A stretch of DNA of 64,000 nucleotides from an uncultured bacterium (lineage in GTDB: Bacteria; Hydrogenedentota; Hydrogenedentia; Hydrogenedentales; CAILVY01): NCBI GenBank assembly GCA_937951485.1, contig CALEDJ010000009.1:1-64000 (forward strand), in the 5' to 3' direction. Positions within the stretch are counted from its first letter, which is position 1. Each line of letters begins with the position of its first letter. Shown piece after piece: positions 1-64,000 of the stretch. A program made the position numbers and the translations under genes. The notes beneath the pieces were generated by a model that had not been told where the DNA came from, did no database searches, and saw only the letters and a list, made by a program, of their open reading frames with translations.

Positions 1-1
1 C

Positions 2-226
2 GCCGACCCGCCGGGAAACACCGAGGATGGCTATGTGCCGGGTCCCGGCGCGGACCACACCTGCATTCCGCATGCGTCGGACTACAATCCGCAGAACTGG
101 CTGATCAGCCTGTCCGAGTTGCTGCGCGTGATCCAGTTCTACAACGCGGGCGGCTACCATGCGTGCCCCGACGCCGTACCGCCGACCGAAGACGGTTTCT
201 GCGTGGGGCCGCCGCCGGCGGCTTGA
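2..226 (+). CDS. C-terminal end of a surface protein (5' partial)
   Basis: The frame is already open at the window edge and stops at 224-226, so only the last 74 residues are visible. They hold the phrase SLSELLRVIQFYNAGGY between Cys- and Pro-rich stretches, preceded by EDGYVPGPG and followed by EDGFCVGP. This looks like two half-repeats of a short module. From memory, ELLRVIQF(Y/F)N tails close large secreted proteins of Hydrogenedentota-type genomes, where a sorting or anchoring role would be natural. That role is inference. Nothing can be said about the main body of the protein. Confidence 0.6.
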   Translation, partial: ADPPGNTEDGYVPGPGADHTCIPHASDYNPQNWLISLSELLRVIQFYNAGGYHACPDAVPPTEDGFCVGPPPAA

Positions 227-617
227 GCATTCCGTGACAACGCAGGGCCGGAACAATGAAGCCTGGCGCGAGGGAACCTTCCGTTCGCCGATGGCGCACC
301 GATTTACCGCGAAGGCAGTCGAGAGCATTCTTGGCTGAAACGCGCGTGTTTCCGCGCCGATGACGATAGTGGGTTTTGCTTCGCTGAAACCACGCTGCCA
401 GGGCCCGAAACACGTTGATCGGCGACAATTGACCACCGCGTGTACGGTTTTCGTGTGCTCCGTGTGTTCCGTGGTTGCAAGAAAGCGGCATTTTCAACCA
501 CAGAAGGCACTGAATACACGGAATTTATCGTTCGTCATCGCAGGAGGCGCATATTGCGTTTGTGGTCTTGGTGATGCCTCCGGCTTGATTGCCACATGCG
601 CAATCAGTTGCGCCGCG
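227..617. other. Intergenic stretch with an imperfect inverted repeat
   Basis: No convincing gene is present. The two neighbours converge here. The stretch 451-477 (with TCCGTGTGTTCCGTGGTTG) is matched imperfectly in inverted orientation by 495-524 (CAACCACAG followed by ATACACGGA). The gtggttg/caaccac and tccgtgt/acacgga cores are perfect, and the arms are separated by about 17 bases. It resembles a small dispersed palindromic repeat and could also fold as a bidirectional terminator, but it has no T-tract. Confidence 0.4.
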
Positions 618-1367
618 TCAGGGTTCGCCATCTCTGTTTGAGGGTTGCGAAGGTTGTGGTCCCTCCACTTCACAGACGACGTAGCGCCGCTGAAGCCAGC
701 CCACACCGATCACATCGTAAAGCACCCGCCACGCGCGGTTGCCGAATCCGTATTTCGACCGGCCATGCAGCCGGGGATGATGCCGCACCGGGCATTCGAC
801 GATCGTCATGCCGCCCATGTGCATCATCACGGCGAAAAAGCGGTGCATGCCGTTGAAGGGGACGATGTGTTCGACGCATCTGCGCCGGAAACCCTTCAGG
901 CCGCAGCCTGCGTCGCGCACGGCGACGCCCAGCGCCTTGCGGAACACCCAGTTGCCGGCGCGGCTCGGCAGACGTCGCAGCCAGTTGTCGCGGCGTTTTT
1001 CGCGGTAGCCGCACACGCAGTCGTAGGTTTGAAGCAATTCGAGGATGCGGGGAATGTCCGCCGGATCGTTTTGCAGATCGCCGTCCAAGGTGATGACGTA
1101 TTCCCCGCGCGCGCGGCGCATGCCCGCCACCAGCGCCGCCGACTGGCCCTGGTTCCGCGCCAGATGCAGCGGCCGCACCCGGGCGTCCCGCGCGGCAGCG
1201 GCGTCAATCGCCGCGCGCGTGCCGTCGGTGCTGCCGTCATTCACGAAAAGGCATTCCAAGTCCCGGTCCGGCATTGTGGCGAAAACCTCGGCAATCCGCG
1301 CGGCCAGCAGCGGCACATTGGTCTCTTCGTTGAAAAACGGAACAACCACGGATACCAACGGTTTCAT
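618..1367 (-). CDS. Family 2 glycosyltransferase (polyprenyl-phosphate sugar transferase type)
   Basis: A 249-residue GT-A fold glycosyltransferase of the DPM1/ArnC-like branch, which moves a sugar from a nucleotide donor to a polyprenyl-phosphate carrier at the inner face of the membrane. Visible signatures are the N-terminal VSVVVPFFNEE strand, FVNDGSTDGT, the metal-binding LDGDLQNDP (DxD-type) near residue 95, and the late GRSKYGFGNRAWRVLYD block typical of dolichyl-phosphate mannosyltransferase relatives. No strong membrane segment is seen, so it belongs to the short soluble subgroup. It lies 108 bases downstream of mfd on the same strand. Donor and acceptor cannot be told from sequence. 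Confidence 0.88.
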   Translation of the reverse strand: MKPLVSVVVPFFNEETNVPLLAARIAEVFATMPDRDLECLFVNDGSTDGTRAAIDAAAARDARVRPLHLARNQGQSAALVAGMRRARGEYVITLDGDLQNDPADIPRILELLQTYDCVCGYREKRRDNWLRRLPSRAGNWVFRKALGVAVRDAGCGLKGFRRRCVEHIVPFNGMHRFFAVMMHMGGMTIVECPVRHHPRLHGRSKYGFGNRAWRVLYDVIGVGWLQRRYVVCEVEGPQPSQPSNRDGEP

Positions 1368-1475
1368 TATGCGCTCCCCATTCGGAAGATGAGGGTATCA
1401 TACATGTCTGCTCAAGCCCCACGCCTCTCCTTGCCGCCTTCCAATATTATATTTGTGTCTTTCCATGGCGTCCAA

Positions 1476-4400
1476 TCAGACATCCTGCAGCACCATAAGC
1501 AATTTCAGGGTGGTCTCCAGCGGCGATTCCCGGTCCGGTTCTGCGGCGAGGCGGATGGCGGGCTTCTCGCGCCAGGCGAAATGAAGCGCTGACCCGAAAT
1601 GTTCGCGCAGGCGCGCCTGCGCGGCGTGACTGAGGCACTGCGCGGACTGAAATTCCACGGAGACGCCTTCCCGTCCGGCGGCGACGGCTTTCACGCCTGC
1701 ATCGGCGGCCAGCGCGCGGGCGCGCATGACATCGAGCAGGCGGCGGACCGGCGCGGGCGGATTGCCGAAGCGGTCGCGGAGTTCCTCCAGCATTTCGTCC
1801 ACTTCGGCGGCGGATTGCACGCCCGCGATGCGACGGTAGAGTGTCATCTTCTGTTGCGGCGCGGCGACGTATTCCTCCGGGATGTGCGCGTCCACGGCGA
1901 TATCGAAGGGCGGCAGGCTGCGGGTGCGCAGCGGTTCGCCCTTCAATTCGGCCACCGCCTCCGCAATGAGTTGCCGGTAGGTTTCATAGCCGACGGTGGC
2001 GATGTGGCCGCTTTGTTCCGCGCCGAGCAGGTCGCCTGCGCCCCGTATTTCCAGGTCGCGCATGGCAATGCGGAACCCGGAGCCGAGCGCGGAGAAGTCC
2101 TCCAGCGCCTTGAGCCGCTGCTGCGCCTCTTCGCCGAGCGCCCGGTCACCCGGCACGAGCAGGTAGGCGAAGGCGCGGTGCTTGTAGCGTCCGACGCGCC
2201 CGCGAATCTGGTACAACTCGCTCAGGCCGAAGGTGTCGGCGCGGTCAATGATGATCGTGTTGGCGTTGGGGATGTCAATGCCGGAACCGATGATGGTGGT
2301 GCACACCAGCACGTCGAGTTCCTTGTTGATGAACGCGGTCATCACGTCTTCCAGTTCGTGTTTGTGCATCCGGCCGTGGCCGACGCCGATGCGCGCGTGG
2401 GGGACGATGCGACGCAGCAACACCGCCGTCTGGTCAATGGTCTGCACCCGGTTGTGCAGGTAGAAGACCTGGCCTTGGCGGGCGAGTTCGCGGGTGACGG
2501 CCTCGCGGATCAGGTCGGCGTCCCATGCCGCCACGCAGGTGTGGATGGGCAGGCGGTCGTTGGGGGCGGTGTTGATGATGCTCATGTCGCGCAGGCCGAT
2601 CAGCGAGAAGTGCAGCGTGCGGGGGATGGGCGTCGCCGACATGGTCAGCACGTCCACATGCGCCCGCAGTTTTTTCAGGCGTTCCTTGTGGGCGACGCCG
2701 AAACGCTGTTCCTCGTCAATGATGAGCAGTCCGAGGTCTTTGAACCCGATGTCTTTGGAGAGCAGTCGGTGGGTGCCGATGATGATGTCCGCCTCGCCCG
2801 CTTTCATCGCGTCAATGCTTTCCTGCTGCTGTTTGGGGGTGCGGAAACGGCTGAGTACCTCGATGCGCACGGGGAAATCAGCGAAACGTTCACGGAAGGT
2901 GCTGTAGTGCTGCTGTACAAGCACGGTCGTGGGCGCGAGTACGGCGACCTGCTTGCCGTCCATGACCGCCTTGAACGCGGCGCGCATCGCCACTTCGGTC
3001 TTGCCGTAGCCGACATCGCCGCAAATCAGGCGGTCCATGGGTCGGGGCGTTTCCATGTCAATCTTGACCTCGCGGATGGCGCGGTCCTGGTCGGGGGTTT
3101 CCTCGTACTCAAAGGCGTCGTCGAATTCCTGCTGCCAAGGCGTGTCGCCGCCGAAAGCGTGGCCGGGGCGCGATTCGCGATCGGCGTAGAGCGCAATCAG
3201 GTCCGCCGCCATGTCACGCACGGCCTTCTTGACCCGTGCCCTCGTGCGCGCCCACGTCGCCCCGCCCAGCCGGTCCACCTTGGGCATGGCGCCGTCGCCG
3301 CCGATGAATTTCTGCACCTGGTCAATGTGCGTCACCGGCACATAGAGCGTGTCGCCGCCCGCATATTGCAGCGCCATAAAATCCCCGGCTTTCCCCTCGA
3401 AACGCCGCAACCCCACATAGCGCCCGATGCCGTGCACCGCATGCACGATGTAATCCCCCGATTTCAGGTCGCTGAAATGAACGAGCGCCGCCCCCGCCTC
3501 GAAGCGCCGCCGGGCGCGACGCATGTAGTGCCGCCCGAACAACTCGCGCTCGCTGAGCACGGCCAGTTTGTCGTTCGGGGCGGAGAAACCCGCGCGCAGC
3601 CGCCCCAGTTCCACGCGCAAGTCGAAGGCATCACGGCCCGGGCGATAGCCCTGCTCCTCGATCAGTTCCATCAGCCGCCGCCGCTCGCCGGTGTTCACGC
3701 AGAAAATGCGGACCGCGTAGCCCGCCAGGTCCCATTGCTTCAACTGCTCCCAGAAATCGGCGACCTGCCCCGCCCAATTCGCCATGGACCGCATCGGCGC
3801 GTCCACGCGTGCGGCCTCCGGCCGCCGCTGCACCCCCACCTGCGACAAATACAAGCGCGGGAACTTCGCCAGCAGTTGCTCCGCCTCCTGCCAAGGCATG
3901 TAGTAGGGGTTATCGCCGATCTGATCGTCCAGCGCGCGTGCGGCCTCGGTCACGGCCGCCGGCTCGTCCAGCACGACCACGGCGTCTTTGGGCAGATGCG
4001 CCGTGATCGCCGACAGCCCCTCGCCGGAGAACGTTATTGCGGCGAGCATCGCCTTCTCCGAGCGCGGCGGAATCTGCGTGGACTCCAGCCGTTCCACGCT
4101 GCGCTGTGTTTCCGGCTCGAAACGACGGATCGAGTCTATTTCGTCGCCGAAAAACTCGATGCGAACCGGCAATTCGCTGGAAATGGGGAACACGTCGAAG
4201 ATGCCGCCGCGCACGCTCATCTCGCCGCGTTGCTCCACCATCGCCTCGCGCACATAGCCCATCCGCAGCAACCGATCGAGCAGGTCTTCCATGCTGTATT
4301 CCTGGCCGACCTGCAGGGAAATCGTGTCGCGCGACAGGCGCCTGGGGGGGACGACGCGCTGGACCAGCGAACGCACCGGCAGCACCACGTGCATGGTTTC

Positions 4401-4745
4401 GCCGCGCGCCTGCGCCGCCGCGAGCCGCTTCAACGTGTTCATCCGCTCCGCCACGATGTCGTCGGACGGCGCCATGCTGTCGGTCGGCAGCACTTCCCAC
4501 GCGGGGAAATACGCCGCCGCAGCCTCGCCCGCGAAGGTGCAGACATCGTCAAAGACGGCCTCCGCCTCGATGCGGCCCGCCGTCACAACCAGCAGCGAAC
4601 GGCCCAGCGCCTGCGCCGCCTGTACGGCGATCAGGCTCTTGCCCGAACCCCACGGCCCCGCCGTCTCGACGGCGTGCGGCGTTTTCCGGCCGAGTATCCG
4701 GGCGATTTCATCCACAACACCCAACTTTGGAAGCAATACGGACAT
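1476..4745 (-). CDS. mfd: Transcription-repair coupling factor Mfd
   Basis: Mfd removes RNA polymerase stalled at lesions and recruits UvrA. The 1089 residues follow the family order. A UvrB-like N-terminal part comes first. Next is the CarD-like RNA polymerase-interaction domain (GDYIVHAVHGIGRYVG). Then comes an SF2 translocase with Walker A GDVGYGKTEVA, IIDEEQRFGV and TMSATPIPRTLH, and finally the TRCF C-terminal domain. The ATG at 4745 was preferred over an upstream frame reaching 4913, because AGGGAAAC lies just upstream and MSVLLPKLG starts the conserved region. Residues 30-37 read GPWGSGKS, an intact-looking P-loop in the N-terminal module, which is usually degenerate. The prepilin gene is divergent, 186 bases away. 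Confidence 0.96.
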   Translation of the reverse strand: MSVLLPKLGVVDEIARILGRKTPHAVETAGPWGSGKSLIAVQAAQALGRSLLVVTAGRIEAEAVFDDVCTFAGEAAAAYFPAWEVLPTDSMAPSDDIVAERMNTLKRLAAAQARGETMHVVLPVRSLVQRVVPPRRLSRDTISLQVGQEYSMEDLLDRLLRMGYVREAMVEQRGEMSVRGGIFDVFPISSELPVRIEFFGDEIDSIRRFEPETQRSVERLESTQIPPRSEKAMLAAITFSGEGLSAITAHLPKDAVVVLDEPAAVTEAARALDDQIGDNPYYMPWQEAEQLLAKFPRLYLSQVGVQRRPEAARVDAPMRSMANWAGQVADFWEQLKQWDLAGYAVRIFCVNTGERRRLMELIEEQGYRPGRDAFDLRVELGRLRAGFSAPNDKLAVLSERELFGRHYMRRARRRFEAGAALVHFSDLKSGDYIVHAVHGIGRYVGLRRFEGKAGDFMALQYAGGDTLYVPVTHIDQVQKFIGGDGAMPKVDRLGGATWARTRARVKKAVRDMAADLIALYADRESRPGHAFGGDTPWQQEFDDAFEYEETPDQDRAIREVKIDMETPRPMDRLICGDVGYGKTEVAMRAAFKAVMDGKQVAVLAPTTVLVQQHYSTFRERFADFPVRIEVLSRFRTPKQQQESIDAMKAGEADIIIGTHRLLSKDIGFKDLGLLIIDEEQRFGVAHKERLKKLRAHVDVLTMSATPIPRTLHFSLIGLRDMSIINTAPNDRLPIHTCVAAWDADLIREAVTRELARQGQVFYLHNRVQTIDQTAVLLRRIVPHARIGVGHGRMHKHELEDVMTAFINKELDVLVCTTIIGSGIDIPNANTIIIDRADTFGLSELYQIRGRVGRYKHRAFAYLLVPGDRALGEEAQQRLKALEDFSALGSGFRIAMRDLEIRGAGDLLGAEQSGHIATVGYETYRQLIAEAVAELKGEPLRTRSLPPFDIAVDAHIPEEYVAAPQQKMTLYRRIAGVQSAAEVDEMLEELRDRFGNPPAPVRRLLDVMRARALAADAGVKAVAAGREGVSVEFQSAQCLSHAAQARLREHFGSALHFAWREKPAIRLAAEPDRESPLETTLKLLMVLQDV

Positions 4746-4931
4746 GCATGTGTTTCCCTGTGCGCGCCAGCGCTTGTGTTCCGCGATATTGTATCTTTTG
4801 GGCGGTACGTCTGTCAGGCGCTGCCGGAAGGTGACGCCCCATGATATAATGACAGGAGTGAATGCATACGTTTCATTTCGCCAGAAGCGATTGGAAAGGT
4901 GAGAAGGATTCAACTAGAGAGGGAATATGTA

Positions 4932-5801
<870 letters not shown>

Positions 5802-5900
5802 TCATCGGGACCATTGGACGCCTGTCACCGATGAAGACAGGCCGGAAACGGCAGGTGTAAGTGACTGGAAATACGTGGCTGCCCCCTGTTTTCCTGTTTT

Positions 5901-5963
5901 CCCGGAGGGAGAGGGAGCGACAGCATTCCTCAGATGTCGCCATATACACCCTCTCCCTCCGGG
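5901..5963. repeat. Inverted repeat, 15-bp arms
   Basis: CCCGGAGGGAGAGGG at 5901-5915 is exactly inverted as CCCTCTCCCTCCGGG at 5949-5963, with 33 bases between. The right arm is itself half-palindromic (CCCTCTCCC then GGGAGAGGG). It lies between the prepilin gene and the decayed HEPN gene and may have replaced the end of the latter. It resembles small dispersed repeats. The loop has no coding content. Confidence 0.6.
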
Positions 5964-5989
5964 AGAGGGGTGGGGTGAGGGGAAAAAAG

Positions 5990-6233
5990 AACAGGACCCT
6001 TGGTACACGGGGCAATGATGCCTCAGAAATTCCCACGGAGAGATTTGCGTATAGGATAAGCCCCCCACATCATCTTGATTCAACAGGATTTTCCAAGGGT
6101 TTTGGGCATGGTCTTTCACCATCCTTAATAACCTGTTTTGGACAATACGGATTTTGCAACAACTCGGTATTTCAGCCTCTTGAACCGCCTCGAACATATG
6201 GCGGCGCCGGTCGTGGTCGGAATCAAGCAGCAT
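5990..6233 (-). pseudogene. Decayed HEPN-domain toxin partner of the MNT gene
   Basis: The start ATG at 6233 overlaps the end of the nucleotidyltransferase gene by 11 bases, the usual layout of an MNT-HEPN pair. The first twenty residues (DHDRRRHMFEAVQEA) match the opening helix of DUF86-type HEPN proteins. After that the frame no longer resembles the family, apart from scattered fragments (NRLLRMVKD, then SPWEFLR), and the RX4-6H ribonuclease motif is not recognisable. An inverted repeat sits just beyond the remnant. I read this as an eroded toxin gene. The identification rests on a short N-terminus plus gene order, so confidence is moderate. Confidence 0.42.
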
Positions 6234-6510
6234 ATTGGACGACCGCTTCCCGTAAGACTTGGTCGCGGGAATAACGACTCAAATCGTTGGGGATGCGCAT
6301 GTCGGCTTTGCGGCCGAGAATCGCGGACAACCCCCGTTCCATGCGCACCACATCAAACAAAGAAGGGACATGGTCCGGCTCATATTCGACCAGCACATCC
6401 ACGTCGCTATCCGGACCGAAGCGGTCCGTCAACACGGAACCGAAGATCGCCGGTTTCGTGAGATGATGCTTGCGGCGGAAGGCTGCAAGATCTGCGCTGT
6501 CGAATTTCAT
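6223..6510 (-). CDS. MNT-type nucleotidyltransferase antitoxin
   Basis: A 95-residue minimal nucleotidyltransferase with the hallmark GSVLTDRFGPDSDVDVLVEY (G-S-X9-D-X-D), which binds metal and NTP. In characterised MNT-HEPN systems this enzyme adds AMP units to a HEPN ribonuclease and silences it. The ATG at 6510 (MKFDSADL) was preferred over a TTG two codons upstream. The reading frame is intact and the catalytic residues are present, but the overlapping downstream HEPN gene is eroded, so the antitoxin appears orphaned. It may still act on another HEPN protein, for example from an unlinked locus. Confidence 0.82.
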   Translation of the reverse strand: MKFDSADLAAFRRKHHLTKPAIFGSVLTDRFGPDSDVDVLVEYEPDHVPSLFDVVRMERGLSAILGRKADMRIPNDLSRYSRDQVLREAVVQYAA

Positions 6511-6954
6511 GGGCAATTCATCATCTTGGCCCCCATTGCCGTTGACTGGCCCACGTTATGCCAGAACACAGGGGCGGCGTCATGTCTTGGATGCCGCCCC
6601 TTTTCCTCCCCCGGCTTGCGATTCGTGACACCGCTCCCGCGGTGTCACGCGCCATCGCGGCGTTCCTGCGGCATGCGCCGTCGGCATTTTCCGCACGCGG
6701 TTCACGCATCTGTGCTTTTCTTCGGCGCGGAGCGCCGGGGGGTTGCGTTGCACCGCAGGAGCGGCGCAACAAGGCTGTGAAATAAGGGAAATCCCATTTC
6801 TTCTCCCCCAAACCGAAGCACTTCTCATCCCGTTCCTGTCATTACGCTTCAAGAACGCGAAGTGAAACCTGACAGGCAAGTGCGTTCGCAAATACAATTT
6901 GGGAACAAGAAGTTTGCGAACGCGCGGGGTGTGGTGCCAGGATAATCAGGGGAA
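6511..6954. other. Non-coding gap upstream of the MNT gene
   Basis: No gene is recognisable in these 444 bases, which lie between the 3' end of purA and the start of the MNT gene. The only clear structure is the hairpin at 6625-6648, listed separately. GC-rich and AT-rich patches alternate. Confidence 0.4.
6625..6648. repeat. Perfect hairpin, 10-bp stem
   Basis: GTGACACCGC (6625-6634) pairs fully with GCGGTGTCAC (6639-6648) around a TCCC tetraloop. No T-run follows on either strand, so a simple intrinsic terminator is unlikely. A repeat unit or a protein-binding palindrome is possible. Confidence 0.55.
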
Positions 6955-8232
6955 TCACCCCGCGCCCCGGTCAATGAGCGCATCGCGTTCGGGTCCGACG
7001 GAGACGTAGCGGATGCGGCATTGGATGAGGCGCTCGATTTCCAGCACGTAGGCTTGGGCGGCTTCGGGCAGGTCCTCGAAACGGCGCACGCCGCCGATGT
7101 CCTCGCTCCAGCCCGGCATGTCTTTGTAGATGGGCGTGGCTTCTTCCAGGACGGCATTGAGCGGGAAGCGCCCGACGGGCTTGCCCCGGTATTCGTAGTC
7201 GGTGCAGATTTTCAGGGCGGGGCGTCCGCTGAGGCTGTCGAGTTTGGTCAGGGCGATTTCGGTGGCACCCTGCGCCCAGGCGCCGTAGCGCGTGGCGAGC
7301 GCGTCAAAATGGCCGATGGTCCGGGGGCGGCCCGTGGCCGCGCCGTATTCCTTGGCGGTCTCGCGGAGCACGTCGGCGTCGGCCTTTTCCATGCGTGTGA
7401 CGAACGGCCCCTCGCCCACGCAGGTGGAAAACGCCTTCACGACGGCGATGACGCGGTCGGGCTTGTGGCCGAAGAGGCCGCCGCCGATGGGCGCGTAGGC
7501 GGCGAGCGTGCATGAGGAGGTGGTGTAGGGGTAGATGCCGAAGTTCAGGTCGCGCAATGTGCCCAACTGCGCCTCGAAGAGGATTTTCCTGCCATCGCGC
7601 GCGCCCGCTTCCAGCAGTTCCGATGTGTCGCAGATGCATTCGCGCAGCGCGCCGCCGTAGCGTTCGGTCCATTCCAGCATCGCTTCATAAGTGAATTCGT
7701 CCCGGCGTCCGTAGAATTTCTCCGCCTTGAGCAGTTTCCAGTCCACGATTTGCCGCAGCCGTTCACGGAGGCGTTCGGGATAGAGGATTTCGCCGACCTG
7801 GATCGCTTTTTTCATGGTGCGGTCGCCGTAAGCGGGGGCGATGCCGCGCCGGGTGGAACCGTAGGCGTTTTTGCCCAGCCGGTCCTCCTCCCAACCGTCT
7901 TCCAGTCTGTGAAAGGGAAACGCAATGGTGGCGCGGTCGGAGACGCGGATGATCGGGTGGATGCCTTTCGCGCGAATTTCGTCCAGTTCCTCCACAAGTC
8001 CTTGGAGATCAATGACCATGCCCGGACCGAGGATGTTGACCGCGTTGGGGTTGAATACGCCGGAAGGCAGGAGGTGCAGTTTGAATTCGCCGAATTCGTT
8101 GACCACGGTGTGCCCGGCGTTGTTGCCGCCCTGGAATCGCACCACGAAATCCGCGTCCTGCGCGAGGTAGTCCACCATGCGGCCCTTGCCCTCGTCGCCC
8201 CAGTTCGCGCCCACCACGATATCAATGCTCAT
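6955..8232 (-). CDS. purA: Adenylosuccinate synthetase
   Basis: PurA joins IMP and aspartate using GTP, the first step from IMP to AMP, in the cytoplasm. The 425-residue protein carries WGDEGKG at residues 11-17 (with the catalytic Asp), GGNNAGHTVV with the catalytic His, GSTRRGIAPAYGD in the IMP loop and TGRPRTIGHFD in the Asp-binding loop. The start at 8232 has AAGGG six bases upstream. Several usually strict blocks differ: FEGAQG-type becomes FEAQLGT, TTRVGEGPFPTE-type becomes STCVGEGPFVTR. It is therefore a divergent PurA. The retained Asp in GDEGKG argues against the phage-type PurZ branch. A terminator-like hairpin separates it from rpsD upstream. Confidence 0.93.
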   Translation of the reverse strand: MSIDIVVGANWGDEGKGRMVDYLAQDADFVVRFQGGNNAGHTVVNEFGEFKLHLLPSGVFNPNAVNILGPGMVIDLQGLVEELDEIRAKGIHPIIRVSDRATIAFPFHRLEDGWEEDRLGKNAYGSTRRGIAPAYGDRTMKKAIQVGEILYPERLRERLRQIVDWKLLKAEKFYGRRDEFTYEAMLEWTERYGGALRECICDTSELLEAGARDGRKILFEAQLGTLRDLNFGIYPYTTSSCTLAAYAPIGGGLFGHKPDRVIAVVKAFSTCVGEGPFVTRMEKADADVLRETAKEYGAATGRPRTIGHFDALATRYGAWAQGATEIALTKLDSLSGRPALKICTDYEYRGKPVGRFPLNAVLEEATPIYKDMPGWSEDIGGVRRFEDLPEAAQAYVLEIERLIQCRIRYVSVGPERDALIDRGAG

Positions 8233-8271
8233 AAGTAACCCTTCGTCCATTTCGACGCTGCTGCGCCGCAC

Positions 8272-8309
8272 AGAAAACAGGCGGGCCGCATCGCGTTGAC
8301 CGGCCCGCC
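8272..8309 (-). terminator. Intrinsic terminator after rpsD
   Basis: On the minus strand GGCGGGCCG pairs perfectly with CGGCCCGCC (8309-8301 with 8288-8280) around a 12-base loop and is followed by TGTTTTC. It sits 32 bases past the rpsD stop and before the purA start, so it probably ends the rpsD transcript and separates the two genes. Confidence 0.62.
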
Positions 8310-8340
8310 GGGAATGATATCAGCGCTGCGTAAAAGCGGT

Positions 8341-8949
8341 CTATCGTGAATAGAACCCGATGACGCCTGCGGTATCGGCTTTGAACGGGATGGTCTCCGC
8401 GTTCGGCAGGGCGGTCATCCGGCCTTCAAATGATTTGGCTTCGCGCTGCAAATATTCCGGCATGGCCGCAGGCGGATGTTCCGCCAGTTCCACGATCATC
8501 GGGATTTTGCGGCTGCGCTCCCGAATGCTCACCGTCATGCCCGGCATCACCCGCATCGAGGGAATATCCGCTTTCTTGCCGTCCACAAGGATGTGCCCAT
8601 GGTTGACCAGTTGCCGCGCGGCGGCGATGGTCGGCGCGAAACCCAACCGGTACACCACGCAATCCAGCCGGGATTCCAGCAGCATCAGCAGATTGGCGCC
8701 GGTCACACCGCCCATCCGTTGCGCTTCCTTGAAGGTTTTGCGCATCTGGCGCTCGAGCAGCCCGTAGTGCATGCGGATTTTCTGTTTGTCCTGCAACTGT
8801 GCGCCATACACCGACAGTTTCCGCCGAATGTTCTGGCCGTGCTGGCCCGCCCCGAAGGGCCGCCGGATGGATGGGCAGGTCGGATCGCCCCAGATGCACG
8901 ATCCGAGCCGCCGGCACAACTTGTGTTTCGGTCCCAGGTATTTTGCCAT
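8341..8949 (-). CDS. rpsD: 30S ribosomal protein S4
   Basis: S4 nucleates assembly of the 30S body by binding 16S rRNA. The protein is 202 residues, normal length. It starts MAKYLGPKHKLCRR and has RRPFGAGQHG, then the S4 RNA-binding domain ESRLDCVVYRLGFAPT followed by RQLVNHGHILVDG, and ends GFYSR. Residues 12, 18 and 25 are cysteines, suggesting a partly lost zinc site (C-plus forms have four). The gene stands alone and not in the alpha operon, with its own likely promoter (9071-9100) and a terminator. Confidence 0.97.
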   Translation of the reverse strand: MAKYLGPKHKLCRRLGSCIWGDPTCPSIRRPFGAGQHGQNIRRKLSVYGAQLQDKQKIRMHYGLLERQMRKTFKEAQRMGGVTGANLLMLLESRLDCVVYRLGFAPTIAAARQLVNHGHILVDGKKADIPSMRVMPGMTVSIRERSRKIPMIVELAEHPPAAMPEYLQREAKSFEGRMTALPNAETIPFKADTAGVIGFYSR

Positions 8950-9070
8950 AGACGCCGGTTTGTTCCTTTTCTTGCTTTGTATGCCCGCACGACGCGGCGC
9001 ATGCCGCCCCTGGCGGCCCCATGGAATATCAAAAGACGCAATCCCCCCGCCGTTGCGCGCAGGGCTTCAT

Positions 9071-9100
9071 ATGCTACCCCGTGACGGCGGCCTATGTCAA
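9071..9100 (-). promoter_or_regulatory. Probable sigma-70 promoter of rpsD
   Basis: On the minus strand a perfect -35 TTGACA (9100-9095) is followed after 18 bases by TAGCAT (9076-9071). This would start transcription near 9064 and leave a leader of about 115 bases before rpsD. Such a leader could host S4 autoregulation, but no structure was worked out. Confidence 0.45.
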
Positions 9101-9208
9101 ATTTCCCGCGCGGTGCGTCATGCCAAAGTCCCTTGAGAAGCGCTGGACGGTTGCTGTTTCATCCAAATTTTTTCCCTTATGTCGCGGTCCTGGAGCCTGC
9201 CCCAAGAA

Positions 9209-9784
9209 TCATTTCCCCGCGCCGGCCGCCAGGAAATTGCGAATGATGGTTTTGCCGTGCTGCGTGAGGATGCTTTCGGGATGGAACTGGACACCCCAGA
9301 CGCGGTGTTTGCGCGCGGCCACGGCCATGATCTCGCCGATGTCTGTTTCGGCGATGATTTCGAGGTCGGGCGGGCAGGTCTCGCGGCGGATGATCAGGGA
9401 ATGGTAGCGGGTGGCGGTGAAGGGCGAGGGCACGTCCCGGAACAACACATTGCCGGTGTGGCGGATTTCGCTGACCTTTCCGTGCATGATGCGGTCGGCG
9501 CGCACGATCTCGCCGCCGTAAGCCGCGCCGATGCTCTGGTGCCCGAGGCACACCCCTAGGATCGGGTATTTCGGCCCGAGTTTCCTGATCACTTCGATGG
9601 AGATGCCCGCCTCGTTGGGCGTGCATGGACCAGGCGAGATGACGATATGGTCCGGTTTCATGGCGTCCACCTCGGCGACGCTGATCGCGTCGTTGCGGAA
9701 AACGCGGACGTCGCGTTCCATTTCGCCAAAATACTGTACGAGGTTGTAGGTGAACGAGTCATAGTTGTCAATGAGCACGATCAT
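9209..9784 (-). CDS. trpG: Anthranilate synthase component II (glutamine amidotransferase)
   Basis: A class I glutamine amidotransferase of 191 residues that supplies ammonia to TrpE for anthranilate synthesis, and may also serve aminodeoxychorismate synthase (PabA role). The oxyanion loop is PGPCTPNEAG, the nucleophile is Cys79 in GVCLGHQSIG, and the His-Glu pair is in FHPESIL. The ATG overlaps the trpE stop by four bases (ATGA), indicating translational coupling. Stop at 9209; no clear terminator was seen downstream. Confidence 0.95.
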   Translation of the reverse strand: MIVLIDNYDSFTYNLVQYFGEMERDVRVFRNDAISVAEVDAMKPDHIVISPGPCTPNEAGISIEVIRKLGPKYPILGVCLGHQSIGAAYGGEIVRADRIMHGKVSEIRHTGNVLFRDVPSPFTATRYHSLIIRRETCPPDLEIIAETDIGEIMAVAARKHRVWGVQFHPESILTQHGKTIIRNFLAAGAGK

Positions 9785-11268
9785 GATTCAAGCCCTTTCT
9801 CCGCGAAATCCACGGCCCGCAAAAGGGCCTTGGCCTTGTTGCGCGTTTCCTCGTATTCCCGGTCCGGATCGCTGTCATAGACGATGCCCGCCCCCGCCTG
9901 CACATAGGCCGTGCCGTCCTTGACTATCATCGTGCGGATCAGGATGCAGGTGTCCATGTCGCCGGAGAAACTGATATAGCCGGCCCCGCCGGAATAGGGG
10001 CCGCGCCGCTCCGGCTCCAGTTCGTCAATGATTTCCATGGCGCGGATTTTCGGCGCGCCGCTGACCGTGCCCATGGGGAAGGTGGCGCGGAGCGCGTCGA
10101 AGGCGTCGCAATCCTCCCGCATTTCGCCGGTGACCTCGGTGACGATGTGCATGACGTGGGAGTAGCGCTCGATGACCATGAAGCGGTCGTCCACGGGGGC
10201 GACGGTGCCGGGTTTGCTGACCCGCCCGATGTCGTTCCGCCCGAGGTCCACGAGCATGATATGCTCGGCGCGTTCCTTCTCGTCGGCCAGCAGGTCTTTT
10301 TCCAGGGCGCGGTCTTCTTCCTCGTCGGCGCCGCGCGGGCGCGTGCCCGCGATGGGCCGCACCATGCACCGGCCGCCCTTGACCTGCGTCATCACCTCGG
10401 GGCTGGACCCCACCAGCGCAAATTCCGGAAACTGCATGAGCAGCATATACGGCGACGGGTTGATGTGGCGCAGGGCGCGGTAGAGCGTGATGGGGCTCAT
10501 GTCCGTCTTCCTGGCCCAGCGTTGCGAGAGCACCACCTGGAAGATGTCGCCCGCGCAGATGTACTCCCTGGCCTTGCGCACCGCGTCGCAGAAGGCGGCC
10601 CGGTCGAAATTGCTGACCGGCTCCACATCATCCGCGCGTGTGTGCAGGCGCTCCGAATGCACTGTAAGCGAGCCGCGCAGTTTTGTTTCCAACGCCTGGA
10701 TTTTTGTGACCGCCTTGTCGTAGGCCGCGTCGGGGTCGCCGTCCACCAGCGCATTCGACACGATCATCACCTTGTTGTTCACGTGATCGAAGAGCAGCAT
10801 CGTGTCGGTGATCATGAAATAGAGATCGGGCAGGCCGAGGGGGTCGGGGTTCTTGTCGGGCAGGCGCTCGAAGAAGCGCACCTGGTCATAGGACATATAT
10901 CCGACGGCCCCGCCGTGGAACGGCGGGATGCCCTCGACGCGCACCGGACGGTACCGGGCCATGAGCCGGCGCAGTTCCTCCAGCGGATCGTCTGATTCAT
11001 AGTGTTCCGGCACACCGTCGCGCAGCAGCGTCACCGAGCGGCCCTTCGACCGGAACACGATGGAGGGGTTGGCGCCCAGGAAGGAATAGCGGCCGATTTT
11101 CTCGGCCTGCTCGACGCTTTCCAGCAGGAACGCGTAGTCCTGGCCGCGCGCAATGCGCATGCAGGTGGATACCGGCGTCTCCAGATCCACCAGAATCTCC
11201 CGGCACAGCGGCACAAGCGCGCCGGGCTGGGCAATCCTTCTGAATTCCTCGCGATGGGGTGAAATCAT
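9781..11268 (-). CDS. trpE: Anthranilate synthase component I
   Basis: The 495-residue chorismate-using subunit converts chorismate plus ammonia to anthranilate, the first committed step of tryptophan synthesis. C-terminal chorismate-binding signatures are PIAGTRPRGADEEED, LVDLGRNDIGRVSKPGTV, HIVTEVTG and GTVSGAPKIRAMEI. The N-terminal domain holds the ARGQDYAFLLESVE block that precedes the Trp-binding site. The start is set by GGAGGA ten bases upstream. It sits between hisI and trpG with no other trp gene in view. PabB is the alternative, but length and N-terminal domain favour TrpE. Confidence 0.94.
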   Translation of the reverse strand: MISPHREEFRRIAQPGALVPLCREILVDLETPVSTCMRIARGQDYAFLLESVEQAEKIGRYSFLGANPSIVFRSKGRSVTLLRDGVPEHYESDDPLEELRRLMARYRPVRVEGIPPFHGGAVGYMSYDQVRFFERLPDKNPDPLGLPDLYFMITDTMLLFDHVNNKVMIVSNALVDGDPDAAYDKAVTKIQALETKLRGSLTVHSERLHTRADDVEPVSNFDRAAFCDAVRKAREYICAGDIFQVVLSQRWARKTDMSPITLYRALRHINPSPYMLLMQFPEFALVGSSPEVMTQVKGGRCMVRPIAGTRPRGADEEEDRALEKDLLADEKERAEHIMLVDLGRNDIGRVSKPGTVAPVDDRFMVIERYSHVMHIVTEVTGEMREDCDAFDALRATFPMGTVSGAPKIRAMEIIDELEPERRGPYSGGAGYISFSGDMDTCILIRTMIVKDGTAYVQAGAGIVYDSDPDREYEETRNKAKALLRAVDFAEKGLES

Positions 11269-11302
11269 GGCATGGGTCCTCCATGGCGCCCCTTCGGGCG
11301 CG

Positions 11303-11668
11303 TCATTCCGTCGCGACGCCGTCGCCGGACAGACGGATGGTTTCGTCTTCGTTCACAACCCGGTAAAAACAACTCGTTTCGTTCGTGTGGCAGGTCGGCC
11401 CCACAGGGTCGCAGCGCAGCAACAGCGCGTCGCCGTCGCAGTCAATGCGGATTTCCTTCACATGGAGCACATTGCCGGAAGTCTCCCCCTTGCGCCAGAG
11501 TTTCTGCCGCGAACGCGACCAGAAACAGGCCTGCCGTTCGCGCAACGTGACGCCCAGCGATTCCCGGTTCATGTAGCCCACCATGAGCACCTGCCCGGTG
11601 CGGTGGTGCTGAATCACGGCGCAGACAAGGCCCTTCTCATCGAACTTGATCAGGTCGTCGAGTTTCAC
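11303..11668 (-). CDS. hisI: Phosphoribosyl-AMP cyclohydrolase
   Basis: HisI opens the adenine ring of PR-AMP in histidine biosynthesis. This 121-residue stand-alone form (no fused HisE) shows LMVGYMNRESL, FWSRSRQKLWRKGETSGN, the metal site DCDGDALLLRCDPVGPTCH and a late Cys. The GTG start at 11668 (VKLDDLIKF) was chosen because GGAGGG lies seven bases upstream; an in-frame start at 11719 would add 17 unconserved residues. trpE follows 34 bases downstream on the same strand, so hisI-trpE-trpG probably forms one transcript. Confidence 0.93.
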   Translation of the reverse strand: MKLDDLIKFDEKGLVCAVIQHHRTGQVLMVGYMNRESLGVTLRERQACFWSRSRQKLWRKGETSGNVLHVKEIRIDCDGDALLLRCDPVGPTCHTNETSCFYRVVNEDETIRLSGDGVATE

Positions 11669-12238
11669 AAACACACCCTCCAGGATCGGTAGAACAAACG
11701 AAAGCCACGCATGATTCACGATCCGCGATGATCGCTGAATCCCTGCGTGGCGGGAATACGGTTGGGGTAATGAAAAAACAGCCGGACCCGGCAGGGATCA
11801 GGAGCGGACCGCGTGACGCCATCGCCACGCCTGCTGTCGCTGCTCCAACATCCCTTTGGCCTCCTTCGGGTTGCGCATATGATCCAGTCGCCCGGCGCGC
11901 TTCGCGCGCCGACAGCGGGTAGCATCGCACAGACGCAGCGCCTTTTTCAAAAAATAATGCGCATCCGCTGATGTGGGAGTCATTTTCCAAGCAAAAACCA
12001 GCCCCGCCGAAAAAAATCTGGGATGAAACCTTTCCGCCTGTCCACAGGTCAAAGGGGTTGTACATCTCCTTCTGTTAGGGGAGCCGGCATATGCCCCGCC
12101 TCATTTTGCGTATTCCGGCTCCCTCTCCTTTTCCCCCGAGGGTGGCAAGGTCAGTGATTGTTTGGAAACCGCGCCCATCTCAGGCATGGGAAGCAGATAT
12201 GGCTCCTGCGGCATCTGCTTTGCTCCGTCGCGACGCGG
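11669..12238. other. Gap upstream of hisI
   Basis: No gene recognised. A 61-codon minus-strand frame from 11983 to 11798 (MTPTSADAHYFL...) has no good ribosome binding site and no family match that I know. No clear promoter hexamers were found for the his/trp unit. Confidence 0.35.
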
Positions 12239-12592
12239 CTATTCTTTACCGTTCTCTTTCGGCGATTGCCCCAGGATGGCCTTAATGGCGGTGACAAGTG
12301 GGGCGCTGGAAAACGGTTTGGTGATGCAGCACACGACGCCGTTCTCCTTCATGTCTTCCCCGGTGATTTCCTCGCTCAGGCCACTAATCAAGATGACGGG
12401 GGTTTTCACGCCGTTGTCTTTGAGGATTCGCGCGAGTTGCATTCCCGTGACATGCGGCATGGAGCAATCGCTTTTAACAAGATTTATACTTTTTCTACGA
12501 TTAAGCAGCATGACGAGGGCGATCCGGCTGTCGGTGCATGCCTGCACGACATAGCCTTTATAAGGGAAAAGACCGCAATGCGATGGTCTCAA
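12239..12592 (-). pseudogene. Response-regulator receiver domain lacking its N-terminus
   Basis: The 117-residue frame aligns with the later two-thirds of a CheY-like receiver: SDCSMPHVTGMQLA (phospho-acceptor Asp in the usual D-x-x-MP-x-x-x-G context), PVILISGLSEE, and CCITKPFSSAPLV with the conserved Lys-Pro. The first strand with the paired acidic residues that bind magnesium is missing. The frame begins at a TTG with GLFPYKGYVV, roughly 25 residues short, and upstream frames do not supply it. Without the acidic pair it should not be phosphorylated normally. I take it as a 5'-truncated gene, although an unusual receiver-like adaptor is possible. Confidence 0.5.
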
Positions 12593-12768
12593 CCTGCAAT
12601 GTATCTTATCGGGGTGTTTCTTTGCCCGCGCCGGGCGCGAAAGCGATGCAACATCAGACCCGTTTTTTCCCGCAGCAAGGCTGTGATGCTACGAAATCGC
12701 TCCGCCATTGGTTTAGAATCCCGACATTCCGCGCTTCATTTCCCGCGCCAGAAGAAAGGATTTATTGC

Positions 12769-13176
12769 GTGACTGTCATGTCATCGCGCTATTGGTTTTT
12801 GACGCTGGCCTACTGCGGCGTCATTTTCTGGATGTCGTCGCGGCCGCTGGAGGCGTTTCCAGAAGTGGAGACGCCGGGCGCGGACAAGGCGGTGCATATG
12901 GTCCTTTATGGCGGGCTGACCGTGATTGTTTCGCTTGGATTGCGGCGTTCCGGGCGTCCGGTGCGACCGGCTGTACAGTTCTTCGGGCCGATTGTGTTTG
13001 CAGTGTTATACGGGGTGACGGATGAACTCCACCAGATGCTGGTGCCGTCACGTTCTTTCGATCTGTGGGACGTGGCCGCAAACACGGCGGGCGCGGCGCT
13101 GGCGCAGTGTATTCTGTGTCTTGGAATATGGCGCGTCCCGCTGCGCAGTGTCTTTGCGTGGCACGCGCCCCGTTGA
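12769..13176 (+). CDS. VanZ-like family membrane protein
   Basis: A 135-residue integral membrane protein of the VanZ-like family, whose founder gives low-level teicoplanin resistance. Functions of most members are unknown. The signatures are DKAVHMVLYGGLT after the first helix and GVTDELHQMLVPSRSFDLWD, then ANTAGAALA in the last helix. About four membrane segments are seen. GTG at 12769 is preferred because AAAGGA lies eight bases upstream; ATG at 12778 is the alternative. It is divergent from the receiver remnant and 139 bases upstream of gpmI. Confidence 0.85.
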   Translation: MTVMSSRYWFLTLAYCGVIFWMSSRPLEAFPEVETPGADKAVHMVLYGGLTVIVSLGLRRSGRPVRPAVQFFGPIVFAVLYGVTDELHQMLVPSRSFDLWDVAANTAGAALAQCILCLGIWRVPLRSVFAWHAPR

Positions 13177-13315
13177 ATCGCGGCATTTTTGCATGGCGGT
13201 CCGTCAATCGTCTACACTTTCTTTGCCGACCGCGTGCGCGGCGGCGTGTTCACCCTCCCGATAGAGGCATTCTCAACATCCACCATGAGTCATTGAAAAG
13301 GTCTGGTGTAACAAC

Positions 13316-14941
13316 ATGAGCGAGCACACCCTTAAGCCCCTGAAGCAGTACGCGCCGTTCCCCGGTCCGCTGGTCCTGGTGATCATGGACGGCATCGGCA
13401 TCGGCAGACAGGACGAATCCGACGGCGTATATCTGGCGCACACGCCCACGCTCGATGCGCTGTTTGCCGAGCCGCTGTTTTTCCGGCTGAAGGCGCATGG
13501 CACGGCGGTGGGCCAGCCGTCGGACGAGGACATGGGCAATTCGGAAGTCGGCCACAACGCGCTGGGGGCCGGGCGCGTCTTTGCGCAGGGCGCACGACTG
13601 GTCAACGAGGCCATCGAGAGCGGTCGGGTCTTCGAGGGGGCGGCGTGGCACACGGTAATGGACCGCGCGAAGGCGGGGGGAACGGTCCATTTCATCGGTC
13701 TGCTTTCGGACGGCAATGTGCATAGCAACATCAGTCAGTTGCTCGCCCTGATCCGGCGCTGCGCCGCCGAGGGCGCGCGCCGCGTGCGGGTGCATCCCCT
13801 GACTGACGGGCGCGACGTGGGCGAGCGATCGGCGCTCGGCTATATTGCAGCGCTGGAGGAAACGCTGCGGGAGTGCAGCGCGGACGGACGCGACTACCGC
13901 ATCGCTTCGGGCGGCGGGCGCATGCTGGTGACCATGGACCGTTACGAGGCCAACTGGAAAATCGTCGAGCGCGGCTGGAAAGCGCACGTCCTTGGCGAAG
14001 GCCGTCCATTTGCGTCTGCGGCGGAGGCGGTGCAGACCTATTATGACGAGGACCCCAAGGTGAACGACCAGTTCCTCGGCGAGTTTGTCATCGTCGAGAA
14101 CGGCGCGCCGGTGGGAACCATCGAGGATGGCGACGCGGTCATCTGCTTCAATTTCCGGGGCGACCGCGCCATCGAAATTTCCCGCGCTTTTGAAGAGGAT
14201 GAATTCCCCTATTTCGACCGCAAGCGCCGTCCGGAGGTGTTCTACGCGGGCATCATGCAATACGATGGCGACACGCATATCCCCAGGCATTTTCTCGTGG
14301 AGCCGCCGCAGATAGAAGGGTCGGTCAGCGAATACCTGTGCGCTGCGGGCGTCACCTCCTATGCCATCGCCGAAACGCAGAAATTCGGCCACGTCACCTA
14401 TTTCTGGAACGGCAACCGTTCCGGCTACATTAATCGCGAGATGGAACAATATGTGGAGATTCGGTCCGATGACGTGCCGTTTCAGCAGCGCCCCTGGATG
14501 AAGGCGGCGGAAGTGACGGACGCAGTGCTCGATGCGATCCGCGAGAACAGACACAAATTCATCCGCATGAATTTCGCCAACGGCGACATGGTCGGCCACA
14601 CCGGCATCGCGCCGGCGGTGCGCATCGCCGTGGAAACGGTGGACCTGTGCCTGGCGCGTATCATGCCGGCGGTGGAGGCCGCGCGCGGCCTGCTGGTCGT
14701 CACCGCCGACCACGGCAACGCCGACCTGCTGTTCACGGAAAAGAAGGGCGTGCGCGAGCCGCACGTGGCGCACACACTGAACCCCGTGCCGTTTATCATC
14801 AAGGACTACTCCGGCGCCAACGCGCTGCATGCCTGCGATGTGCCCGCGCCGGGGCTGAGCAATGTCGCCGCCACCCTGGTCCGGTTGCTCGGCTTTGAAG
14901 CACCGGAGCATTACGATCCCGCCTTGGTGCGGATTGGTTGA
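13316..14941 (+). CDS. gpmI: 2,3-bisphosphoglycerate-independent phosphoglycerate mutase
   Basis: GpmI interconverts 3- and 2-phosphoglycerate in glycolysis through a phosphoserine intermediate with two metal ions. The 541 residues are of normal size. Asp25 in LVIMDGIGIG and Ser76 in MGNSEVGHNALGAGR are the first metal/nucleophile pair. HPLTDGRDVG, NFRGDRAIEI, FANGDMVGHTG and VTADHGNADL follow in order, including the remaining metal ligands. The start at 13316 begins MSEHTLKPLKQYAPFPGP, and the next gene begins eight bases after the stop. Confidence 0.96.
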   Translation: MSEHTLKPLKQYAPFPGPLVLVIMDGIGIGRQDESDGVYLAHTPTLDALFAEPLFFRLKAHGTAVGQPSDEDMGNSEVGHNALGAGRVFAQGARLVNEAIESGRVFEGAAWHTVMDRAKAGGTVHFIGLLSDGNVHSNISQLLALIRRCAAEGARRVRVHPLTDGRDVGERSALGYIAALEETLRECSADGRDYRIASGGGRMLVTMDRYEANWKIVERGWKAHVLGEGRPFASAAEAVQTYYDEDPKVNDQFLGEFVIVENGAPVGTIEDGDAVICFNFRGDRAIEISRAFEEDEFPYFDRKRRPEVFYAGIMQYDGDTHIPRHFLVEPPQIEGSVSEYLCAAGVTSYAIAETQKFGHVTYFWNGNRSGYINREMEQYVEIRSDDVPFQQRPWMKAAEVTDAVLDAIRENRHKFIRMNFANGDMVGHTGIAPAVRIAVETVDLCLARIMPAVEAARGLLVVTADHGNADLLFTEKKGVREPHVAHTLNPVPFIIKDYSGANALHACDVPAPGLSNVAATLVRLLGFEAPEHYDPALVRIG

Positions 14942-14948
14942 TCCGGTG

Positions 14949-15926
14949 ATGGGGGCACAGGCAGGAGATCGTGTGGAAAAGGAATCCGGTCCTCTGATAA
15001 CGGAAGGGGAAGCGGCACGGCGCAGAGCGGCGCTGTGGCGGCGGCGTCTCGAACGCGAAACGGAACTCGGTCTGCGCCACGGCACAGAGGACGATTTTCA
15101 TTCCCTGCGCGCCAAGTGGACCGCAATGGCGGCGACGTTCCTGCTGAAGACGCTCCGGCTTTATGCGCGCGGACGCAGCAACGCGTGCAGCCCGCGCCTG
15201 ACGGACCTGGCGTTTGCCTTTCCGAATCTCCCCCCCGATTTGGACGGCTTTCGCATCCTCCAACTTTCTGATTTTCATTTCCGGTCAAAGGACCACGCAT
15301 TCACGCGCGCCGTGTGCGATCTCCTGCGCGGCGTGGAAGCGGACTGCTGTGTGCTGACCGGCGATTATGCCTTCGGTTACTATGGACCACAGAACTTCGT
15401 TCTTCCCCATCTCAAGCAGGTGCTGGAATCATTCCGGGCGCCGCACGGCATTTTCGCGATTCTCGGCAACCACGACATCAGCGATCTCGTCCCCGGGCTG
15501 CGGGACCTCGGCATTACCGTGCTCATCAACGAGGGCGTCGGCCTGCGTGTCGGCGATGCGGACCTTTGGCTGGCCGGCGTGGACGATCCCCATAAATTCC
15601 GCGCGGAATGCGTCGCCGTTGCGCTGGACGGTGCGCCACCTGACGCCTTCAAGGTGCTGCTGGCGCACACCCCTGAGTGCATCCCGGAAGCCATGGCGCA
15701 CGGGGCGGACCTCTACCTCTGCGGCCATACCCACGGCGGCCAGATTCGCTTTCCAATAGTCGGCGCGATACTGCTGAATGCGCGCTGTCCGCGCAGATAC
15801 ACCATGGGGCGCTGGCGCTATGACGCGATGCAGGGTTATACCACGGTGGGACTGGGCAGCACCGATATTCCCGTCCGCTATCTGTGTCCCCCCCAGGCCG
15901 CCCGCATCACCCTGCACCGCGCCTGA
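14949..15926 (+). CDS. Calcineurin-like metallophosphoesterase (YkuE/YaeI-like)
   Basis: A 325-residue protein with the complete metallophosphoesterase motif series: LQLSDFHF (D-x-H), LTGDYAFG (GD), LGNHDI (GNHD), LLAHTPE and CGHTHGGQ. The GHTHGGQ ending and the layout fit the YkuE/YaeI/Lpx-linked branch of membrane-associated phosphoesterases. Residues 1-80 are basic and unconserved with a weak hydrophobic stretch (WTAMAATFLLKTLRL), perhaps for membrane association. ATG at 14949 is chosen; a GTG at 14973 with AGGAGA nearby is an alternative. It probably shares a transcript with gpmI. The substrate is unknown. Confidence 0.87.
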   Translation: MGAQAGDRVEKESGPLITEGEAARRRAALWRRRLERETELGLRHGTEDDFHSLRAKWTAMAATFLLKTLRLYARGRSNACSPRLTDLAFAFPNLPPDLDGFRILQLSDFHFRSKDHAFTRAVCDLLRGVEADCCVLTGDYAFGYYGPQNFVLPHLKQVLESFRAPHGIFAILGNHDISDLVPGLRDLGITVLINEGVGLRVGDADLWLAGVDDPHKFRAECVAVALDGAPPDAFKVLLAHTPECIPEAMAHGADLYLCGHTHGGQIRFPIVGAILLNARCPRRYTMGRWRYDAMQGYTTVGLGSTDIPVRYLCPPQAARITLHRA

Positions 15927-16096
15927 GCGACGCGAAGGCCTCATGATGGCCTTCTCTTCCCGGTTTCACCGCTTTCGCCGCCGTTTTCCTGAAATGTCGC
16001 CAAGTTGACAAGTACGGGTCGGATCGTGTGTTATTGGAAAGGGGATCAGGGCGTTGCGTCCGCGGAGGTGGCGCGGGCGTTGCGCTTGAATTCCCA

Positions 16097-16122
16097 ACAG
16101 GCTGAAGCCTGTACTCCAGAAC
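16097..16122 (-). repeat. 26-bp palindromic repeat, copy 1
   Basis: ACAGGCTGAAGCCTGT (7-bp arms around GA) followed by ACTCCAGAAC. Read on the minus strand it matches 32456-32481 at 25 of 26 positions. It lies in the 242-base gap before the Rrf2 gene. This is one of two copies in the window and is likely a dispersed repeat. Confidence 0.7.
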
Positions 16123-16168
16123 GTTGGCGCAGGTGTTCCGCCTGCATACTGTGGAAAAGGCGCAGCCC

Positions 16169-16606
16169 ATGAAACTTTCGACGAAAGCCCGTTATGGTCT
16201 TCGGGCGATGCTGGCGTTGGCGATGCTTCCCGATGGCGCATCGGGAAAGACCATCGCAGAAAGCCGCAGTCTGCCCACGGCGTACCTCGAGCAGTTGCTC
16301 GCCCGGCTGCGCAATGCGCAACTGGTGGTGGCGGTGCGCGGCGCGCGCGGCCGATACATGCTTGCGAAACCCGCGGAAAACATCACCCTCGCCGACATCG
16401 TCGAGGCCCTGGAAGGGCCGATTGAAATCGCCCAGTGCGCCGATGTGCCCAGTTGCGCGGAGGACCCTGACGTGTGCGCCATCAAGGATGTCTTTGCCGA
16501 AGCGAGCCGGACCCTGCGAGGTTATCTGGCCGGCATCACCCTTGCGGACCTGGTTGAAGCGCAACGCGCCGCGGAAAACAGCAGCGGACGCATGTTCCAC
16601 ATTTAG
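16169..16606 (+). CDS. Rrf2-family transcription regulator with three-Cys cluster motif
   Basis: A 145-residue winged-helix regulator opening MKLSTKARYGLRAMLALA, the Rrf2 hallmark, with the recognition region AYLEQLLARLRNAQLV and wing RGARGRYMLAKP. Cys90, Cys96 and Cys103 (C-X5-C-X6-C) occupy the place of the [2Fe-2S] ligands of IscR-type members, so iron-sulfur or redox sensing is likely (inferred from the family). No isc or suf genes are adjacent. The convergent neighbour is a Cys/Met transsulfuration enzyme, which would fit a sulfur-related target. ATG at 16169 is the family start; a longer frame to 16124 exists. Confidence 0.88.
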   Translation: MKLSTKARYGLRAMLALAMLPDGASGKTIAESRSLPTAYLEQLLARLRNAQLVVAVRGARGRYMLAKPAENITLADIVEALEGPIEIAQCADVPSCAEDPDVCAIKDVFAEASRTLRGYLAGITLADLVEAQRAAENSSGRMFHI

Positions 16607-16656
16607 CGGGATGCGTAGGCGCGGCGAAACCCACCATCGTTCTCACACGGGCGTGA

Positions 16657-17799
16657 CTACACTTTCTGAAACGCCTGCTGCAAGTCCGCGATCAGGTCCT
16701 CCGGATGTTCCAATCCCACCGAAATCCGAACCAGATCGGGTGTGATGCCCGCTTCCGTCTTCGCATCATCGGGCATGGAGGCGTGGGTCATGGTCCACGG
16801 ATGCTCGATAAGCGATTCCACGCCGCCCAGCGATTCCGCCAGAATGAACAGGCGCACCGCGCCGAGCAGCCGAAACACAGCGTCCTGTCCGCCGCGCACC
16901 CGGAACGAAAAGGTGCCGCCGCAACCGGTCATTTGTCGCTGGGCCAGTTCGTATTGGGGGTGACTCTTCAACCCGGGATGCAGCACCCGGTCCACCTTCG
17001 ATTGTCCTTCCAGCCACTCCGCCACGATCAGCGCGTTGCGGTGGTGCGCTTCCATGCGCAGGGGCAGCGTCTTCACGCCGCGCAACACCAGGAAGCAGTC
17101 CATGGGCGACTGGGCGACGCCCAGCGCATTCTGCAGAAATTTGAGCCGTTCGGCCAGTTCGGCGTCCCTGACGATCACGGCGCCGCCCACCACGTCTGAA
17201 TGGCCGTTGATGTACTTGGTGGTTGAGTGCAGCACGATGTCTATCCCCAAGTCGAGCGGGCGCTGGAAGTAGGGGGTCAGAAAGGTGTTGTCGCATAGCG
17301 TCAAAACGTTGTGCTCGTGCGCGATGGCGGCGACGGCCGGCAGGTCCTGGAGGTTCATCAATGGGTTCGTCGGCGTTTCCGTCCAAATCAGGCGCGTTTC
17401 CGGGCGGATGGCCGCGCGCAGCGCGTCCAGATCGCGAAGATTCACGAAATTCACATCAATCCCCTGCTTTTGCACGACGCTCGTCAGCAGCCGATAGGTG
17501 CCGCCGTATAAATCATTGTGAACAATCAGGTGGTCGCCTGCTTCGAACAATGCCAGCACCGCCGTCTCCGCCGCCATGCCCGTGGCAAACACAAAGCCAT
17601 GATCGCCGCCCTCCAAGGCGGCCAAGCACTTTTCCAGCGCCGCGCGCGTCGGGTTCCCGCTGCGCGTATAATCGTATGGCCCCGGTTCCTGCACCCCGCG
17701 AAAAGCAAAGGTGGACACCTGATAGATCGGCTGCATCACCGCCCCGTAGGCGGGATCTGGGCCGTGGCCGCCGTGGATCGCCAATGTCTCGAATCGCAT
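16657..17799 (-). CDS. Cystathionine gamma-synthase / gamma-lyase family PLP enzyme
   Basis: A 380-residue cytoplasmic enzyme of the Cys/Met metabolism PLP family. N-terminal MRFETLAIHGG and YDYTRSGNPTRAALE, FATGMAAETAV, NDLYGGTYRL, ETPTNPLMNLQD and HSTTKYINGHSD with the PLP Lys195 are all present, then FSFRVRGG and SLGGVESLIEHP near the end. Synthase (MetB), gamma-lyase and homocysteine-forming variants cannot be separated safely from sequence. The start at 17799 has GGAGGA nine bases upstream. A strong promoter and a short attenuator-like hairpin lie in front of it, suggesting regulation in the leader. Confidence 0.92.
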   Translation of the reverse strand: MRFETLAIHGGHGPDPAYGAVMQPIYQVSTFAFRGVQEPGPYDYTRSGNPTRAALEKCLAALEGGDHGFVFATGMAAETAVLALFEAGDHLIVHNDLYGGTYRLLTSVVQKQGIDVNFVNLRDLDALRAAIRPETRLIWTETPTNPLMNLQDLPAVAAIAHEHNVLTLCDNTFLTPYFQRPLDLGIDIVLHSTTKYINGHSDVVGGAVIVRDAELAERLKFLQNALGVAQSPMDCFLVLRGVKTLPLRMEAHHRNALIVAEWLEGQSKVDRVLHPGLKSHPQYELAQRQMTGCGGTFSFRVRGGQDAVFRLLGAVRLFILAESLGGVESLIEHPWTMTHASMPDDAKTEAGITPDLVRISVGLEHPEDLIADLQQAFQKV

Positions 17800-17826
17800 G
17801 CAGTGTGTTCCTCCGGAAATTTCTGG

Positions 17827-17845
17827 AAAAAAGGCGGATATCCGC
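17827..17845 (-). terminator. Attenuator-like hairpin plus T6 in the leader
   Basis: On the minus strand GCGGATATCCGC (17845-17834), a perfect palindrome with a 4-5-bp stem, runs into CCTTTTTT, 28 bases before the start codon and inside the predicted leader. The stem is short, so termination would be weak and might need an upstream alternative fold. No known riboswitch was recognised. Confidence 0.4.
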
Positions 17846-17871
17846 ATGCCCGCGCTTTGATCAGTTTTGGC

Positions 17872-17900
17872 ATTATAACAGCCCCGCGTTGCCAAATCAA
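17872..17900 (-). promoter_or_regulatory. Sigma-70 promoter of the cystathionine gamma-synthase gene
   Basis: TTGATT (17900-17895) and TATAAT (17877-17872) are separated by exactly 17 bases on the minus strand. The predicted start near 17865 gives a leader of about 65 bases that contains the hairpin at 17845-17834. Confidence 0.7.
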
Positions 17901-18142
17901 TGTGCACTCCGGATGCCGGGTAAATGTACCTGCTCGTATTACAAAGTATTGGACGGGAAACACTTACATGAGAGATCATTCACGTAGTCATGAGGGCCAT
18001 AGGTTTTCGTTGAGACGTACAGACAAAAATGGAAGATAAATATAAATATTTCTATCTAAAATCTCATATATTTCGTTCTGTGATTTCTGGTTGACGCCGA
18101 TGCCTTGCAGCACTGATTTTTTGAAGATAAGGAACCGTTTAT
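17901..18142. other. AT-rich gap before the first MITE copy
   Basis: Markedly AT-rich (for example AAATATAAATATTTC near 18040) compared with the GC-rich genes around it. No gene is supported. It may be imported DNA or a promoter region; the mobile-like element begins at its right end. Confidence 0.4.
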
Positions 18143-18241
18143 GAGGCATTTGCGAAATGGACTGTTTTGCATTTGAGAACGGGAAATATCTGGGACTCTT
18201 GATGGAACTGGGGTTTGAAACGCGCATTTCGCAAATGCCTC
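18143..18241. mobile_element. MITE-like element, copy 1 (99 bp)
   Basis: It begins GAGGCATTTGCGAAATG and ends with the exact reverse complement CATTTCGCAAATGCCTC, giving perfect 17-bp terminal inverted repeats. Direct 5-bp duplications TTTAT lie immediately outside (18138-18142 and 18242-18246). The interior is non-coding and shares stretches such as GGAAATATC and GGTTTGAAACGC with copy 2 at 53742. Size, repeats and duplications fit a non-autonomous transposon moved by a transposase elsewhere. It sits upstream of the ferritin-like gene. Confidence 0.88.
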
Positions 18242-18337
18242 TTTATGGAATCCCGCGTTGATATGTATTTGGCGGGGGTGATACCTTAGACGAAAATGTC
18301 TCGTTGTTTGGGGTAAAGACAAGTGGAGGGAACCATT

Positions 18338-18835
18338 ATGGGAACCAAGGGCCGCGAAATTGTCGGCATGGATGTGGACCAGTTGCTGGAGGTGTTGAAC
18401 AAGGCGTTTGCCGATGAATGGCTGGCGTATTATCAGTATTGGCTGGGCGCGAAAGTGGCCAAAGGGCCGATGAAGGAGGCGGTGATTGCGGAGTTGATGC
18501 AGCATGCGACCGATGAATTGCGTCATGCCGACATGGTGGCGATGCGCATTTTGCAGTTGGGCGGCACGCCGGTAACGAAACCCGGGGACTGGTATAAACA
18601 CACCAACTGCGGGTATGACGCGCCGGACGACCCGTATGTCGAGAAGTTGCTGGCGCAGAACGTGAAAGGGGAGCAGTGCGCGATCGGCGTGTACAAGGCG
18701 ATGATTGACTTGACCAAGGATGCCGACCCGGTGACCTACAACATGGCCCTCCAGATTCTGCAGGATGAGGTCGAGCATGAGGAAGACCTGCAGGCGCTTG
18801 TGGAGGACATCCAGTTGATGCTGGGGCGCGGCTGA
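18338..18835 (+). CDS. Ferritin-like / bacterioferritin-related protein
   Basis: A 165-residue four-helix di-iron protein. Probable ligands follow bacterioferritin spacing: Glu27 in FADEWLAYYQY, Glu60 and His63 in TDELRHADM, Glu112 in KGEQCAIGVY, Glu144 and His147 in DEVEHEEDL. Iron storage or peroxide detoxification in the cytoplasm is expected. The long loop PGDWYKHTNCGYDAPDDP between helices 2 and 3 is typical of the Dps-like/Bfr-like subgroup. ATG at 18338 follows GGAGGG by seven bases. It stands alone, downstream of the MITE copy, so its promoter region may have been altered by that insertion. Confidence 0.85.
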   Translation: MGTKGREIVGMDVDQLLEVLNKAFADEWLAYYQYWLGAKVAKGPMKEAVIAELMQHATDELRHADMVAMRILQLGGTPVTKPGDWYKHTNCGYDAPDDPYVEKLLAQNVKGEQCAIGVYKAMIDLTKDADPVTYNMALQILQDEVEHEEDLQALVEDIQLMLGRG

Positions 18836-18923
18836 CCAACCCCGATACGTTTTCGCGCACGGCGTCGGCCGCGGCAATGGCAAATCGTCCGCCGCGGAAT
18901 AATTGATGCCCGACCAGGGGGAC

Positions 18924-19805
18924 TCAGGGCCTCTTGAAAAGGTTGGTCAACCGGGGATAGGCGGCAATCAGTCCTTGCGGAATGCGTTCGGGGGGAGGTG
19001 TTTTGCTCAGCGCCGCCTGAATCTCCAGCGCATTGACGATGGCCTGCGCCCGGTAATGGTTGTTGGCGACAAGGAAGAAGCGGTTGACGTCGCGCTTCAT
19101 TTGTTCGACACGTGCAATCCAGGATTGCAGTTCATCGCCGCTGTAGAGATAGTCGTACCGTTGGTCCCGGGTGGCATCATTCCGGAACCACGTGTCGCGA
19201 TTACGTCCGTGCAGGCGGATATAGGCGAAAGGCGCGGTGACGTGGGCGGTGGGGGTGATCGAATCGCGAAAGACCGGCTGGTCAATGTTGCAAAAGGCGA
19301 TGCCCCGCGCGCGCAGGCCGTCGAAAAGTTCCGCACAATCCCACGAAGCGTGGCGCAATTCCACGGCCAGTGGCAGACCGGCGCAAACATCGGCAATGCG
19401 GGCGATGCGTGTGCGGTTCTCGGGGGTGCGACGGAAACTCCAGGGGAACTGCGCGAGAATCGCGCCCAGCCTCCCCGCTTCGGCTATCGGCGCGACGCCG
19501 TCGCGCCAGCGGCGAAGGTCCTGCTCAGAGGGCCAGTCGTTGGCCTTGTGTGTGCAGCGTTCCCATAATTTGACGGTGAACATGAACCGGGGATGATCGG
19601 CGACGGCACGCAGCCACGCTTCGGCATGGCGCGCGGCGGCCGGCCGGTAGAAGGTGGCATTCACCTCCACCATGTCGAAAATGGCGGCGATCAGCCGCAG
19701 CGGGTGTGTGGTGCGCGGCAGGTCGGCGGGATAAAATACGCCCTTCCAATCGGGATAAGACCAGCCGGCAGGTCCGACGTGGATGTGGATGTCTGTATCC
19801 TGCAT
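18924..19805 (-). CDS. DUF72 (YecE-like) protein
   Basis: A 293-residue TIM-barrel-like DUF72 protein of unknown activity. Hallmarks are IHVGPAGWSYPDWKGVFYP at the N-terminus, FTVKLWERCTH, LAQFPWSFRRTP, AVELRHASW and YIRLHGRN, with a late FFLVANNHYRAQA. Length is normal. The start codon lies only six bases after a TATAAT, so the message may be leaderless; no ribosome binding site is visible. It is convergent with the ferritin-like gene. Confidence 0.9.
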   Translation of the reverse strand: MQDTDIHIHVGPAGWSYPDWKGVFYPADLPRTTHPLRLIAAIFDMVEVNATFYRPAAARHAEAWLRAVADHPRFMFTVKLWERCTHKANDWPSEQDLRRWRDGVAPIAEAGRLGAILAQFPWSFRRTPENRTRIARIADVCAGLPLAVELRHASWDCAELFDGLRARGIAFCNIDQPVFRDSITPTAHVTAPFAYIRLHGRNRDTWFRNDATRDQRYDYLYSGDELQSWIARVEQMKRDVNRFFLVANNHYRAQAIVNALEIQAALSKTPPPERIPQGLIAAYPRLTNLFKRP

Positions 19806-19811
19806 TTTGCG

Positions 19812-19817
19812 ATTATA
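19812..19817 (-). promoter_or_regulatory. -10 box immediately before the DUF72 start
   Basis: TATAAT on the minus strand is followed by CGCAAA and then the ATG. Transcription would begin at or next to the start codon. The -35 region is poor (no hexamer close to TTGACA at 16-18 bases). Confidence 0.4.
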
Positions 19818-19877
19818 GTACCCATGTACGCCACCCGGTTAAAATGGAGCAAGCCTGCATTCAATGCGGGCTTCCGG

Positions 19878-19896
19878 CATGGCCGTCCCGGCCATG
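19878..19896. repeat. Short hairpin CATGGCCG/CGGCCATG
   Basis: An 8-bp perfect stem around TCC, flanked by GGCTT and AAGCC that can extend it past a bulge. It lies in a 149-base gap between flgM and the DUF72 gene with further GCCTGC-type half-sites, so it may be a compound REP-like unit or terminate flgM. Confidence 0.45.
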
Positions 19897-19954
19897 AAGC
19901 CTGCCAGAGACAGGCGGGATGCCCGTGCTCGGCCATAGAGGATGGTTGCGGCGG

Positions 19955-20239
19955 TTATGGGCTGAAGCGGCTGATGCGGGCCGCAACTTGAGCCACGATC
20001 TCCTGAATCCTGTAAGAGCCTTCGGCGATTTTCTGACGGGCTTGTTCAACCCGATCCTGGCGGATGTCCTCTGCGGCGCTTTCGGCGGCGGCCTGCAAGG
20101 TCTGTGCGACCTTGCGCGCCGTCGCGCTTAGTTCAACGGCATCTTTGGGTTCAAGCATGGAAACCCCACGATCCCGGCGCGCCGTGTGCCGGGGTATTCC
20201 TTCTTCCGGAATTCCTCCCACGCCCGCGATCGTAATCAT
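19955..20239 (-). CDS. flgM: FlgM-like anti-sigma-28 factor
   Basis: A 94-residue small protein whose second half matches FlgM: DAVELSATARKVAQ, then VEQARQKIAEGSYRI and IVAQVAARI, the helices that hold sigma-28 (FliA). FlgM blocks FliA until the hook is complete and it is exported. The N-terminal 20 residues are glycine-rich and unconserved. ATG at 20239 follows GGAG by eight bases. It is divergent from flgK, whose promoter region carries a sigma-28 box, so context and family agree. Confidence 0.8.
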   Translation of the reverse strand: MITIAGVGGIPEEGIPRHTARRDRGVSMLEPKDAVELSATARKVAQTLQAAAESAAEDIRQDRVEQARQKIAEGSYRIQEIVAQVAARISRFSP

Positions 20240-20436
20240 TGTCGTTCTCCGTAATTCTATGATGGTTTCGCGCCGTGCCTGCGGCATTCATGCTATCGGC
20301 ATTCCGGGAACGCGGCTTTAGCCGCTTCTTTTCGCCTTTGCTCCGCTCTATGCAGCATTTTTTGCCAGGCCCCCCGGCAATCTTGTTTCATTCCACGGGG
20401 AAAGAGCGATGGCGGCGCATACCTAAACGGCGCTGG

Positions 20437-20464
20437 TAAAGGGATTTGGGTAAGTCGCCGATAA
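20437..20464 (+). promoter_or_regulatory. Sigma-28 (FliA)-type promoter for flgK
   Basis: TAAA at 20437-20440 and a perfect GCCGATAA at 20457-20464, separated by 16 bases (consensus spacing 15). The -10 matches the flagellar sigma-28 consensus exactly. It lies about 72 bases before the flgK start, and the anti-sigma-28 gene is next door. Confidence 0.68.
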
Positions 20465-20536
20465 TTGGAACAGCAGTTGCAGGAAAAAGGCGGCAACATC
20501 CGCCCGTTGGGCAAACGGCAAGAAGGAACACATTGG

Positions 20537-22249
20537 TTGGGCACGTTATTCAGCGCATTGGGCATCGGCCAGGCGGGGTTGTTTGTGGCGCAGATGCAGT
20601 TGGACGTCGCGGCGCACAACATTGCCAACGTCAACCGCGTGGGGTTTTCGCGGCAGCGCGTGAACGTGACCACAAACACGCCGCTCTATTATCCCTTTGG
20701 CGCGCTGGGGCGGGGTCCGATGGTGTCGGGCATACAGCGCATTCGCGAAGCGTTTCTGGATACCGTGTTTCGCCGGCAGAGCGCCGCGCTTGGGCGGGCG
20801 GAGACCCAGGCGCAGTATTTCGCCCGGATTGAGGACATTTTCCAGGAGCCGAACGAGCATGGATTCACCTCGCGGCTGAGCGCGTTTTTCGATTCGCTGA
20901 ATGACTTCGCGAACAATGTGGAGTCCATGCCGGTGCGCATGGCGACGTTGTCGCAGGCGGAAGCCATGGCGGCCAGCCTCAACGAGGTGGCGCAGCGCCT
21001 GCGCACGTTGCGCATCAACGCCAACGAGGAAGTGCGCAATCTGGTTCCGGAAGTCAATTCGCTGGCGGAGCGCATCGCCGCGCTGAACAACGCCATTCGC
21101 AGCATGGAACTGGGCGGGCGCAGCGCCAATGACCTCCGGGACGACCGCGATGTGCTTCTGGATGAACTCTCTTCCATCGTCAACATCACCTACCGGGAGC
21201 GCGATGACGGACAGGTGGACGTGCTGCTGGGCGGCCAGGAACTGGTTACCGGGCGCAATGCGCGTCGGCTGATAACCCAAGTTGATCCCTCCATTGATCC
21301 GAGCCGGCCCGATCTGCTGGCGGTGCGCTTTGAAGACAATGATGAAGCGGCCAACATCCGAAGCGGTCGCCTCTACGGCGCCCTGTACATCCGCGATGTG
21401 GAAATCCGAAATCTTGAAACGCGCATGAACGAGATCGCGCGCGCGCTCATTCAGTCTTTGAACGACATCCAGGCGCGCGGACGCGGCCTGCGGGGATTCA
21501 ACACCACCATCACCGGCGCGTATGCGGCGTCTTCTTCGAGCATTCCGCTCAACCAGGCCCTGTTGCCCTATAGCGTGCAGGACGGCAGTTTTGCCATCAA
21601 TGTTTTTGACGCCGCCGGCGGGCTGGTGGAATCCATCACAATTCCCATCGTGGCCAGCGGTCCGGACCCGGGCCAGACCACCCTTGCAGACATTGAAGCG
21701 GCGATCAACACGATGACGAATCTCTCTGCGACGGTGACGGCGGACGGTCGGCTCAGCATCACGCCGGACAGTGGCTACACGTTTATGTTTTCCGACGACA
21801 CGGCCGGCGCGGTCATGGCGCTCGGGTTGAATGCGTTCTTTGTGGGTGACAGCGCGGCCAGCATCGCCTTGAATCCCGAATTGCGCGCGCACCCGGAATG
21901 GCTGAGTTCGGGGTTCAGCGCGAACCCGCTGGAGACCGGCGACAACAGCGCGGCCCTGGCCATGGCCGCCTTGCGTTCGACGCCGATTCTTGGCGGCCAA
22001 AGTATCAATGAGTACTATGAATCCACGATTGTGCAGGTCGGCATTGACGCGCGGGCCAACAGCAACACCCTCTCCGTCGAGGAGGCATTTATTTATGACC
22101 TGTCCCTGAGACGCCAGGAGGTTTCCGGCGTGAACCTCGACGAGGAGGTGACCTCGCTGCTGATGTTTCAGCGGGCCTACGAGGCGTCGGCGCGGGTTAT
22201 CACGGTCGCCGACCGCATGCTCGACACCCTGCTCAACATCGTTCGCTGA
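20537..22249 (+). CDS. flgK: Flagellar hook-associated protein FlgK (HAP1)
   Basis: HAP1 forms the hook-filament junction outside the cell. The 570 residues open with LGTLFSALGIGQAGLFVAQ and DVAAHNIANVNRVGFSRQ, the rod/hook family N-terminus. The conserved FFDSLNDFANN and LRDDRDVLLDEL follow, and the protein ends VNLDEEVTSLLMFQRAYEA plus MLDTLLNIV, the D0 helix. TTG at 20537 was chosen because the family begins here and AAGGA lies nine bases upstream. flgL does not follow, so the flagellar genes are scattered. Expression is probably FliA-dependent. Confidence 0.93.
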   Translation: MGTLFSALGIGQAGLFVAQMQLDVAAHNIANVNRVGFSRQRVNVTTNTPLYYPFGALGRGPMVSGIQRIREAFLDTVFRRQSAALGRAETQAQYFARIEDIFQEPNEHGFTSRLSAFFDSLNDFANNVESMPVRMATLSQAEAMAASLNEVAQRLRTLRINANEEVRNLVPEVNSLAERIAALNNAIRSMELGGRSANDLRDDRDVLLDELSSIVNITYRERDDGQVDVLLGGQELVTGRNARRLITQVDPSIDPSRPDLLAVRFEDNDEAANIRSGRLYGALYIRDVEIRNLETRMNEIARALIQSLNDIQARGRGLRGFNTTITGAYAASSSSIPLNQALLPYSVQDGSFAINVFDAAGGLVESITIPIVASGPDPGQTTLADIEAAINTMTNLSATVTADGRLSITPDSGYTFMFSDDTAGAVMALGLNAFFVGDSAASIALNPELRAHPEWLSSGFSANPLETGDNSAALAMAALRSTPILGGQSINEYYESTIVQVGIDARANSNTLSVEEAFIYDLSLRRQEVSGVNLDEEVTSLLMFQRAYEASARVITVADRMLDTLLNIVR

Positions 22250-22276
22250 GCACATTCCGCGCACGCATTGACACCC

Positions 22277-24355
22277 TCATAAATACCCCAGCGCTTCCAA
22301 TGCGTCGCGCATTTTCGGGTCGAGTTCCTCCGGCGCGATGGCGTCCGGGTCGGCCACATACCACAAATACACGGCGAAGCGCCGGGGCAATCCGGCGGGG
22401 TCGTGACTGTCCGAGTCAGCGACCAGGTCAAGCGCCTGCAAGGGCATCGCGAGGTCAATATCGTCGCGGTCCGCGCCGAGATGCAGCCATTCCGGGGAGA
22501 TGGGCGCGCCGTCCACCAATACATGCGCCTCAATTCGGGCGTCTGCCGGCGCGTCAATGCGGAGGCGCGCGTGGTCCTGTTCCGCCAGTTCGGTATGCCA
22601 GAAATCCCGTTCGCGCGCGCGGTCCGTGGGATGCTGCGTCAGCAGCCGGAAATGCAGGGCATCGCCCTCACGCCACGCTTCGCCCTTCCAGTCGTAGTAC
22701 TGCAACTCGAAATCGCCCAGCGCCGGGCCGCGCAGGAATCCCTCGACCGTCCGCGCCTCGTCCCCGCAGGTCATGAGCAGGTGCAAGCCGGCGCCCCCGC
22801 GCATGGCGACACGCGCCGTGTGTGTGCGCAGCGATTCGCCGTTGGGCGGCGGCGATTTGTGCGGATGACGTTCGCCGGGGTCGCTTTCCAGGTCGTACCA
22901 GCGTTCCCAGCCGCCCGCCAAATCGCGGATGTATTTCATCGGCCCGCGCCGTGCCGCGCGGATACTGTAGGCGAGATTCACCAGCGAAGCATAGCCGGTG
23001 CGCCGGGGATCGGCCCCTGTCTCGATGATGTCCCGGATGGACCGGCCTTGAAAACGTTCTTCTCTCGGCAGCCCCAGCAAATCCAGCAACGTCGGGCCAA
23101 TATCCAGCAACTCGACCAACGCCTCACGCCGCGTGCCGGCATGGGCGCCGCCGGGAAGTTTTATGATCAATGGCACCGCCAGCACCTCCTCGTACAAAGT
23201 CTTGCCGTGGCTCTCCCCGCCGTGCTCCCAGAATTCCTCGCCATGGTCCGACAACACGACAATCAAGGTATTCTCGTAGAGATTGTGCGCCTTCAGGGCG
23301 GCCACAAAGCGGCCGAATTGTTCATCGGAATAGCGGATTTCCCCGTCGTAAAGATCAATCTCTTTGCGGCGCTCTCTGAAAATGCCGTGCTCTTCATAGG
23401 ACGGGGCCATAAACGGTGATCCGCCGGGCGGATCATAAGGCTCGTGCGGCCCCATGGTGTGTACGTAAAAGAACCAGGGCCGACCTGCTGCGGCGTCCAG
23501 CGCCGCGACGGCCTTGTCCACCACCTTCGCGTCATCGGCATTCACCCGGTCGGAAGACTCCACGTCCACGTAGCGGAAAAAGCCGTCGCCGAAGCCCCAG
23601 AGCGGCAGGATGTTCGGATTGGTGATGAATCCATGGGTTTCATAGCCGTGCCGCGCGAACGCCGCAGCCATGTCCGGCAATCCTTCCCGCATGACGTCCG
23701 GCCGGTCCTGCGCGCCGTGGACATTCGGATAGGTGGATGTGAAAAGCGAGGCCACCGAGGGTTTGGTCCATGAGGATTGGGGCATCAGATTGGTGAACAG
23801 TACCCCCTCTTGCGCCAGTGCATCCAGATGCGGCGAGGTGCGCCGGTCATAGCCGTAACAGTGCAGGTGGTCCCGGCGGAGTGTGTCTATCAGGTAGATC
23901 AATACATTCGGCGGTGGCTTGGCGGCGGCGTCAATCACCTCACACGGGCCAATCCAGACCGGCTGGGGACTGTCAAAGACCAGCGTACAGATTGCGCCCG
24001 GCAGGTGGCCCTCCAGCGGGATGCGGTAATCCGCCCAACGTTCGGCGCGTCCCGTTCGCAGGCGCGCCGCCATGCGCTGCCCGGCATACACGCGGATGGT
24101 CGCGCGCCCTCCATGCGCTTCACCCTCCAGCACGCCCAGCCGCACGATCGCCCGATCCGGCAGCGGACCAAGTGTGATGGCGCGCCCCGCGCCGGCGTCC
24201 ACCCGCCGCGCATCCCGCCATTCGGAACAGCGTTCAATACGCCGGTGAACCAGGTTTTCCGGCGACACCGCCGCCTCGAAATCCAGCGGCGGCGCACCGC
24301 AGCCCGCGCAAAGCGCCACGACCGTCAAGACCCATGCGACAGACCATTTCCGCAT
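22277..24355 (-). CDS. Sulfatase-fold lipoprotein with a Thr nucleophile
   Basis: A 692-residue alkaline-phosphatase-superfamily hydrolase. [19 protein letters not shown] is a lipoprotein-like signal with Cys19. The metal site starts with [18 protein letters not shown], and [12 protein letters not shown] carries the later His/Asp ligands. Where true sulfatases have C/S-x-P-S-R, this protein has [12 protein letters not shown], so the nucleophile would be Thr197, as in phosphoglycerol or phosphoethanolamine transferases, and no formylglycine is expected. A sulfate ester substrate is therefore doubtful. The C-terminus ends DALEALGYL, common in this branch. It is divergent from guaB. Confidence 0.85.
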
Positions 24356-24403
24356 GGCATTCACCTTAGCAACAGTCGCCTCCCAATGCAAGCCAGAGAT
24401 AGA

Positions 24404-24443
24404 AATACAGGGACAGGTCGTCGTAAAAAGATTTCCCTGTATT
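24404..24443. repeat. Inverted repeat between sulfatase-fold gene and guaB
   Basis: AATACAGGGA (24404-24413) and TCCCTGTATT (24434-24443) form a perfect 10-bp inverted repeat with a 20-base loop in the divergent intergenic region. It may be an operator or a hairpin in the leader of either gene. Confidence 0.5.
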
Positions 24444-24537
24444 ATTCCTCCTGATCAAAAAGGTCACATGAAGATGCGGCAAGATGCCGCGTTCTTTATG
24501 TATGGGTCTGCTTCGCTGCAAGATGGATGTGTTTCAT

Positions 24538-24566
24538 TTGATTCGCCGAAATGGCCCTTCTATAAT
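24538..24566 (+). promoter_or_regulatory. Sigma-70 promoter of guaBA
   Basis: TTGATT (24538-24543) and TATAAT (24561-24566) with a 17-base spacer, about 63 bases ahead of the guaB start. Confidence 0.65.
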
Positions 24567-24629
24567 ATCGTTTCCGGAGGTCGGCGTATCTTCGGGGTTG
24601 GCGCAAATACCATGACGTTAGAAGGTGCG

Positions 24630-26102
24630 ATGAGTTACGGCGACCGCATTTCCAAGGGATTGTCTTTTGACGATGTGCTGTTGCGTCCGGCCCGATCCGA
24701 GGTGCTTCCACGCGAAGTCCAACTCGGCACGCTGCTGACGCGCAAACTGCGGCTGAACATCCCGGTCTTGAGCGCGGCGATGGACACGGTGACGGAAGCG
24801 CGGCTGGCGATTGCGCTCGCGCAAGAGGGGGGCATCGGCATCATCCACAAGAATCTCACCATCGAGGAGCAGGCGGCGGAAGTGGACCGCGTCAAGCGGT
24901 CGCAGGCGGGCATCATTACCCATCCCTTCACCCTTACGCCGCAACATAAAATTGCCGACGCCGAGAAATTGATGGCCCGCTATCATGTGTCGGGCGTGCC
25001 CATCACCGACGAGAGCGGCACGCTGGTGGGCATCCTGACCAACCGCGACCTGCGCTTCGAGGAAGACCTGTCGGTGCCCATCGCCACGGTGATGACGCCG
25101 AAGGATCGGCTGGTGACGGTGCCGCCGGGCACAAGCAAAGAAGAAGCGAAGCGCCTGCTGCACAAGCACCGCATCGAGAAATTGCCCATCGTGGATGCGG
25201 AAGGCAAACTGAAAGGCCTGCTCACCATCAAGGACATCATGAAGGCGCGGGATTTCCCCAACCGGTGCGCGGACGAGATGGGCCGGTTGCGCGTGGGCGC
25301 GGCGCTCGGCGTGGGCCGGGGCGAACTCGAACGCGCCGAGGCGCTCATCCGCGCCGGCGTGGATGTGCTGGTGGTGGATTCCGCTCACGGCCATTCGGTC
25401 ATGGTGGCGGATACCGTGCGCGCCGTGAAGGACGCCTTTCCGGACATGGAAGTGATTGCAGGGAACGTGGTGACGGCGGAAGGCGCGCGGGACTTGATCG
25501 AGGCCGGGGCGGATGCGGTGAAGGTGGGGGTGGGTCCGGGCGCGATTTGCACGACGCGCGTGGTGGCGGGGGTGGGCGTGCCGCAGTTCTCGGCAATTCT
25601 GGATGTAGCGGCGGTATGTCGAAAGACCGACACGCCGCTTATCGCCGACGGCGGCATCAAATATTCCGGGGACATTGCCAAGGCGATCGCGGCGGGCGCG
25701 GATTCGGTGATGATCGGCAGCCTCTTCGCGGGCACCGAGGAAAGCCCGGGCGATACGGTGCTTTTCGAGGGTCGCCCCTACAAGGTCGTGCGCGGCATGG
25801 GTTCCGTCAAAGCCATGCAGCGCGGCAGCAAGACCCGCTACCTGCATTTCGATGAGGAAACAACGAAACTCGTGCCGGAAGGCATCGAGGGCCGCGTGCC
25901 CTATCGCGGTCTGCTCGCCGATTATGTGCATCAACTCATGGGCGGCCTGCGCGCCGCCATGGGATATTGCGGTTGCCGCGACATCCCCGCCCTCCAGCGC
26001 GACACGCATTTTGTGCAGATCACCGCGGCGGGCGTGCGCGAAAGCCATCCGCATGACGTCACCATCACGGAAGACGCCCCGAACTATCAGGCGCCGAGGT
26101 AG
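24630..26102 (+). CDS. guaB: IMP dehydrogenase
   Basis: GuaB oxidises IMP to XMP with NAD, the rate-limiting step to GMP. The 490 residues begin [19 protein letters not shown] tandem CBS (Bateman) regulatory insert spans about residues 95-205 ([30 protein letters not shown] and KLPIVDAEG). The catalytic Cys307 sits in GPGAICTTR, followed by the [12 protein letters not shown] phosphate loop and the RGMGSVKAM flap region. ATG at 24630 has AGAAGG four bases upstream; ATG at 24612 is an alternative. guaA follows 12 bases later. Confidence 0.96.
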
Positions 26103-26114
26103 CGGAGGCGTTTC

Positions 26115-27662
26115 ATGGAAAAGGCCGGCCAACCCATCGTCGTCCTGGATTTCGGCGCGCAATACAGCAAACTCATTGCGCGTCGCGTGCGCGAAGCCCG
26201 CGTGTACAGCGTCATCGTCCCGTTCGACACGCCCATTGCGGAACTTCAGTCGCTGCGGCCCGCCGGGATCATCTTCAGTGGCGGTCCCGCCAGCGTGCAT
26301 CAGCCCGGCGCGCCCAAGCCCGACCCCGCCGTGTTCTCCCTCGGCCTGCCCATCCTGGGCATCTGCTACGGGGTGCAGTTGTTCGCCGATATGCTGGGCG
26401 GCAAGGTCGAGCGCGCGAACGAGCGCGAGTACGGCATCGCCTATCTTGAGCATGATGACGGCACCGGATTCCTGGACGAGGTGGAGGCACGCACCCAGGT
26501 GTGGATGAGCCACGGAGACCGCGTGACGCAGTTGCCATCCGGGTTCCAGGTGATCGGCCGCACCGAAAACTCCCCGTACGCCGCCATTGCAGACCCCGAG
26601 CGCCGCTTCTTCGGGGTCCAGTTCCATCCGGAAGTCGTGCATACTCCCCAAGGCCGTCAAATCCTCTCCAATTTCGTCCATACCGTCTGCGGTTGCCCGC
26701 CGTCGTGGGATATGGGTTCCTTCGCGGATGCCGCCGTGCGGGAGATTCGGGACAGGGTCGGCGACAAGCGCGTCCTGTGCGCCCTCAGCGGCGGCGTGGA
26801 CTCCAGCGTCGCCGCTGTGCTCATCCACCGCGCCATCGGCGACAAACTCACCTGCGTCTTCGTCAACAACGGCCTGCTCCGCAAAGGCGAACCGGAGATG
26901 GTGCTGCGCGTGTTCCGCGACAATTTCCGCATCAATCTGGATTACGCGGACGCGGAGGACCGCTTCCTCACGGCGCTTCGCGGCGTGAGCGACCCCGAAC
27001 GCAAACGCAAAATCATCGGCAATGTGTTCATCGAGGTTTTCGAGGAAGAGGCGCGGCGGCTGGGCCACATGGATTTTCTTGCTCAAGGCACGCTCTATCC
27101 CGACGTGATCGAGTCGGTCTCCGCCACGGGCGGGCCGTCGGTTACCATCAAGAGCCATCATAACGTCGGCGGCCTGCCGGAGAAGATGCACCTGGAACTG
27201 CTGGAGCCGCTCCGCGAACTGTTCAAGGACGAAGTGCGCGCATTGGGCCGGGAACTGGGCCTGCCGGAGGAAATCGTCGGGCGGCATCCATTCCCGGGGC
27301 CGGGGCTGGGGGTGCGCTGCGTGGGCGAGGTTACACGTGAGCGCCTCGACACTTTGCGCGACGCCGACGCGATTTTCATCGAGGAAATCCGCAGGGCAGG
27401 ACTTTACGGCAGCATCTGGCAGGCGCTGGTGTGCCTGCTGCCGGTGCGCAGTGTGGGCGTGCAGGGTGACGAACGCACCTACGCCGAGGTGTGCAGCCTG
27501 CGCGCCGTCACCTCCGAAGACGCCATGACCGCCGATTGGTTCCGGTTCCCCCCCGAAGTGCTCCAGCGCACGGCGAACCGCATCTGCAATGAAGTGAAAC
27601 ACGTCAACCGCGTTCTCTACGATATCACCTCGAAGCCGCCCGGCACCATTGAGTGGGAGTGA
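26115..27662 (+). CDS. guaA: GMP synthase (glutamine-hydrolysing)
   Basis: GuaA aminates XMP to GMP. The 515 residues contain the GATase domain with Cys84 in LGICYGVQ and His171/Glu173 in FHPEVVH, the ATP pyrophosphatase P-loop [11 protein letters not shown] (about 224-234), and the C-terminal dimerisation part ending PGTIEWE. QHHNVGG-type substrate loop is present as [12 protein letters not shown]. Co-transcribed with guaB. The stop is only three bases from the stop of the convergent NrdD-like gene. Confidence 0.97.
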
Positions 27663-27665
27663 CGA

Positions 27666-29954
27666 TCACAGAAAGACCATGCGCCGGTTCGCCGTCTGCC
27701 GCCATGTCTTCTTGAGGAAATCCGCGATCGCCTCCGGCGACATGTGATCCAGCGGCAGCGCCGCTTCGGTGAGTGCGCCCCATTCCAGACAGGCGTGGAA
27801 GGATCCCTCGATGCGCACACGGTCAATCGGGGACAGGCAGGGCACGGGTGGAATGCGCACCCCCATGCTGTAATGCATCGCCTGCGAGGCGGGGTCCGTC
27901 TTGATGACGCCGGCGGCGGTGTGGGGAAACTCGCGGGCGTCAAGCGTGGCGAAGCGCCGCGCGGCGGCGGGATCGTTGTTCTGCGCAAGTGCCAGCCGCA
28001 ATCCCAACCGTTCGCCCTGTTCCCGGCATTGTTCGCGCAGATGCGCCAGAATCCGCCCGCCCAGCCCAACAGCCTCCGGACCGAACGCGCGGGGACAATT
28101 CAGGAGCGTCTGCACGCACTCCGTCAATCCATCCACCGCCACCAGGCACAGCGCGGCGTCCAGGTCGCAGTACGGCGTGTCCTCGCGCAGCATCGCAAGC
28201 GCCGCGAGCGGCGCGCGGCCCGGCGGTGTCATCAGGCTTTCAATGAAATCGCGCTTCTCCTGGTGGGCCATCGCCGCCAGTTGCAGCAGACGGTCCAATT
28301 CGGCGTATAGGGCCGATTCCTTGCCCGACACATAGGCCGCGCGCGGCAGATTCAGCGTGACCTGCTGCAGCGCCACGCGCCGGGGGCGCCAGGGCGCATT
28401 ATCGGCCGCCGCCGGGGCGGACCCGCGTTCCAGGGCGAAATGCACGCCCTTGCGCACTGCCGCCGCGCCCGCCGCGTGCGCCAGAAAGGATTCATGCCCC
28501 GGCGCGCGGAAAAAGTCCTCGCCGATGGCCACCACGGGCAGGGGCGCGGGCAGCGCCGACCCATCCGCCCCGCCTTTGCGAAAGACTTCCAGGATCGCCC
28601 AGGCGAACTGCTGCGCCGTGTGCTCGTAGTCCCGGTAGCGCTTGCCTGTAGGCAGGCCGCCCGGCCCAACCGCCTCCGCATCGGCCAGCCATGCCGGGGC
28701 GCGCCAATGCAGTTCAATCTCCACCCGGGACGCGGCCTCGCCGCGCAGGATCACGCGGCACGCGTATTCATAGACAAGCATCTGCGCGAACTGCATCACG
28801 GAGGATTCGTCCAGACCATGCAAAAACGGCGCGAAAAAGACGTTCACTGCCGACCATCCCGCCATCTCCGCGAAGCACCCCTGCTCCAAATCGCTGCTTT
28901 TCACCATCTGCGCGAGCAGTGTTTCTGGACGCTTCGGCGGCGCGGCGAAATTACGCCCGCCGGGCGCGCCGATCCCGAACCGCGCCGGACATGCCAGCGA
29001 CTGGTCCACAGCGTGCAGGCGGTCCACCAGGCCGAGGCCATGCAAGTGCAGGTCGCCGCGCAGATGCGCCTCGGCCACCGGTGCCGAGAAGACCCGCGCC
29101 AGCGCGTATTCCTTCTTGACCGCCCGCGCCAGCGCCGTGTCCGTGCCCGCCGGGTCGCGGCCCGCCGTGTCGGGATCCGCCCCGCGAATGATTCGTTCTG
29201 TGTCATAAAGCGGCACGCCGAGCCGCTGGTGGCGCGCGCGGTGTTCGAGCAGGCCGTGTTCAGCCAGTTTCGCGTCCACCAGTTCGCGCACCAGCGACGT
29301 GGTGAGCGCCGTGATGCCCGCCTGCTGAATCTGCTGTTCCACCGCCAGCGCCACCATCATCGCGGCGGACTTTTCCAAATCCGTCTCGCGCATCAGCGCC
29401 GTGACGATGCGCTCCCGGTCCCACGTGGTCAGCGTGTCCTCGCTGGTGCGCACCGACAACGTGGCGTCCGGATGGCCGCCCAGCGCTTCGCGTTCCTGCC
29501 GCGCCTCCTCCAGTTCGGTCAGCAGCGCCCGCATGTCGCCCTGGCGCAGGCGGCGGATGCGCGCGCGCCGGTCCCGATACCGCGCGTATGCGAGCGCCGT
29601 CTTCACGTGCGACATCTGCATCAGCACCCGCTCCACCGCGTCGTGGACATGGTCCACCGTCGGCGGTTGACCGCCCAGGCGTTTGGTCAGGTAAATGGTC
29701 ACCGCCGAGGCGAGGCTCATCGCCAGGTCGTAGTCCTGTCCCCCGATGGACTGCGCCGCCTTGAAGATTGCATCGGCGATTTTGCGCTTGTCGAACGCTT
29801 CGCGGCGGCCGTCGCGCTTGATGACCGACGGAAACGCCTCCGGCGCGGCCACTTCCGGGAGCGGCAGCGACAGTTGCGCGTCGAACAGCCCTTCCCGGTC
29901 ATCCCGGTCCGCGCCGTTCCCGCCGAACAAATCTTCCTGTCGTGGAGGGACCAT
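27666..29954 (-). CDS. Anaerobic ribonucleotide reductase-like (NrdD-like) protein lacking the glycyl-radical end
   Basis: About 762 residues. An ATP-cone comes first (VIKRDGRREAFDKRKIADAI, ending AYARYRDRRARI), then a second cone-like segment (TWDRERIVTALM, ELVDAKLAEHGL), then a class III reductase-like body: APPKRPETLLAQMV, NVFFAPFLHGL, GPGGLPTGKRYRDYE, LPRAAYVSGKE, EKRDFIESL, DGLTECVQTLLNCPRAFG, and IDRVRIEGSFH. The frame stops at ADFLKKTWRQTANRRMVFL, where family members continue into a Cys4 zinc site and the C-terminal glycyl radical. Neither is present. Either the gene is truncated against guaA or it is a radical-free paralogue. The start (ATG 29954) is uncertain; the frame is open to 30098. 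No activase gene is adjacent. Confidence 0.75.
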   Translation of the reverse strand: MVPPRQEDLFGGNGADRDDREGLFDAQLSLPLPEVAAPEAFPSVIKRDGRREAFDKRKIADAIFKAAQSIGGQDYDLAMSLASAVTIYLTKRLGGQPPTVDHVHDAVERVLMQMSHVKTALAYARYRDRRARIRRLRQGDMRALLTELEEARQEREALGGHPDATLSVRTSEDTLTTWDRERIVTALMRETDLEKSAAMMVALAVEQQIQQAGITALTTSLVRELVDAKLAEHGLLEHRARHQRLGVPLYDTERIIRGADPDTAGRDPAGTDTALARAVKKEYALARVFSAPVAEAHLRGDLHLHGLGLVDRLHAVDQSLACPARFGIGAPGGRNFAAPPKRPETLLAQMVKSSDLEQGCFAEMAGWSAVNVFFAPFLHGLDESSVMQFAQMLVYEYACRVILRGEAASRVEIELHWRAPAWLADAEAVGPGGLPTGKRYRDYEHTAQQFAWAILEVFRKGGADGSALPAPLPVVAIGEDFFRAPGHESFLAHAAGAAAVRKGVHFALERGSAPAAADNAPWRPRRVALQQVTLNLPRAAYVSGKESALYAELDRLLQLAAMAHQEKRDFIESLMTPPGRAPLAALAMLREDTPYCDLDAALCLVAVDGLTECVQTLLNCPRAFGPEAVGLGGRILAHLREQCREQGERLGLRLALAQNNDPAAARRFATLDAREFPHTAAGVIKTDPASQAMHYSMGVRIPPVPCLSPIDRVRIEGSFHACLEWGALTEAALPLDHMSPEAIADFLKKTWRQTANRRMVFL

Positions 29955-30657
29955 AGACCCGCAGGCTTCCCCATGATTTCGCCGGGGCGCGGCGCGGAGC
30001 CATCCGGCGCACGCCCCGCAGCAATCCCGCGCGCCGCACAGCCGCCATTCCCCCGCTTCCGGCACAAAAAACGAGTGTAGCGAATGCCCCCCCGGCAATA
30101 CAAATGCCAGCGCGTGCCATTGTGGGGCATCGCGTCTGACGACAAGCCCGTTCCCGGTAAAGCATGTTGGTCGGGGAATTCAGTGAATTCTGCTCCTCTG
30201 CACTGGCTCTACATGCGGCGTTATGTAAATAAAGTAATCTATATTGTATTAACTTTGCATGTATCTCGATAAGTGATACGGTAAGTTTCCGTCTGATTTT
30301 CGTATTGAGTTATGCTATAAACGTATATTACTATTTGAAGTATGTCTTCTTTATGGCCACATCCGATGACGATAAATACCGAATCCTGAAAAGGCCCCAT
30401 CAAGAGTTATGCCGTGAATGGGGGTGCAAGAAGGGCCTCTGCATAATCTGTGGTGAGCGCGAGGGTCACCAGCCAGGACTGTGTTCAGTGGCACGAGCCT
30501 GTATGAACGATCCACAGTGTATTGTGGCACCGCTTCAGTAGAACCGCAAGAGTGAACCGTGCTCCACCAACTTAGTGCTTGGGGGATCAGGAATCCTTGC
30601 CGCCCCCACCATACGAGGCACACGCTGCGTCGTGCAGGTCCTATTCGTCCTATCCCC
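29955..30657. other. Gap of about 700 bases with an AT-rich core
   Basis: The right half (about 30180-30370) is distinctly AT-rich. A small plus-strand frame at 30353-30541 (MATSDDDKYRILK...) is rich in Cys (CREWGCKKGLCIICG) but has no ribosome binding site and no family I recognise. I do not call it a gene. Confidence 0.35.
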
Positions 30658-32193
30658 TCAGAACAGCGCTTTGTCCAGCGACCTGTATTGCACGGCTTCG
30701 CCGATGTGCTGGTCGCCGATGGTGTCCTGGCCGTCGAGGTCGGCGAGGGTGCGCGCGACGCGGAGCACCTTGTCGTAGGCGCGGGCGCTGAGGCCGAGTC
30801 GGTCGAGCGCGGATTCGAGGATGCGCTGCGCGGCCTCGCCCATGTGGCAATGCTCGCGGATGCCCTTGCCGTCGAGGTGCGCGTTGCAGGCGATACGCCC
30901 GCGGTATCTTGCACGCTGACGGTTGCGCGCTTCCTGCACCGTGGCGCGGACTTCGGCGCTGGACGGCCCGCTGGGGCGGTTGTCGGCGAGTTCGTCGAAG
31001 GAAAGCGCGGGCACGTCCACGTGGATGTCAATGCGGTCGAGGAGCGGCCCGGAGAGCCGCGCCATGTAGCGCTGGATGTCGCCGGGCGAACAACGGCACT
31101 CGCGGCGCGGGTCGGTGCGGCAGCCGCAGGGGCAGGGGTTCATCGCGACGACGAGCATGAACCTGCTGGGGTAGGTGACGGAATAGTTGGCGCGGCGGAT
31201 GTGGACCAGCCCCTCTTCGAGCGGCTGGCGCAGCACTTCGAGCGCGGCCCGGTTGAACTCCGGCAACTCATCAAGGAAGAGCACGCCGTTGTGCGCGAGG
31301 CTGACCTCGCCGGGATGCGCGCTCTGGCCTTGGCCGCCACCCGCGATGGAGACCGTCGTCGCGGTGTGGTGCGGACTTCGGAAGGGCCGCCGCACGATCA
31401 GCGAGTCGCGCCGCTGCACCGTCGGCGCGACGCTGTAAATCCGCGTCGTCTCCAGCGCCTCCTCGAAGGTCATGTCCGGCAGAATGCCCGGAAGCCGCGC
31501 CGCGAGCATCGTTTTGCCGGTGCCCGGCGGGCCGATCATGAGGATGTTGTGGCCGCCGGCGGCCGCGACGGTCAGTGCGCGCTTCACATGCGCCTGCCCT
31601 TTCACCTCGTTCAGGTCGGGCACATGGGTCCGGCCGTTTGCGAAAATGGCATCAATGTCGGTGACATGTGGCGCGACTGCCTGCCGTCCCGCAAGGAATT
31701 CCGCCGCTTCGGACAGGGACCGCACCGGAATCACGTCCACACCGCGCACGACACCCGCCTCCTCCGCGTTCTGCGCCGGGAGCAGGAGGCCCCGCAGCCC
31801 CTTGTCGCGCGCGCAGATCGCCATCGCAATCGCGCCCGCCACCGGGCGCAGCGTGCCGTCCAGGGCGAGTTCGCCCACCAGGGCATATGCGGGCAGGCGC
31901 GTATCCGGCACCTGGTCCGTGGCGGCGATCATGCCGACGGCGATGGGGAGGTCCAGCGCGCTGCCCTCCTTGCGCATGTCCGCCGGCGCGAGGCTGATTA
32001 CGACATGGCCGCGCGGCGTGCGGAAGCCCGAATTGCGGATGGCCGACCAGACCCGGCTTTCGCTTTCCTTGACCGCCGTGTCCGGCAGCCCGACAATCCG
32101 GGTCTTGTTCATCCCCGGCACGGCGTCCACCTCGACTGCCAGCGGAAACGCCTCCACCCCCAGCACCGCGCACGACTGCACCCGCGCCAGCAT
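30658..32193 (-). CDS. comM: YifB/ComM-family AAA+ ATPase (Mg-chelatase-like)
   Basis: A 511-residue hexameric helicase-type ATPase. ComM promotes branch migration during integration of DNA taken up by transformation. The Lon-S16-like N-terminal domain (RVQSCAVLGVEAFPLAVEVD, AVKESESRVWSAIRNSG) is followed by the AAA+ core with GPPGTGKTML and LFLDELPEF, the zinc-binding-looking MNPCPCGCRTD and CRCSPGDIQRY, GPLLDRIDIHVDVP, and the Mg_chelatase_C ending. The start at 32193 has GGAAGGA eight bases upstream; the frame is open far beyond it through the 9-bp tandem repeat, which argues against the longer start. Confidence 0.94.
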   Translation of the reverse strand: MLARVQSCAVLGVEAFPLAVEVDAVPGMNKTRIVGLPDTAVKESESRVWSAIRNSGFRTPRGHVVISLAPADMRKEGSALDLPIAVGMIAATDQVPDTRLPAYALVGELALDGTLRPVAGAIAMAICARDKGLRGLLLPAQNAEEAGVVRGVDVIPVRSLSEAAEFLAGRQAVAPHVTDIDAIFANGRTHVPDLNEVKGQAHVKRALTVAAAGGHNILMIGPPGTGKTMLAARLPGILPDMTFEEALETTRIYSVAPTVQRRDSLIVRRPFRSPHHTATTVSIAGGGQGQSAHPGEVSLAHNGVLFLDELPEFNRAALEVLRQPLEEGLVHIRRANYSVTYPSRFMLVVAMNPCPCGCRTDPRRECRCSPGDIQRYMARLSGPLLDRIDIHVDVPALSFDELADNRPSGPSSAEVRATVQEARNRQRARYRGRIACNAHLDGKGIREHCHMGEAAQRILESALDRLGLSARAYDKVLRVARTLADLDGQDTIGDQHIGEAVQYRSLDKALF

Positions 32194-32323
32194 AGTCCGT
32201 TTCCTTCCGCGTCCCCATGACGCACACACCGCGCCCATTATCGGCATTGCGCGCCGCCCCGCGCAACCTCCTGCGAAAAAAGCAGGGTGGCTGTAGCGGA
32301 GCGGAACCCGGCATTTGTCTTTG

Positions 32324-32395
32324 TCGGACGCATCGGACCAGTCGGACCAGTCGGACAGGTCGGGCCAGTCGGACCACTGGGACAGGTTGGCCAGA
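32324..32395. repeat. 9-bp tandem repeat, about 8 units
   Basis: Units read TCGGACGCA, TCGGACCAG, TCGGACCAG, TCGGACAGG, TCGGGCCAG, TCGGACCAC, TGGGACAGG and TTGGCCAGA. It lies upstream of comM. The multiple-of-three unit keeps every frame open through it, which falsely extends nearby open frames. Confidence 0.8.
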
Positions 32396-32455
32396 CGAAT
32401 GCGGTGAACCAAGTGGACGCAATGGCGTGGCCCAAACTGTCCAGCCAGTCAAAAA

Positions 32456-32481
32456 GTTCTGGAGCACAGGCTTCAGCCTGT
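32456..32481 (+). repeat. 26-bp palindromic repeat, copy 2
   Basis: GTTCTGGAG, one variable base, then ACAGGCTTCAGCCTGT. It is the inverted counterpart of 16097-16122 with one mismatch. It abuts the left end of the AbiEi-like remnant, so an insertion may have removed that gene's start. Confidence 0.7.
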
Positions 32482-32484
32482 GTG

Positions 32485-32600
32485 GCGAATGCGCTGCAGC
32501 GCGGGTCGTATGCGAGCCTCCAGGCGGCGTTGGCGTTCCATGACGTGATCCCGGAGTATGTGCCGGTGGTGACCAGTGTGGGACCCAGGGGTAAGGTTAT
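32485..32600 (+). pseudogene. Remnant of an AbiEi-type antitoxin
   Basis: A short open stretch reads VANALQRGSYASLQAALAFH, then DVIPEYVPVVTSV. This matches the middle of type IV antitoxins (AbiEi family), which have Y-x-S-L-x-S/A-A-L-x-x-x-x-x-I-P-E-x-x-x-x-V-T-S-V. Both ends of the gene are absent: the left edge meets a palindromic repeat and the right runs directly into AbiEii-like sequence. Identification is from memory of the family; the adjoining toxin remnant supports it. Confidence 0.5.
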
Positions 32601-32603
32601 CGG

Positions 32604-32955
32604 ATCGAAATCAAAGTCAGCGACCGGAAAATGGCTGCGACCGCATTTGTCCGGTTCCCCGGACTTCCTTACGAACCTGGCTTGTCGCCGCACGCTTCGC
32701 AAACACTGGCGGTCAGGATTGAAGTGGACACCAATCCGCCGCCGGGCGCAGGAATTGAAACGAGCGTCGTCCGGCGTCATGTGACATTGCATTTGTGCCA
32801 CCATGACCGTCCCTCATCGCTTACCGGAAAATTGCACGCCATACTCAGTCGTCCCTGGACTGGGACAAGGCGGGGCCGATGTACGGCCGTTTCTGTCGCA
32901 GGAACGTGAACTGGCCCTGGTTTCACAAAAAACCATCGCCAATCTGCTGCAGTAG
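32604..32955 (+). pseudogene. Remnant of an AbiEii-type nucleotidyltransferase toxin
   Basis: One frame from 32604 to about 32861 reads FVRFPGLPYEPGLSPHASQ, LAVRIEVDTNPPPGAG and VVRRHVTLHLCHHDR then SLTGKLHAILSRPWT. This is the second half of AbiEii/AbiGii-like nucleotidyltransferases. The usual K-G-R-D-x-Y-D-L continuation is missing. A second frame resumes at about 32867 with GADVRPFLSQERELALV and QKTIANLLQ, then TAG at 32953, which is the C-terminal end of the same family. An internal deletion plus frameshift, and loss of the N-terminal nucleotidyltransferase core, make it non-functional. Confidence 0.6.
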
Positions 32956-33078
32956 TCGCTCTGTCGGCATGGAAGCATTCGATGCGCCGTTCTGATATAC
33001 TGGCGCCAAGCCCGCCCGGCGACGTGGTGCCGGAAAATCGGGTCTTGACAGGGCATAAGAAAAGAAGGGGGAAGAAAC

Positions 33079-34515
33079 GTGCTGCGCAGTGGGGTCGCTT
33101 GCGGCGTGATTGCCGCGATGGGGGCGCTTGCCGCATCCGGTCAGCCCTGGCCGATCGAAGACGCCGAAGCAATCGTTCAGGACGGGCCGTACAGCGTGTT
33201 GGTGAAACCCTCGACCGCCAATCGGCGCGTGGACGACATCCCGGTGCCGCCCTTCGGCTTTTCCCTGGAAATCAGAGACGGCCGCCTCTCGACGGTCGAG
33301 GGCTTCTTCTTCGCCACGCTGGCGGCGTGGCCGGACCGCACGGACAATCCCGACGCGCCGGAGCCGTTATCGAGCAGTCGCTGGGGAGGGGTATACAAAA
33401 ACAGTTCCGGCAAGAACTGGGTCAATCGAATTAACGAGTGGTACCGCGAGGGCAAGGCCGCAGGACTGAGTCAGGACACCTTCCGCAGTTTCGACGACGG
33501 GCATTCCTCGCTTCCGCTGGGTTCCTACCCCCAGATGAACTCCGAGCCTCCCGTGCCGGTACTCGGGTCTCTTTACGAAAATGTCTTCAAACCGAGGGTC
33601 ACCATGGGCGTGCAGTCCTGCGGCAGCGAAGGCATGAGCGTGATTGAGGACCAGTCGCGGCGCTTCCTGCGCGCTGTCTATGAATCCGGCATGCCGGAGG
33701 GCGGTTTTCAGCGGTACTACCGCATGTTTTACGAAAACAATTTCCTGTTCGTCGCGCCGGCGGTGGGGTCGTACAAACCCGACAGCGACGCCTTCTCCTT
33801 TCTCAGTCCTTTCTATCTGCATTCGGTCGGCGCGTCGGGCAGTGATTCCCGGTTGCTGCAACCGCTGGTGATGGCCTCCGCCGCCCTGCCGCCCGATTTG
33901 AAAACCCGTATTTTGCGCAGCGGCCTTTTTGCGCCCACGATGATGTATCTTTTCAAAAGCGCCATCGCGGGGAACATTCTCGCACCCGAAGCGCATGCGC
34001 CCGCCTATGTCCTGCCGCCGGAGACCGCGGACGAGGCGGACGGCCCGACGCCGTTTCTTGACGCGCTGCTGATCGCCGCCAACGGCCTGAAACACATCCC
34101 GCCGGTCTGTCGCATGAAGTTCCGGAACATCGCCGTCGTGAATGAAGAGGGCTTTGGCCCCAATCGGGAAACGTACTACGAGGAGAACACCTATGCCTTC
34201 ACGGGCGCGCTCCGGCAGGGGCAGGCCTTTTTGCTGGATGTGGATTTACGCTACAGTTGGACCGACAAGAACCTGCCCATCGCCAAATACCATGCCGCTG
34301 TGCTGCGCGGCAACGGCGAAATCACGCCGCTGAATGAACACGGGTCCGTCCTGCGCATCCGAATCCCGTGGTCACTGACGGACAACCGCCGCAACCTCAG
34401 AAGCGATGTGGCGCTCCTTGTCCACGACGGAACCTATTACTCCGCGCCCGCCTACATCTCCGTACGCCACATCCACCGCCTCGATCCCGTGATCCTCGGC
34501 ATCAAGGTCCGCTGA
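33079..34515 (+). CDS. Secreted protein of unknown function
   Basis: 478 residues starting at GTG after GGGGGAAG. An N-terminal hydrophobic stretch (GVACGVIAAMGALAASGQP) looks like a Sec signal peptide. The rest has mixed alpha/beta composition with aromatic-rich segments (GFQRYYRMFYENNFLFVAP, FSFLSPFYLHSVG) and a late beta-rich region (LLVHDGTYYSAPAYISV) that could be a jelly-roll-like domain. I recognise no family or catalytic motif. It is 215 bases upstream of an SSS transporter, and a role in polysaccharide handling is only a guess from that position. Confidence 0.75.
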   Translation: MLRSGVACGVIAAMGALAASGQPWPIEDAEAIVQDGPYSVLVKPSTANRRVDDIPVPPFGFSLEIRDGRLSTVEGFFFATLAAWPDRTDNPDAPEPLSSSRWGGVYKNSSGKNWVNRINEWYREGKAAGLSQDTFRSFDDGHSSLPLGSYPQMNSEPPVPVLGSLYENVFKPRVTMGVQSCGSEGMSVIEDQSRRFLRAVYESGMPEGGFQRYYRMFYENNFLFVAPAVGSYKPDSDAFSFLSPFYLHSVGASGSDSRLLQPLVMASAALPPDLKTRILRSGLFAPTMMYLFKSAIAGNILAPEAHAPAYVLPPETADEADGPTPFLDALLIAANGLKHIPPVCRMKFRNIAVVNEEGFGPNRETYYEENTYAFTGALRQGQAFLLDVDLRYSWTDKNLPIAKYHAAVLRGNGEITPLNEHGSVLRIRIPWSLTDNRRNLRSDVALLVHDGTYYSAPAYISVRHIHRLDPVILGIKVR

Positions 34516-34730
34516 TACGCGCCCGCCAGACATGAAAGTGGTGTGTACCTTCCCGGAGCAACACCGCGCTGACATCATATCTCCCGTATCCTGTTGAAGC
34601 CCGGCGTGCAATTCTGTTCCAATGGCGTGCCGCGATAGCCGCGTGCGGAGGTATGGATGATGGCGATGTCCAGTGTCTGCATCGTGTATGATTGCGGTTG
34701 CCAGACACGCGACATGGGGGGTGGGATTCG

Positions 34731-36338
34731 ATGTTGTCCGATCGGTTGAACGCCTTCGACCTGACGATTGTCGGGGGGTATCTTGTCGGCATTGTCGCGC
34801 TGGGCTGCTGGGCGGGGCTGCGGCAACGACGGGGCGCGGCGGGCGAGGGCTATTTTCTTGCGGGGCGCAGCCTGACGTGGCCGGTCATCGGCATGGCGCT
34901 GTTCGCGACGAACATCTCGACGGTCCATCTGGTGAGCCTGGCGCAGGAGGGTTACGCCAACGGCCTCGCCTACGGCAATTTCGAGTGGATGGCGGCGTTC
35001 ACGCTGATTGTTCTCGCCCTGTTCTTCGCACCCTTTTACCTTCGCGCCCGCGTGGCGACGCTGCCCGACTTTCTCGAACGCCGCTACAGCCGCGCCTGCC
35101 GCGACTGGCTCTCACTGATGTCCATTGTGGCCGCCATTTTCGTGCACATCGGTTTCTCGATATATGCGGGCGCGGTGGTGATCGAAGGGCTGTTCGGCAT
35201 CGGCAAAGTGACCAGCATCATCGCCGTGGCCCTGCTCACGGGTCTCTATACGATTGTCGGCGGATTGATGGCGGTGGTGATCACGGAAACGGTTCAGACA
35301 GTGATTCTCCTGACAGGCGCGCTGATTCTGACCGCCAGCGCCTGGTTCATGTTGGGCGGCTGGAGCAACCTGAGCGCCGCCGTGGACCCGGTGCAGTTGA
35401 CCCTGCTGCGATCCGCCGATGATCCGTCCGGCCTGCCGTGGTATTCCGTGTTTCTGGGCTATCCGATCATCGGCATCTGGTATTGGTGCACGGACCAGAC
35501 CATCGTGCAGCGCGTGCTCGGCGCGAAGGACGAACATCACGCGCGCCTCGGCGCGCTCTTTGCGGGATTCATCAAAATCCTGCCCGTTTTCATTTTCGTG
35601 TTGCCGGGGCTGCTGTGCGCGGCGCTGATCAACACCGGCGCGCTGTCCGACGCGCCGGAGAGTTCCGAACATGTCTATGCGTTCATGATCAGCACGCTTC
35701 TTCCGGCGGGACTTCGGGGTTTGATGGCCGCCGCGCTGCTCGCCGCGCTGATGAGCACCGTATCCGCCGCGCTGAATTCCGCCGCCACGCTGTTCACCCA
35801 CGATCTTTACAAACGTTTCCGGCCCAGTGCCGATGATCAGCGGCTTATTCTCGTCGGACGCCTCGTCACCTTTGCGGGGATGCTGCTGGCCGTCGCCTGG
35901 TCGCCGTTCCTCGGACGCTACCCAACCGTGTTCCAGGGCATCAACGCCGCCATCTGTTACATCGCGCCGCCGATCACCGTCGTGTTCGTGTTCGGGGTAT
36001 TCTGGCGCGGCGCGTCCGCGCGCGGCGCATTGGCAACCCTGATCACAGGGTCCGCGTGTGGATTGCTGGTCTTCCTCCTCGATTGGTTCAAAGCGACGAC
36101 CGGATGGAACGTGCCGTTCATGATGGCGGGGTTCTACCTGGCGGTTCTCTGCGCGGGCGTGATGACGGTCGTGTCGTTGTTGTGGCCGGACGCGCCGCGC
36201 CCCGAACGCGATGCGCTTGTCTGGTCGAGTCCGTTGGCGGCCTTCCGAGGCGAAACCGGCCGCGGCCTGGCGGACTACAGAGTTATCTCAGTGGCGTTGT
36301 TCGCGATTATGATCGCGCTCTACATTGTTTTTGCCTGA
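34731..36338 (+). CDS. Sodium:solute symporter (SSS family)
   Basis: A 535-residue inner-membrane Na+-coupled transporter with about 13-14 hydrophobic helices. SSS signatures include GEGYFLAGRSLTWPVIGMAL and FATNISTVHLVSLAQEGYANG near the N-terminus, GLYTIVGGLMAVVITETVQ (the conserved G-G-L-x-A-V-x-x-T-D/E core), WYWCTDQTIVQRVLGAKDE and AALMSTVSAALNSAATL. The LeuT-fold family carries sugars, sialic acid, vitamins or amino acids. Neighbouring mutarotase, fucosidase and isomerases suggest a deoxy- or hexose sugar. ATG at 34731 follows a GGGGGG stretch. Confidence 0.92.
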   Translation: MLSDRLNAFDLTIVGGYLVGIVALGCWAGLRQRRGAAGEGYFLAGRSLTWPVIGMALFATNISTVHLVSLAQEGYANGLAYGNFEWMAAFTLIVLALFFAPFYLRARVATLPDFLERRYSRACRDWLSLMSIVAAIFVHIGFSIYAGAVVIEGLFGIGKVTSIIAVALLTGLYTIVGGLMAVVITETVQTVILLTGALILTASAWFMLGGWSNLSAAVDPVQLTLLRSADDPSGLPWYSVFLGYPIIGIWYWCTDQTIVQRVLGAKDEHHARLGALFAGFIKILPVFIFVLPGLLCAALINTGALSDAPESSEHVYAFMISTLLPAGLRGLMAAALLAALMSTVSAALNSAATLFTHDLYKRFRPSADDQRLILVGRLVTFAGMLLAVAWSPFLGRYPTVFQGINAAICYIAPPITVVFVFGVFWRGASARGALATLITGSACGLLVFLLDWFKATTGWNVPFMMAGFYLAVLCAGVMTVVSLLWPDAPRPERDALVWSSPLAAFRGETGRGLADYRVISVALFAIMIALYIVFA

Positions 36339-36371
36339 CAAGAGGAAAAGCACAGGAAAGGGGAAAATGCC

Positions 36372-36797
36372 ATGCATTGGTTGAAATGGACGGCGATGCT
36401 TGTTGCGCTTGCGCTGCTCGCGGGCTGCCAACACGTCGCGTCGCGGCAGGGGCCGCAGGTGCAGCGCTTTGGCAGCGTGATTGGACTGCGCGAGGACAAA
36501 ATCGCCTATTACAAGGAACTGCACGCCAACACCTGGCCGGGCGTGCTGGAGATGATCAAGAAATGCAACATCCGGAATTACTCGATTTATCTCCACCAAC
36601 TCGATGACGACAAATACTATCTCTTCAGTTATTTCGAGTACACGGGCAATGATTTCGAGGCGGACATGGCGCGCATGGCCGCCGACCCGATCACGCAGAA
36701 ATGGTGGCAGGAAACCGACCCTTGTCAATTCCCCGTCAAGCACCGCGCAGAAGGCGAATGGTGGGCGAATATGGAAGAGGTCTTTTATTGCCGCTAG
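36372..36797 (+). CDS. L-rhamnose mutarotase-like lipoprotein
   Basis: 141 residues. The mature part matches RhaM (DUF718), which interconverts alpha and beta anomers of L-rhamnose: FGSVIGLREDKIAYYKELHA, TWPGVLEMIKKCNIRNYSIY, YYLFSYFEYTG, TQKWWQETDPCQFP. Known RhaM is a cytoplasmic protein of about 104 residues. This one carries MHWLKWTAMLVALALLAGC, a lipoprotein signal with Cys19, so it should act outside the cytoplasm. It is 33 bases after the SSS transporter and likely co-transcribed, consistent with supplying the right anomer to uptake. L-fucose is an alternative substrate. Confidence 0.88.
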   Translation: MHWLKWTAMLVALALLAGCQHVASRQGPQVQRFGSVIGLREDKIAYYKELHANTWPGVLEMIKKCNIRNYSIYLHQLDDDKYYLFSYFEYTGNDFEADMARMAADPITQKWWQETDPCQFPVKHRAEGEWWANMEEVFYCR

Positions 36798-36923
36798 CGG
36801 CGATTCACGTAGAATGGCTTGAATTGAAACACTGGATGCGCCAAAGTGCTTGTCGCTATCGCGTCAGTTGTCTATTCCCGAAGTCTCATGCCGGGATTCA
36901 TATACAGAAAAGGCGATTCGGTA

Positions 36924-37133
36924 ATGCCATATAAAGGCCATGTCCGGAACGGGGTTGTTGTATTGGATGATCCCGTTGTATTGAACGAAGACGTTCACGT
37001 CCGAATCGAAGTGATACATGAGACGCCGTCCGAGTCTTTGCATCCGGAGATCATCCACTTTACGGGCGTTCTGCCACCGGATATTAATTTGCACGCCGAA
37101 TATGCAGAAGGCATCACAGGGAAACATACATGA
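36924..37133 (+). CDS. AF2212-like (DUF104) antitoxin
   Basis: A 69-residue protein opening MPYKGHVRNGVVVLDDPV and LNEDVHVRIEVI, the small beta domain of AF2212-like antitoxins. ATG at 36924 is set by AAAAGGCG upstream. The stop overlaps the PIN-domain gene start by four bases (ATGA). It would neutralise the PIN toxin and probably repress the pair. The C-terminal 30 residues are the likely toxin-binding tail. Confidence 0.75.
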   Translation: MPYKGHVRNGVVVLDDPVVLNEDVHVRIEVIHETPSESLHPEIIHFTGVLPPDINLHAEYAEGITGKHT

Positions 37134-37546
37134 AGGTCATGTTTGATACCAACATTCTTCTGGATGTATTTCAGAATCGCCCCCCGCATTACGCGCTTTC
37201 GGTCGGTTGCATCAACAGGGTATTGCACGGGGACATCGAGGGTTATATTCCTGCTTATGTGTTGACCACCTTTTATGACGTGCTCAAGAAATATCGCGAC
37301 CCACACATGGCGCGGGACGCCGCAGCATGGTTGTCAGGACGTTTTATGGTTGCCTTGTGCGACCATGATGTGCTGGAGCAAGCGTACCGGTGCGACATAC
37401 CCGACTGTGAAGATGCAGTCGTCGCCATGTCCGCCAAACACGCGGGGCGCACGCACATTCTGACACGCAATACTGATGACTTTGTCAATTCATCTCTCCC
37501 CATCCTGTCAGCGCCGGAATTGCCTGAAAATATCAGGCACTCCTGA
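37130..37546 (+). CDS. PIN-domain toxin (VapC-like ribonuclease)
   Basis: 138 residues. MKVMFDTNILLDVF gives the first acidic residue (Asp6) of the metal-dependent ribonuclease site. CDIPDCEDAVVAMSAKHAG supplies the central acidic residues, and ILTRNTDDFVNS the last. The length is normal for short PIN proteins, and the frame and catalytic set are intact. Coupled by ATGA overlap to the AF2212-like gene, so this appears to be the one complete toxin-antitoxin module in the window. It lies inside the carbohydrate block. Confidence 0.87.
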   Translation: MKVMFDTNILLDVFQNRPPHYALSVGCINRVLHGDIEGYIPAYVLTTFYDVLKKYRDPHMARDAAAWLSGRFMVALCDHDVLEQAYRCDIPDCEDAVVAMSAKHAGRTHILTRNTDDFVNSSLPILSAPELPENIRHS

Positions 37547-37614
37547 TCTTGTCTGAACGATTTGAATAGTAACCGCTGCACGTGCCTGTGGCAGCCCATG
37601 AAAGGAGACCCGCT

Positions 37615-38937
37615 ATGCGCATATTCTTGTTTTCGTGTCTGGCGTTGTGCATCGCGTTTTCCGCGGCGGCGGAAGGCGACGCTTCCGACTGGACGGACCC
37701 CGGTCCTGATCCGGAATCTCTGGCCAAGTGGCAGTCCTGGCGTTTTGGCATGTTCATCCATTGGGGCCCGGTCTCGCTGAAAGGAACGGAGATCGGCTGG
37801 TCGCGCGGGAGGCAAGTGCCGCGTGAGGAGTACGACCAACTCTGTACACAGTTCAACCCGGTTGCATTCGACGCGCGGGAGTGGGTCCGCATTGCACAGG
37901 AGGCGGGCATGCGCTACCTGGTCATCACGTCGAAGCACCACGACGGCTTCTGCATCTGGCACTCGGCATTGACCGATTACGACATGACCGCGACGCCGTT
38001 TCAGCGCGATATTCTCAAGGAGTTGTCGGCGGCATGCAAAGAGGCCGGGCTGCCTTTCGGCACCTACTACTCCATTCTGGACTGGTATCAGCCGGATTAC
38101 AACGTCGAGGGGCTTCAGGGCGGGCCGGGCTATGCGCTGCCCGAAGGCGTCGCGCCGAGCATGGACCGCTACCAGGAATACATGCACGGACAACTCCGCG
38201 AGATCGTCACGCAATACGGGCCGCTGCACAGCATGTGGTTCGACGGCGAGTGGGAGAAGCCCTGGACCGCCGAGCGCGGGTGGCAACTGCTGCGGTTCTG
38301 TCGCGAACTCGATCCGAAGATGCTTGTCAACAACCGCGTGGGCGGCGGACGGCGCGGCATGGAAGGCGTCACACAGGAAGGCTTTGCGCCGGGCGACTAC
38401 GACACGCCGGAACAGCGGGTGGGCGCGTTCAGCATCGAGCGCCCCTGGGAAACGTGCATGACCATCTGCCGACAGTGGGCCTGGAAACCCAATGACAACC
38501 TCAAGTCGCTTGAGGAGTGCATCCGCATACTCGTGCAGACCGCCGGCGGCGACGGCAACCTTCTGTTGAATGTAGGGCCGATGCCTGATGGCCGCATCGA
38601 ACCGCGTCAGGTCGATCGCCTGCGCGAGATCGGCGCGTGGCTGAAAGAAAACGGCGAAAGCATCTACGGCACACGCGGCGGGCCGTTCGTGCCGGGAAAA
38701 TGGGGGGTCAGCACGCACCAGGGTTCGAAAATCTATGTGCACGTGCTTGACTGGGACGGCGAAGAGGTCGAACTCCCGCCGCTGGAGCAACACATCACAT
38801 CCGCCGCGCTCATGGATGGGTCGGAAGTGGCGCTCCAGCAGACGCCGGAGAAAGTGAAACTGACCTTGGAGAAAGGCCGGCACGACGCGATAGACACCAT
38901 CGTTGTTTTGACGATTGCGGCCACGCCGCATCCGTGA
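37615..38937 (+). CDS. Secreted alpha-L-fucosidase (GH29)
   Basis: 440 residues. MRIFLFSCLALCIAFSAAAE is a Sec signal. The GH29 core shows RFGMFIHWGPVSL, YLVITSKHHDGFCIWHS, the nucleophile Asp210 in HSMWFDGEWE, NNRVGGGRRG and LLLNVGPMPDGRI. It removes alpha-L-fucose from glycans in the periplasm or outside. ATG at 37615 follows AAAGGAG. It follows the transporter and the mutarotase, suggesting fucose- or deoxysugar-containing polysaccharides as food. The C-terminal beta domain (about 350-440) is short. Confidence 0.94.
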   Translation: MRIFLFSCLALCIAFSAAAEGDASDWTDPGPDPESLAKWQSWRFGMFIHWGPVSLKGTEIGWSRGRQVPREEYDQLCTQFNPVAFDAREWVRIAQEAGMRYLVITSKHHDGFCIWHSALTDYDMTATPFQRDILKELSAACKEAGLPFGTYYSILDWYQPDYNVEGLQGGPGYALPEGVAPSMDRYQEYMHGQLREIVTQYGPLHSMWFDGEWEKPWTAERGWQLLRFCRELDPKMLVNNRVGGGRRGMEGVTQEGFAPGDYDTPEQRVGAFSIERPWETCMTICRQWAWKPNDNLKSLEECIRILVQTAGGDGNLLLNVGPMPDGRIEPRQVDRLREIGAWLKENGESIYGTRGGPFVPGKWGVSTHQGSKIYVHVLDWDGEEVELPPLEQHITSAALMDGSEVALQQTPEKVKLTLEKGRHDAIDTIVVLTIAATPHP

Positions 38938-39102
38938 AGGGGGGCGCCTTGAGGCCACTCAGGGCGTCGGTCTAGACTTGCGCCGTGCCGCATGGGGTGC
39001 TATAAAGAATGTCCCCCTGGCATAGCGCCGGGTTTTGGGGCGAGCGATGCGGAACGGCGATGCGCCGGTTCAGGGTTTTCATTTTCAAGGAAGGAGTCAA
39101 CC

Positions 39103-40353
39103 ATGAAGACAGTTACGGGAGACGGTGTGGCGGCGCTTGCGCGGCAGGCGTTGGAGGCGGGATCGGGCGTTTTGCGTCTTGCGCCGAACTGGGTGCCGCG
39201 TTCGTTCTTGCAGCCGGGACGCCGGCTGAAATTGCATCCACGGGACTATTACGCGCTGGGCACGCATCGCGGCGGCATTGATGAGCGCTGGTTCGCCTCG
39301 ACGACGCATGCGGACAACGAGGGCGCGCCGGACGACGAAGGGCTGAGTTACGTCGTACATGAAGGAAAGCGTTTCACCCTGCGCGACGCGGTCGCGGCGC
39401 TCGGCGGCGACCTGATCGGCCAGGAAATCTGGGGCAAATATCAGCGCTGGCCGGTGTACAGCAAATTCTTCGACAACATGGGGCCGATCCCCCATCACCT
39501 GCACCAGAGTTTTGAACAGGCCGCGCTGGTCGGGCGCGAAGGCAAGCCGGAGGCCTATTATTTTCCGCCGCAGTTGAACTTCGTCGGCAACAATTTCCCG
39601 CACACATTCTTCGGCTTGGAGCCGGGCACGACGCGCGCGGAAATCCGCCGCTGTATTGAGCGTTGGAACGAAGGCGACAACGGCATCCTGGATTACTCGA
39701 AAGCCTACCGGCTGACGCCGGGCACCGGCTGGCTGGTCGGTCCCTGCATCCTCCATGCGCCGGGGTCGCTGCTGACCTATGAGCCGCAGTGGGGCAGCGA
39801 CGTCTTCGGTATGTACCAGTCCATCGTGGAAGGGCGGCCTGTCCCCCGCGAACTGCTGGTCAAGGACATGCCCCCCGAAAAACACCAGGACCTCGATTTC
39901 ATCGTGGACCAGATTGACTGGGACGCCAACCTCGACCCGAATTTCCGCGACCATCATTATCTGGAACCCATCCCCGACGGCGACACGGAAAGCGAAGGGC
40001 ATGTGGATCGCTGGGTCTGCTACGGCAGGGTGGACGGCAAGCAGTACTTCTCGGCGAAGGAACTGACCGTGATGCCGGGCGTGCGCATGACGCTGAAGGA
40101 CAACGGCGCGTCAGGCGTGATCGTCACCCAGGGCCGCGGCCGCATCGGCGATTTGCCGCTCGAGTGCCCCAGCATGATCCGCTTCGGCGAGATGACCGAG
40201 GATGAGGTCTTCATCAGCGCGCGGGCGGCGCGCGAAGGCGTGGTCATTGAGAACCTGGGCAGGGAATGCCCCCTGGTGCTCTTGCGATATTTCGGCCCGG
40301 AGGTCAACCCCAACGCTCCCGAAGTGGGCGATTACAGAAAGGGAAAGGCATGA
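39103..40353 (+). CDS. ManA-like double-cupin sugar-phosphate isomerase homologue
   Basis: 416 residues. HHLHQSFEQA, YYFPPQLNFVGNNFPHTFFG and LVGPCILHAPGSLLTYEPQ have the His-rich strands of a cupin metal site, and the C-terminal part (MTLKDNGASGVIVTQGRGRI) forms a second cupin-like strand set. It resembles mannose-6-phosphate isomerase-like proteins of PVC genomes, but the canonical ManA signature is not complete, so the substrate is uncertain. AAGGAAGGAG precedes the ATG. The stop overlaps the next start (ATGA), so the two enzymes are translated together. Confidence 0.7.
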   Translation: MKTVTGDGVAALARQALEAGSGVLRLAPNWVPRSFLQPGRRLKLHPRDYYALGTHRGGIDERWFASTTHADNEGAPDDEGLSYVVHEGKRFTLRDAVAALGGDLIGQEIWGKYQRWPVYSKFFDNMGPIPHHLHQSFEQAALVGREGKPEAYYFPPQLNFVGNNFPHTFFGLEPGTTRAEIRRCIERWNEGDNGILDYSKAYRLTPGTGWLVGPCILHAPGSLLTYEPQWGSDVFGMYQSIVEGRPVPRELLVKDMPPEKHQDLDFIVDQIDWDANLDPNFRDHHYLEPIPDGDTESEGHVDRWVCYGRVDGKQYFSAKELTVMPGVRMTLKDNGASGVIVTQGRGRIGDLPLECPSMIRFGEMTEDEVFISARAAREGVVIENLGRECPLVLLRYFGPEVNPNAPEVGDYRKGKA

Positions 40354-41246
40354 AGAGGATATCCATCGGTTCATGGGCGTATGCGATTGGTCCGTATGCG
40401 GACAGTCCCGTTCCCTGGGAGGAAGTGGTGCGGAAACTCGCGGAACTCGGTTTTGACGGCGTGGAACTGGGCGGCTTCGGGGTTCATCCAAACCCCGATA
40501 ACCTGCCCACGCCCGAAGACCGCGCGCGTTGCCGGCAAGGCGTGGCCGCTGCGGGCCTGGCCTTCTCCGGCCTGGCGGCGAATCTCTGGGGCGAGCGTCT
40601 GATCAACACCGAAGACACCACACCATATCGGGAGACATTTCGCAAGAACCTGCAATTCTGCGTGGATTTGGGCATCCCCGGCATCCGCGTGGACACCGTG
40701 CAGCCGCCGACGATTTTCGAGCAGGTGGACCCGGACACAGCGCGTAAGCGCGTCGTATCCACCTGGAAGGAATGCGCGCGCGAAGCCGCCGACAAGGGCA
40801 TTTATGTCACCTGGGAGTTCGAGCCGGGCTTCGCCTTCAACAAGCCGTCGGACATCCTGCGCATCGTGGACGAAGTGAACGACGACAATTTCGGCGTGCA
40901 GTTCGACACCTGCCACGCGCATATGGTGGCCGCGGTCGGCGCGCGTCAGCCCGGCAAGAAGGAAACCCTGCCCGGCGGCGCGCTGGAACTCGCCCGGAAA
41001 CTGCGCGGCAAGATCAACCACATCCACCTGATAGACTCCGACGGCACGCTCCACGACGAAGAAACCAGCACCCACGCCCCCTTCGGCCAGGGGGTGCTCG
41101 ATTTCGACGCGATCCTGCCCGAACTTAACCGCTCCGGCATCCCCCACGACTGGTGGACCATTGATCTCTGCTTCTGGCCGGACGCATGGGCCGTCACTGC
41201 CGAATGCAAGAAAGCCGTGGACGCCCTGAACGAAAAATACGGGTGA
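40350..41246 (+). CDS. Sugar phosphate isomerase/epimerase (xylose isomerase-like TIM barrel)
   Basis: A 298-residue AP-endonuclease-2/xylose isomerase-like barrel. ISIGSWAYAIGPYAD opens strand 1. FDGVELGGFGVHP, GIRVDTVQPP, YVTWEFEPGFAFNKP, VQFDTCHAHMVAA and INHIHLIDSDG carry the expected metal ligands (Glu, Asp, His) at strand ends. WWTIDLCFWPDAW closes the barrel. It overlaps the cupin gene by four bases. With the Gfo/Idh enzyme downstream it may form a sugar-oxidation/epimerisation route (inferred from similar pairings). Confidence 0.87.
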   Translation: MKRISIGSWAYAIGPYADSPVPWEEVVRKLAELGFDGVELGGFGVHPNPDNLPTPEDRARCRQGVAAAGLAFSGLAANLWGERLINTEDTTPYRETFRKNLQFCVDLGIPGIRVDTVQPPTIFEQVDPDTARKRVVSTWKECAREAADKGIYVTWEFEPGFAFNKPSDILRIVDEVNDDNFGVQFDTCHAHMVAAVGARQPGKKETLPGGALELARKLRGKINHIHLIDSDGTLHDEETSTHAPFGQGVLDFDAILPELNRSGIPHDWWTIDLCFWPDAWAVTAECKKAVDALNEKYG

Positions 41247-41306
41247 TCACCATTGACGAAACGAATCGCTGCCGGATATCAATGAAGGCAATACGCCGCG
41301 AAGAAT

Positions 41307-41653
41307 ATGCCGCTGAACGTCGAGAAACATATTGCCTGCTTGCGCGAGGGCGCGGAAAAGGATTCTGACGTTGCCAGGGAATCGTTTGGAAACGGGCGCT
41401 GCCGCCATGCGCTCTTTTTTGCACATCCCGCCGTGGAAAAGATGCGCGAGGCGCACGGGGAAAAAAGACGGGGCAATAGCCCCCAAAGATTCACAATCTC
41501 CTGCGGTTGCTTCAATTGGCCGACCTGTCCGTTGATAAAGAACATATGAACACCTTGAAACGACTGAACGCCTATCGGAGAGAAGGAATGTATCCTGAAG
41601 TATCAAGTGCATACGGCCTGAGTGATCGCCATGCCGCCGACCCGACAGCGTAA
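41307..41653 (+). pseudogene. Frameshifted HEPN-domain gene
   Basis: Read across three frames this is one HEPN protein. Frame one (from 41307) gives MPLNVEKHIACLREGAEKD and CRHALFFAHPAVEKMREAH. A second gives KKDGAIAPK. A third, from about 41489, gives IHNLLRLLQLADLSVDKEH and LKRLNAYRREGMYPEVSSA and stops at 41651. HALFF-x-H-x-A-x-EK followed by IHNL-x-RL is the HEPN signature. Two frameshifts abolish it. It precedes an MNT remnant, the reverse gene order of the 6.2-kb pair. Confidence 0.7.
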
Positions 41654-41670
41654 ACACAGAAGGCAATCGA

Positions 41671-42000
41671 ATGGTTGAAGAGTCAATTGTAAAGACGTTG
41701 CGGCGATACATCGGCGCACTGCCGAAATTCGGCATTCATCCGCAACGAGCAGTTCTTTACGGGTCTTTCGCTACAGGGAAGGCGCATGAATGGAGCGACA
41801 TTGACGTGGTGGTTGCAGCGTCGGAATTTGACGCAAATCGAAACATGGAAACGGTCGAAACACTTTGATTGGCAACTGCCGACGCGGACAACCGCATCGA
41901 GCCGATTGCCTGCGGCGTGCGCGAGTGGGAGAGCGACAGCCCGCGCCCCATTCTTGCGATCGCGTGGCGCGAAGGCATCGAGATCGCGGCGCAGCGCGGC
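41671..42000 (+). pseudogene. MNT nucleotidyltransferase interrupted by an in-frame TGA
   Basis: MVEESIVKTLRRYIGALPKF leads into YGSFATGKAHEWSDIDVVV (G-S-X9-D-X-D). The frame hits TGA at 41866-41868 after METVETL. The same frame continues with [20 protein letters not shown] and [14 protein letters not shown], the normal C-terminal part of such proteins. Homologues often have Trp near this point, so a TGG-to-TGA change is likely. Read through the stop, the frame runs straight into the Gfo/Idh gene. With its HEPN partner also broken, the module is dead. Confidence 0.68.
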
Positions 42001-42054
42001 AGCGGCGACAGCACTGGGGAACAACCGCCCTTGGGGCGACAGGGAGAAGGAAGC

Positions 42055-43197
42055 ATGGCAAGGAAGAAACTGAATGTGGGACTGATTGGCTACGGCTTCA
42101 TGGGGCGCGCGCATTCGAATGCGTACCTCAAGGTGAACCGCTTCTTCGACCTGGGCTATCAGCCTGTGCTGAAGGCGGCGTGTGCGCGCAAGGACGACAA
42201 GGTCAGGGCCTTCGCGGAAAACTGGGGCTGGGAGAGCGTGGAGACGGACTGGCGGCGCCTGATTGACCGCAAGGACATTGATTTGATTGATATCGGGTCG
42301 CCCAACAACACACACCGGGATATCGCGGTCGCGGCGGCGCAGGCCGGAAAAATGGTGCTTTGCGAAAAGCCGCTCGCCATGAATGCCGCCGAGGGCCGCG
42401 AGATGACCGAAGCCGTCGAGAAGGCCGGCGTCGCCAACATGGTGTGGTTCAACTACCGCCGGGTGCCCGCCATCTCGCTGGCGAAGCAACTTATTGATGA
42501 AGGTCGCATCGGCCGCGTTTTCCATTACAGGGCGAAGTACCTGCAGGACTGGACCATCAGCCCCGACCTGCCGCAAGGCGGCGCGGGGCTTTGGCGGCTC
42601 GACATTGATGTGGCCGGCAGCGGCGTCACCGGCGACCTGCTCGCCCATTCCATTGATACGGCAATCTGGCTGATCGGCGGCGTGGACAAGGTCTCCGCGA
42701 TGACCGAGACCTTCATCAAGGAGCGCGCGCTTCAGGATGATCCTTCCACACGCAAGCCCGTCGGCATTGACGATGCGTGTGCTTTTCTGGCGCGCTTCAA
42801 AAACGGCGCGCTGGCCACCTTCGAGTCCACGCGCTACGCCCGGGGCCGCAAGAACCAGAACACCTTCGAGGTCAACGGCGAACGGGGTTCAATTTACTTC
42901 GACCTCGAAGACGCGCATCAGTTGCAATATTACGACCACGGCGACGATTCACATGTCCATGGCTGGCGCACGATTCTTGTCACCGATTCCGATCACCCCT
43001 ACATGAAACACTGGTGGGTGCCAGGATGTGTGATCGGCTATGAGCACACCTTCATCAACGCGCTGGCGGATTTTCTCAAGGGACTTGAAACCGGCGAACC
43101 CGTCCGGCCCAATTTCCGCGATGCGCTGGAAACCCAGTGCGTGTGCGACGCGGTGCTCCATTCCGCCAAGACCGGCGCCTGGGAAAGCATCGCATAA
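42055..43197 (+). CDS. Gfo/Idh/MocA family oxidoreductase
   Basis: 380 residues. The Rossmann motif is [19 protein letters not shown], followed by [18 protein letters not shown] and [17 protein letters not shown] (the EKP Lys), then [15 protein letters not shown] and the catalytic-side [19 protein letters not shown] with Asp and His. NAD(P)-dependent oxidation or epimerisation of sugars or inositols is typical; the substrate is unknown. The start ATG 42055 has AGAAGGA upstream. It is probably the distal member of the sugar block, separated from it by the dead HEPN-MNT pair. Confidence 0.93.
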
Positions 43198-43473
43198 GTT
43201 ATCATTGCGCCGAACGGCGCAAAATGCCCTGTGCCGGTTCGCGAAATGGTCACCGTTCACGGGCGTGCAGGGCAGTGGATGGCAATGGGTACAGGCTGAT
43301 GTCGCCGGAAATGCGGGACAGACCCGTCTCGTCCGGCTGCGACGGACGCGCCCGGCTCGTTGCCGTTGTTGCGTTGTTTTCCAGTTCTTGCGTGGAAGTG
43401 TGCGGGTGTTTCACCGGGCCGGTTGCGCGAAATCAAGAAAGGAACGGTTACCCTGACAGGCAGCATCGGCATT

Positions 43474-44172
43474 ATGCGTTTACGGACAGCATCCATTTCC
43501 ACCGTGGTTCTGGTTCTGTCGAATATAGTCCCCCTGTGGGGGGTGTTTTTCCGGGGGTGGGATGTATTCGCTCTCATGCTGCTGTTCTGGCTGGAGAATG
43601 TTGTCATCGGCATCTTCAACGTGGGCAGAATGGCCATGGCGCCTCCTTACACGGTCAGCGTTACCATCTACAAATGCTTCCTGATACCCTTTTTTGTGGT
43701 TCATTACGGTATCTTCACCCTGGTCCATGGCGTGTTTGTCTTTGTCCTGTTTTCGCCAAAGACCGCCGCCCTGGGCACGTCCAGCGGCGACGCGCTGCTG
43801 ACGCTGATGGGATTCTTGACCGTCGTTCCGGACTATATCCCGCCGACGGTTCCTCTCGCCCTGATCGCCATCATCCTGAGCCATGGGGCGTCATTCTTCC
43901 TGAACTTTCTCTGGCGCGGGGAGAGATATCTGACGGACCTGGACACGTTGATGATGGCCCCGTACCAGCGCGTGGTCCTGCTGCACCTGACGCTGCTCGC
44001 CGGAGGGTTTTTGATTGTCGCCCTCGGTGAGCCGAAATCCGTTATCGCAGTGTTTGTCCTGTTGAAGATCGTAATAGACGTGATGGCGCACAGGGCTGAG
44101 CGTAATCGCTATGAAAAAAAGAAGGGCGGCGCCGACGGAGAAGGGGGAACGAAGGACGCCGACCCCGTCTAA
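43474..44172 (+). CDS. DUF6498-like membrane protein
   Basis: About 232 residues with six or so hydrophobic segments. VVLVLSNIVPLWGVFFRGWD and LLFWLENVVIGIFNVGRMA match what I recall of the DUF6498 pattern. A charged tail ends EKKKGGADGEGGTKDADPV. Function is unknown. ATG at 43474 begins at the first helix, but no strong ribosome binding site is seen and the frame is open back to 43360, so the start is uncertain. Confidence 0.72.
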   Translation: MRLRTASISTVVLVLSNIVPLWGVFFRGWDVFALMLLFWLENVVIGIFNVGRMAMAPPYTVSVTIYKCFLIPFFVVHYGIFTLVHGVFVFVLFSPKTAALGTSSGDALLTLMGFLTVVPDYIPPTVPLALIAIILSHGASFFLNFLWRGERYLTDLDTLMMAPYQRVVLLHLTLLAGGFLIVALGEPKSVIAVFVLLKIVIDVMAHRAERNRYEKKKGGADGEGGTKDADPV

Positions 44173-44318
44173 GCGCGCCGATCCGCAGGCGGGAATCCAG
44201 AATACTTCATGCAACCATGGAATTTGTTGTAAACATTACACATGACCCCCGTGAACTTGCCTGATCGAATACGAATGGCGGCGTTTATTACTATGCAGCG
44301 CTACGGCCAAAGAACATT

Positions 44319-45689
44319 ATGCAGAACAAAAGACTGAAAGAACTGGAGAACAAGCCTGTTCCCCGGTTAATGTGGGGATTTTTCTGGCCGTCTTTCATCG
44401 GCATGATGGCCAATTCACTCTATAACATTGTGGATCGCATTTTTATTGGGCAGGCCATCGGCGCGGAAGCGTTAAGCGGCGTTTCTGCGATCTTTCCCAT
44501 CATGATTGTCATGACTGCCTTTGGGATGCTCATCGGCATTGGGGCGAGTGTGCGGGTCTCCCTGTCCCTGGGTAGAAAAGACATCCAGAACGCCCAGAAA
44601 ATCCTCGGCAATACCGTCATTCTGATTCTTATCGTATCGGCCTTTGTGACCGCCGTGGGATTCCTGATCAAAGAACCCATGATGCGGGCCTTTGGCGCAG
44701 GCGATGCGACCATCCAATATGCCAATGACTACCTGAACTGCATTCTGTGGGGCGTGGTGCTGCACCAATTTGGTTTTTCGCTGAACGCCGTCATCCGCGC
44801 CGAGGGCAATGCGCGCATCGCCATGTACAGCATGCTGCTGAGCGCCGGTATAAACATCCCGCTCGATGCCCTGTTTATCCTTTACCTGGACATGGGCGTG
44901 CCGGGGGCCGCTCTTGCCACGATCATTTCCATGGGGGTGTTGTCCGGATGGGTGCTGGTGCATTTCCGCAGCCGGCGATGCGTTGTGCCGTTGGAAACGC
45001 GGTACATCGGCCTGCAACCTGGAATCGTGCTGGGCATCCTGTCCATAGGTGTCTCCCCCTTCATGATGCAGTCGGCCCACAGCGTGGTGCAGGGTCTCTT
45101 CAACTTCAATCTCATCAAATACGGCGGTGATTTGGCGGTGGGCGCCATGGGAATTATTTCCAGCATTGTAATTATCATCATCACCAGTATCATCGCCCTC
45201 AACATGGCCAGCCAGCCCATCATCGGGTATAACTTCGGCGCGAAAAATCTTCTGCGCGTGAAGGAAACCCTGAAACTCGCGATACTGACCGCCACGTTCA
45301 TTTCCACGGCGGCGTGGGCGATCATACATGCCATGCCGGAGATGATCGTCAAGGCGTTTATCACGGGCAATGACGAACTCATTGCGATCGGAGTGCAGGG
45401 ACTGCGCCTCTTTCTGATTATGTTGCCCATAATCGGTTTCCAGGTGGTGGCGGGCAACTATTTTCAATCGGTGGGCAAAGCCTCCACGGCAATCCTCCTC
45501 ACCCTTTTGCGCCAGGTCATCGTACTCATTCCCATGTTGTTTCTTCTTCCGCCGATGCTGGGATTGAAGGGTGTCTGGCTGGCCGGCCCTGTTTCCGATG
45601 TGATCGCGGCCATTGTTTGCGGTTCTTTGCTTGTGGTGGAATGGCGCAGATTGAACCGGCTGGCAGCGGAGACCGATTCGGCGACCTGA
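44319..45689 (+). CDS. MATE-family efflux transporter
   Basis: 456 residues with twelve membrane helices in two homologous halves. LMWGFFWPSFIGMMANSLYN and IVDRIFIGQAIGAEALSGVS open the protein as in MepA/DinF-like MATE members; GIGASVRVSLSLGRKD and the second-half NMASQPIIGYNFGAKN are the matching cation-site loops. It exports drugs or metabolites in exchange for Na+ or H+. It stands alone. Base use is slightly less GC-rich than neighbours, which hints at transfer but is weak. Confidence 0.93.
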   Translation: MQNKRLKELENKPVPRLMWGFFWPSFIGMMANSLYNIVDRIFIGQAIGAEALSGVSAIFPIMIVMTAFGMLIGIGASVRVSLSLGRKDIQNAQKILGNTVILILIVSAFVTAVGFLIKEPMMRAFGAGDATIQYANDYLNCILWGVVLHQFGFSLNAVIRAEGNARIAMYSMLLSAGINIPLDALFILYLDMGVPGAALATIISMGVLSGWVLVHFRSRRCVVPLETRYIGLQPGIVLGILSIGVSPFMMQSAHSVVQGLFNFNLIKYGGDLAVGAMGIISSIVIIIITSIIALNMASQPIIGYNFGAKNLLRVKETLKLAILTATFISTAAWAIIHAMPEMIVKAFITGNDELIAIGVQGLRLFLIMLPIIGFQVVAGNYFQSVGKASTAILLTLLRQVIVLIPMLFLLPPMLGLKGVWLAGPVSDVIAAIVCGSLLVVEWRRLNRLAAETDSAT

Positions 45690-45933
45690 CTATCGAAACG
45701 AACCCATTCGTATACTGTGGGCGGCACATTGCAAAAACCCTGCCAAATCCACATAATAGGCGCGGCGGGCGCAGTGCTCTGTGATTGGCTTCCGCTCATT
45801 TTTCAACCGCCGCAGACACCGGTTTCGGGGGGAAAGAAGCCCACGCCGGAACAAAGTCTTGGGCGCAGCCGCGCCGTTCAGCGCGTTTCATGGTCAGATA
45901 ACGTTCTTTGCGCCAAAACATGGGAGACGCAAT

Positions 45934-48900
45934 ATGACAATCCATGCCAGGCATTACGGCCACGGGGGAATCGGGCGAACAGTTGCAGTGGCCTGTCTCC
46001 TGCTGGCGTCGGCGTATGGCGCCATTTCAGGGGTCGGCTGTGCGGCGTTCGCGCAGGGGGGGCGGGCGAAGGCCGAGGCCCTGGATTGGCCGATGTGGCG
46101 CTACGACGCGGCGCGCAGCGCCGATACGCCATTGGCGATCAAGGACAAACTGCATCTGCAGTGGGTGCGCGAACTGCCGGAACCCAGGCGCGCCTGGCCG
46201 CACCAGTGGGACGACATTGGAAAACTGGACTTCGACGTATCCTATTCGCCGGTGGTGCAGGGCGGGCGCATTTTCGTGCCCAGCATGGTCACGGACAGTA
46301 TGTCCGCGTACAGCATCGAAGATGGCGCGGAACTCTGGCGCTTCTATGCGGACGGTCCGGTGCGCCTGGCGCCCGTGGCATGGGAAGAGAAGGTCTATTT
46401 CATTTCTGACGACAGTCATCTTTACTGTCTTGACGCAGCCACTGGAAATCTTGTGTGGAAGTTCCGGGGCGGCCCGGCCGACAAGTGGCTGCTGGGAAAT
46501 GAACGCATCATCAGTTTCTGGGCGGCGCGCGGCGCGCCGGTGATCCTGGACGGCATTATCTATTTCGCCGCCGGGTTCTGGCCCATGCATGGGGTGTTCA
46601 TATACGCGCTGAACGCGACCACCGGCGAGATTGTGTGGCTGAACGACACGACAGGCTCGGATTTTGTTGATTTCCCGCACGGCGGCGCTGAGGGATACGG
46701 CAGCATCGCGCCGCAGGGCTATCTCGCCGCGTCGGAAGATGTGCTGGTGGTGGCTGGCGGCCGGACGCCGCCCGCGTTTCTGAATCGGCACACGGGCGAA
46801 GTCGTGGACCTGCAACTGCGCGGCCCGAAGGGCGGCGGCAACTATGCGGTCACCGCCGACGGCAGGGATGCCAGGCGCAATGCGGCGCTCGCCGAGCGGG
46901 TAGCGGCAGTGGCCGATGAACTGGACGGCGAGGCGTTCAACGAACTGGCCGCCCAAGGGCGGCTCTTTGTCACTACGGTAAAGGGCACGCTGTACTGTTT
47001 CGGTCCGAAGTCGGTGAAACCGGTTCGCCACCCCTGGGCGCCGGCGCCCTTGGCGCCGCGAAGCGCCCAATGGGCCAAGTCCGCCCAGGAAATACTCGAA
47101 GAACTCGGTGAGCGGGAAGGATATGCGCTTCTTCTTGGGGCGGGGTCCGGCGATCTCTTGCGAGAACTGCTGACACGCAGCGAATTGCACATTGTCGTGG
47201 TCGAGAAGGATACGGCAAAGGTTCGGGAATTGCGGGACGAGATCGCCGGGGCGGGCCTGTATGGGCGGCGCGCGGCGGTGATTCATGCATCGCCCGCGGA
47301 CTTCCGCGTGCAGCCGTACCTCTTCAGCGTGGTCGCGAGCGAGAGCGCCGACGCGGCCGACATCGCGCCTGATCAGCCCGTTCTTGCCCGCGTTCTGGAC
47401 CGGGTGCGGCCATACGGCGGCGTGGCGTACCTTGGCGCGTCTTCCGGCAAATTGAAGGCCATGCGGCAGGCGGCTGAAGCGGCGGCGGTGGACCGGGTCT
47501 CGGTCGCAACACGCGGCGAAGCCTTGTTCGCGCGCCGCGCCGGGCCGCTGACCGGCGCCGGTTCATGGTCGCATCAGTATCACGATTCCGCCAGTACGCT
47601 TGTTTCCGAAGAGGAGCGTGTGCGCCTGCCCCTGGGCCTGTTGTGGTTTGGCGGTCCCAACAACCATAACATCCTGCCGCGCCATGCGGGTGGCCCCAGG
47701 CCGCACGTGGCCGCGGGGCGCGTGGTCTATCTCGGCGTGGACAGCATCGGAGCGCGGTGTGTCTACACCGGCCGTCAATTGTGGCTGCGGGAGTTTCCGG
47801 GCATCGGTCACCCCTTCACGAACCTTGAATTGGAAGAACGCTGGCAAAAGGGCGAAAGCGTCTATATGACCAATATTCCGGGTGTCACCTATATCGGAAG
47901 CCCGTTCGTGACGCTTGCGGACAGCATCTATCTCCGCTATGAAGGCCGCATTCTGCGGTTGGAACCCAGAGACGGCGCGACATTGAATGAATTCTCGCTG
48001 CCGGGAACGCCGACCCGTGTGTTGTACGGGGATGACGCCCCCGACTGGGGCCATGTCAGTGTATGGGAGGATTTGCTGATTACCACGGCCGAACCGCACC
48101 TGTTCGAAGACCAGGAACTGGGTTGGCTCGACAGTTACAGCGGCACGTCAAGCAAGCGCGTGGCGGTGTTGAACCGGTTTACAGGCGAGGTCCTTTGGGA
48201 ACGCGAAGCCCAAATCGGTTTTCGGCACAATGCCATTGTTACGGAGGCCGGGCGGGTCTTCGTGATTGACGGTCTTTCGGAAAATGGGTTGGCCCACCTG
48301 GCGCGGCGCGGCCGTGTGCCGGAAGATCGCCCGAAAATTATGGCGCTGGACGCGCGCAGCGGGGCGGTGCTGTGGCAGTCGGACAGCGATGTCTTCGGCA
48401 CTTTTCTGCTATACAGCAAGGACCACGACATACTCATTGAGGGCGGCAGCCGGGACATGCGCCGCCCATTTGAGGATGAACCGGGGCAAATGGCCGCGCG
48501 ACGCGGCGCCACCGGCGAACTGTTGTGGGAACGCGGCGGAAGTTTCACCCTGCCAGGCGCGCTGCGCGGCGATATGCTCATCCCGGGGCGACCGGGCGTT
48601 GCGCGGAATCTGCTGACCGGTGAGGACTGGAAACGGGAGCAGCCCCATACGGGCGAAAGCAGCCCCTGGGCGTTCGCCCGCGCGTATGGATGCAACACGC
48701 TCAATGCCAGTAACTACCTGCTGCTTTTCCGCACGGGGTCGGCGGGCTACTTCGATTTGGAACATGACTCGGGCACCGGCAACATCAGCGGGATCAAATC
48801 CGGATGCACCGTCAACCTGATTCCCGCCGACGGCGTGCTGGCCGTGCTCGATTACACCCGCACCTGCACATGCAGTTACCAACACCAGACATCGCTGGCC

Positions 48901-49443
48901 CTGGTTCACATGCCGGAGGATCCGAACATCGAGGCGTGGACGCGCTTTGCGGCAGCGCCCCCGAATCCCGAAGGGCACGGAATCAATCTGGGGGCGCCCG
49001 GACGCCGGGTGGACGTGGCCACGGGCCGGGTCTGGCACGACGCGGAAGGCACCTATCGCCGACATGCCTCCGCGATTGCCGACAAGGGCGACAGCATTGA
49101 ATGGGTGGCCGCTTCCGGCAGAGAGGGCGAAGGCACGATCCCCGTTTATGACCTCTTGCGCGCGGACTACACCGTCCGCCTCCATTTCGCGGAATTGAAT
49201 CCGAAGGTCGCGCCGGGTGACCGCGTATTTGACGTGTTGATTGACGGCAAGCCGGTGCTGACCGGTTACGACATCCTCGCGAAAACGGGCGGCCCCGGGC
49301 GGGCAACCGCCGAAGAGTTTGTCGTTCCGGCGGACATGCGCCTGGAAATTGAATTGCGTCAGGCCGGGCAGGCGAAAATGCCGCCGGTTATCAGCGGGAT
49401 CGAGATGATCGCGCACGACGTGGACACGGCCAGGGACAAGTGA
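45934..49443 (+). CDS. Secreted PQQ-type beta-propeller with inserted methyltransferase-like fold and C-terminal malectin-like domain
   Basis: 1169 residues. The N-terminal stretch VAVACLLLASAYGA ending AAFAQGG is a Sec signal or anchor. Propeller repeats run from about 50 to 370 (AYSIEDGAELWRFY, YCLDAATGNLVWKF, YALNATTGEIVWL) and again from about 560 to 960 (VLNRFTGEVLWERE, MALDARSGAVLWQ). Between them, about residues 380-540, sits AQEILEELGEREGYALLLGAG, then VVVEKDTAKVRELRDEI, a Rossmann-like methyltransferase layout. Residues about 1045-1165 (YTVRLHFAELNPK, FDVLIDGKPVL) look like malectin, a glycan-binding fold. The ATG follows GGGAG. Three bases separate it from the permease gene. Confidence 0.82.
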   Translation: MTIHARHYGHGGIGRTVAVACLLLASAYGAISGVGCAAFAQGGRAKAEALDWPMWRYDAARSADTPLAIKDKLHLQWVRELPEPRRAWPHQWDDIGKLDFDVSYSPVVQGGRIFVPSMVTDSMSAYSIEDGAELWRFYADGPVRLAPVAWEEKVYFISDDSHLYCLDAATGNLVWKFRGGPADKWLLGNERIISFWAARGAPVILDGIIYFAAGFWPMHGVFIYALNATTGEIVWLNDTTGSDFVDFPHGGAEGYGSIAPQGYLAASEDVLVVAGGRTPPAFLNRHTGEVVDLQLRGPKGGGNYAVTADGRDARRNAALAERVAAVADELDGEAFNELAAQGRLFVTTVKGTLYCFGPKSVKPVRHPWAPAPLAPRSAQWAKSAQEILEELGEREGYALLLGAGSGDLLRELLTRSELHIVVVEKDTAKVRELRDEIAGAGLYGRRAAVIHASPADFRVQPYLFSVVASESADAADIAPDQPVLARVLDRVRPYGGVAYLGASSGKLKAMRQAAEAAAVDRVSVATRGEALFARRAGPLTGAGSWSHQYHDSASTLVSEEERVRLPLGLLWFGGPNNHNILPRHAGGPRPHVAAGRVVYLGVDSIGARCVYTGRQLWLREFPGIGHPFTNLELEERWQKGESVYMTNIPGVTYIGSPFVTLADSIYLRYEGRILRLEPRDGATLNEFSLPGTPTRVLYGDDAPDWGHVSVWEDLLITTAEPHLFEDQELGWLDSYSGTSSKRVAVLNRFTGEVLWEREAQIGFRHNAIVTEAGRVFVIDGLSENGLAHLARRGRVPEDRPKIMALDARSGAVLWQSDSDVFGTFLLYSKDHDILIEGGSRDMRRPFEDEPGQMAARRGATGELLWERGGSFTLPGALRGDMLIPGRPGVARNLLTGEDWKREQPHTGESSPWAFARAYGCNTLNASNYLLLFRTGSAGYFDLEHDSGTGNISGIKSGCTVNLIPADGVLAVLDYTRTCTCSYQHQTSLALVHMPEDPNIEAWTRFAAAPPNPEGHGINLGAPGRRVDVATGRVWHDAEGTYRRHASAIADKGDSIEWVAASGREGEGTIPVYDLLRADYTVRLHFAELNPKVAPGDRVFDVLIDGKPVLTGYDILAKTGGPGRATAEEFVVPADMRLEIELRQAGQAKMPPVISGIEMIAHDVDTARDK

Positions 49444-49446
49444 CGC

Positions 49447-50748
49447 ATGAGCATCTGGAAACTCATCCTCGAGGAAATCGCCCACAATCGCGGCAATTTT
49501 GCCATTGGGCTGGCCTGCATCGCCGTGGCGCTGGCCTGCGTCGTGGGGTCCGTCACACTGCTTGCGGCGCATGATCTCCGCACCGATCAAATCATCGTTG
49601 AGAAGGAACGGGAGACCCGCGAGCAGATGGCGCGCCTCGAAAACGACTACCGCCTGATGATGCGGGAGATGGGATACAACGTCCTCATTCTTCACAAGGA
49701 TCAGTCCCTGGAAGAACTCAGGATGAAGGGTTTTCCCACGACGTATATGCCGGTGGATTATGTTTTCAAGATTTCCACCGGCGGCGTCAAAAACCTGAAC
49801 CATCTTTTCCCCATTTTGCAGCATCGGACGCACTGGCCGGAGAAAGACCGCGAGGTCATGGTGTGCGGCGTGATGGGGCAGGTGCCCAATTTTGCGAAGC
49901 CGCAGTTTCTGACGGCGGAAGGACAGTACCGGGACCCTATCCGCGAGACGATTCCGGAGGGGACCATTGAAGTCGGATACGATGTCGCGGCAGGCGTGGG
50001 CCTGTCCGAGGGTGATACGGTGACGTTGAAAGGAGAAACGTTCACTGTCCATCGCGTTCATCCCCGCAAAGGCAATGAGGACGATGTGACGGTATGGTGC
50101 GGACTGGATCACGCGCAGCGATGGTTCGACGCGGAAGGCAGAATCAACGGCATCCTGGCGCTGGAATGCGTCTGTAATTTTGAAAGTTTTGGCCTGGTGG
50201 AGCAAGAAATCCGGAAACTGTTGCCGGACACACAGGTCATGGAGTTTGGCACCATTTTGCGCGCCCGCTTTGAGGCGCGCGCGCGCGCCGCGGAAATGCA
50301 CAAGGACGCGGTGGCGGCCGAACTGGCATACCGCGCGCGGCTCGGGGAACAGCGACAGGGATTGGTCCGCGTGTTGATACCCACGGTGCTGCTGGGCGCA
50401 GGCGTGTGGATTTTCTTTCTGATTCTTGGAAATGTCAAGGAACGCCGGGGAGAGATCGCCATCCTGCGCGCCGTGGGCGCGGGCCAGCGGAAAATCATGG
50501 GCATTTTTCTGGTCAAGGCGGCGATCATGGGGCTTGTGGGCGCCGTCATCGGTTATTTGCTGGGCCTCTTCGCAGGGGCGGCGTGGGAAGGGTTCCCTTT
50601 CTGGTCGCGCGCGATCGGCGGCCTGTTCAGTCCCGGTCTCGCGGGCGTGGTCCTCGTCGGCGCGCCCGTGCTTGCGGTGATTGCCGGGTGGGTTCCGGCG
50701 AAGAAGGCCGCGCAACTCGACCCCGCCGATATCCTGCGCGAAGAGTAA
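49447..50748 (+). CDS. MacB/FtsX-type ABC transporter permease
   Basis: 433 residues. One N-terminal helix (GNFAIGLACIAVALACVVGS) is followed by a charged coil-prone stretch and an extracytoplasmic domain of about 270 residues. Three C-terminal helices follow, the first holding GVWIFFLILGNVKERRGEIA with the FtsX hallmark ILRAVGAGQRKIMGIFLVKA. This is the topology of MacB/LolC-type mechanotransmitters that move lipoproteins or peptides rather than channel them across the inner membrane. Its ATPase follows 58 bases downstream. Co-transcription with the propeller gene suggests that protein is part of, or handled by, the same system. Confidence 0.9.
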   Translation: MSIWKLILEEIAHNRGNFAIGLACIAVALACVVGSVTLLAAHDLRTDQIIVEKERETREQMARLENDYRLMMREMGYNVLILHKDQSLEELRMKGFPTTYMPVDYVFKISTGGVKNLNHLFPILQHRTHWPEKDREVMVCGVMGQVPNFAKPQFLTAEGQYRDPIRETIPEGTIEVGYDVAAGVGLSEGDTVTLKGETFTVHRVHPRKGNEDDVTVWCGLDHAQRWFDAEGRINGILALECVCNFESFGLVEQEIRKLLPDTQVMEFGTILRARFEARARAAEMHKDAVAAELAYRARLGEQRQGLVRVLIPTVLLGAGVWIFFLILGNVKERRGEIAILRAVGAGQRKIMGIFLVKAAIMGLVGAVIGYLLGLFAGAAWEGFPFWSRAIGGLFSPGLAGVVLVGAPVLAVIAGWVPAKKAAQLDPADILREE

Positions 50749-50806
50749 CCCCGGTGAGATGGAGGCGCATTGGCGGAAACGCGAAGGCGGCTCCGGGAGA
50801 CGCGAG

Positions 50807-51469
50807 ATGACAGAGCAAACGGTCCTGCATTTGCAGGGTGTATCGAAATACTACGCCCGCGACGGGAAACGGGTTGTGGCCGCGCAAGACGTATCCCTGG
50901 CGCTCGAACCCGGCGCATTCAAAGTGCTGCGCGGCCCCAGCGGCAGCGGAAAAACCACCGTCCTGTTGGCGGCGGGCGGACTGCTGCGGCCGGACGCCGG
51001 CCGTGTGTTCGTGCGCGGCGACGACATTTATGCCCTGTCGCCCGAACAACGCGCAATGTTCCGGGCAAGGAACATCGGCTTCGTCTTCCAGCAATTCTAT
51101 CTTGTCCCCTACCTGACGGTGCTGGACAACGCGCAATTGCCCGGAATTGCGCTCGCTATCCCGAACTTGCACGCCAAGGCCGCCGGGCTGCTCATGCGCT
51201 TTCAGTTGGGAGACCGGATAGACCACCTCCCTTCCGAACTGAGCACGGGCGAACGACAGCGCGTGGCGCTGGCCAGGGCATTGGTCGCGGACCCGGCGGT
51301 GCTGCTCGCCGACGAACCCACCGGAAACCTGGATGCCGAAAACGAAGCAATCATTCTGGCGTGTCTGCGCGACTTCGCGGCGAACGGCGGCGCGGTCCTC
51401 ATGGCGACGCACGGACTGCGCTCGGACGGATTTGACGAGGTCTATCAAATCAATGGCGGCAGGCTATAG
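50807..51469 (+). CDS. ABC transporter ATP-binding protein (LolD/MacB type)
   Basis: 220 residues. Walker A RGPSGSGKTT at 42-51, Q-loop VFQQFYLVPYLTV, signature LSTGERQRVALARAL (LSTGE in place of LSGGQ), Walker B VLLADEPTGNLD and switch His in MATHGL. The short length and VFQQF-x-L-x-P-x-L context are those of the LolD/MacB/FtsE class, fitting the FtsX-like partner upstream. ATG at 50807 follows GGGAG; an in-frame ATG at 50759 is an alternative. Confidence 0.93.
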   Translation: MTEQTVLHLQGVSKYYARDGKRVVAAQDVSLALEPGAFKVLRGPSGSGKTTVLLAAGGLLRPDAGRVFVRGDDIYALSPEQRAMFRARNIGFVFQQFYLVPYLTVLDNAQLPGIALAIPNLHAKAAGLLMRFQLGDRIDHLPSELSTGERQRVALARALVADPAVLLADEPTGNLDAENEAIILACLRDFAANGGAVLMATHGLRSDGFDEVYQINGGRL

Positions 51470-51604
51470 TCGGGGCCGGTCCTGTTGTGGCCTGTCTTCC
51501 TGTTGTGGCCGGTCTCCAGACCGCGCCACGGCAACGACCGAAGGTCTCCTATTGTGAATAGACCGACCAGACACTTCAACATGTGTGAAGAAAGGCGGGA
51601 TTGA

Positions 51605-52660
51605 ATGCACCAGAATCGTGAACATCGATCATCTCCGGCAGCGACGCCGCCCGGAAAGCGTCCCCTGTCGCGCCGATGCGTGATATGCGCCGTGGTCCTT
51701 TCATTCTTGCTGCCAATGCCGGCAGGCGCCTGTCCCATTCCCGTGTATCAGTACGCCCTGGAATGGTGGGACCGGGACCCCTACGATATTTACGTCTTTG
51801 ACACCGGCGTGATGACGGAGGATGAGCAGGCCGCGCTGGATCTGCTGGAAGGCGTTTCGAGCGGGCGGCGGGCGGAAGAGATTCCGGCCAACGTCCGGTT
51901 GTTCCATGTGCGGGCCGAATCGGAAGATCGCATTCATGCCCACGCCGCATTGCGCGGCGAGAAACCCGCATCGCTGCCGTGGATGGCGGCGTATTATCCG
52001 TCCCTGTCCCGGCGCATGCGCGCGCCCATGTGGACGGGCAAACTGAACACCCAAAACGTGCAACTGCTGCTGGATTCCCCGATGCGGCGGAAAATCTGCG
52101 AACTGCTGGAGAAGCGCGTCTCGACGGTGTGGGTGCTGCTTGAAAGCGGTGCACGGCGCGCCGACGCGGCGGCGGCGCGGCGGCTCGAATCCGAACTGAA
52201 ACGCCTGCAGGAAACGCTGGTTCCGCCTGATCCGAGCAAATGGGGCTGGACGGACATGGTGATTTCAGATATTCGCTTCGAGACGCTGCGGCTTTCCCGG
52301 AACGATCCGGAGGAGCGGATGCTTGTGGCGATGCTCCTGAACAGCGAACCCGACCTCAAGGATTTTGATCTGCCCATTGTATTCCCCATCTTCGGGCGCG
52401 GGCTTGTCATGCCTGCGCTGGTGGGGGACGGTGTCAATCCCCAGATGATTCGTGAAACCGCTGAGTTCCTTACCGGCTCCTGCTCGTGCACCGTGAAGGC
52501 AGCCAATCCGGGCAAGGACCTCATCACCACGTTCGATTGGAACGCGCGGGTGAAGCCGCTGACAACGCAGGTGACCCTGCCCCCCGGAGGTTTGGGCGCA
52601 TTTCTCGATGGCGCGGAGCAGTTGAAGAAGGACCCGAACGCCGACAATCAGCAGCCGTGA
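51605..52660 (+). CDS. Secreted protein of the ABC/propeller cluster, unknown function
   Basis: 351 residues. A twin-Arg-like basic start (PLSRRC) runs into VICAVVLSFLLPMPAGACPIP. Cleavage after AGA would leave a mature Cys-Pro N-terminus. The next block is YQYALEWWDRDPYDIYVFD, then a region resembling thioredoxin-like secondary structure but without a CxxC. A late LTGSCSCTVK has a C-x-C pair. Similar ACP(I/V)PV(Y/F) proteins sit beside FtsX-type transporters in related genomes (memory, not checked). 135 bases after the ATPase, probably the last gene of the unit. Possible roles are metal or thiol handling for the exported propeller, but this is conjecture. Confidence 0.7.
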   Translation: MHQNREHRSSPAATPPGKRPLSRRCVICAVVLSFLLPMPAGACPIPVYQYALEWWDRDPYDIYVFDTGVMTEDEQAALDLLEGVSSGRRAEEIPANVRLFHVRAESEDRIHAHAALRGEKPASLPWMAAYYPSLSRRMRAPMWTGKLNTQNVQLLLDSPMRRKICELLEKRVSTVWVLLESGARRADAAAARRLESELKRLQETLVPPDPSKWGWTDMVISDIRFETLRLSRNDPEERMLVAMLLNSEPDLKDFDLPIVFPIFGRGLVMPALVGDGVNPQMIRETAEFLTGSCSCTVKAANPGKDLITTFDWNARVKPLTTQVTLPPGGLGAFLDGAEQLKKDPNADNQQP

Positions 52661-52715
52661 CAACGACGTGGAAAACTGTTCGGTCATTAACAGGTTGAAT
52701 AACACCGCCCGTGAT

Positions 52716-53696
52716 CTAATCCGGAGGAAACTGTTGACGGATGGCGTGGATCACCCCTTCTTCATAGAGTTCCACAAAAATATCCACTATTCGGGGATCG
52801 AAATTCTTTCCACGGCGCCTGACCAGTTCCGCCAGCGCTTCCTCCTCAGTCCAGGCATTCTTGTAGGGCCGCACCGTTGTCAGTGCGTCGAAGACATCCG
52901 CCACCGTGACGATCCGCGAAGCCAGCGGGATATCCTCCCCCTTTTTGCCGTGCGGATATCCCTTGCCATCCCAGCGCTCATGATGATTACCGGCAATGTC
53001 GCGGGCGACACGGTAGAACGGCTTGTCACGCAGGATGGCCAGGCCATGCAGCGGATGGCGGCGCATAAGCGCCCATTCTTCTTCCGTCAATCTGCCCGCC
53101 TTTTTCAAAATGGCGTCGGGCACTTGGATTTTGCCGACATCGTGCATCATGCTGGAATAGCCGATCTCCTCAACCGCCTCTTCCGGAAGTCCCAGCCGCC
53201 GCGCAATCGCCTCGGAATAATGCTGCACCCGCTGGATGTGACTCCCGGTGACCTCGTCCTTCGCTTCCGCGGCCACAGACAGCATGAAGATGGCCTCCAG
53301 TCCGGCTTCACGCAGTCGCGCTTCCAGGCGCTTCATCTCCGTGATGTCGCGCGCAATACCGACATAGGCGAAGGGCACCCCGTGCCCATCGCGGATTTGG
53401 GATATGGAGAGGTAGGAATACCACTCTTCCCCGGATTTCTTGCGATTGATGATCTCGCCACGCCACCATCCCCCCGATTCAATCACCCGCCACATTTCTT
53501 CATAGGTTTCGCGCGTGGTGTGCGGCGATTTCTGGATGCTGGGCTTCTGCCCGATGGCTTCTTCCGCCGTGAACCCTGTTATCCGCGTGAACGCCGGGTT
53601 CACATAGCGGATCACGCTGTCCATGTCTGTAATCAACACCGAGTCCACCGTGTTTTCCAAGGCAAACCGAAACACTTCCATTTGCATGATGTCCAT
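52716..53696 (-). CDS. PAS-HD-GYP protein (probable cyclic-di-GMP phosphodiesterase)
   Basis: 326 residues. A PAS sensor (about 10-120; VDSVLITDMDSVIRYVNPAF, FAYVGIARDITEMK) is joined to an HD-GYP domain. His185-Asp186 in MMHDVGKIQVPDAIL, HPLHGLAIL, GNHHERWDGKGYPHG with the GYP triad at 246-248, and ASRIVTVADVFDALT are all present. HD-GYP enzymes cut cyclic-di-GMP to GMP. No receiver or membrane segment is seen, so it is a cytoplasmic sensor. The second MITE copy lies just upstream of its start. Confidence 0.93.
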   Translation of the reverse strand: MDIMQMEVFRFALENTVDSVLITDMDSVIRYVNPAFTRITGFTAEEAIGQKPSIQKSPHTTRETYEEMWRVIESGGWWRGEIINRKKSGEEWYSYLSISQIRDGHGVPFAYVGIARDITEMKRLEARLREAGLEAIFMLSVAAEAKDEVTGSHIQRVQHYSEAIARRLGLPEEAVEEIGYSSMMHDVGKIQVPDAILKKAGRLTEEEWALMRRHPLHGLAILRDKPFYRVARDIAGNHHERWDGKGYPHGKKGEDIPLASRIVTVADVFDALTTVRPYKNAWTEEEALAELVRRRGKNFDPRIVDIFVELYEEGVIHAIRQQFPPD

Positions 53697-53741
53697 GGCC
53701 GCCGTACCTCCCTAGTCAATAATTCCGCCGCAACAGAGACC

Positions 53742-53841
53742 GAGGCATTTGCGAAATGGACGATTCTTGCGTTTAAGAGCAGGAAATATCCGGGATTTCT
53801 GATGGAATTGAGGTTTGAAACGCCCATTTCGCAAATGCCTC
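53742..53841. mobile_element. MITE-like element, copy 2 (100 bp)
   Basis: Ends are identical to copy 1 (17-bp inverted repeats GAGGCATTTGCGAAATG and complement; here one more base pairs, making 18). Flanks carry a different 5-bp duplication, AGACC, at 53737-53741 and 53842-53846. Interior similarity to copy 1 is high but not complete. Different duplicated targets show two separate insertions. It sits in the gap upstream of the PAS-HD-GYP gene. Confidence 0.9.
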
Positions 53842-53924
53842 AGACCTGTGTAAACTTGAACAACTCATAGATTTTTGTTCGGCAAGGTCCCAAATCTTTC
53901 TGGACCGGCATCAATGAATGGTGC

Positions 53925-54335
53925 TCAATCACCTGACGCCTCCGTCCCTTTCGTCTCTTTCGTCCCCCCGGTCCAGTCCCGCCAATTCGTCACCACCGAC
54001 GCCACCGACGCGCCCACCAGCCCGAATACCGTGGTCCAATCCACCAGCGTGGGATCGAAATCAGCGCCGAATATGCCGTCCAACAGAAACTTGACATACG
54101 ACCACGGCAGGTCCGTATCGCCCATCGCCGCGCGCACCTGCCAGTGCCAGTCGGTGCAGGGGCAATATCCGAAACCATACCAGAATCCCAACACGGTCCA
54201 TGAAAGCCCCGTCAGCACAATTACCGCCAGATTCGCCCGCCGCAGCGGCCGCCACACCCACCCGAAAAGGATGAATAGAATCAACCCGGAATGAAACACA
54301 AAGAAACCGATATCCAGCGCCCGCAATAACATCAT
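53925..54335 (-). CDS. DUF2784-like membrane protein
   Basis: 136 residues with three or four hydrophobic segments. Features of DUF2784 are LDIGFFVFHSGLILFILFGW, then a basic R-P-L-R-R loop, WTVLGFWYGFGYCPCTDWHW and a last helix (VFGLVGASVASVVTNW). Function is unknown. The tail DWTGGTKETKGTEASGD is coded by a short 9-bp tandem array, suggesting that repeat growth has replaced the original C-terminus. Confidence 0.72.
   Translation of the reverse strand: MMLLRALDIGFFVFHSGLILFILFGWVWRPLRRANLAVIVLTGLSWTVLGFWYGFGYCPCTDWHWQVRAAMGDTDLPWSYVKFLLDGIFGADFDPTLVDWTTVFGLVGASVASVVTNWRDWTGGTKETKGTEASGD
53943..53969. repeat. 9-bp tandem array, three units
   Basis: CGTCCCTTT, CGTCTCTTT, CGTCCCCCC in direct order, inside the 3' end of the DUF2784-like gene. 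Same unit length as the array at 32324-32395, but a different sequence. Confidence 0.55.
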
Positions 54336-54368
54336 GACGACATTATGAAACAGTGTCCCGTCGGGAGT

Positions 54369-56123
54369 CTATTGCTTCTGTTCGGCGATGGCCTCGGAAA
54401 CACGCAGGGGGCGGTCATACACCCGCAGGGAATGCAGACGACCCTGAAAATCCGGGGCGATGCGCCACACCGCCCCGTTGATATCGCCGAGTTCCGGCGG
54501 GAATCGGCCCCAGCCGTATTGGCGGGCATCGCCGCCGTCGCAGAGCACGCCGTCCACGACAAAGAGGATGATATTGGGGCCGCCCTCCACGATGACGGCG
54601 ATGTGATGCCGCGCGCCGGCGCGAATCATGCCGGGGTCAACGTCCCACGCGGCCTCATGGTCCCCATCCGACAAGCGCAATGCGAGCGTGTTCTCTTGGG
54701 AAAGATGCAGCAGGAGGCCGCGACCGGCGGCATCGCGGCCATCCAAGAGCACCTGGCCGGGAGAGAGCGCATCGAAGGCGGCATCCAGAACAATGCTGAA
54801 GCCGCCCTCGGCAAGGCTGGGCAGCGGCGGCACGGGGCATTCGGCGGGCAGGGGCGCTTCCAACGCCAACACGGGTGGCGGCACAGCGATGGCACCCGGG
54901 GTGTGCTGATACCAGAGTCCTTCCAGCAGGGTGGGGTCCACCTCGTGGATGCTGGCGCGGGTCTTCTGCGTGGTGGTGACCCAACAGCGGCCATCCTGCT
55001 CGATCAGGTCGGGATAACTGATCCGTCCGGTTTCATAGGACAGGTCATCGCTGTACAGCAGGATTTCCGGCTGGGACCAGTGGATGCGCCCGTCTTTTTC
55101 CACGCCGCCGCTGACCCACGCCGGGTTGCGGTCCTTGAAGTCCGTGCCGCCGTGGTTGTGGAACCACAGCAGGAAGCGCCCGGACTGCGTGCGCCAGAGC
55201 CGCGGACACGCGCGCGGGTTGCGAATCGGTCGGCCGTTCGCGTAGCGTGCGACGGTGGGCGCGCACCATGTGCGCCCGCCGTCGCGGCTGCAGGATTCCA
55301 CGGGAAATCCGCACGTCGTGCGGTAGATGCAATAAAGGTCGCCGTTCGCCAATGGGACGAGGTTGTGTTCTTCCTGGGTGGAGCCGAATTCCGGGGCGCG
55401 CAGGCCGTGGTCGCCTTCCGGCAGCATCTCCCAGTGCAGGCGCGCCGGGTCGCGTTCGGTGAGGATGTTGCCGGACCGGAAAAACCACCCCTCGCCGTCC
55501 TCCAGCATGTAGCGGCCCACTTTGGTGAATCCGAAGAACACGTCGTTGCCGCAGATGATGGGCTTGCCGATGCCCCACATGATCTGCACCGCGCCGCCCC
55601 AGTCGTTGCCGCGGTCGCTGGCGGTGGTGCGCACGGGCAGCCGGAAGCGTTCCGACCACGTGCGCCCGCCATCGTCCGAATAGCGATAGCAGTACCAGCC
55701 CAGCATGTCCGCGCGCGCCGGGCGGCCGTCCGGCAGGGCATCAATCCGGTCGCCGTTGAAAATATAGAAGACATAGACGCGCCCGAAGGGCGTCATCAGC
55801 GGCATCGCCCAGGACGCCTCCGGGCCGTCCGGCGATTCAATCGGGACCGGCTCCGACCATGTGCAGCCCCGATCTTCGCTGCGGGTGGCGGCGATGTATT
55901 GCGACCGCGCGCCTTCCCGTTCGCCGCTGGTCGTAAAGACGCAAATCCACGCGCCGTCCGGCGCAATGACCACATAGGGCTGATCACAATAGCCGTGCTC
56001 GTAAATGGCGGTTCCATGCGCGATATTGCGCGCGTCCGCAATGGCTGCCGTCACATCTGTGCGCGACAGCAGTATCGTTAACCCGATGATCAACGCGCCA
56101 TGAATGGTGTTGATCCAATACAC
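54369..56123 (-). CDS. Secreted sialidase-like protein with C-terminal LamG-like domain
   Basis: 584 residues. The N-terminus has a hydrophobic signal-like segment (IHGALIIGLTILLS). The six-bladed sialidase propeller shows Asp-boxes SEDRGCTW (82-89), SDDGGRTW (149-156) and SRDGGRTW (about 280), with EEHNLVPLANGDLYCIYR near the active centre. From about residue 440 the sequence changes to a concanavalin/LamG-like sandwich (FSIVLDAAFDA, LVVDGVLCDGG-like IILFVVDGVLC, LHSLRVYDRPL). True sialic acid cleavage is unproven because many such proteins act on other sugars. Stands alone, convergent to nothing in the sugar block. Confidence 0.84.
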   Translation of the reverse strand: MYWINTIHGALIIGLTILLSRTDVTAAIADARNIAHGTAIYEHGYCDQPYVVIAPDGAWICVFTTSGEREGARSQYIAATRSEDRGCTWSEPVPIESPDGPEASWAMPLMTPFGRVYVFYIFNGDRIDALPDGRPARADMLGWYCYRYSDDGGRTWSERFRLPVRTTASDRGNDWGGAVQIMWGIGKPIICGNDVFFGFTKVGRYMLEDGEGWFFRSGNILTERDPARLHWEMLPEGDHGLRAPEFGSTQEEHNLVPLANGDLYCIYRTTCGFPVESCSRDGGRTWCAPTVARYANGRPIRNPRACPRLWRTQSGRFLLWFHNHGGTDFKDRNPAWVSGGVEKDGRIHWSQPEILLYSDDLSYETGRISYPDLIEQDGRCWVTTTQKTRASIHEVDPTLLEGLWYQHTPGAIAVPPPVLALEAPLPAECPVPPLPSLAEGGFSIVLDAAFDALSPGQVLLDGRDAAGRGLLLHLSQENTLALRLSDGDHEAAWDVDPGMIRAGARHHIAVIVEGGPNIILFVVDGVLCDGGDARQYGWGRFPPELGDINGAVWRIAPDFQGRLHSLRVYDRPLRVSEAIAEQKQ

Positions 56124-56616
56124 AGGCGGTTCCTCTCCGACATCTCATACCGAAAACCGCTTCCAGAAAAAACGACAAGACATGACTAATCGTAACACCT
56201 TGGCGGAGTGGCGTGCAGCGGGGGATGTAAAAGGTCATATGGACCGTCGCAACAATCTTCATCATTCCGCCAAAGTGTTACAAATAATCCATCAGAAGCA
56301 ACTTCAATCGGTTAAAGAATGACCAATAGCCATTCTATTGATCGCGGTCACGACTGAAGGTTTTCAAGACATGATTGACCAGATTCAGAGCAATGCCATG
56401 AAATTTGCGGCCAAAGATTCGCGTCCAGGCGGGCCTGACCGCAGCAAAGCGGCGACAAGCCGCCGCAGTCCAAAAAGCCGCAGCGCCGTGATTGGCCATG
56501 CTGAGGGGAGTGGGAGTGACATGAAACGCTTGGGCATTGCTATACTTGCCGGCGCGGAGCGCCCGCAATACAACGGCGATGAGACGAGCACCATCTCTGG
56601 ATTCAGGAGCAAGAAC
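56124..56616. other. Gap with two repeat-like structures
   Basis: No gene supported; an open frame continues upstream of the aminotransferase start back to 56338 but has no family resemblance. It contains the 90-bp inverted-repeat element at 56192-56281 and a GC-rich hairpin GCGGC/GCCGC at 56449-56463. Confidence 0.4.
56192..56281. repeat. 90-bp element with 16-bp inverted ends
   Basis: GTAACACCTTGGCGGA (56192-56207) and TCCGCCAAAGTGTTAC (56266-56281) pair at 15 of 16 positions. The interior is non-coding. No exact target duplication is visible at the ends. Possibly a second, unrelated MITE family or a large operator. Confidence 0.55.
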
Positions 56617-57894
56617 ATGTCGGACGACAGACAACAGGAAAGCGGCAGCGCGGGGCGCGCGTTTATTCAGACGGTGCAGGCGGCGGTGTCGGATTTGGAT
56701 CAGTGGTCGCAGATAACAGAGGCGGAGGTGGCGATGGCGACGGAGATGACGCGGCGCAATGAACTGAGCGGCGGCACGCCGGTGGTGCGCGAATTCGAGG
56801 AAGAATGGCGGCGGTGGATAGGGACCCGATTCGCGGTGACGGTGATGAACGGCACGGCGTCACTCTACTCGGCGTATTTCGGGCTGGGCGTGGGGCCGGG
56901 CGACGAGATGATCTGCCCGGTGAACACGTGGATCTGCACCATCGCGCCGGCGCTGCTGCTCGGCGCGAAGCCGGTTTTCTGCGATGTGGACCCGGACACA
57001 CTCCTGATGGATCCCGAAGACATGCGCCGACGGATCACGTCGAAGACGAGGTGCATTGTGCCGGTGCATCTGTGGGGGAACGTGTGCGACATGGACGCGA
57101 TCATGACGATTGCCGACGGGCACGGGATTCCGGTGGTCGAAGACTGCTCGCACGCGCACGGCGCGCGCTACAAGGGCCGGATGTGCGGGTCCATCGGCAT
57201 CGCGGGCTGCTGGAGCCTGCAGGGGTCGAAACCGGTGAGCGCCGGCGAGGGCGGCGTGCTGGCCACGGACGACCAGGAACTCTTTGAACGCGCCTGTCTC
57301 GTGGGGCAGGTGAACCGCGTCGCGGGGATTGACCTGGTTGGCGCGAAATACGCCGAGTTGCAGCCGCTCGGCCTGGGCATGAAGTTTCGCGCACACCCCC
57401 TGGGCATCGGCATCGCCAAGGTGCAACTGGCGCGGCTCCCGGAATTGAACCGCCGCCGCCGCGCATATGTGGAGGAGGTCGAGGCGGGACTGGCGGAAAT
57501 CCCCGGCTTGCGGCCGTTGCGGCGCTGCGAGGGCGCGGAACGCGCCGGTTTCTACGGGTTCCCCATTATCTACGAAGGCGACAAAGATGGCGGCCCACCG
57601 GCGGAGCGTTTTATCGTCGAGGTCGGCAAACGCATCGCGGGCGCGAGCGTCACGCCGTATCCGAATCTGCACGAATTGCCGCTTTTCGCCAAGGGCTTTG
57701 ACATCTTCACGCGCAATCGCGGCCCGCTCTGCGCCTCGGAAGGATACCAGGGATATAAGCCGGGAGATTTTCCCGGCGCTGAACTGGCCTGCCGCCGCAC
57801 CGTCATGCTGCCTATCCTCAGCGACCCCGTCCCCGGCGCTGCAAGGCGGATTCTCGATGCGCTCCGGGAGGCCGCGCAGCGTCAGGGGCGGTAA
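56617..57894 (+). CDS. DegT/DnrJ/EryC1/StrS-family aminotransferase
   Basis: 425 residues of a PLP-dependent sugar aminotransferase. NELSGGTPVVREFEEEW, VMNGTASLYSAYFGLGVGPG, then VNTWICTIAPALLLGAKPVF and VVEDCSHAHGARYKG lead to the PLP Lys205 in LQGSKPVSAGEGG. The rest is typical up to FGTFPGAE-like KPGDFPGAELACRRTVMLP. These enzymes aminate keto-sugars for surface polysaccharides or antibiotics. ATG at 56617 follows AGGAGC. No other nucleotide-sugar genes are adjacent, so the product sugar cannot be named. Confidence 0.92.
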   Translation: MSDDRQQESGSAGRAFIQTVQAAVSDLDQWSQITEAEVAMATEMTRRNELSGGTPVVREFEEEWRRWIGTRFAVTVMNGTASLYSAYFGLGVGPGDEMICPVNTWICTIAPALLLGAKPVFCDVDPDTLLMDPEDMRRRITSKTRCIVPVHLWGNVCDMDAIMTIADGHGIPVVEDCSHAHGARYKGRMCGSIGIAGCWSLQGSKPVSAGEGGVLATDDQELFERACLVGQVNRVAGIDLVGAKYAELQPLGLGMKFRAHPLGIGIAKVQLARLPELNRRRRAYVEEVEAGLAEIPGLRPLRRCEGAERAGFYGFPIIYEGDKDGGPPAERFIVEVGKRIAGASVTPYPNLHELPLFAKGFDIFTRNRGPLCASEGYQGYKPGDFPGAELACRRTVMLPILSDPVPGAARRILDALREAAQRQGR

Positions 57895-57966
57895 TGTTCC
57901 CCGGCATTTTGCTCCGCCCCGCCATGTCCACAGGGTGCTGCCGGCGGCGGGGCGTTTCTCGCCGGG

Positions 57967-59784
57967 TCATTGCTTCGTTCGGTATTCTGCGAGGCGTTCG
58001 TAAAGTTTGGTCTTGCTGATGCCGAGCAGGCGCGCGGCGTCAACCACCCTGCCATTGCAATAGTCCAGCGCACGCAGGATGTGGCGGCGCTCCACTTCGG
58101 CGAGCGTGAGGGGGCGGGGCTCCTGTTCGTGGGAGCCGGCGGCCGCCTTCAGATCCTCGACGGTGATGAATTCGCCCAAGCCGAACGTGATCGCGGCTTC
58201 GACACAATATTTCAACTCCCGGACATTTCCGGGCCAGGGGCATTCGCGGAGGAATGCGATGGCGCCCTCGGCAAAACCGCGCAGCGGTCGCTTCGCCATG
58301 CCGCGCGCTTCATTGAGGAAATGCTCCGCCAGTTCCTCAATATCCTCTTTGCGGTCCCGAAGCGGGGGAATTCGGATTTCAACGCCGCGCAGGCGGTGAT
58401 ACAGGTCGCGCCGGAATTCCGGGTGGCGCACCGGGTCGGAGATGTTCTTGTTGGTGGCGGCGACAATGCGGAAGTCGGCCTGAACTTCCTCCCTGCCGCC
58501 CACGCGCCGAAAGCGCTTCGTTTCAATGGCGCGCAGGATGCGCGCCTGGCTTTCGGGACTCAGATCGCCCACTTCATCCAGGAAGAGCGTGCCGCCGTCG
58601 CTTAACTCAAAAAGACCGGTCTTTCGCGCCAGGGCCCCGGTGAAGGCGCCTTTTTCATAGCCGAAGAGTTCGCTCTCTATGAGATCGTTCGGAATTGCCG
58701 CGCAATTGACCGTAATCAGCGGGCCTTGGGCGCAATGGGACAAATCGTGGATAAGGCGCGCGACCAGTTCTTTTCCGGTGCCGGTTTCGCCGATGATCAG
58801 CACGGAATGGAGGGTCGGGGCCACCTTGGCGATGAGATCGCGCAGACGCTGCATGACGGCGCTGCCGCCGACCAGCACCGCAGCGCGGCTACGCGCCAAG
58901 CGCAGGCGTTCGACTTCCATTTCCAGGCCGCGGCGATTCTCAATCGCGGCGTAGAAAGGGGCGAAGGCATTGGCCAGCGCCACCAGAAAATGCAGATCGC
59001 CCTCGTCATAGGCGCCGTGCGGCGTCTCGGTCTGCGCCACCATGGCCCCAATCCGGCGCTCGCCCAGAAAAATCGGCGCGGCCAGCGTTGTCATCAATTG
59101 TTTGTATCCCGGCCCTGTGCGCTCGGGGATAAGGAAGCCCCGCATCTCCCTCATCACCTGGCGTGCGGTCGTTTCCGGCGGCGGCGCGGTGTCATCGGGC
59201 GTTTCCTTGTGCGAAACGGGATACTCAAGAGGCTCCTGATCGCCGTGGCTCAGCGCAAGCCAATATCGCAGGGGATGCAAGCGGTCGCACACCGCCCGGG
59301 TCAATGCGCCGACCAATTCATCCATGGTTTTCATGCGGCTGAAGGTGCGGCTCAGACTGAACAGTTTCAGCACATCGCCCACGGAGGTGAATTTGCTTTT
59401 GCCGAACTCGCGGAAACTGCTGTCGCTCAAATATACCGTCTCGCCTTCGGTGATGGAGAGGGTGGAATCGCCGCCCGCCTGACGCGGCTGCGGCGTGGCG
59501 GTGTCAATGACTTCAAAAGTGACATGCCCCACGCTGAACTCATCCCCGGGATTGAGAAGGCATTCCTCCACGGGTTCGCCGTTTACCAACGTGGCGTTTC
59601 GGCTCTTGAGATCGCGCAGGCGCACGCCGTCATTCTCGGCCAGCAATTCGCAATGGCGGCGCGAGGCGAGCAGGTCGAGCACGCGGATGTCACAACCTTT
59701 TTCGCGCCCAATCACCAGCGGTTTCGCGCCAATCTTCCACGTAATGCCCGCGTCTGGTCCCGTTTTTGCGCGAATCCGAAGCAT
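57967..59784 (-). CDS. FHA-GAF-AAA+ sigma-54-dependent activator
   Basis: 605 residues. FHA domain 1-95 (LVIGREKGCDIRVLD, SRRHCELLAEND, LKSRNATLVNGE), a GAF-like sensor about 130-300, AAA+ core about 310-545 with Walker A IIGETGTGKE, the sigma-54 contact loop ELFGYEKGAFTGALA, and DGGTLFLDEVGDLS, then a C-terminal Fis-type helix-turn-helix (RVVDAARLLGISKTKLYERL). It would activate sigma-54 promoters in response to a phosphothreonine partner or small ligand. Divergent from pilT, so pilus control is a reasonable guess, but no sigma-54 box was found there. Confidence 0.94.
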   Translation of the reverse strand: MLRIRAKTGPDAGITWKIGAKPLVIGREKGCDIRVLDLLASRRHCELLAENDGVRLRDLKSRNATLVNGEPVEECLLNPGDEFSVGHVTFEVIDTATPQPRQAGGDSTLSITEGETVYLSDSSFREFGKSKFTSVGDVLKLFSLSRTFSRMKTMDELVGALTRAVCDRLHPLRYWLALSHGDQEPLEYPVSHKETPDDTAPPPETTARQVMREMRGFLIPERTGPGYKQLMTTLAAPIFLGERRIGAMVAQTETPHGAYDEGDLHFLVALANAFAPFYAAIENRRGLEMEVERLRLARSRAAVLVGGSAVMQRLRDLIAKVAPTLHSVLIIGETGTGKELVARLIHDLSHCAQGPLITVNCAAIPNDLIESELFGYEKGAFTGALARKTGLFELSDGGTLFLDEVGDLSPESQARILRAIETKRFRRVGGREEVQADFRIVAATNKNISDPVRHPEFRRDLYHRLRGVEIRIPPLRDRKEDIEELAEHFLNEARGMAKRPLRGFAEGAIAFLRECPWPGNVRELKYCVEAAITFGLGEFITVEDLKAAAGSHEQEPRPLTLAEVERRHILRALDYCNGRVVDAARLLGISKTKLYERLAEYRTKQ

Positions 59785-59840
59785 AATGTGTTTTGTGTCT
59801 CCTGATGCGGCTCCATCCAGATGCCTGCCGCCGATCTTGC

Positions 59841-59846
59841 ATTATA
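59841..59846 (-). promoter_or_regulatory. -10 box for the sigma-54 activator gene
   Basis: TATAAT on the minus strand, 56 bases ahead of the ATG. The -35 position (59869-59864, GTGGAG) is only a partial match. Confidence 0.35.
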
Positions 59847-59915
59847 GAGTACACCAGCGCCCTCTCCACGGCAAGCGGCGTGATGACGCGGCGCGGGACG
59901 GGAACCGGTGTCTGC

Positions 59916-59944
59916 TTGCCCCGACTGCGGCGGGAGAGTATGCT
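59916..59944 (+). promoter_or_regulatory. Probable sigma-70 promoter of the pilT operon
   Basis: TTGCCC (59916-59921) and TATGCT (59939-59944) with a 17-base spacer, 47 bases before the pilT start. Both hexamers match consensus at four of six positions. Confidence 0.42.
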
Positions 59945-59991
59945 GTGTGCCAATGGCATGGTATGGCTGACTTTTGGAGGATGAAGACGCT

Positions 59992-61071
59992 ATGGCGATC
60001 AGTATGGAAGAACTGATGCAGGGCGCGCTGGACCAGCGCGCATCCGACATCCATCTTAAGACGGGCAACCCGCCCATCTACCGTATTGACGGCGCGCTGA
60101 AACGGCTCGATAACGATATTCTCCGGGAAGAAGACATGCAGGAATACCTGCGCACCATTGCGGATGAAGTGGATATCGCCAAGTTTCAGAAGGTGATGGA
60201 ACTCGACATTTCCTACATGTTTGCGGGTGTCGCAAGGTTCCGGGTCAACATCTGCCGGGATGACGGCGACACGCGCATCGTGATGCGCCTGATCCCGCTG
60301 AAGATCAAGACTATCGAGGAACTCGGCCTGCCGCTCGTATTGAAGCGTCTATGTCAATTGAAAAACGGCCTCGTCCTTTTCACCGGCCCGACGGGCAGCG
60401 GCAAATCCACCTCGTTGGCGGCGATGGTCAATGAGGTAAACGAAACACGTCCCGACCACATCATCACTGTGGAAGACCCACTGGAATTCGTGCATGAGGA
60501 CAAAATGGGCATCGTGACCCAGAGGGAAGTGGGACACGACACCCTGTCGTTCGCCAACGCCCTGCGCGGGGCGCTGCGCCAGGACCCCGACGTCATTCTC
60601 ATCGGCGAGATGCGCGACGCGGAAACGGTCCGCACGGCCCTCGCCTCCGCCGAAACGGGGCACTTGGTCTTTTCCACCCTGCACACCGTGGATGCGGTCG
60701 AAACGCTCAACCGGGTGCTGGAATTCTTCGAGCCGCACCAGCAGATTCAGATCCGCAAACAAATGGCGAGTGTGCTGCGCGGCATCGTCTCGCAGCGGAT
60801 CGTGCCGCTCGCTTCCGGCGAAGGCCGCACGGTCGCCGCCGAAATCCTGATTGGCACGCGCACGGTGCGCGATTTCATAGACCAGGGCAAGGCGTTCAAG
60901 GACATCGTTTCGTTGATTGAGGAAGGCAAGGACCAGTGGGGCATGCAGACCTTCGATCAGGCGCTGTTCGACCTGTGGAAGGAAAAGCGCATTACCGCCG
61001 AGACCGCGCTCCAGAATGCGACCAGCGCCAAGGACCTCAAACTGCGCATGCAAGGGTTGAGCGGCCGGTGA
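59992..61071 (+). CDS. pilT: Type IV pilus retraction ATPase PilT
   Basis: 359 residues. SMEELMQGALDQRASDIHL is the N-terminal domain signature. Walker A TGPTGSGKST is at 131-140, VEDPLEFVHEDK and the Asp box follow, then VILIGEMRDAETVRTALASA (Walker B) and GHLVFSTLHTVDAVETLNR with the His box. AIRNLIREGK-type C-terminus is present as FKDIVSLIEEGKDQWGMQT. PilT drives pilus retraction for twitching and DNA uptake. PilU is the alternative. ATG at 59992 has GGAGG eleven bases upstream. The stop overlaps the next gene by four bases (GTGA). Confidence 0.95.
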   Translation: MAISMEELMQGALDQRASDIHLKTGNPPIYRIDGALKRLDNDILREEDMQEYLRTIADEVDIAKFQKVMELDISYMFAGVARFRVNICRDDGDTRIVMRLIPLKIKTIEELGLPLVLKRLCQLKNGLVLFTGPTGSGKSTSLAAMVNEVNETRPDHIITVEDPLEFVHEDKMGIVTQREVGHDTLSFANALRGALRQDPDVILIGEMRDAETVRTALASAETGHLVFSTLHTVDAVETLNRVLEFFEPHQQIQIRKQMASVLRGIVSQRIVPLASGEGRTVAAEILIGTRTVRDFIDQGKAFKDIVSLIEEGKDQWGMQTFDQALFDLWKEKRITAETALQNATSAKDLKLRMQGLSGR

Positions 61072-62036
61072 TCCGCTCGCGCGGCGCGGGTGTTTTTTGG
61101 GCGGTCGTGTGCGCGGCGTGTGGCGCGATGGCTCCGGCCACTCCCCAGAATCTGCTGGCCAATTCCGGCTTCGAGGAACTCGTCGCGGACCGCCCCGCCG
61201 GATGGGACCTCTATGTTGAACCCATGGCCGGCGCTTTCGGAAGGCTTGACGGAGACGCCCGTTCCGGCAGATACGCGGTCATGCTCCACACGCCCGTTCC
61301 CTATGCGCGCGATCCCGCGAACAACTGGAGCCAGAACATCATCGGCGCGTATGGCGGCAAGCGCCTGCGCGCTTCTGCATACATCAAAGTGCGCGACGCC
61401 CAGGAGGCCGCCCTATGGGTGCAGTGCTGGCGCAGACGCCCGGTCAGCGTCATCGCTTCGGCCAGCAGCGGCGTCAGCCAGCCCGTTTACGGCACGCGCC
61501 ACTGGGAGAAGGTCTCCTTTACCTTGGATGTACCGCGCAACACGGACTTCATCACGGTCCGGTGCGTCCTGCTCGGAACCGGCACTGCATGGTTTGACGA
61601 CGTCACTTTGGAAATTGATCACGATGCGACGGAACCACAGAGGAAATCCGATGCCACGCCGTCATCAGCGCATTCAGGAGAACGTTCCCTGCCGGACAAG
61701 ACAGCGGCCGGTGACGCCGACGCCCCTCCCTCTGTCCTGAAAGAGGCCGACCGGGCGGCTAGAGACGCCGCCACGCAGCGCGCCGCCGACCTGGCTTCGG
61801 TGGCGCGCATGGACGAGGAACTGACCCGGCTGCGGGAGGCGAATATCGCTCTGGCTGAAGCGCTCGACCAGATGCGCGCCGCCCATGACGCCATGCTGCA
61901 ACAACTGGGCGAACTTCAGCAGCAATTGGAGCAGATGCGTGGGGAAACGCCCGCGCCCATGGCCCCGCGACTGCGGCAGCGCCGTCACGCGCCGCCGCTT
62001 GTTCCCTTGGGCGAAGACTGGAGAAAATACCGATGA
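61068..62036 (+). CDS. Secreted carbohydrate-binding/coiled-coil protein chained to pilT
   Basis: 322 residues starting at the GTG that overlaps the pilT stop. A signal-like segment (GVFWAVVCAACGAMAP) is followed by NLLANSGFEELVADRPAGWD, the opening of a CBM4/9-like jelly-roll domain, and FDDVTLEIDHDATE marks its end near residue 185. A Ser/Asp-rich linker and a heptad-rich coiled coil (about 235-290; LTRLREANIALAEALDQMR, QLGELQQQLEQMRGE) follow. The family is not named to me. Position suggests a surface or pilus-associated adhesin. Confidence 0.72.
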   Translation: MIRSRGAGVFWAVVCAACGAMAPATPQNLLANSGFEELVADRPAGWDLYVEPMAGAFGRLDGDARSGRYAVMLHTPVPYARDPANNWSQNIIGAYGGKRLRASAYIKVRDAQEAALWVQCWRRRPVSVIASASSGVSQPVYGTRHWEKVSFTLDVPRNTDFITVRCVLLGTGTAWFDDVTLEIDHDATEPQRKSDATPSSAHSGERSLPDKTAAGDADAPPSVLKEADRAARDAATQRAADLASVARMDEELTRLREANIALAEALDQMRAAHDAMLQQLGELQQQLEQMRGETPAPMAPRLRQRRHAPPLVPLGEDWRKYR

Positions 62037-62242
62037 TTCAACTGCTGCGCATCATGGGCATCGCCGCAATGCTCGGTTTCGCTGCCGCCGGCATGACGTG
62101 GCTGGCATGGGATCTGGCAGGAGAGGTCGGCCGCGCCTGGAAGCGCCGACGCCTCCGGCGCAAACAGGCTGCCGACGCCACAGACCTTATGAAACAGACC
62201 AGAGAACCCGCTGCTGAAGGCCCCCCCACAAGAAAACCATAA
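62033..62242 (+). CDS. Small single-pass membrane protein
   Basis: 69 residues. The start ATG overlaps the previous stop (ATGA), so translation is coupled. One hydrophobic helix (IMGIAAMLGFAAAGMTWLAW) is followed by a very basic stretch (RAWKRRRLRRKQ) and a polar tail. No family recognised. Likely a membrane partner of the pilT-linked protein, inferred only from gene order. Confidence 0.6.
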   Translation: MIQLLRIMGIAAMLGFAAAGMTWLAWDLAGEVGRAWKRRRLRRKQAADATDLMKQTREPAAEGPPTRKP

Positions 62243-62271
62243 AGACGACGTGACGGAGTCGAAACGACGCA

Positions 62272-62451
62272 ATGCAACGCAAACCGCGCCCCTATATCGG
62301 CATGCATTTCAAATGCTGCAACGCCTACCTGCGCATTTACCTGAACCGGGCGGGCACGGCGTTCGAAGGGCATTGTCCGAAGTGTCTGCGCCGCGTGCGG
62401 GTGGCCGTGGCCAAGGGGGGCGCCAAAGCCCGGTTCTGGTCCGCAGAATAA
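62272..62451 (+). CDS. 59-residue zinc-ribbon-like protein
   Basis: A short gene easily missed by length cut-offs. MQRKPRPYIGMHFKCC starts the protein, then YLRIYLNRAGTAFEGHCPKC and RRVRVAVAKGGAKARFWSAE. Cys15, Cys16, Cys35 and Cys38 (with CPKC) suggest one bound zinc. I recall a conserved group of about 60 residues with YIG-x-x-F-x-CC and RA/EGTA-x-x-G-x-CP-x-C in PVC-type bacteria; its role is unknown. It follows the small membrane gene by 29 bases and ends before a promoter. Confidence 0.75.
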   Translation: MQRKPRPYIGMHFKCCNAYLRIYLNRAGTAFEGHCPKCLRRVRVAVAKGGAKARFWSAE

Positions 62452-62634
62452 GCGTCTGAGCGGGCTTTGCGTTGCCCGAAGGGCCAGATAAATCATCGTC
62501 TGATGGAGACCTGCGGTCGTTGCTGTGGCAGGGTCCGACCTTTCCGGGACGCTATGAAGGACATGCAGGAGGCCGACTGCAGAAAAGAGGCCGCCCCTGG
62601 TAAAGAATATCGCACAATTCAATAAATTTTACTG
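62452..62634. other. Gap between zinc-ribbon gene and next promoter
   Basis: No gene supported; GC-rich at the left, becoming AT-rich near 62605-62640 as it reaches the promoter. Confidence 0.35.
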
Positions 62635-62663
62635 TTGCGTATTGTCTTGATCTTCGGTATAAT
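62635..62663 (+). promoter_or_regulatory. Sigma-70 promoter of the TPR gene
   Basis: TTGCGT (62635-62640), 17 bases, then a perfect TATAAT (62658-62663), 113 bases before the start codon and in an AT-rich patch. Confidence 0.65.
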
Positions 62664-62776
62664 TGCGTTGCACGAAAGTTGAATTCGAAGCAAATGTGCT
62701 CTTTGAGGGAAGGAGACATACGCGCAGGCACTTGCCAAGAACCGGCATATTGAAGATGCCGGAGGAGGCTGATGCC

Positions 62777-63229
62777 ATGATTTCAGGAGCCAGGAGTTCT
62801 GATGCAGCGGTCATGTGTGCGTGCGGTTCGCGCATACGGGTGGCCGACCCGTGGCTGGTGGATTCCCTCACCTGCGGTAATTGCGGGAGAAAGGTGCATG
62901 TGACGAAAGAAAACGTTTTTAAGGATGCAGAGAAGCCGCCCTCCGCGCTGCTGAAGATGGCGGAACGGGCCGCCATCGCGCAACGCCATGCCATGGCGAT
63001 TGATTTGGTGCGCGAAGGCAAATACGATCAGGCGATTGATGTGTACGAGAGCGTGATCGCGGAGAAACGCGACCACCGCGACGCTCTGTACGGACTGGGT
63101 TTTTGCCATTATAAGAAGGGCAATTATACCGAAAGTTACCGGCTGATCAGCATGGCGGCGGCGATGGGGCACACTTCCGCCGAACGGCTGCTTCCCAAAG
63201 TGCGCGAGAAGATGCAGCATTCCGAGTGA
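62777..63229 (+). CDS. Zinc-ribbon plus TPR protein
   Basis: 150 residues. An N-terminal CxC and CxxC pair (Cys14, Cys16, Cys33, Cys36; MCACGSRIRVAD, TCGNCGRKVHV) looks like a treble-clef or ribbon. Residues about 70-140 hold tetratricopeptide helices (AIDLVREGKYDQAIDVYESV, DALYGLGFCHYKKGNYTES), used for protein contacts. ATG at 62777 has GGAGGAGG eight bases upstream; longer starts to 62663 would remove that logic. Cytoplasmic. No specific function; it follows a Cys-rich small protein and the pilT unit. Confidence 0.75.
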   Translation: MISGARSSDAAVMCACGSRIRVADPWLVDSLTCGNCGRKVHVTKENVFKDAEKPPSALLKMAERAAIAQRHAMAIDLVREGKYDQAIDVYESVIAEKRDHRDALYGLGFCHYKKGNYTESYRLISMAAAMGHTSAERLLPKVREKMQHSE

Positions 63230-63259
63230 ATTACGGCAGCCCTTCCCACAATGCCGACC

Positions 63260-64000
63260 TTACCGAAGCAGGCGGGCTTCAAGGAAAGTGACCAGCGCGT
63301 CCAGGTCAATTTCGTGTCCGCCGGGGTGCACATGTAATTGCACGTTTTCCGATGCGCCGAGGTCGGCATAGGCCGGTTCGATTTCCGCCAGGGCGCGTCG
63401 CGCAAGGGGGACGGTGAACTGGGTGTCCGGCTCTTGGAGGCCATTCTGGCATTGGAGGGGGCGCGGCGCGATGAGGGCGTAGATGTCGGGGAAATCCACC
63501 AGTTCGCGCAGACCGTCGAACTTCCAGCACATGCAGTGGTTCTGCTCCATCTGGTCCATCAGTGTGAGAAAGCCTGCGCTGACCGTTGCGGCGATGCGCG
63601 TGTCCATCGCGGCCAGCCACATGGCCATTTCGCCGCCGAGCGAAAGCCCCGCGCAGCCGATGCGCGCGGGATCGGCGTCGGGAAGCGACTGAAGATAATC
63701 CACGCACCGCATCAAATCCCACAGCCGCTCGCCCATGAGGGTGCGTCCCGCCTCACGCACCTCGTGCTGACCGACATCCGTGGAAATCACGATGAAACCA
63801 CGGCGTGCAAGCACCGCCCCGAATTGTTTGTATTGCTTCGCGGCGGGATCAAACGGCGTCATGCGATGGCTGCCGTGGCCATGGATGCACACCACCGACG
63901 GGAACGGGGGCCGCCCCTTTTCGGGCCGGGCGAGAACGACACTGATCATGCGCCCCTCAGTGGCGCGGATGCGGCCTTCTTGAATGAAATAGCCGGATTC
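63260..64000 (-). CDS. Dienelactone hydrolase-like alpha/beta hydrolase (5' partial)
   Basis: The frame is open past the right edge of the window, so the N-terminus is missing. FPSVVCIHGHGSH gives the HGxG oxyanion loop, IGCAGLSLGGEMAMWLAA the nucleophile Ser in GLSLGG, ALIAPRPLQCQNGLQEPDT the region before the acid residue, and VHPGGHEID the catalytic His. It matches the acetyl-xylan-esterase-like/dienelactone hydrolase group common in polysaccharide-degrading PVC bacteria. Substrate unknown. Confidence 0.83.
   Translation of the reverse strand, partial: ESGYFIQEGRIRATEGRMISVVLARPEKGRPPFPSVVCIHGHGSHRMTPFDPAAKQYKQFGAVLARRGFIVISTDVGQHEVREAGRTLMGERLWDLMRCVDYLQSLPDADPARIGCAGLSLGGEMAMWLAAMDTRIAATVSAGFLTLMDQMEQNHCMCWKFDGLRELVDFPDIYALIAPRPLQCQNGLQEPDTQFTVPLARRALAEIEPAYADLGASENVQLHVHPGGHEIDLDALVTFLEARLLR

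Follow-up and report, generated by a model that had tools for sequence, protein, structure and literature searches.

What role could be played in the cell envelope by the four genes located at positions 45934-52660 of the window, i.e., the whole 64,000-nucleotide stretch analyzed here, and do they belong together at all? The genes follow one another on the + strand of a 4.55-Mb genome with intergenic gaps of 3, 58, and 135 bases. They encode a giant propeller protein, an FtsX-type permease, an ABC ATPase, and a secreted protein, termed P4 hereafter. Rechecking the open reading frames reproduced the coordinates, lengths, gaps, and single direction given in the first-pass annotation, and the families assigned there agree with Pfam and NCBIfam profiles, which matched PQQ_2, Malectin, FtsX, and ABC_tran/LolD. 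One contig scan returned a sole near relative, on contig SLSB01000065.1 from Candidatus Hydrogenedentota. A role in anti-phage defence was rejected, as PADLOC returned nothing beyond LolE-like transmembrane (TM) and ATPase matches. Elsewhere in the window, the − strand at 57967-59784 encodes an FHA-type protein, part of which resembles a sigma-54 activator.

The first gene (45934-49443, + strand) encodes a secreted protein of 1169 residues, predicted by AlphaFold with a pTM of 0.85 and a mean pLDDT of 83.7. In the model, a signal region is followed by a first β-propeller (about residues 50-370), a methyltransferase-like Rossmann domain (about residues 375-535; 47056-47538), a second, BamB-like propeller (residues 541-993; 47554-48912), and a malectin-like C-terminal domain (about residues 1011-1162; 48964-49419), the strands of which are visible in the model. 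The Pfam profiles agree with this architecture, with a PQQ_2 match of 2.8e-26 and a Malectin match of 4.2e-11 over residues 1076-1147 (43.5 bits against a gathering cut-off of 23). Residues 541-993 by themselves match whole BamB-like propellers in fold searches (Z 23-26), with a VIA-align Z of 26.4 over 335 residues at an rmsd of 3.0. Despite this likeness, the giant differs from BamB and PQQ-like proteins in joining two propellers, a Rossmann domain, and a malectin-like domain in one secreted chain, in carrying four conserved cysteines, and in scoring below the cut-offs of the BamB and PQQ-dehydrogenase families (38.7 bits against 480 for PQQ_enz_alc_DH of NCBIfam).

The Rossmann insert had been placed between the blades of one propeller. 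It is recognized from the secondary structure of the model and from alignment, and the model suggests that it has one propeller domain on either side instead of lying within a single propeller. In distant relatives, the two propellers are encoded by two genes; the product of the second also contains a laminin-G domain and matches Methyltransf_11 weakly (2.4e-4 in one relative's protein). The window giant gave no Pfam methyltransferase match. In the full-length model, the order of strands and helices fits a class I SAM methyltransferase. In the alignment, motif I reads LLLGAGSG without the acidic residue; several relatives have lost the motif-I glycines, and the acidic residue is retained in L152. 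Judging from the alignment, the insert is probably an inactive, non-catalytic remnant because the acidic residue of motif I is missing, and we discarded an active methyltransferase on account of this degeneration. A propeller 91% identical to that of the window occurs in a genome from another family (L077, G019:C146:3701-6700), reflecting either a recent transfer or a misbinned contig.

The second gene (49447-50748, + strand) encodes an FtsX/MacB-type permease of 433 residues (FtsX, 3.2e-18). Hydropathy predicts four TM helices (residues 18-36, 309-327, 350-368, and 398-416). A large periplasmic domain separates the first helix from the second, and the FtsX domain occupies the C-terminal end, as in type VII transporters. 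The third gene (50807-51469, + strand) encodes a LolD/FtsE-like ATPase of 220 residues (ABC_tran, 2.6e-28; LolD, 8.5e-49) with intact Walker A (GPSGSGKT), signature (LSTGE), and Walker B (VLLADE) motifs, also as found in the type VII class. We read the pair as a type VII transporter because of the four TM helices and the FtsX domain. Among solved structures, MacB and LolC/LolE are the nearest in sequence, and LolD is the best NCBIfam family for the ATPase, yet the scores stay below the equivalog cut-offs of LolCDE (lolCE 60.4 bits against 362; LolD 166 against 308) and MacB (43 bits against 966), and the ATPase is a separate gene, not fused to the permease. No MacA adaptor or TolC gene was noticed beside the unit on inspection of its neighbourhood. 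In the loci L073, L074, and L075, a sister permease with adjacent cysteines (CC) is found near ArsR-like and ArsG/DsbD-type genes, with a thioredoxin-like protein bearing a Cys-rich tail also nearby.

The fourth gene (51605-52660, + strand) encodes P4, a protein of 351 residues without a Pfam or NCBIfam family match and without a match to solved structures by sequence. The original description as a secreted Cys-containing protein stands and can now be refined to a tandem thioredoxin fold on the basis of the AlphaFold model (pTM 0.82). The fold search with this model matched PDI-type proteins, and domain 2 (residues 157-290) is a thioredoxin fold (Z 9.6, 99 residues, rmsd 2.3). P4 shares the tandem fold with proteins of the PDI b/b' type and with thioredoxins, but the alignments show no CxxC redox site at the usual place. 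Instead, the CxC of P4 follows the final helix of domain 2, another cysteine is placed at what is probably the N-terminus of the mature protein, and neither Pfam nor NCBIfam has a matching family. Since CxxC is missing, any redox activity of P4 is putative. Cys43 (51731-51733, + strand), invariant in 45 P4 proteins, directly follows an AxA-like signal-peptide end that, by eye, is not a lipobox. A C-terminal TM helix is found in 36 of the 45 P4 proteins; the nine lacking it constitute the clade of the window; hence no anchor is encoded where the P4 gene follows that of the ATPase. A second, divergent P4-permease pair occurs in the window's own genome (G000:C31:51103-53275, L059), with an ATPase alongside and no adjacent propeller. 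In G063, P4 genes are tandemly duplicated with a degenerate CxC in both copies (L040:8945-11120). In two other loci (L009:5850-8942 and L041:3528-6620), the ATPase and P4 genes are separated by the gene for a 1030-residue protein whose C-terminal domain is of the heparinase II/III type.

What connects the three periplasmic parts is a near-invariant CxC motif, seen in the alignments of the propeller, the permease, and P4. In the propeller, C978-T-C980 (48865-48873, + strand) is invariant in alignment A6 and present in every propeller subtype that reaches this region, accompanied by the conserved C920 (48691-48693, + strand) and C958 (48805-48807, + strand) in alignments A4 and A6; the loop of residues 979-983 carrying the motif has a pLDDT below 50. 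In the permease, the periplasmic C241-V-C243 (50167-50175, + strand) has both cysteines in 98% of 43 proteins and is invariant in the 15-row alignment A7. In P4, C293-S-C295 (52481-52489, + strand) is conserved in 90% or more of the 45 proteins. These motifs could be structural disulfides.

Do the families also travel together? Among the 68 genomes of the window's phylum, the permease, the propeller, and P4 are each found in 32, and all three together in 29. We then used the CxC module, a 100-residue segment of the propeller containing the cysteines, for genome-wide searches, so the propellers found are not restricted to those beside the transporter. Across 386 genomes, a set that extends into other phyla, P4 and the module each occur in 39 genomes and coincide in 37, where 3.9 would be expected; in the 243 genomes of a second phylum, that of G340, each occurs in 40 and both in 37, where 6.6 would be expected. 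The hypergeometric p of 1e-36 and below is indicative only, as related genomes are counted and phylogeny is ignored. Genes in relatives were called as simple open reading frames on fragmentary contigs. The exceptions among the 386 genomes are G042 and G221 with P4 only (63% and 72% complete, with the propeller end either absent or truncated by the contig boundary), and G019 (82% complete) and G020 (where the end of a contig holds part of P4) with the module only; among the 243 genomes, P4 stands alone in three and the module in three. The permease profile matched all 39 P4 genomes and 20 others, one of which is G020, with others being the sister group or weak matches. The sequence distances of permease, P4, and propeller correlate across the 18 units holding all three (Mantel r 0.78-0.88). 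Operons are conserved among the relatives' loci, many with short gaps or 4-base overlaps, while the order varies from propeller-permease-ATPase-P4 in the window's clade to propeller-P4-permease-ATPase in mid relatives and P4-permease-ATPase-propeller in some distant ones. P4-propeller pairs without a permease alongside were seen in L145 and L147, near genes for apparent corrinoid methyltransferase components. The four genes form a real, conserved unit, and a chance neighbourhood is rejected because genome co-occurrence is far above expectation. The check proposed at the outset, co-occurrence of the four families in relatives, is passed at the genome level (37 shared of 39/39 and 37 of 40/40).

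The numbers of the partners are far from equal. Genomes have one to three P4 loci and up to 12 CxC propellers, many of them unlinked, with ratios of 8 to 1 in G340 and G059 and 12 to 1 in G424. In the closed genome G340, all eight CxC propellers are far from the transporter, with about 28 kb between even the nearest and the only P4 locus, and in the window's genome C51 bears a second CxC propeller and C31 the second P4-permease pair. As they outnumber the P4 loci and are often unlinked, the propellers appear to be clients of a single machine, which recasts the propeller in the window as one client of several. The first-pass annotation would have taken a propeller gene regularly found without the transporter as evidence against a unit: the two keep to the same genomes, but physical linkage often fails, as the eight of eight in G340 illustrate. 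As for a cofactor of the propellers, within the window's phylum the pqqC model matched none of the genomes that bear the module, but only G023 and G024, both lacking it. PQQ chemistry is unlikely since the host genomes have no pqqC; the host could still take up PQQ.

The shared genomes and the paired-cysteine motif common to both sides suggest that the unit is an undescribed cell-envelope machine finishing or delivering CxC propellers. We tentatively favour, at somewhat short of an even chance, that the type VII ABC motor and P4 carry out cysteine-based maturation of these propellers in the periplasm. ATP hydrolysis in the cytoplasm would, by mechanotransmission, move the periplasmic domain of the permease, on which P4, periplasmic and membrane-anchored in most relatives, would dock as the dedicated partner. 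The clients would be the secreted CxC-module propellers, comprising the giant encoded next to the transporter and, in many genomes, also several paralogues located elsewhere. Most likely, they would undergo thiol/disulfide exchange or receive a soft ligand, for instance a metal or metal-sulfur group, with the transfer presumably running from the CxC of the permease and that of P4 to that of the propeller. Counting against maturation are the lack of CxxC in P4, the low-confidence CxC loop of the propeller, and the degenerate CxC in both P4 copies of G063. There is a precedent for the general idea in NosDFY-type ABC transporters, which help to mature N2O reductase, a secreted propeller enzyme; our unit differs from NosDFY in transporter class and partners.

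The same features might instead describe a release or sorting machine resembling LolCDE, in which propellers are detached from the inner membrane or passed on in the direction of the outer membrane or the cell surface, with the CxC pairs serving as handles through transient intermolecular disulfides. The kinship with MacB, LolC/LolE, and LolD, the secreted clients with an extracellular-type malectin tail, and the service of many clients by a single machine speak for this alternative, to which we give roughly one chance in four; neither the propeller nor P4 shows a lipobox by eye, there is one permease gene instead of a LolC/LolE pair, and a LolA-like carrier gene was not noticed in the unit. 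Maturation could also take a more specific form, with a CxC relay from permease via P4 to propeller loading an oxyanion-derived group of molybdenum, tungsten, or another soft metal, perhaps of the metal-sulfur kind, supplied by ModA, ModBC, MoaD, and MoeB/ThiF in lineages having them. ModA-like genes are indeed found near 13 of the 45 P4 loci and two further permease loci, and in several of the window's close relatives they directly adjoin the unit. MoeB/ThiF is additionally present at six P4 loci, often plus MoaD and ModBC, and the modA equivalog cut-off is exceeded in L063 and L048. However, two thirds of the loci lack ModA, and the window's own genome has no ModA match at E 1e-5 and no ThiF match either. 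We consider both such loading and the relay rather improbable, and the ModA neighbour hints at molybdenum or tungsten as a lead drawn from gene neighbourhoods, not a finding on the window. If true, the relay would be an undescribed ATP-driven route of metalloprotein maturation outside the cytoplasm, powered by a type VII ABC motor. Clusters of the unit with ModA/ModBC, MoaD-like, MoeB/ThiF, and sometimes TauE genes were observed in L142, L146, L148, L141, L063, and L040.

As a rule, type VII transporters rely on periplasmic partners and carry no substrate across the inner membrane (PMC12646458; PMC5985334). Regulators of periplasmic enzymes belong to the class (PMC12646458), which, together with the malectin-like tail, would suit signalling, with the propeller/malectin protein sensing an envelope glycan and the transporter acting like FtsEX or BceAB; given that no conserved sensor kinase or hydrolase was noticed adjoining the unit and that many unlinked propellers exist per transporter, this seems very improbable. 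Least credible, and in our view hardly to be expected, is efflux of metal(loids) or drugs, which came to mind through the sister permeases of L073-L075, their adjacent cysteines, and their thioredoxin-like, Cys-tailed partner: the CxC group is tied to propellers, not to ArsG-type genes, and a MacA-like adaptor gene was not noticed in the unit.

As for the named type VII systems, MacAB-TolC, LolCDE-LolA, FtsEX-EnvC, and YbbAP-TesA have in common with our unit a 4-TM FtsX-type permease with a large periplasmic domain, a LolD/FtsE-like ATPase, and a dedicated periplasmic partner. The unit differs in that the partner is a tandem thioredoxin-fold protein, the permease bears a near-invariant CxC, and a propeller family co-occurs with it, and no MacA, LolA, EnvC, or TesA gene was noticed in it. 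We found no published description of such a system in the open-licence literature. The earlier suggestion that no named system has this composition is supported in the sense of a distinct, apparently unnamed envelope system, with families and co-occurrence conserved across phyla. The suggested cargoes fared differently: redox has become more plausible because of the CxC motifs and the thioredoxin fold, glycan has only the malectin-like tail as its basis, and lipoprotein found no direct support.

About one in ten of the 386 genomes, and one in six of those sampled from the second phylum, carry the unit, which would extend the type VII ABC systems by one whose partner is of a new kind and whose clients form an identifiable family. 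The CxC module would be a sequence tag predicting clients genome-wide, making the function of many unexplained giant propellers testable with one deletion.
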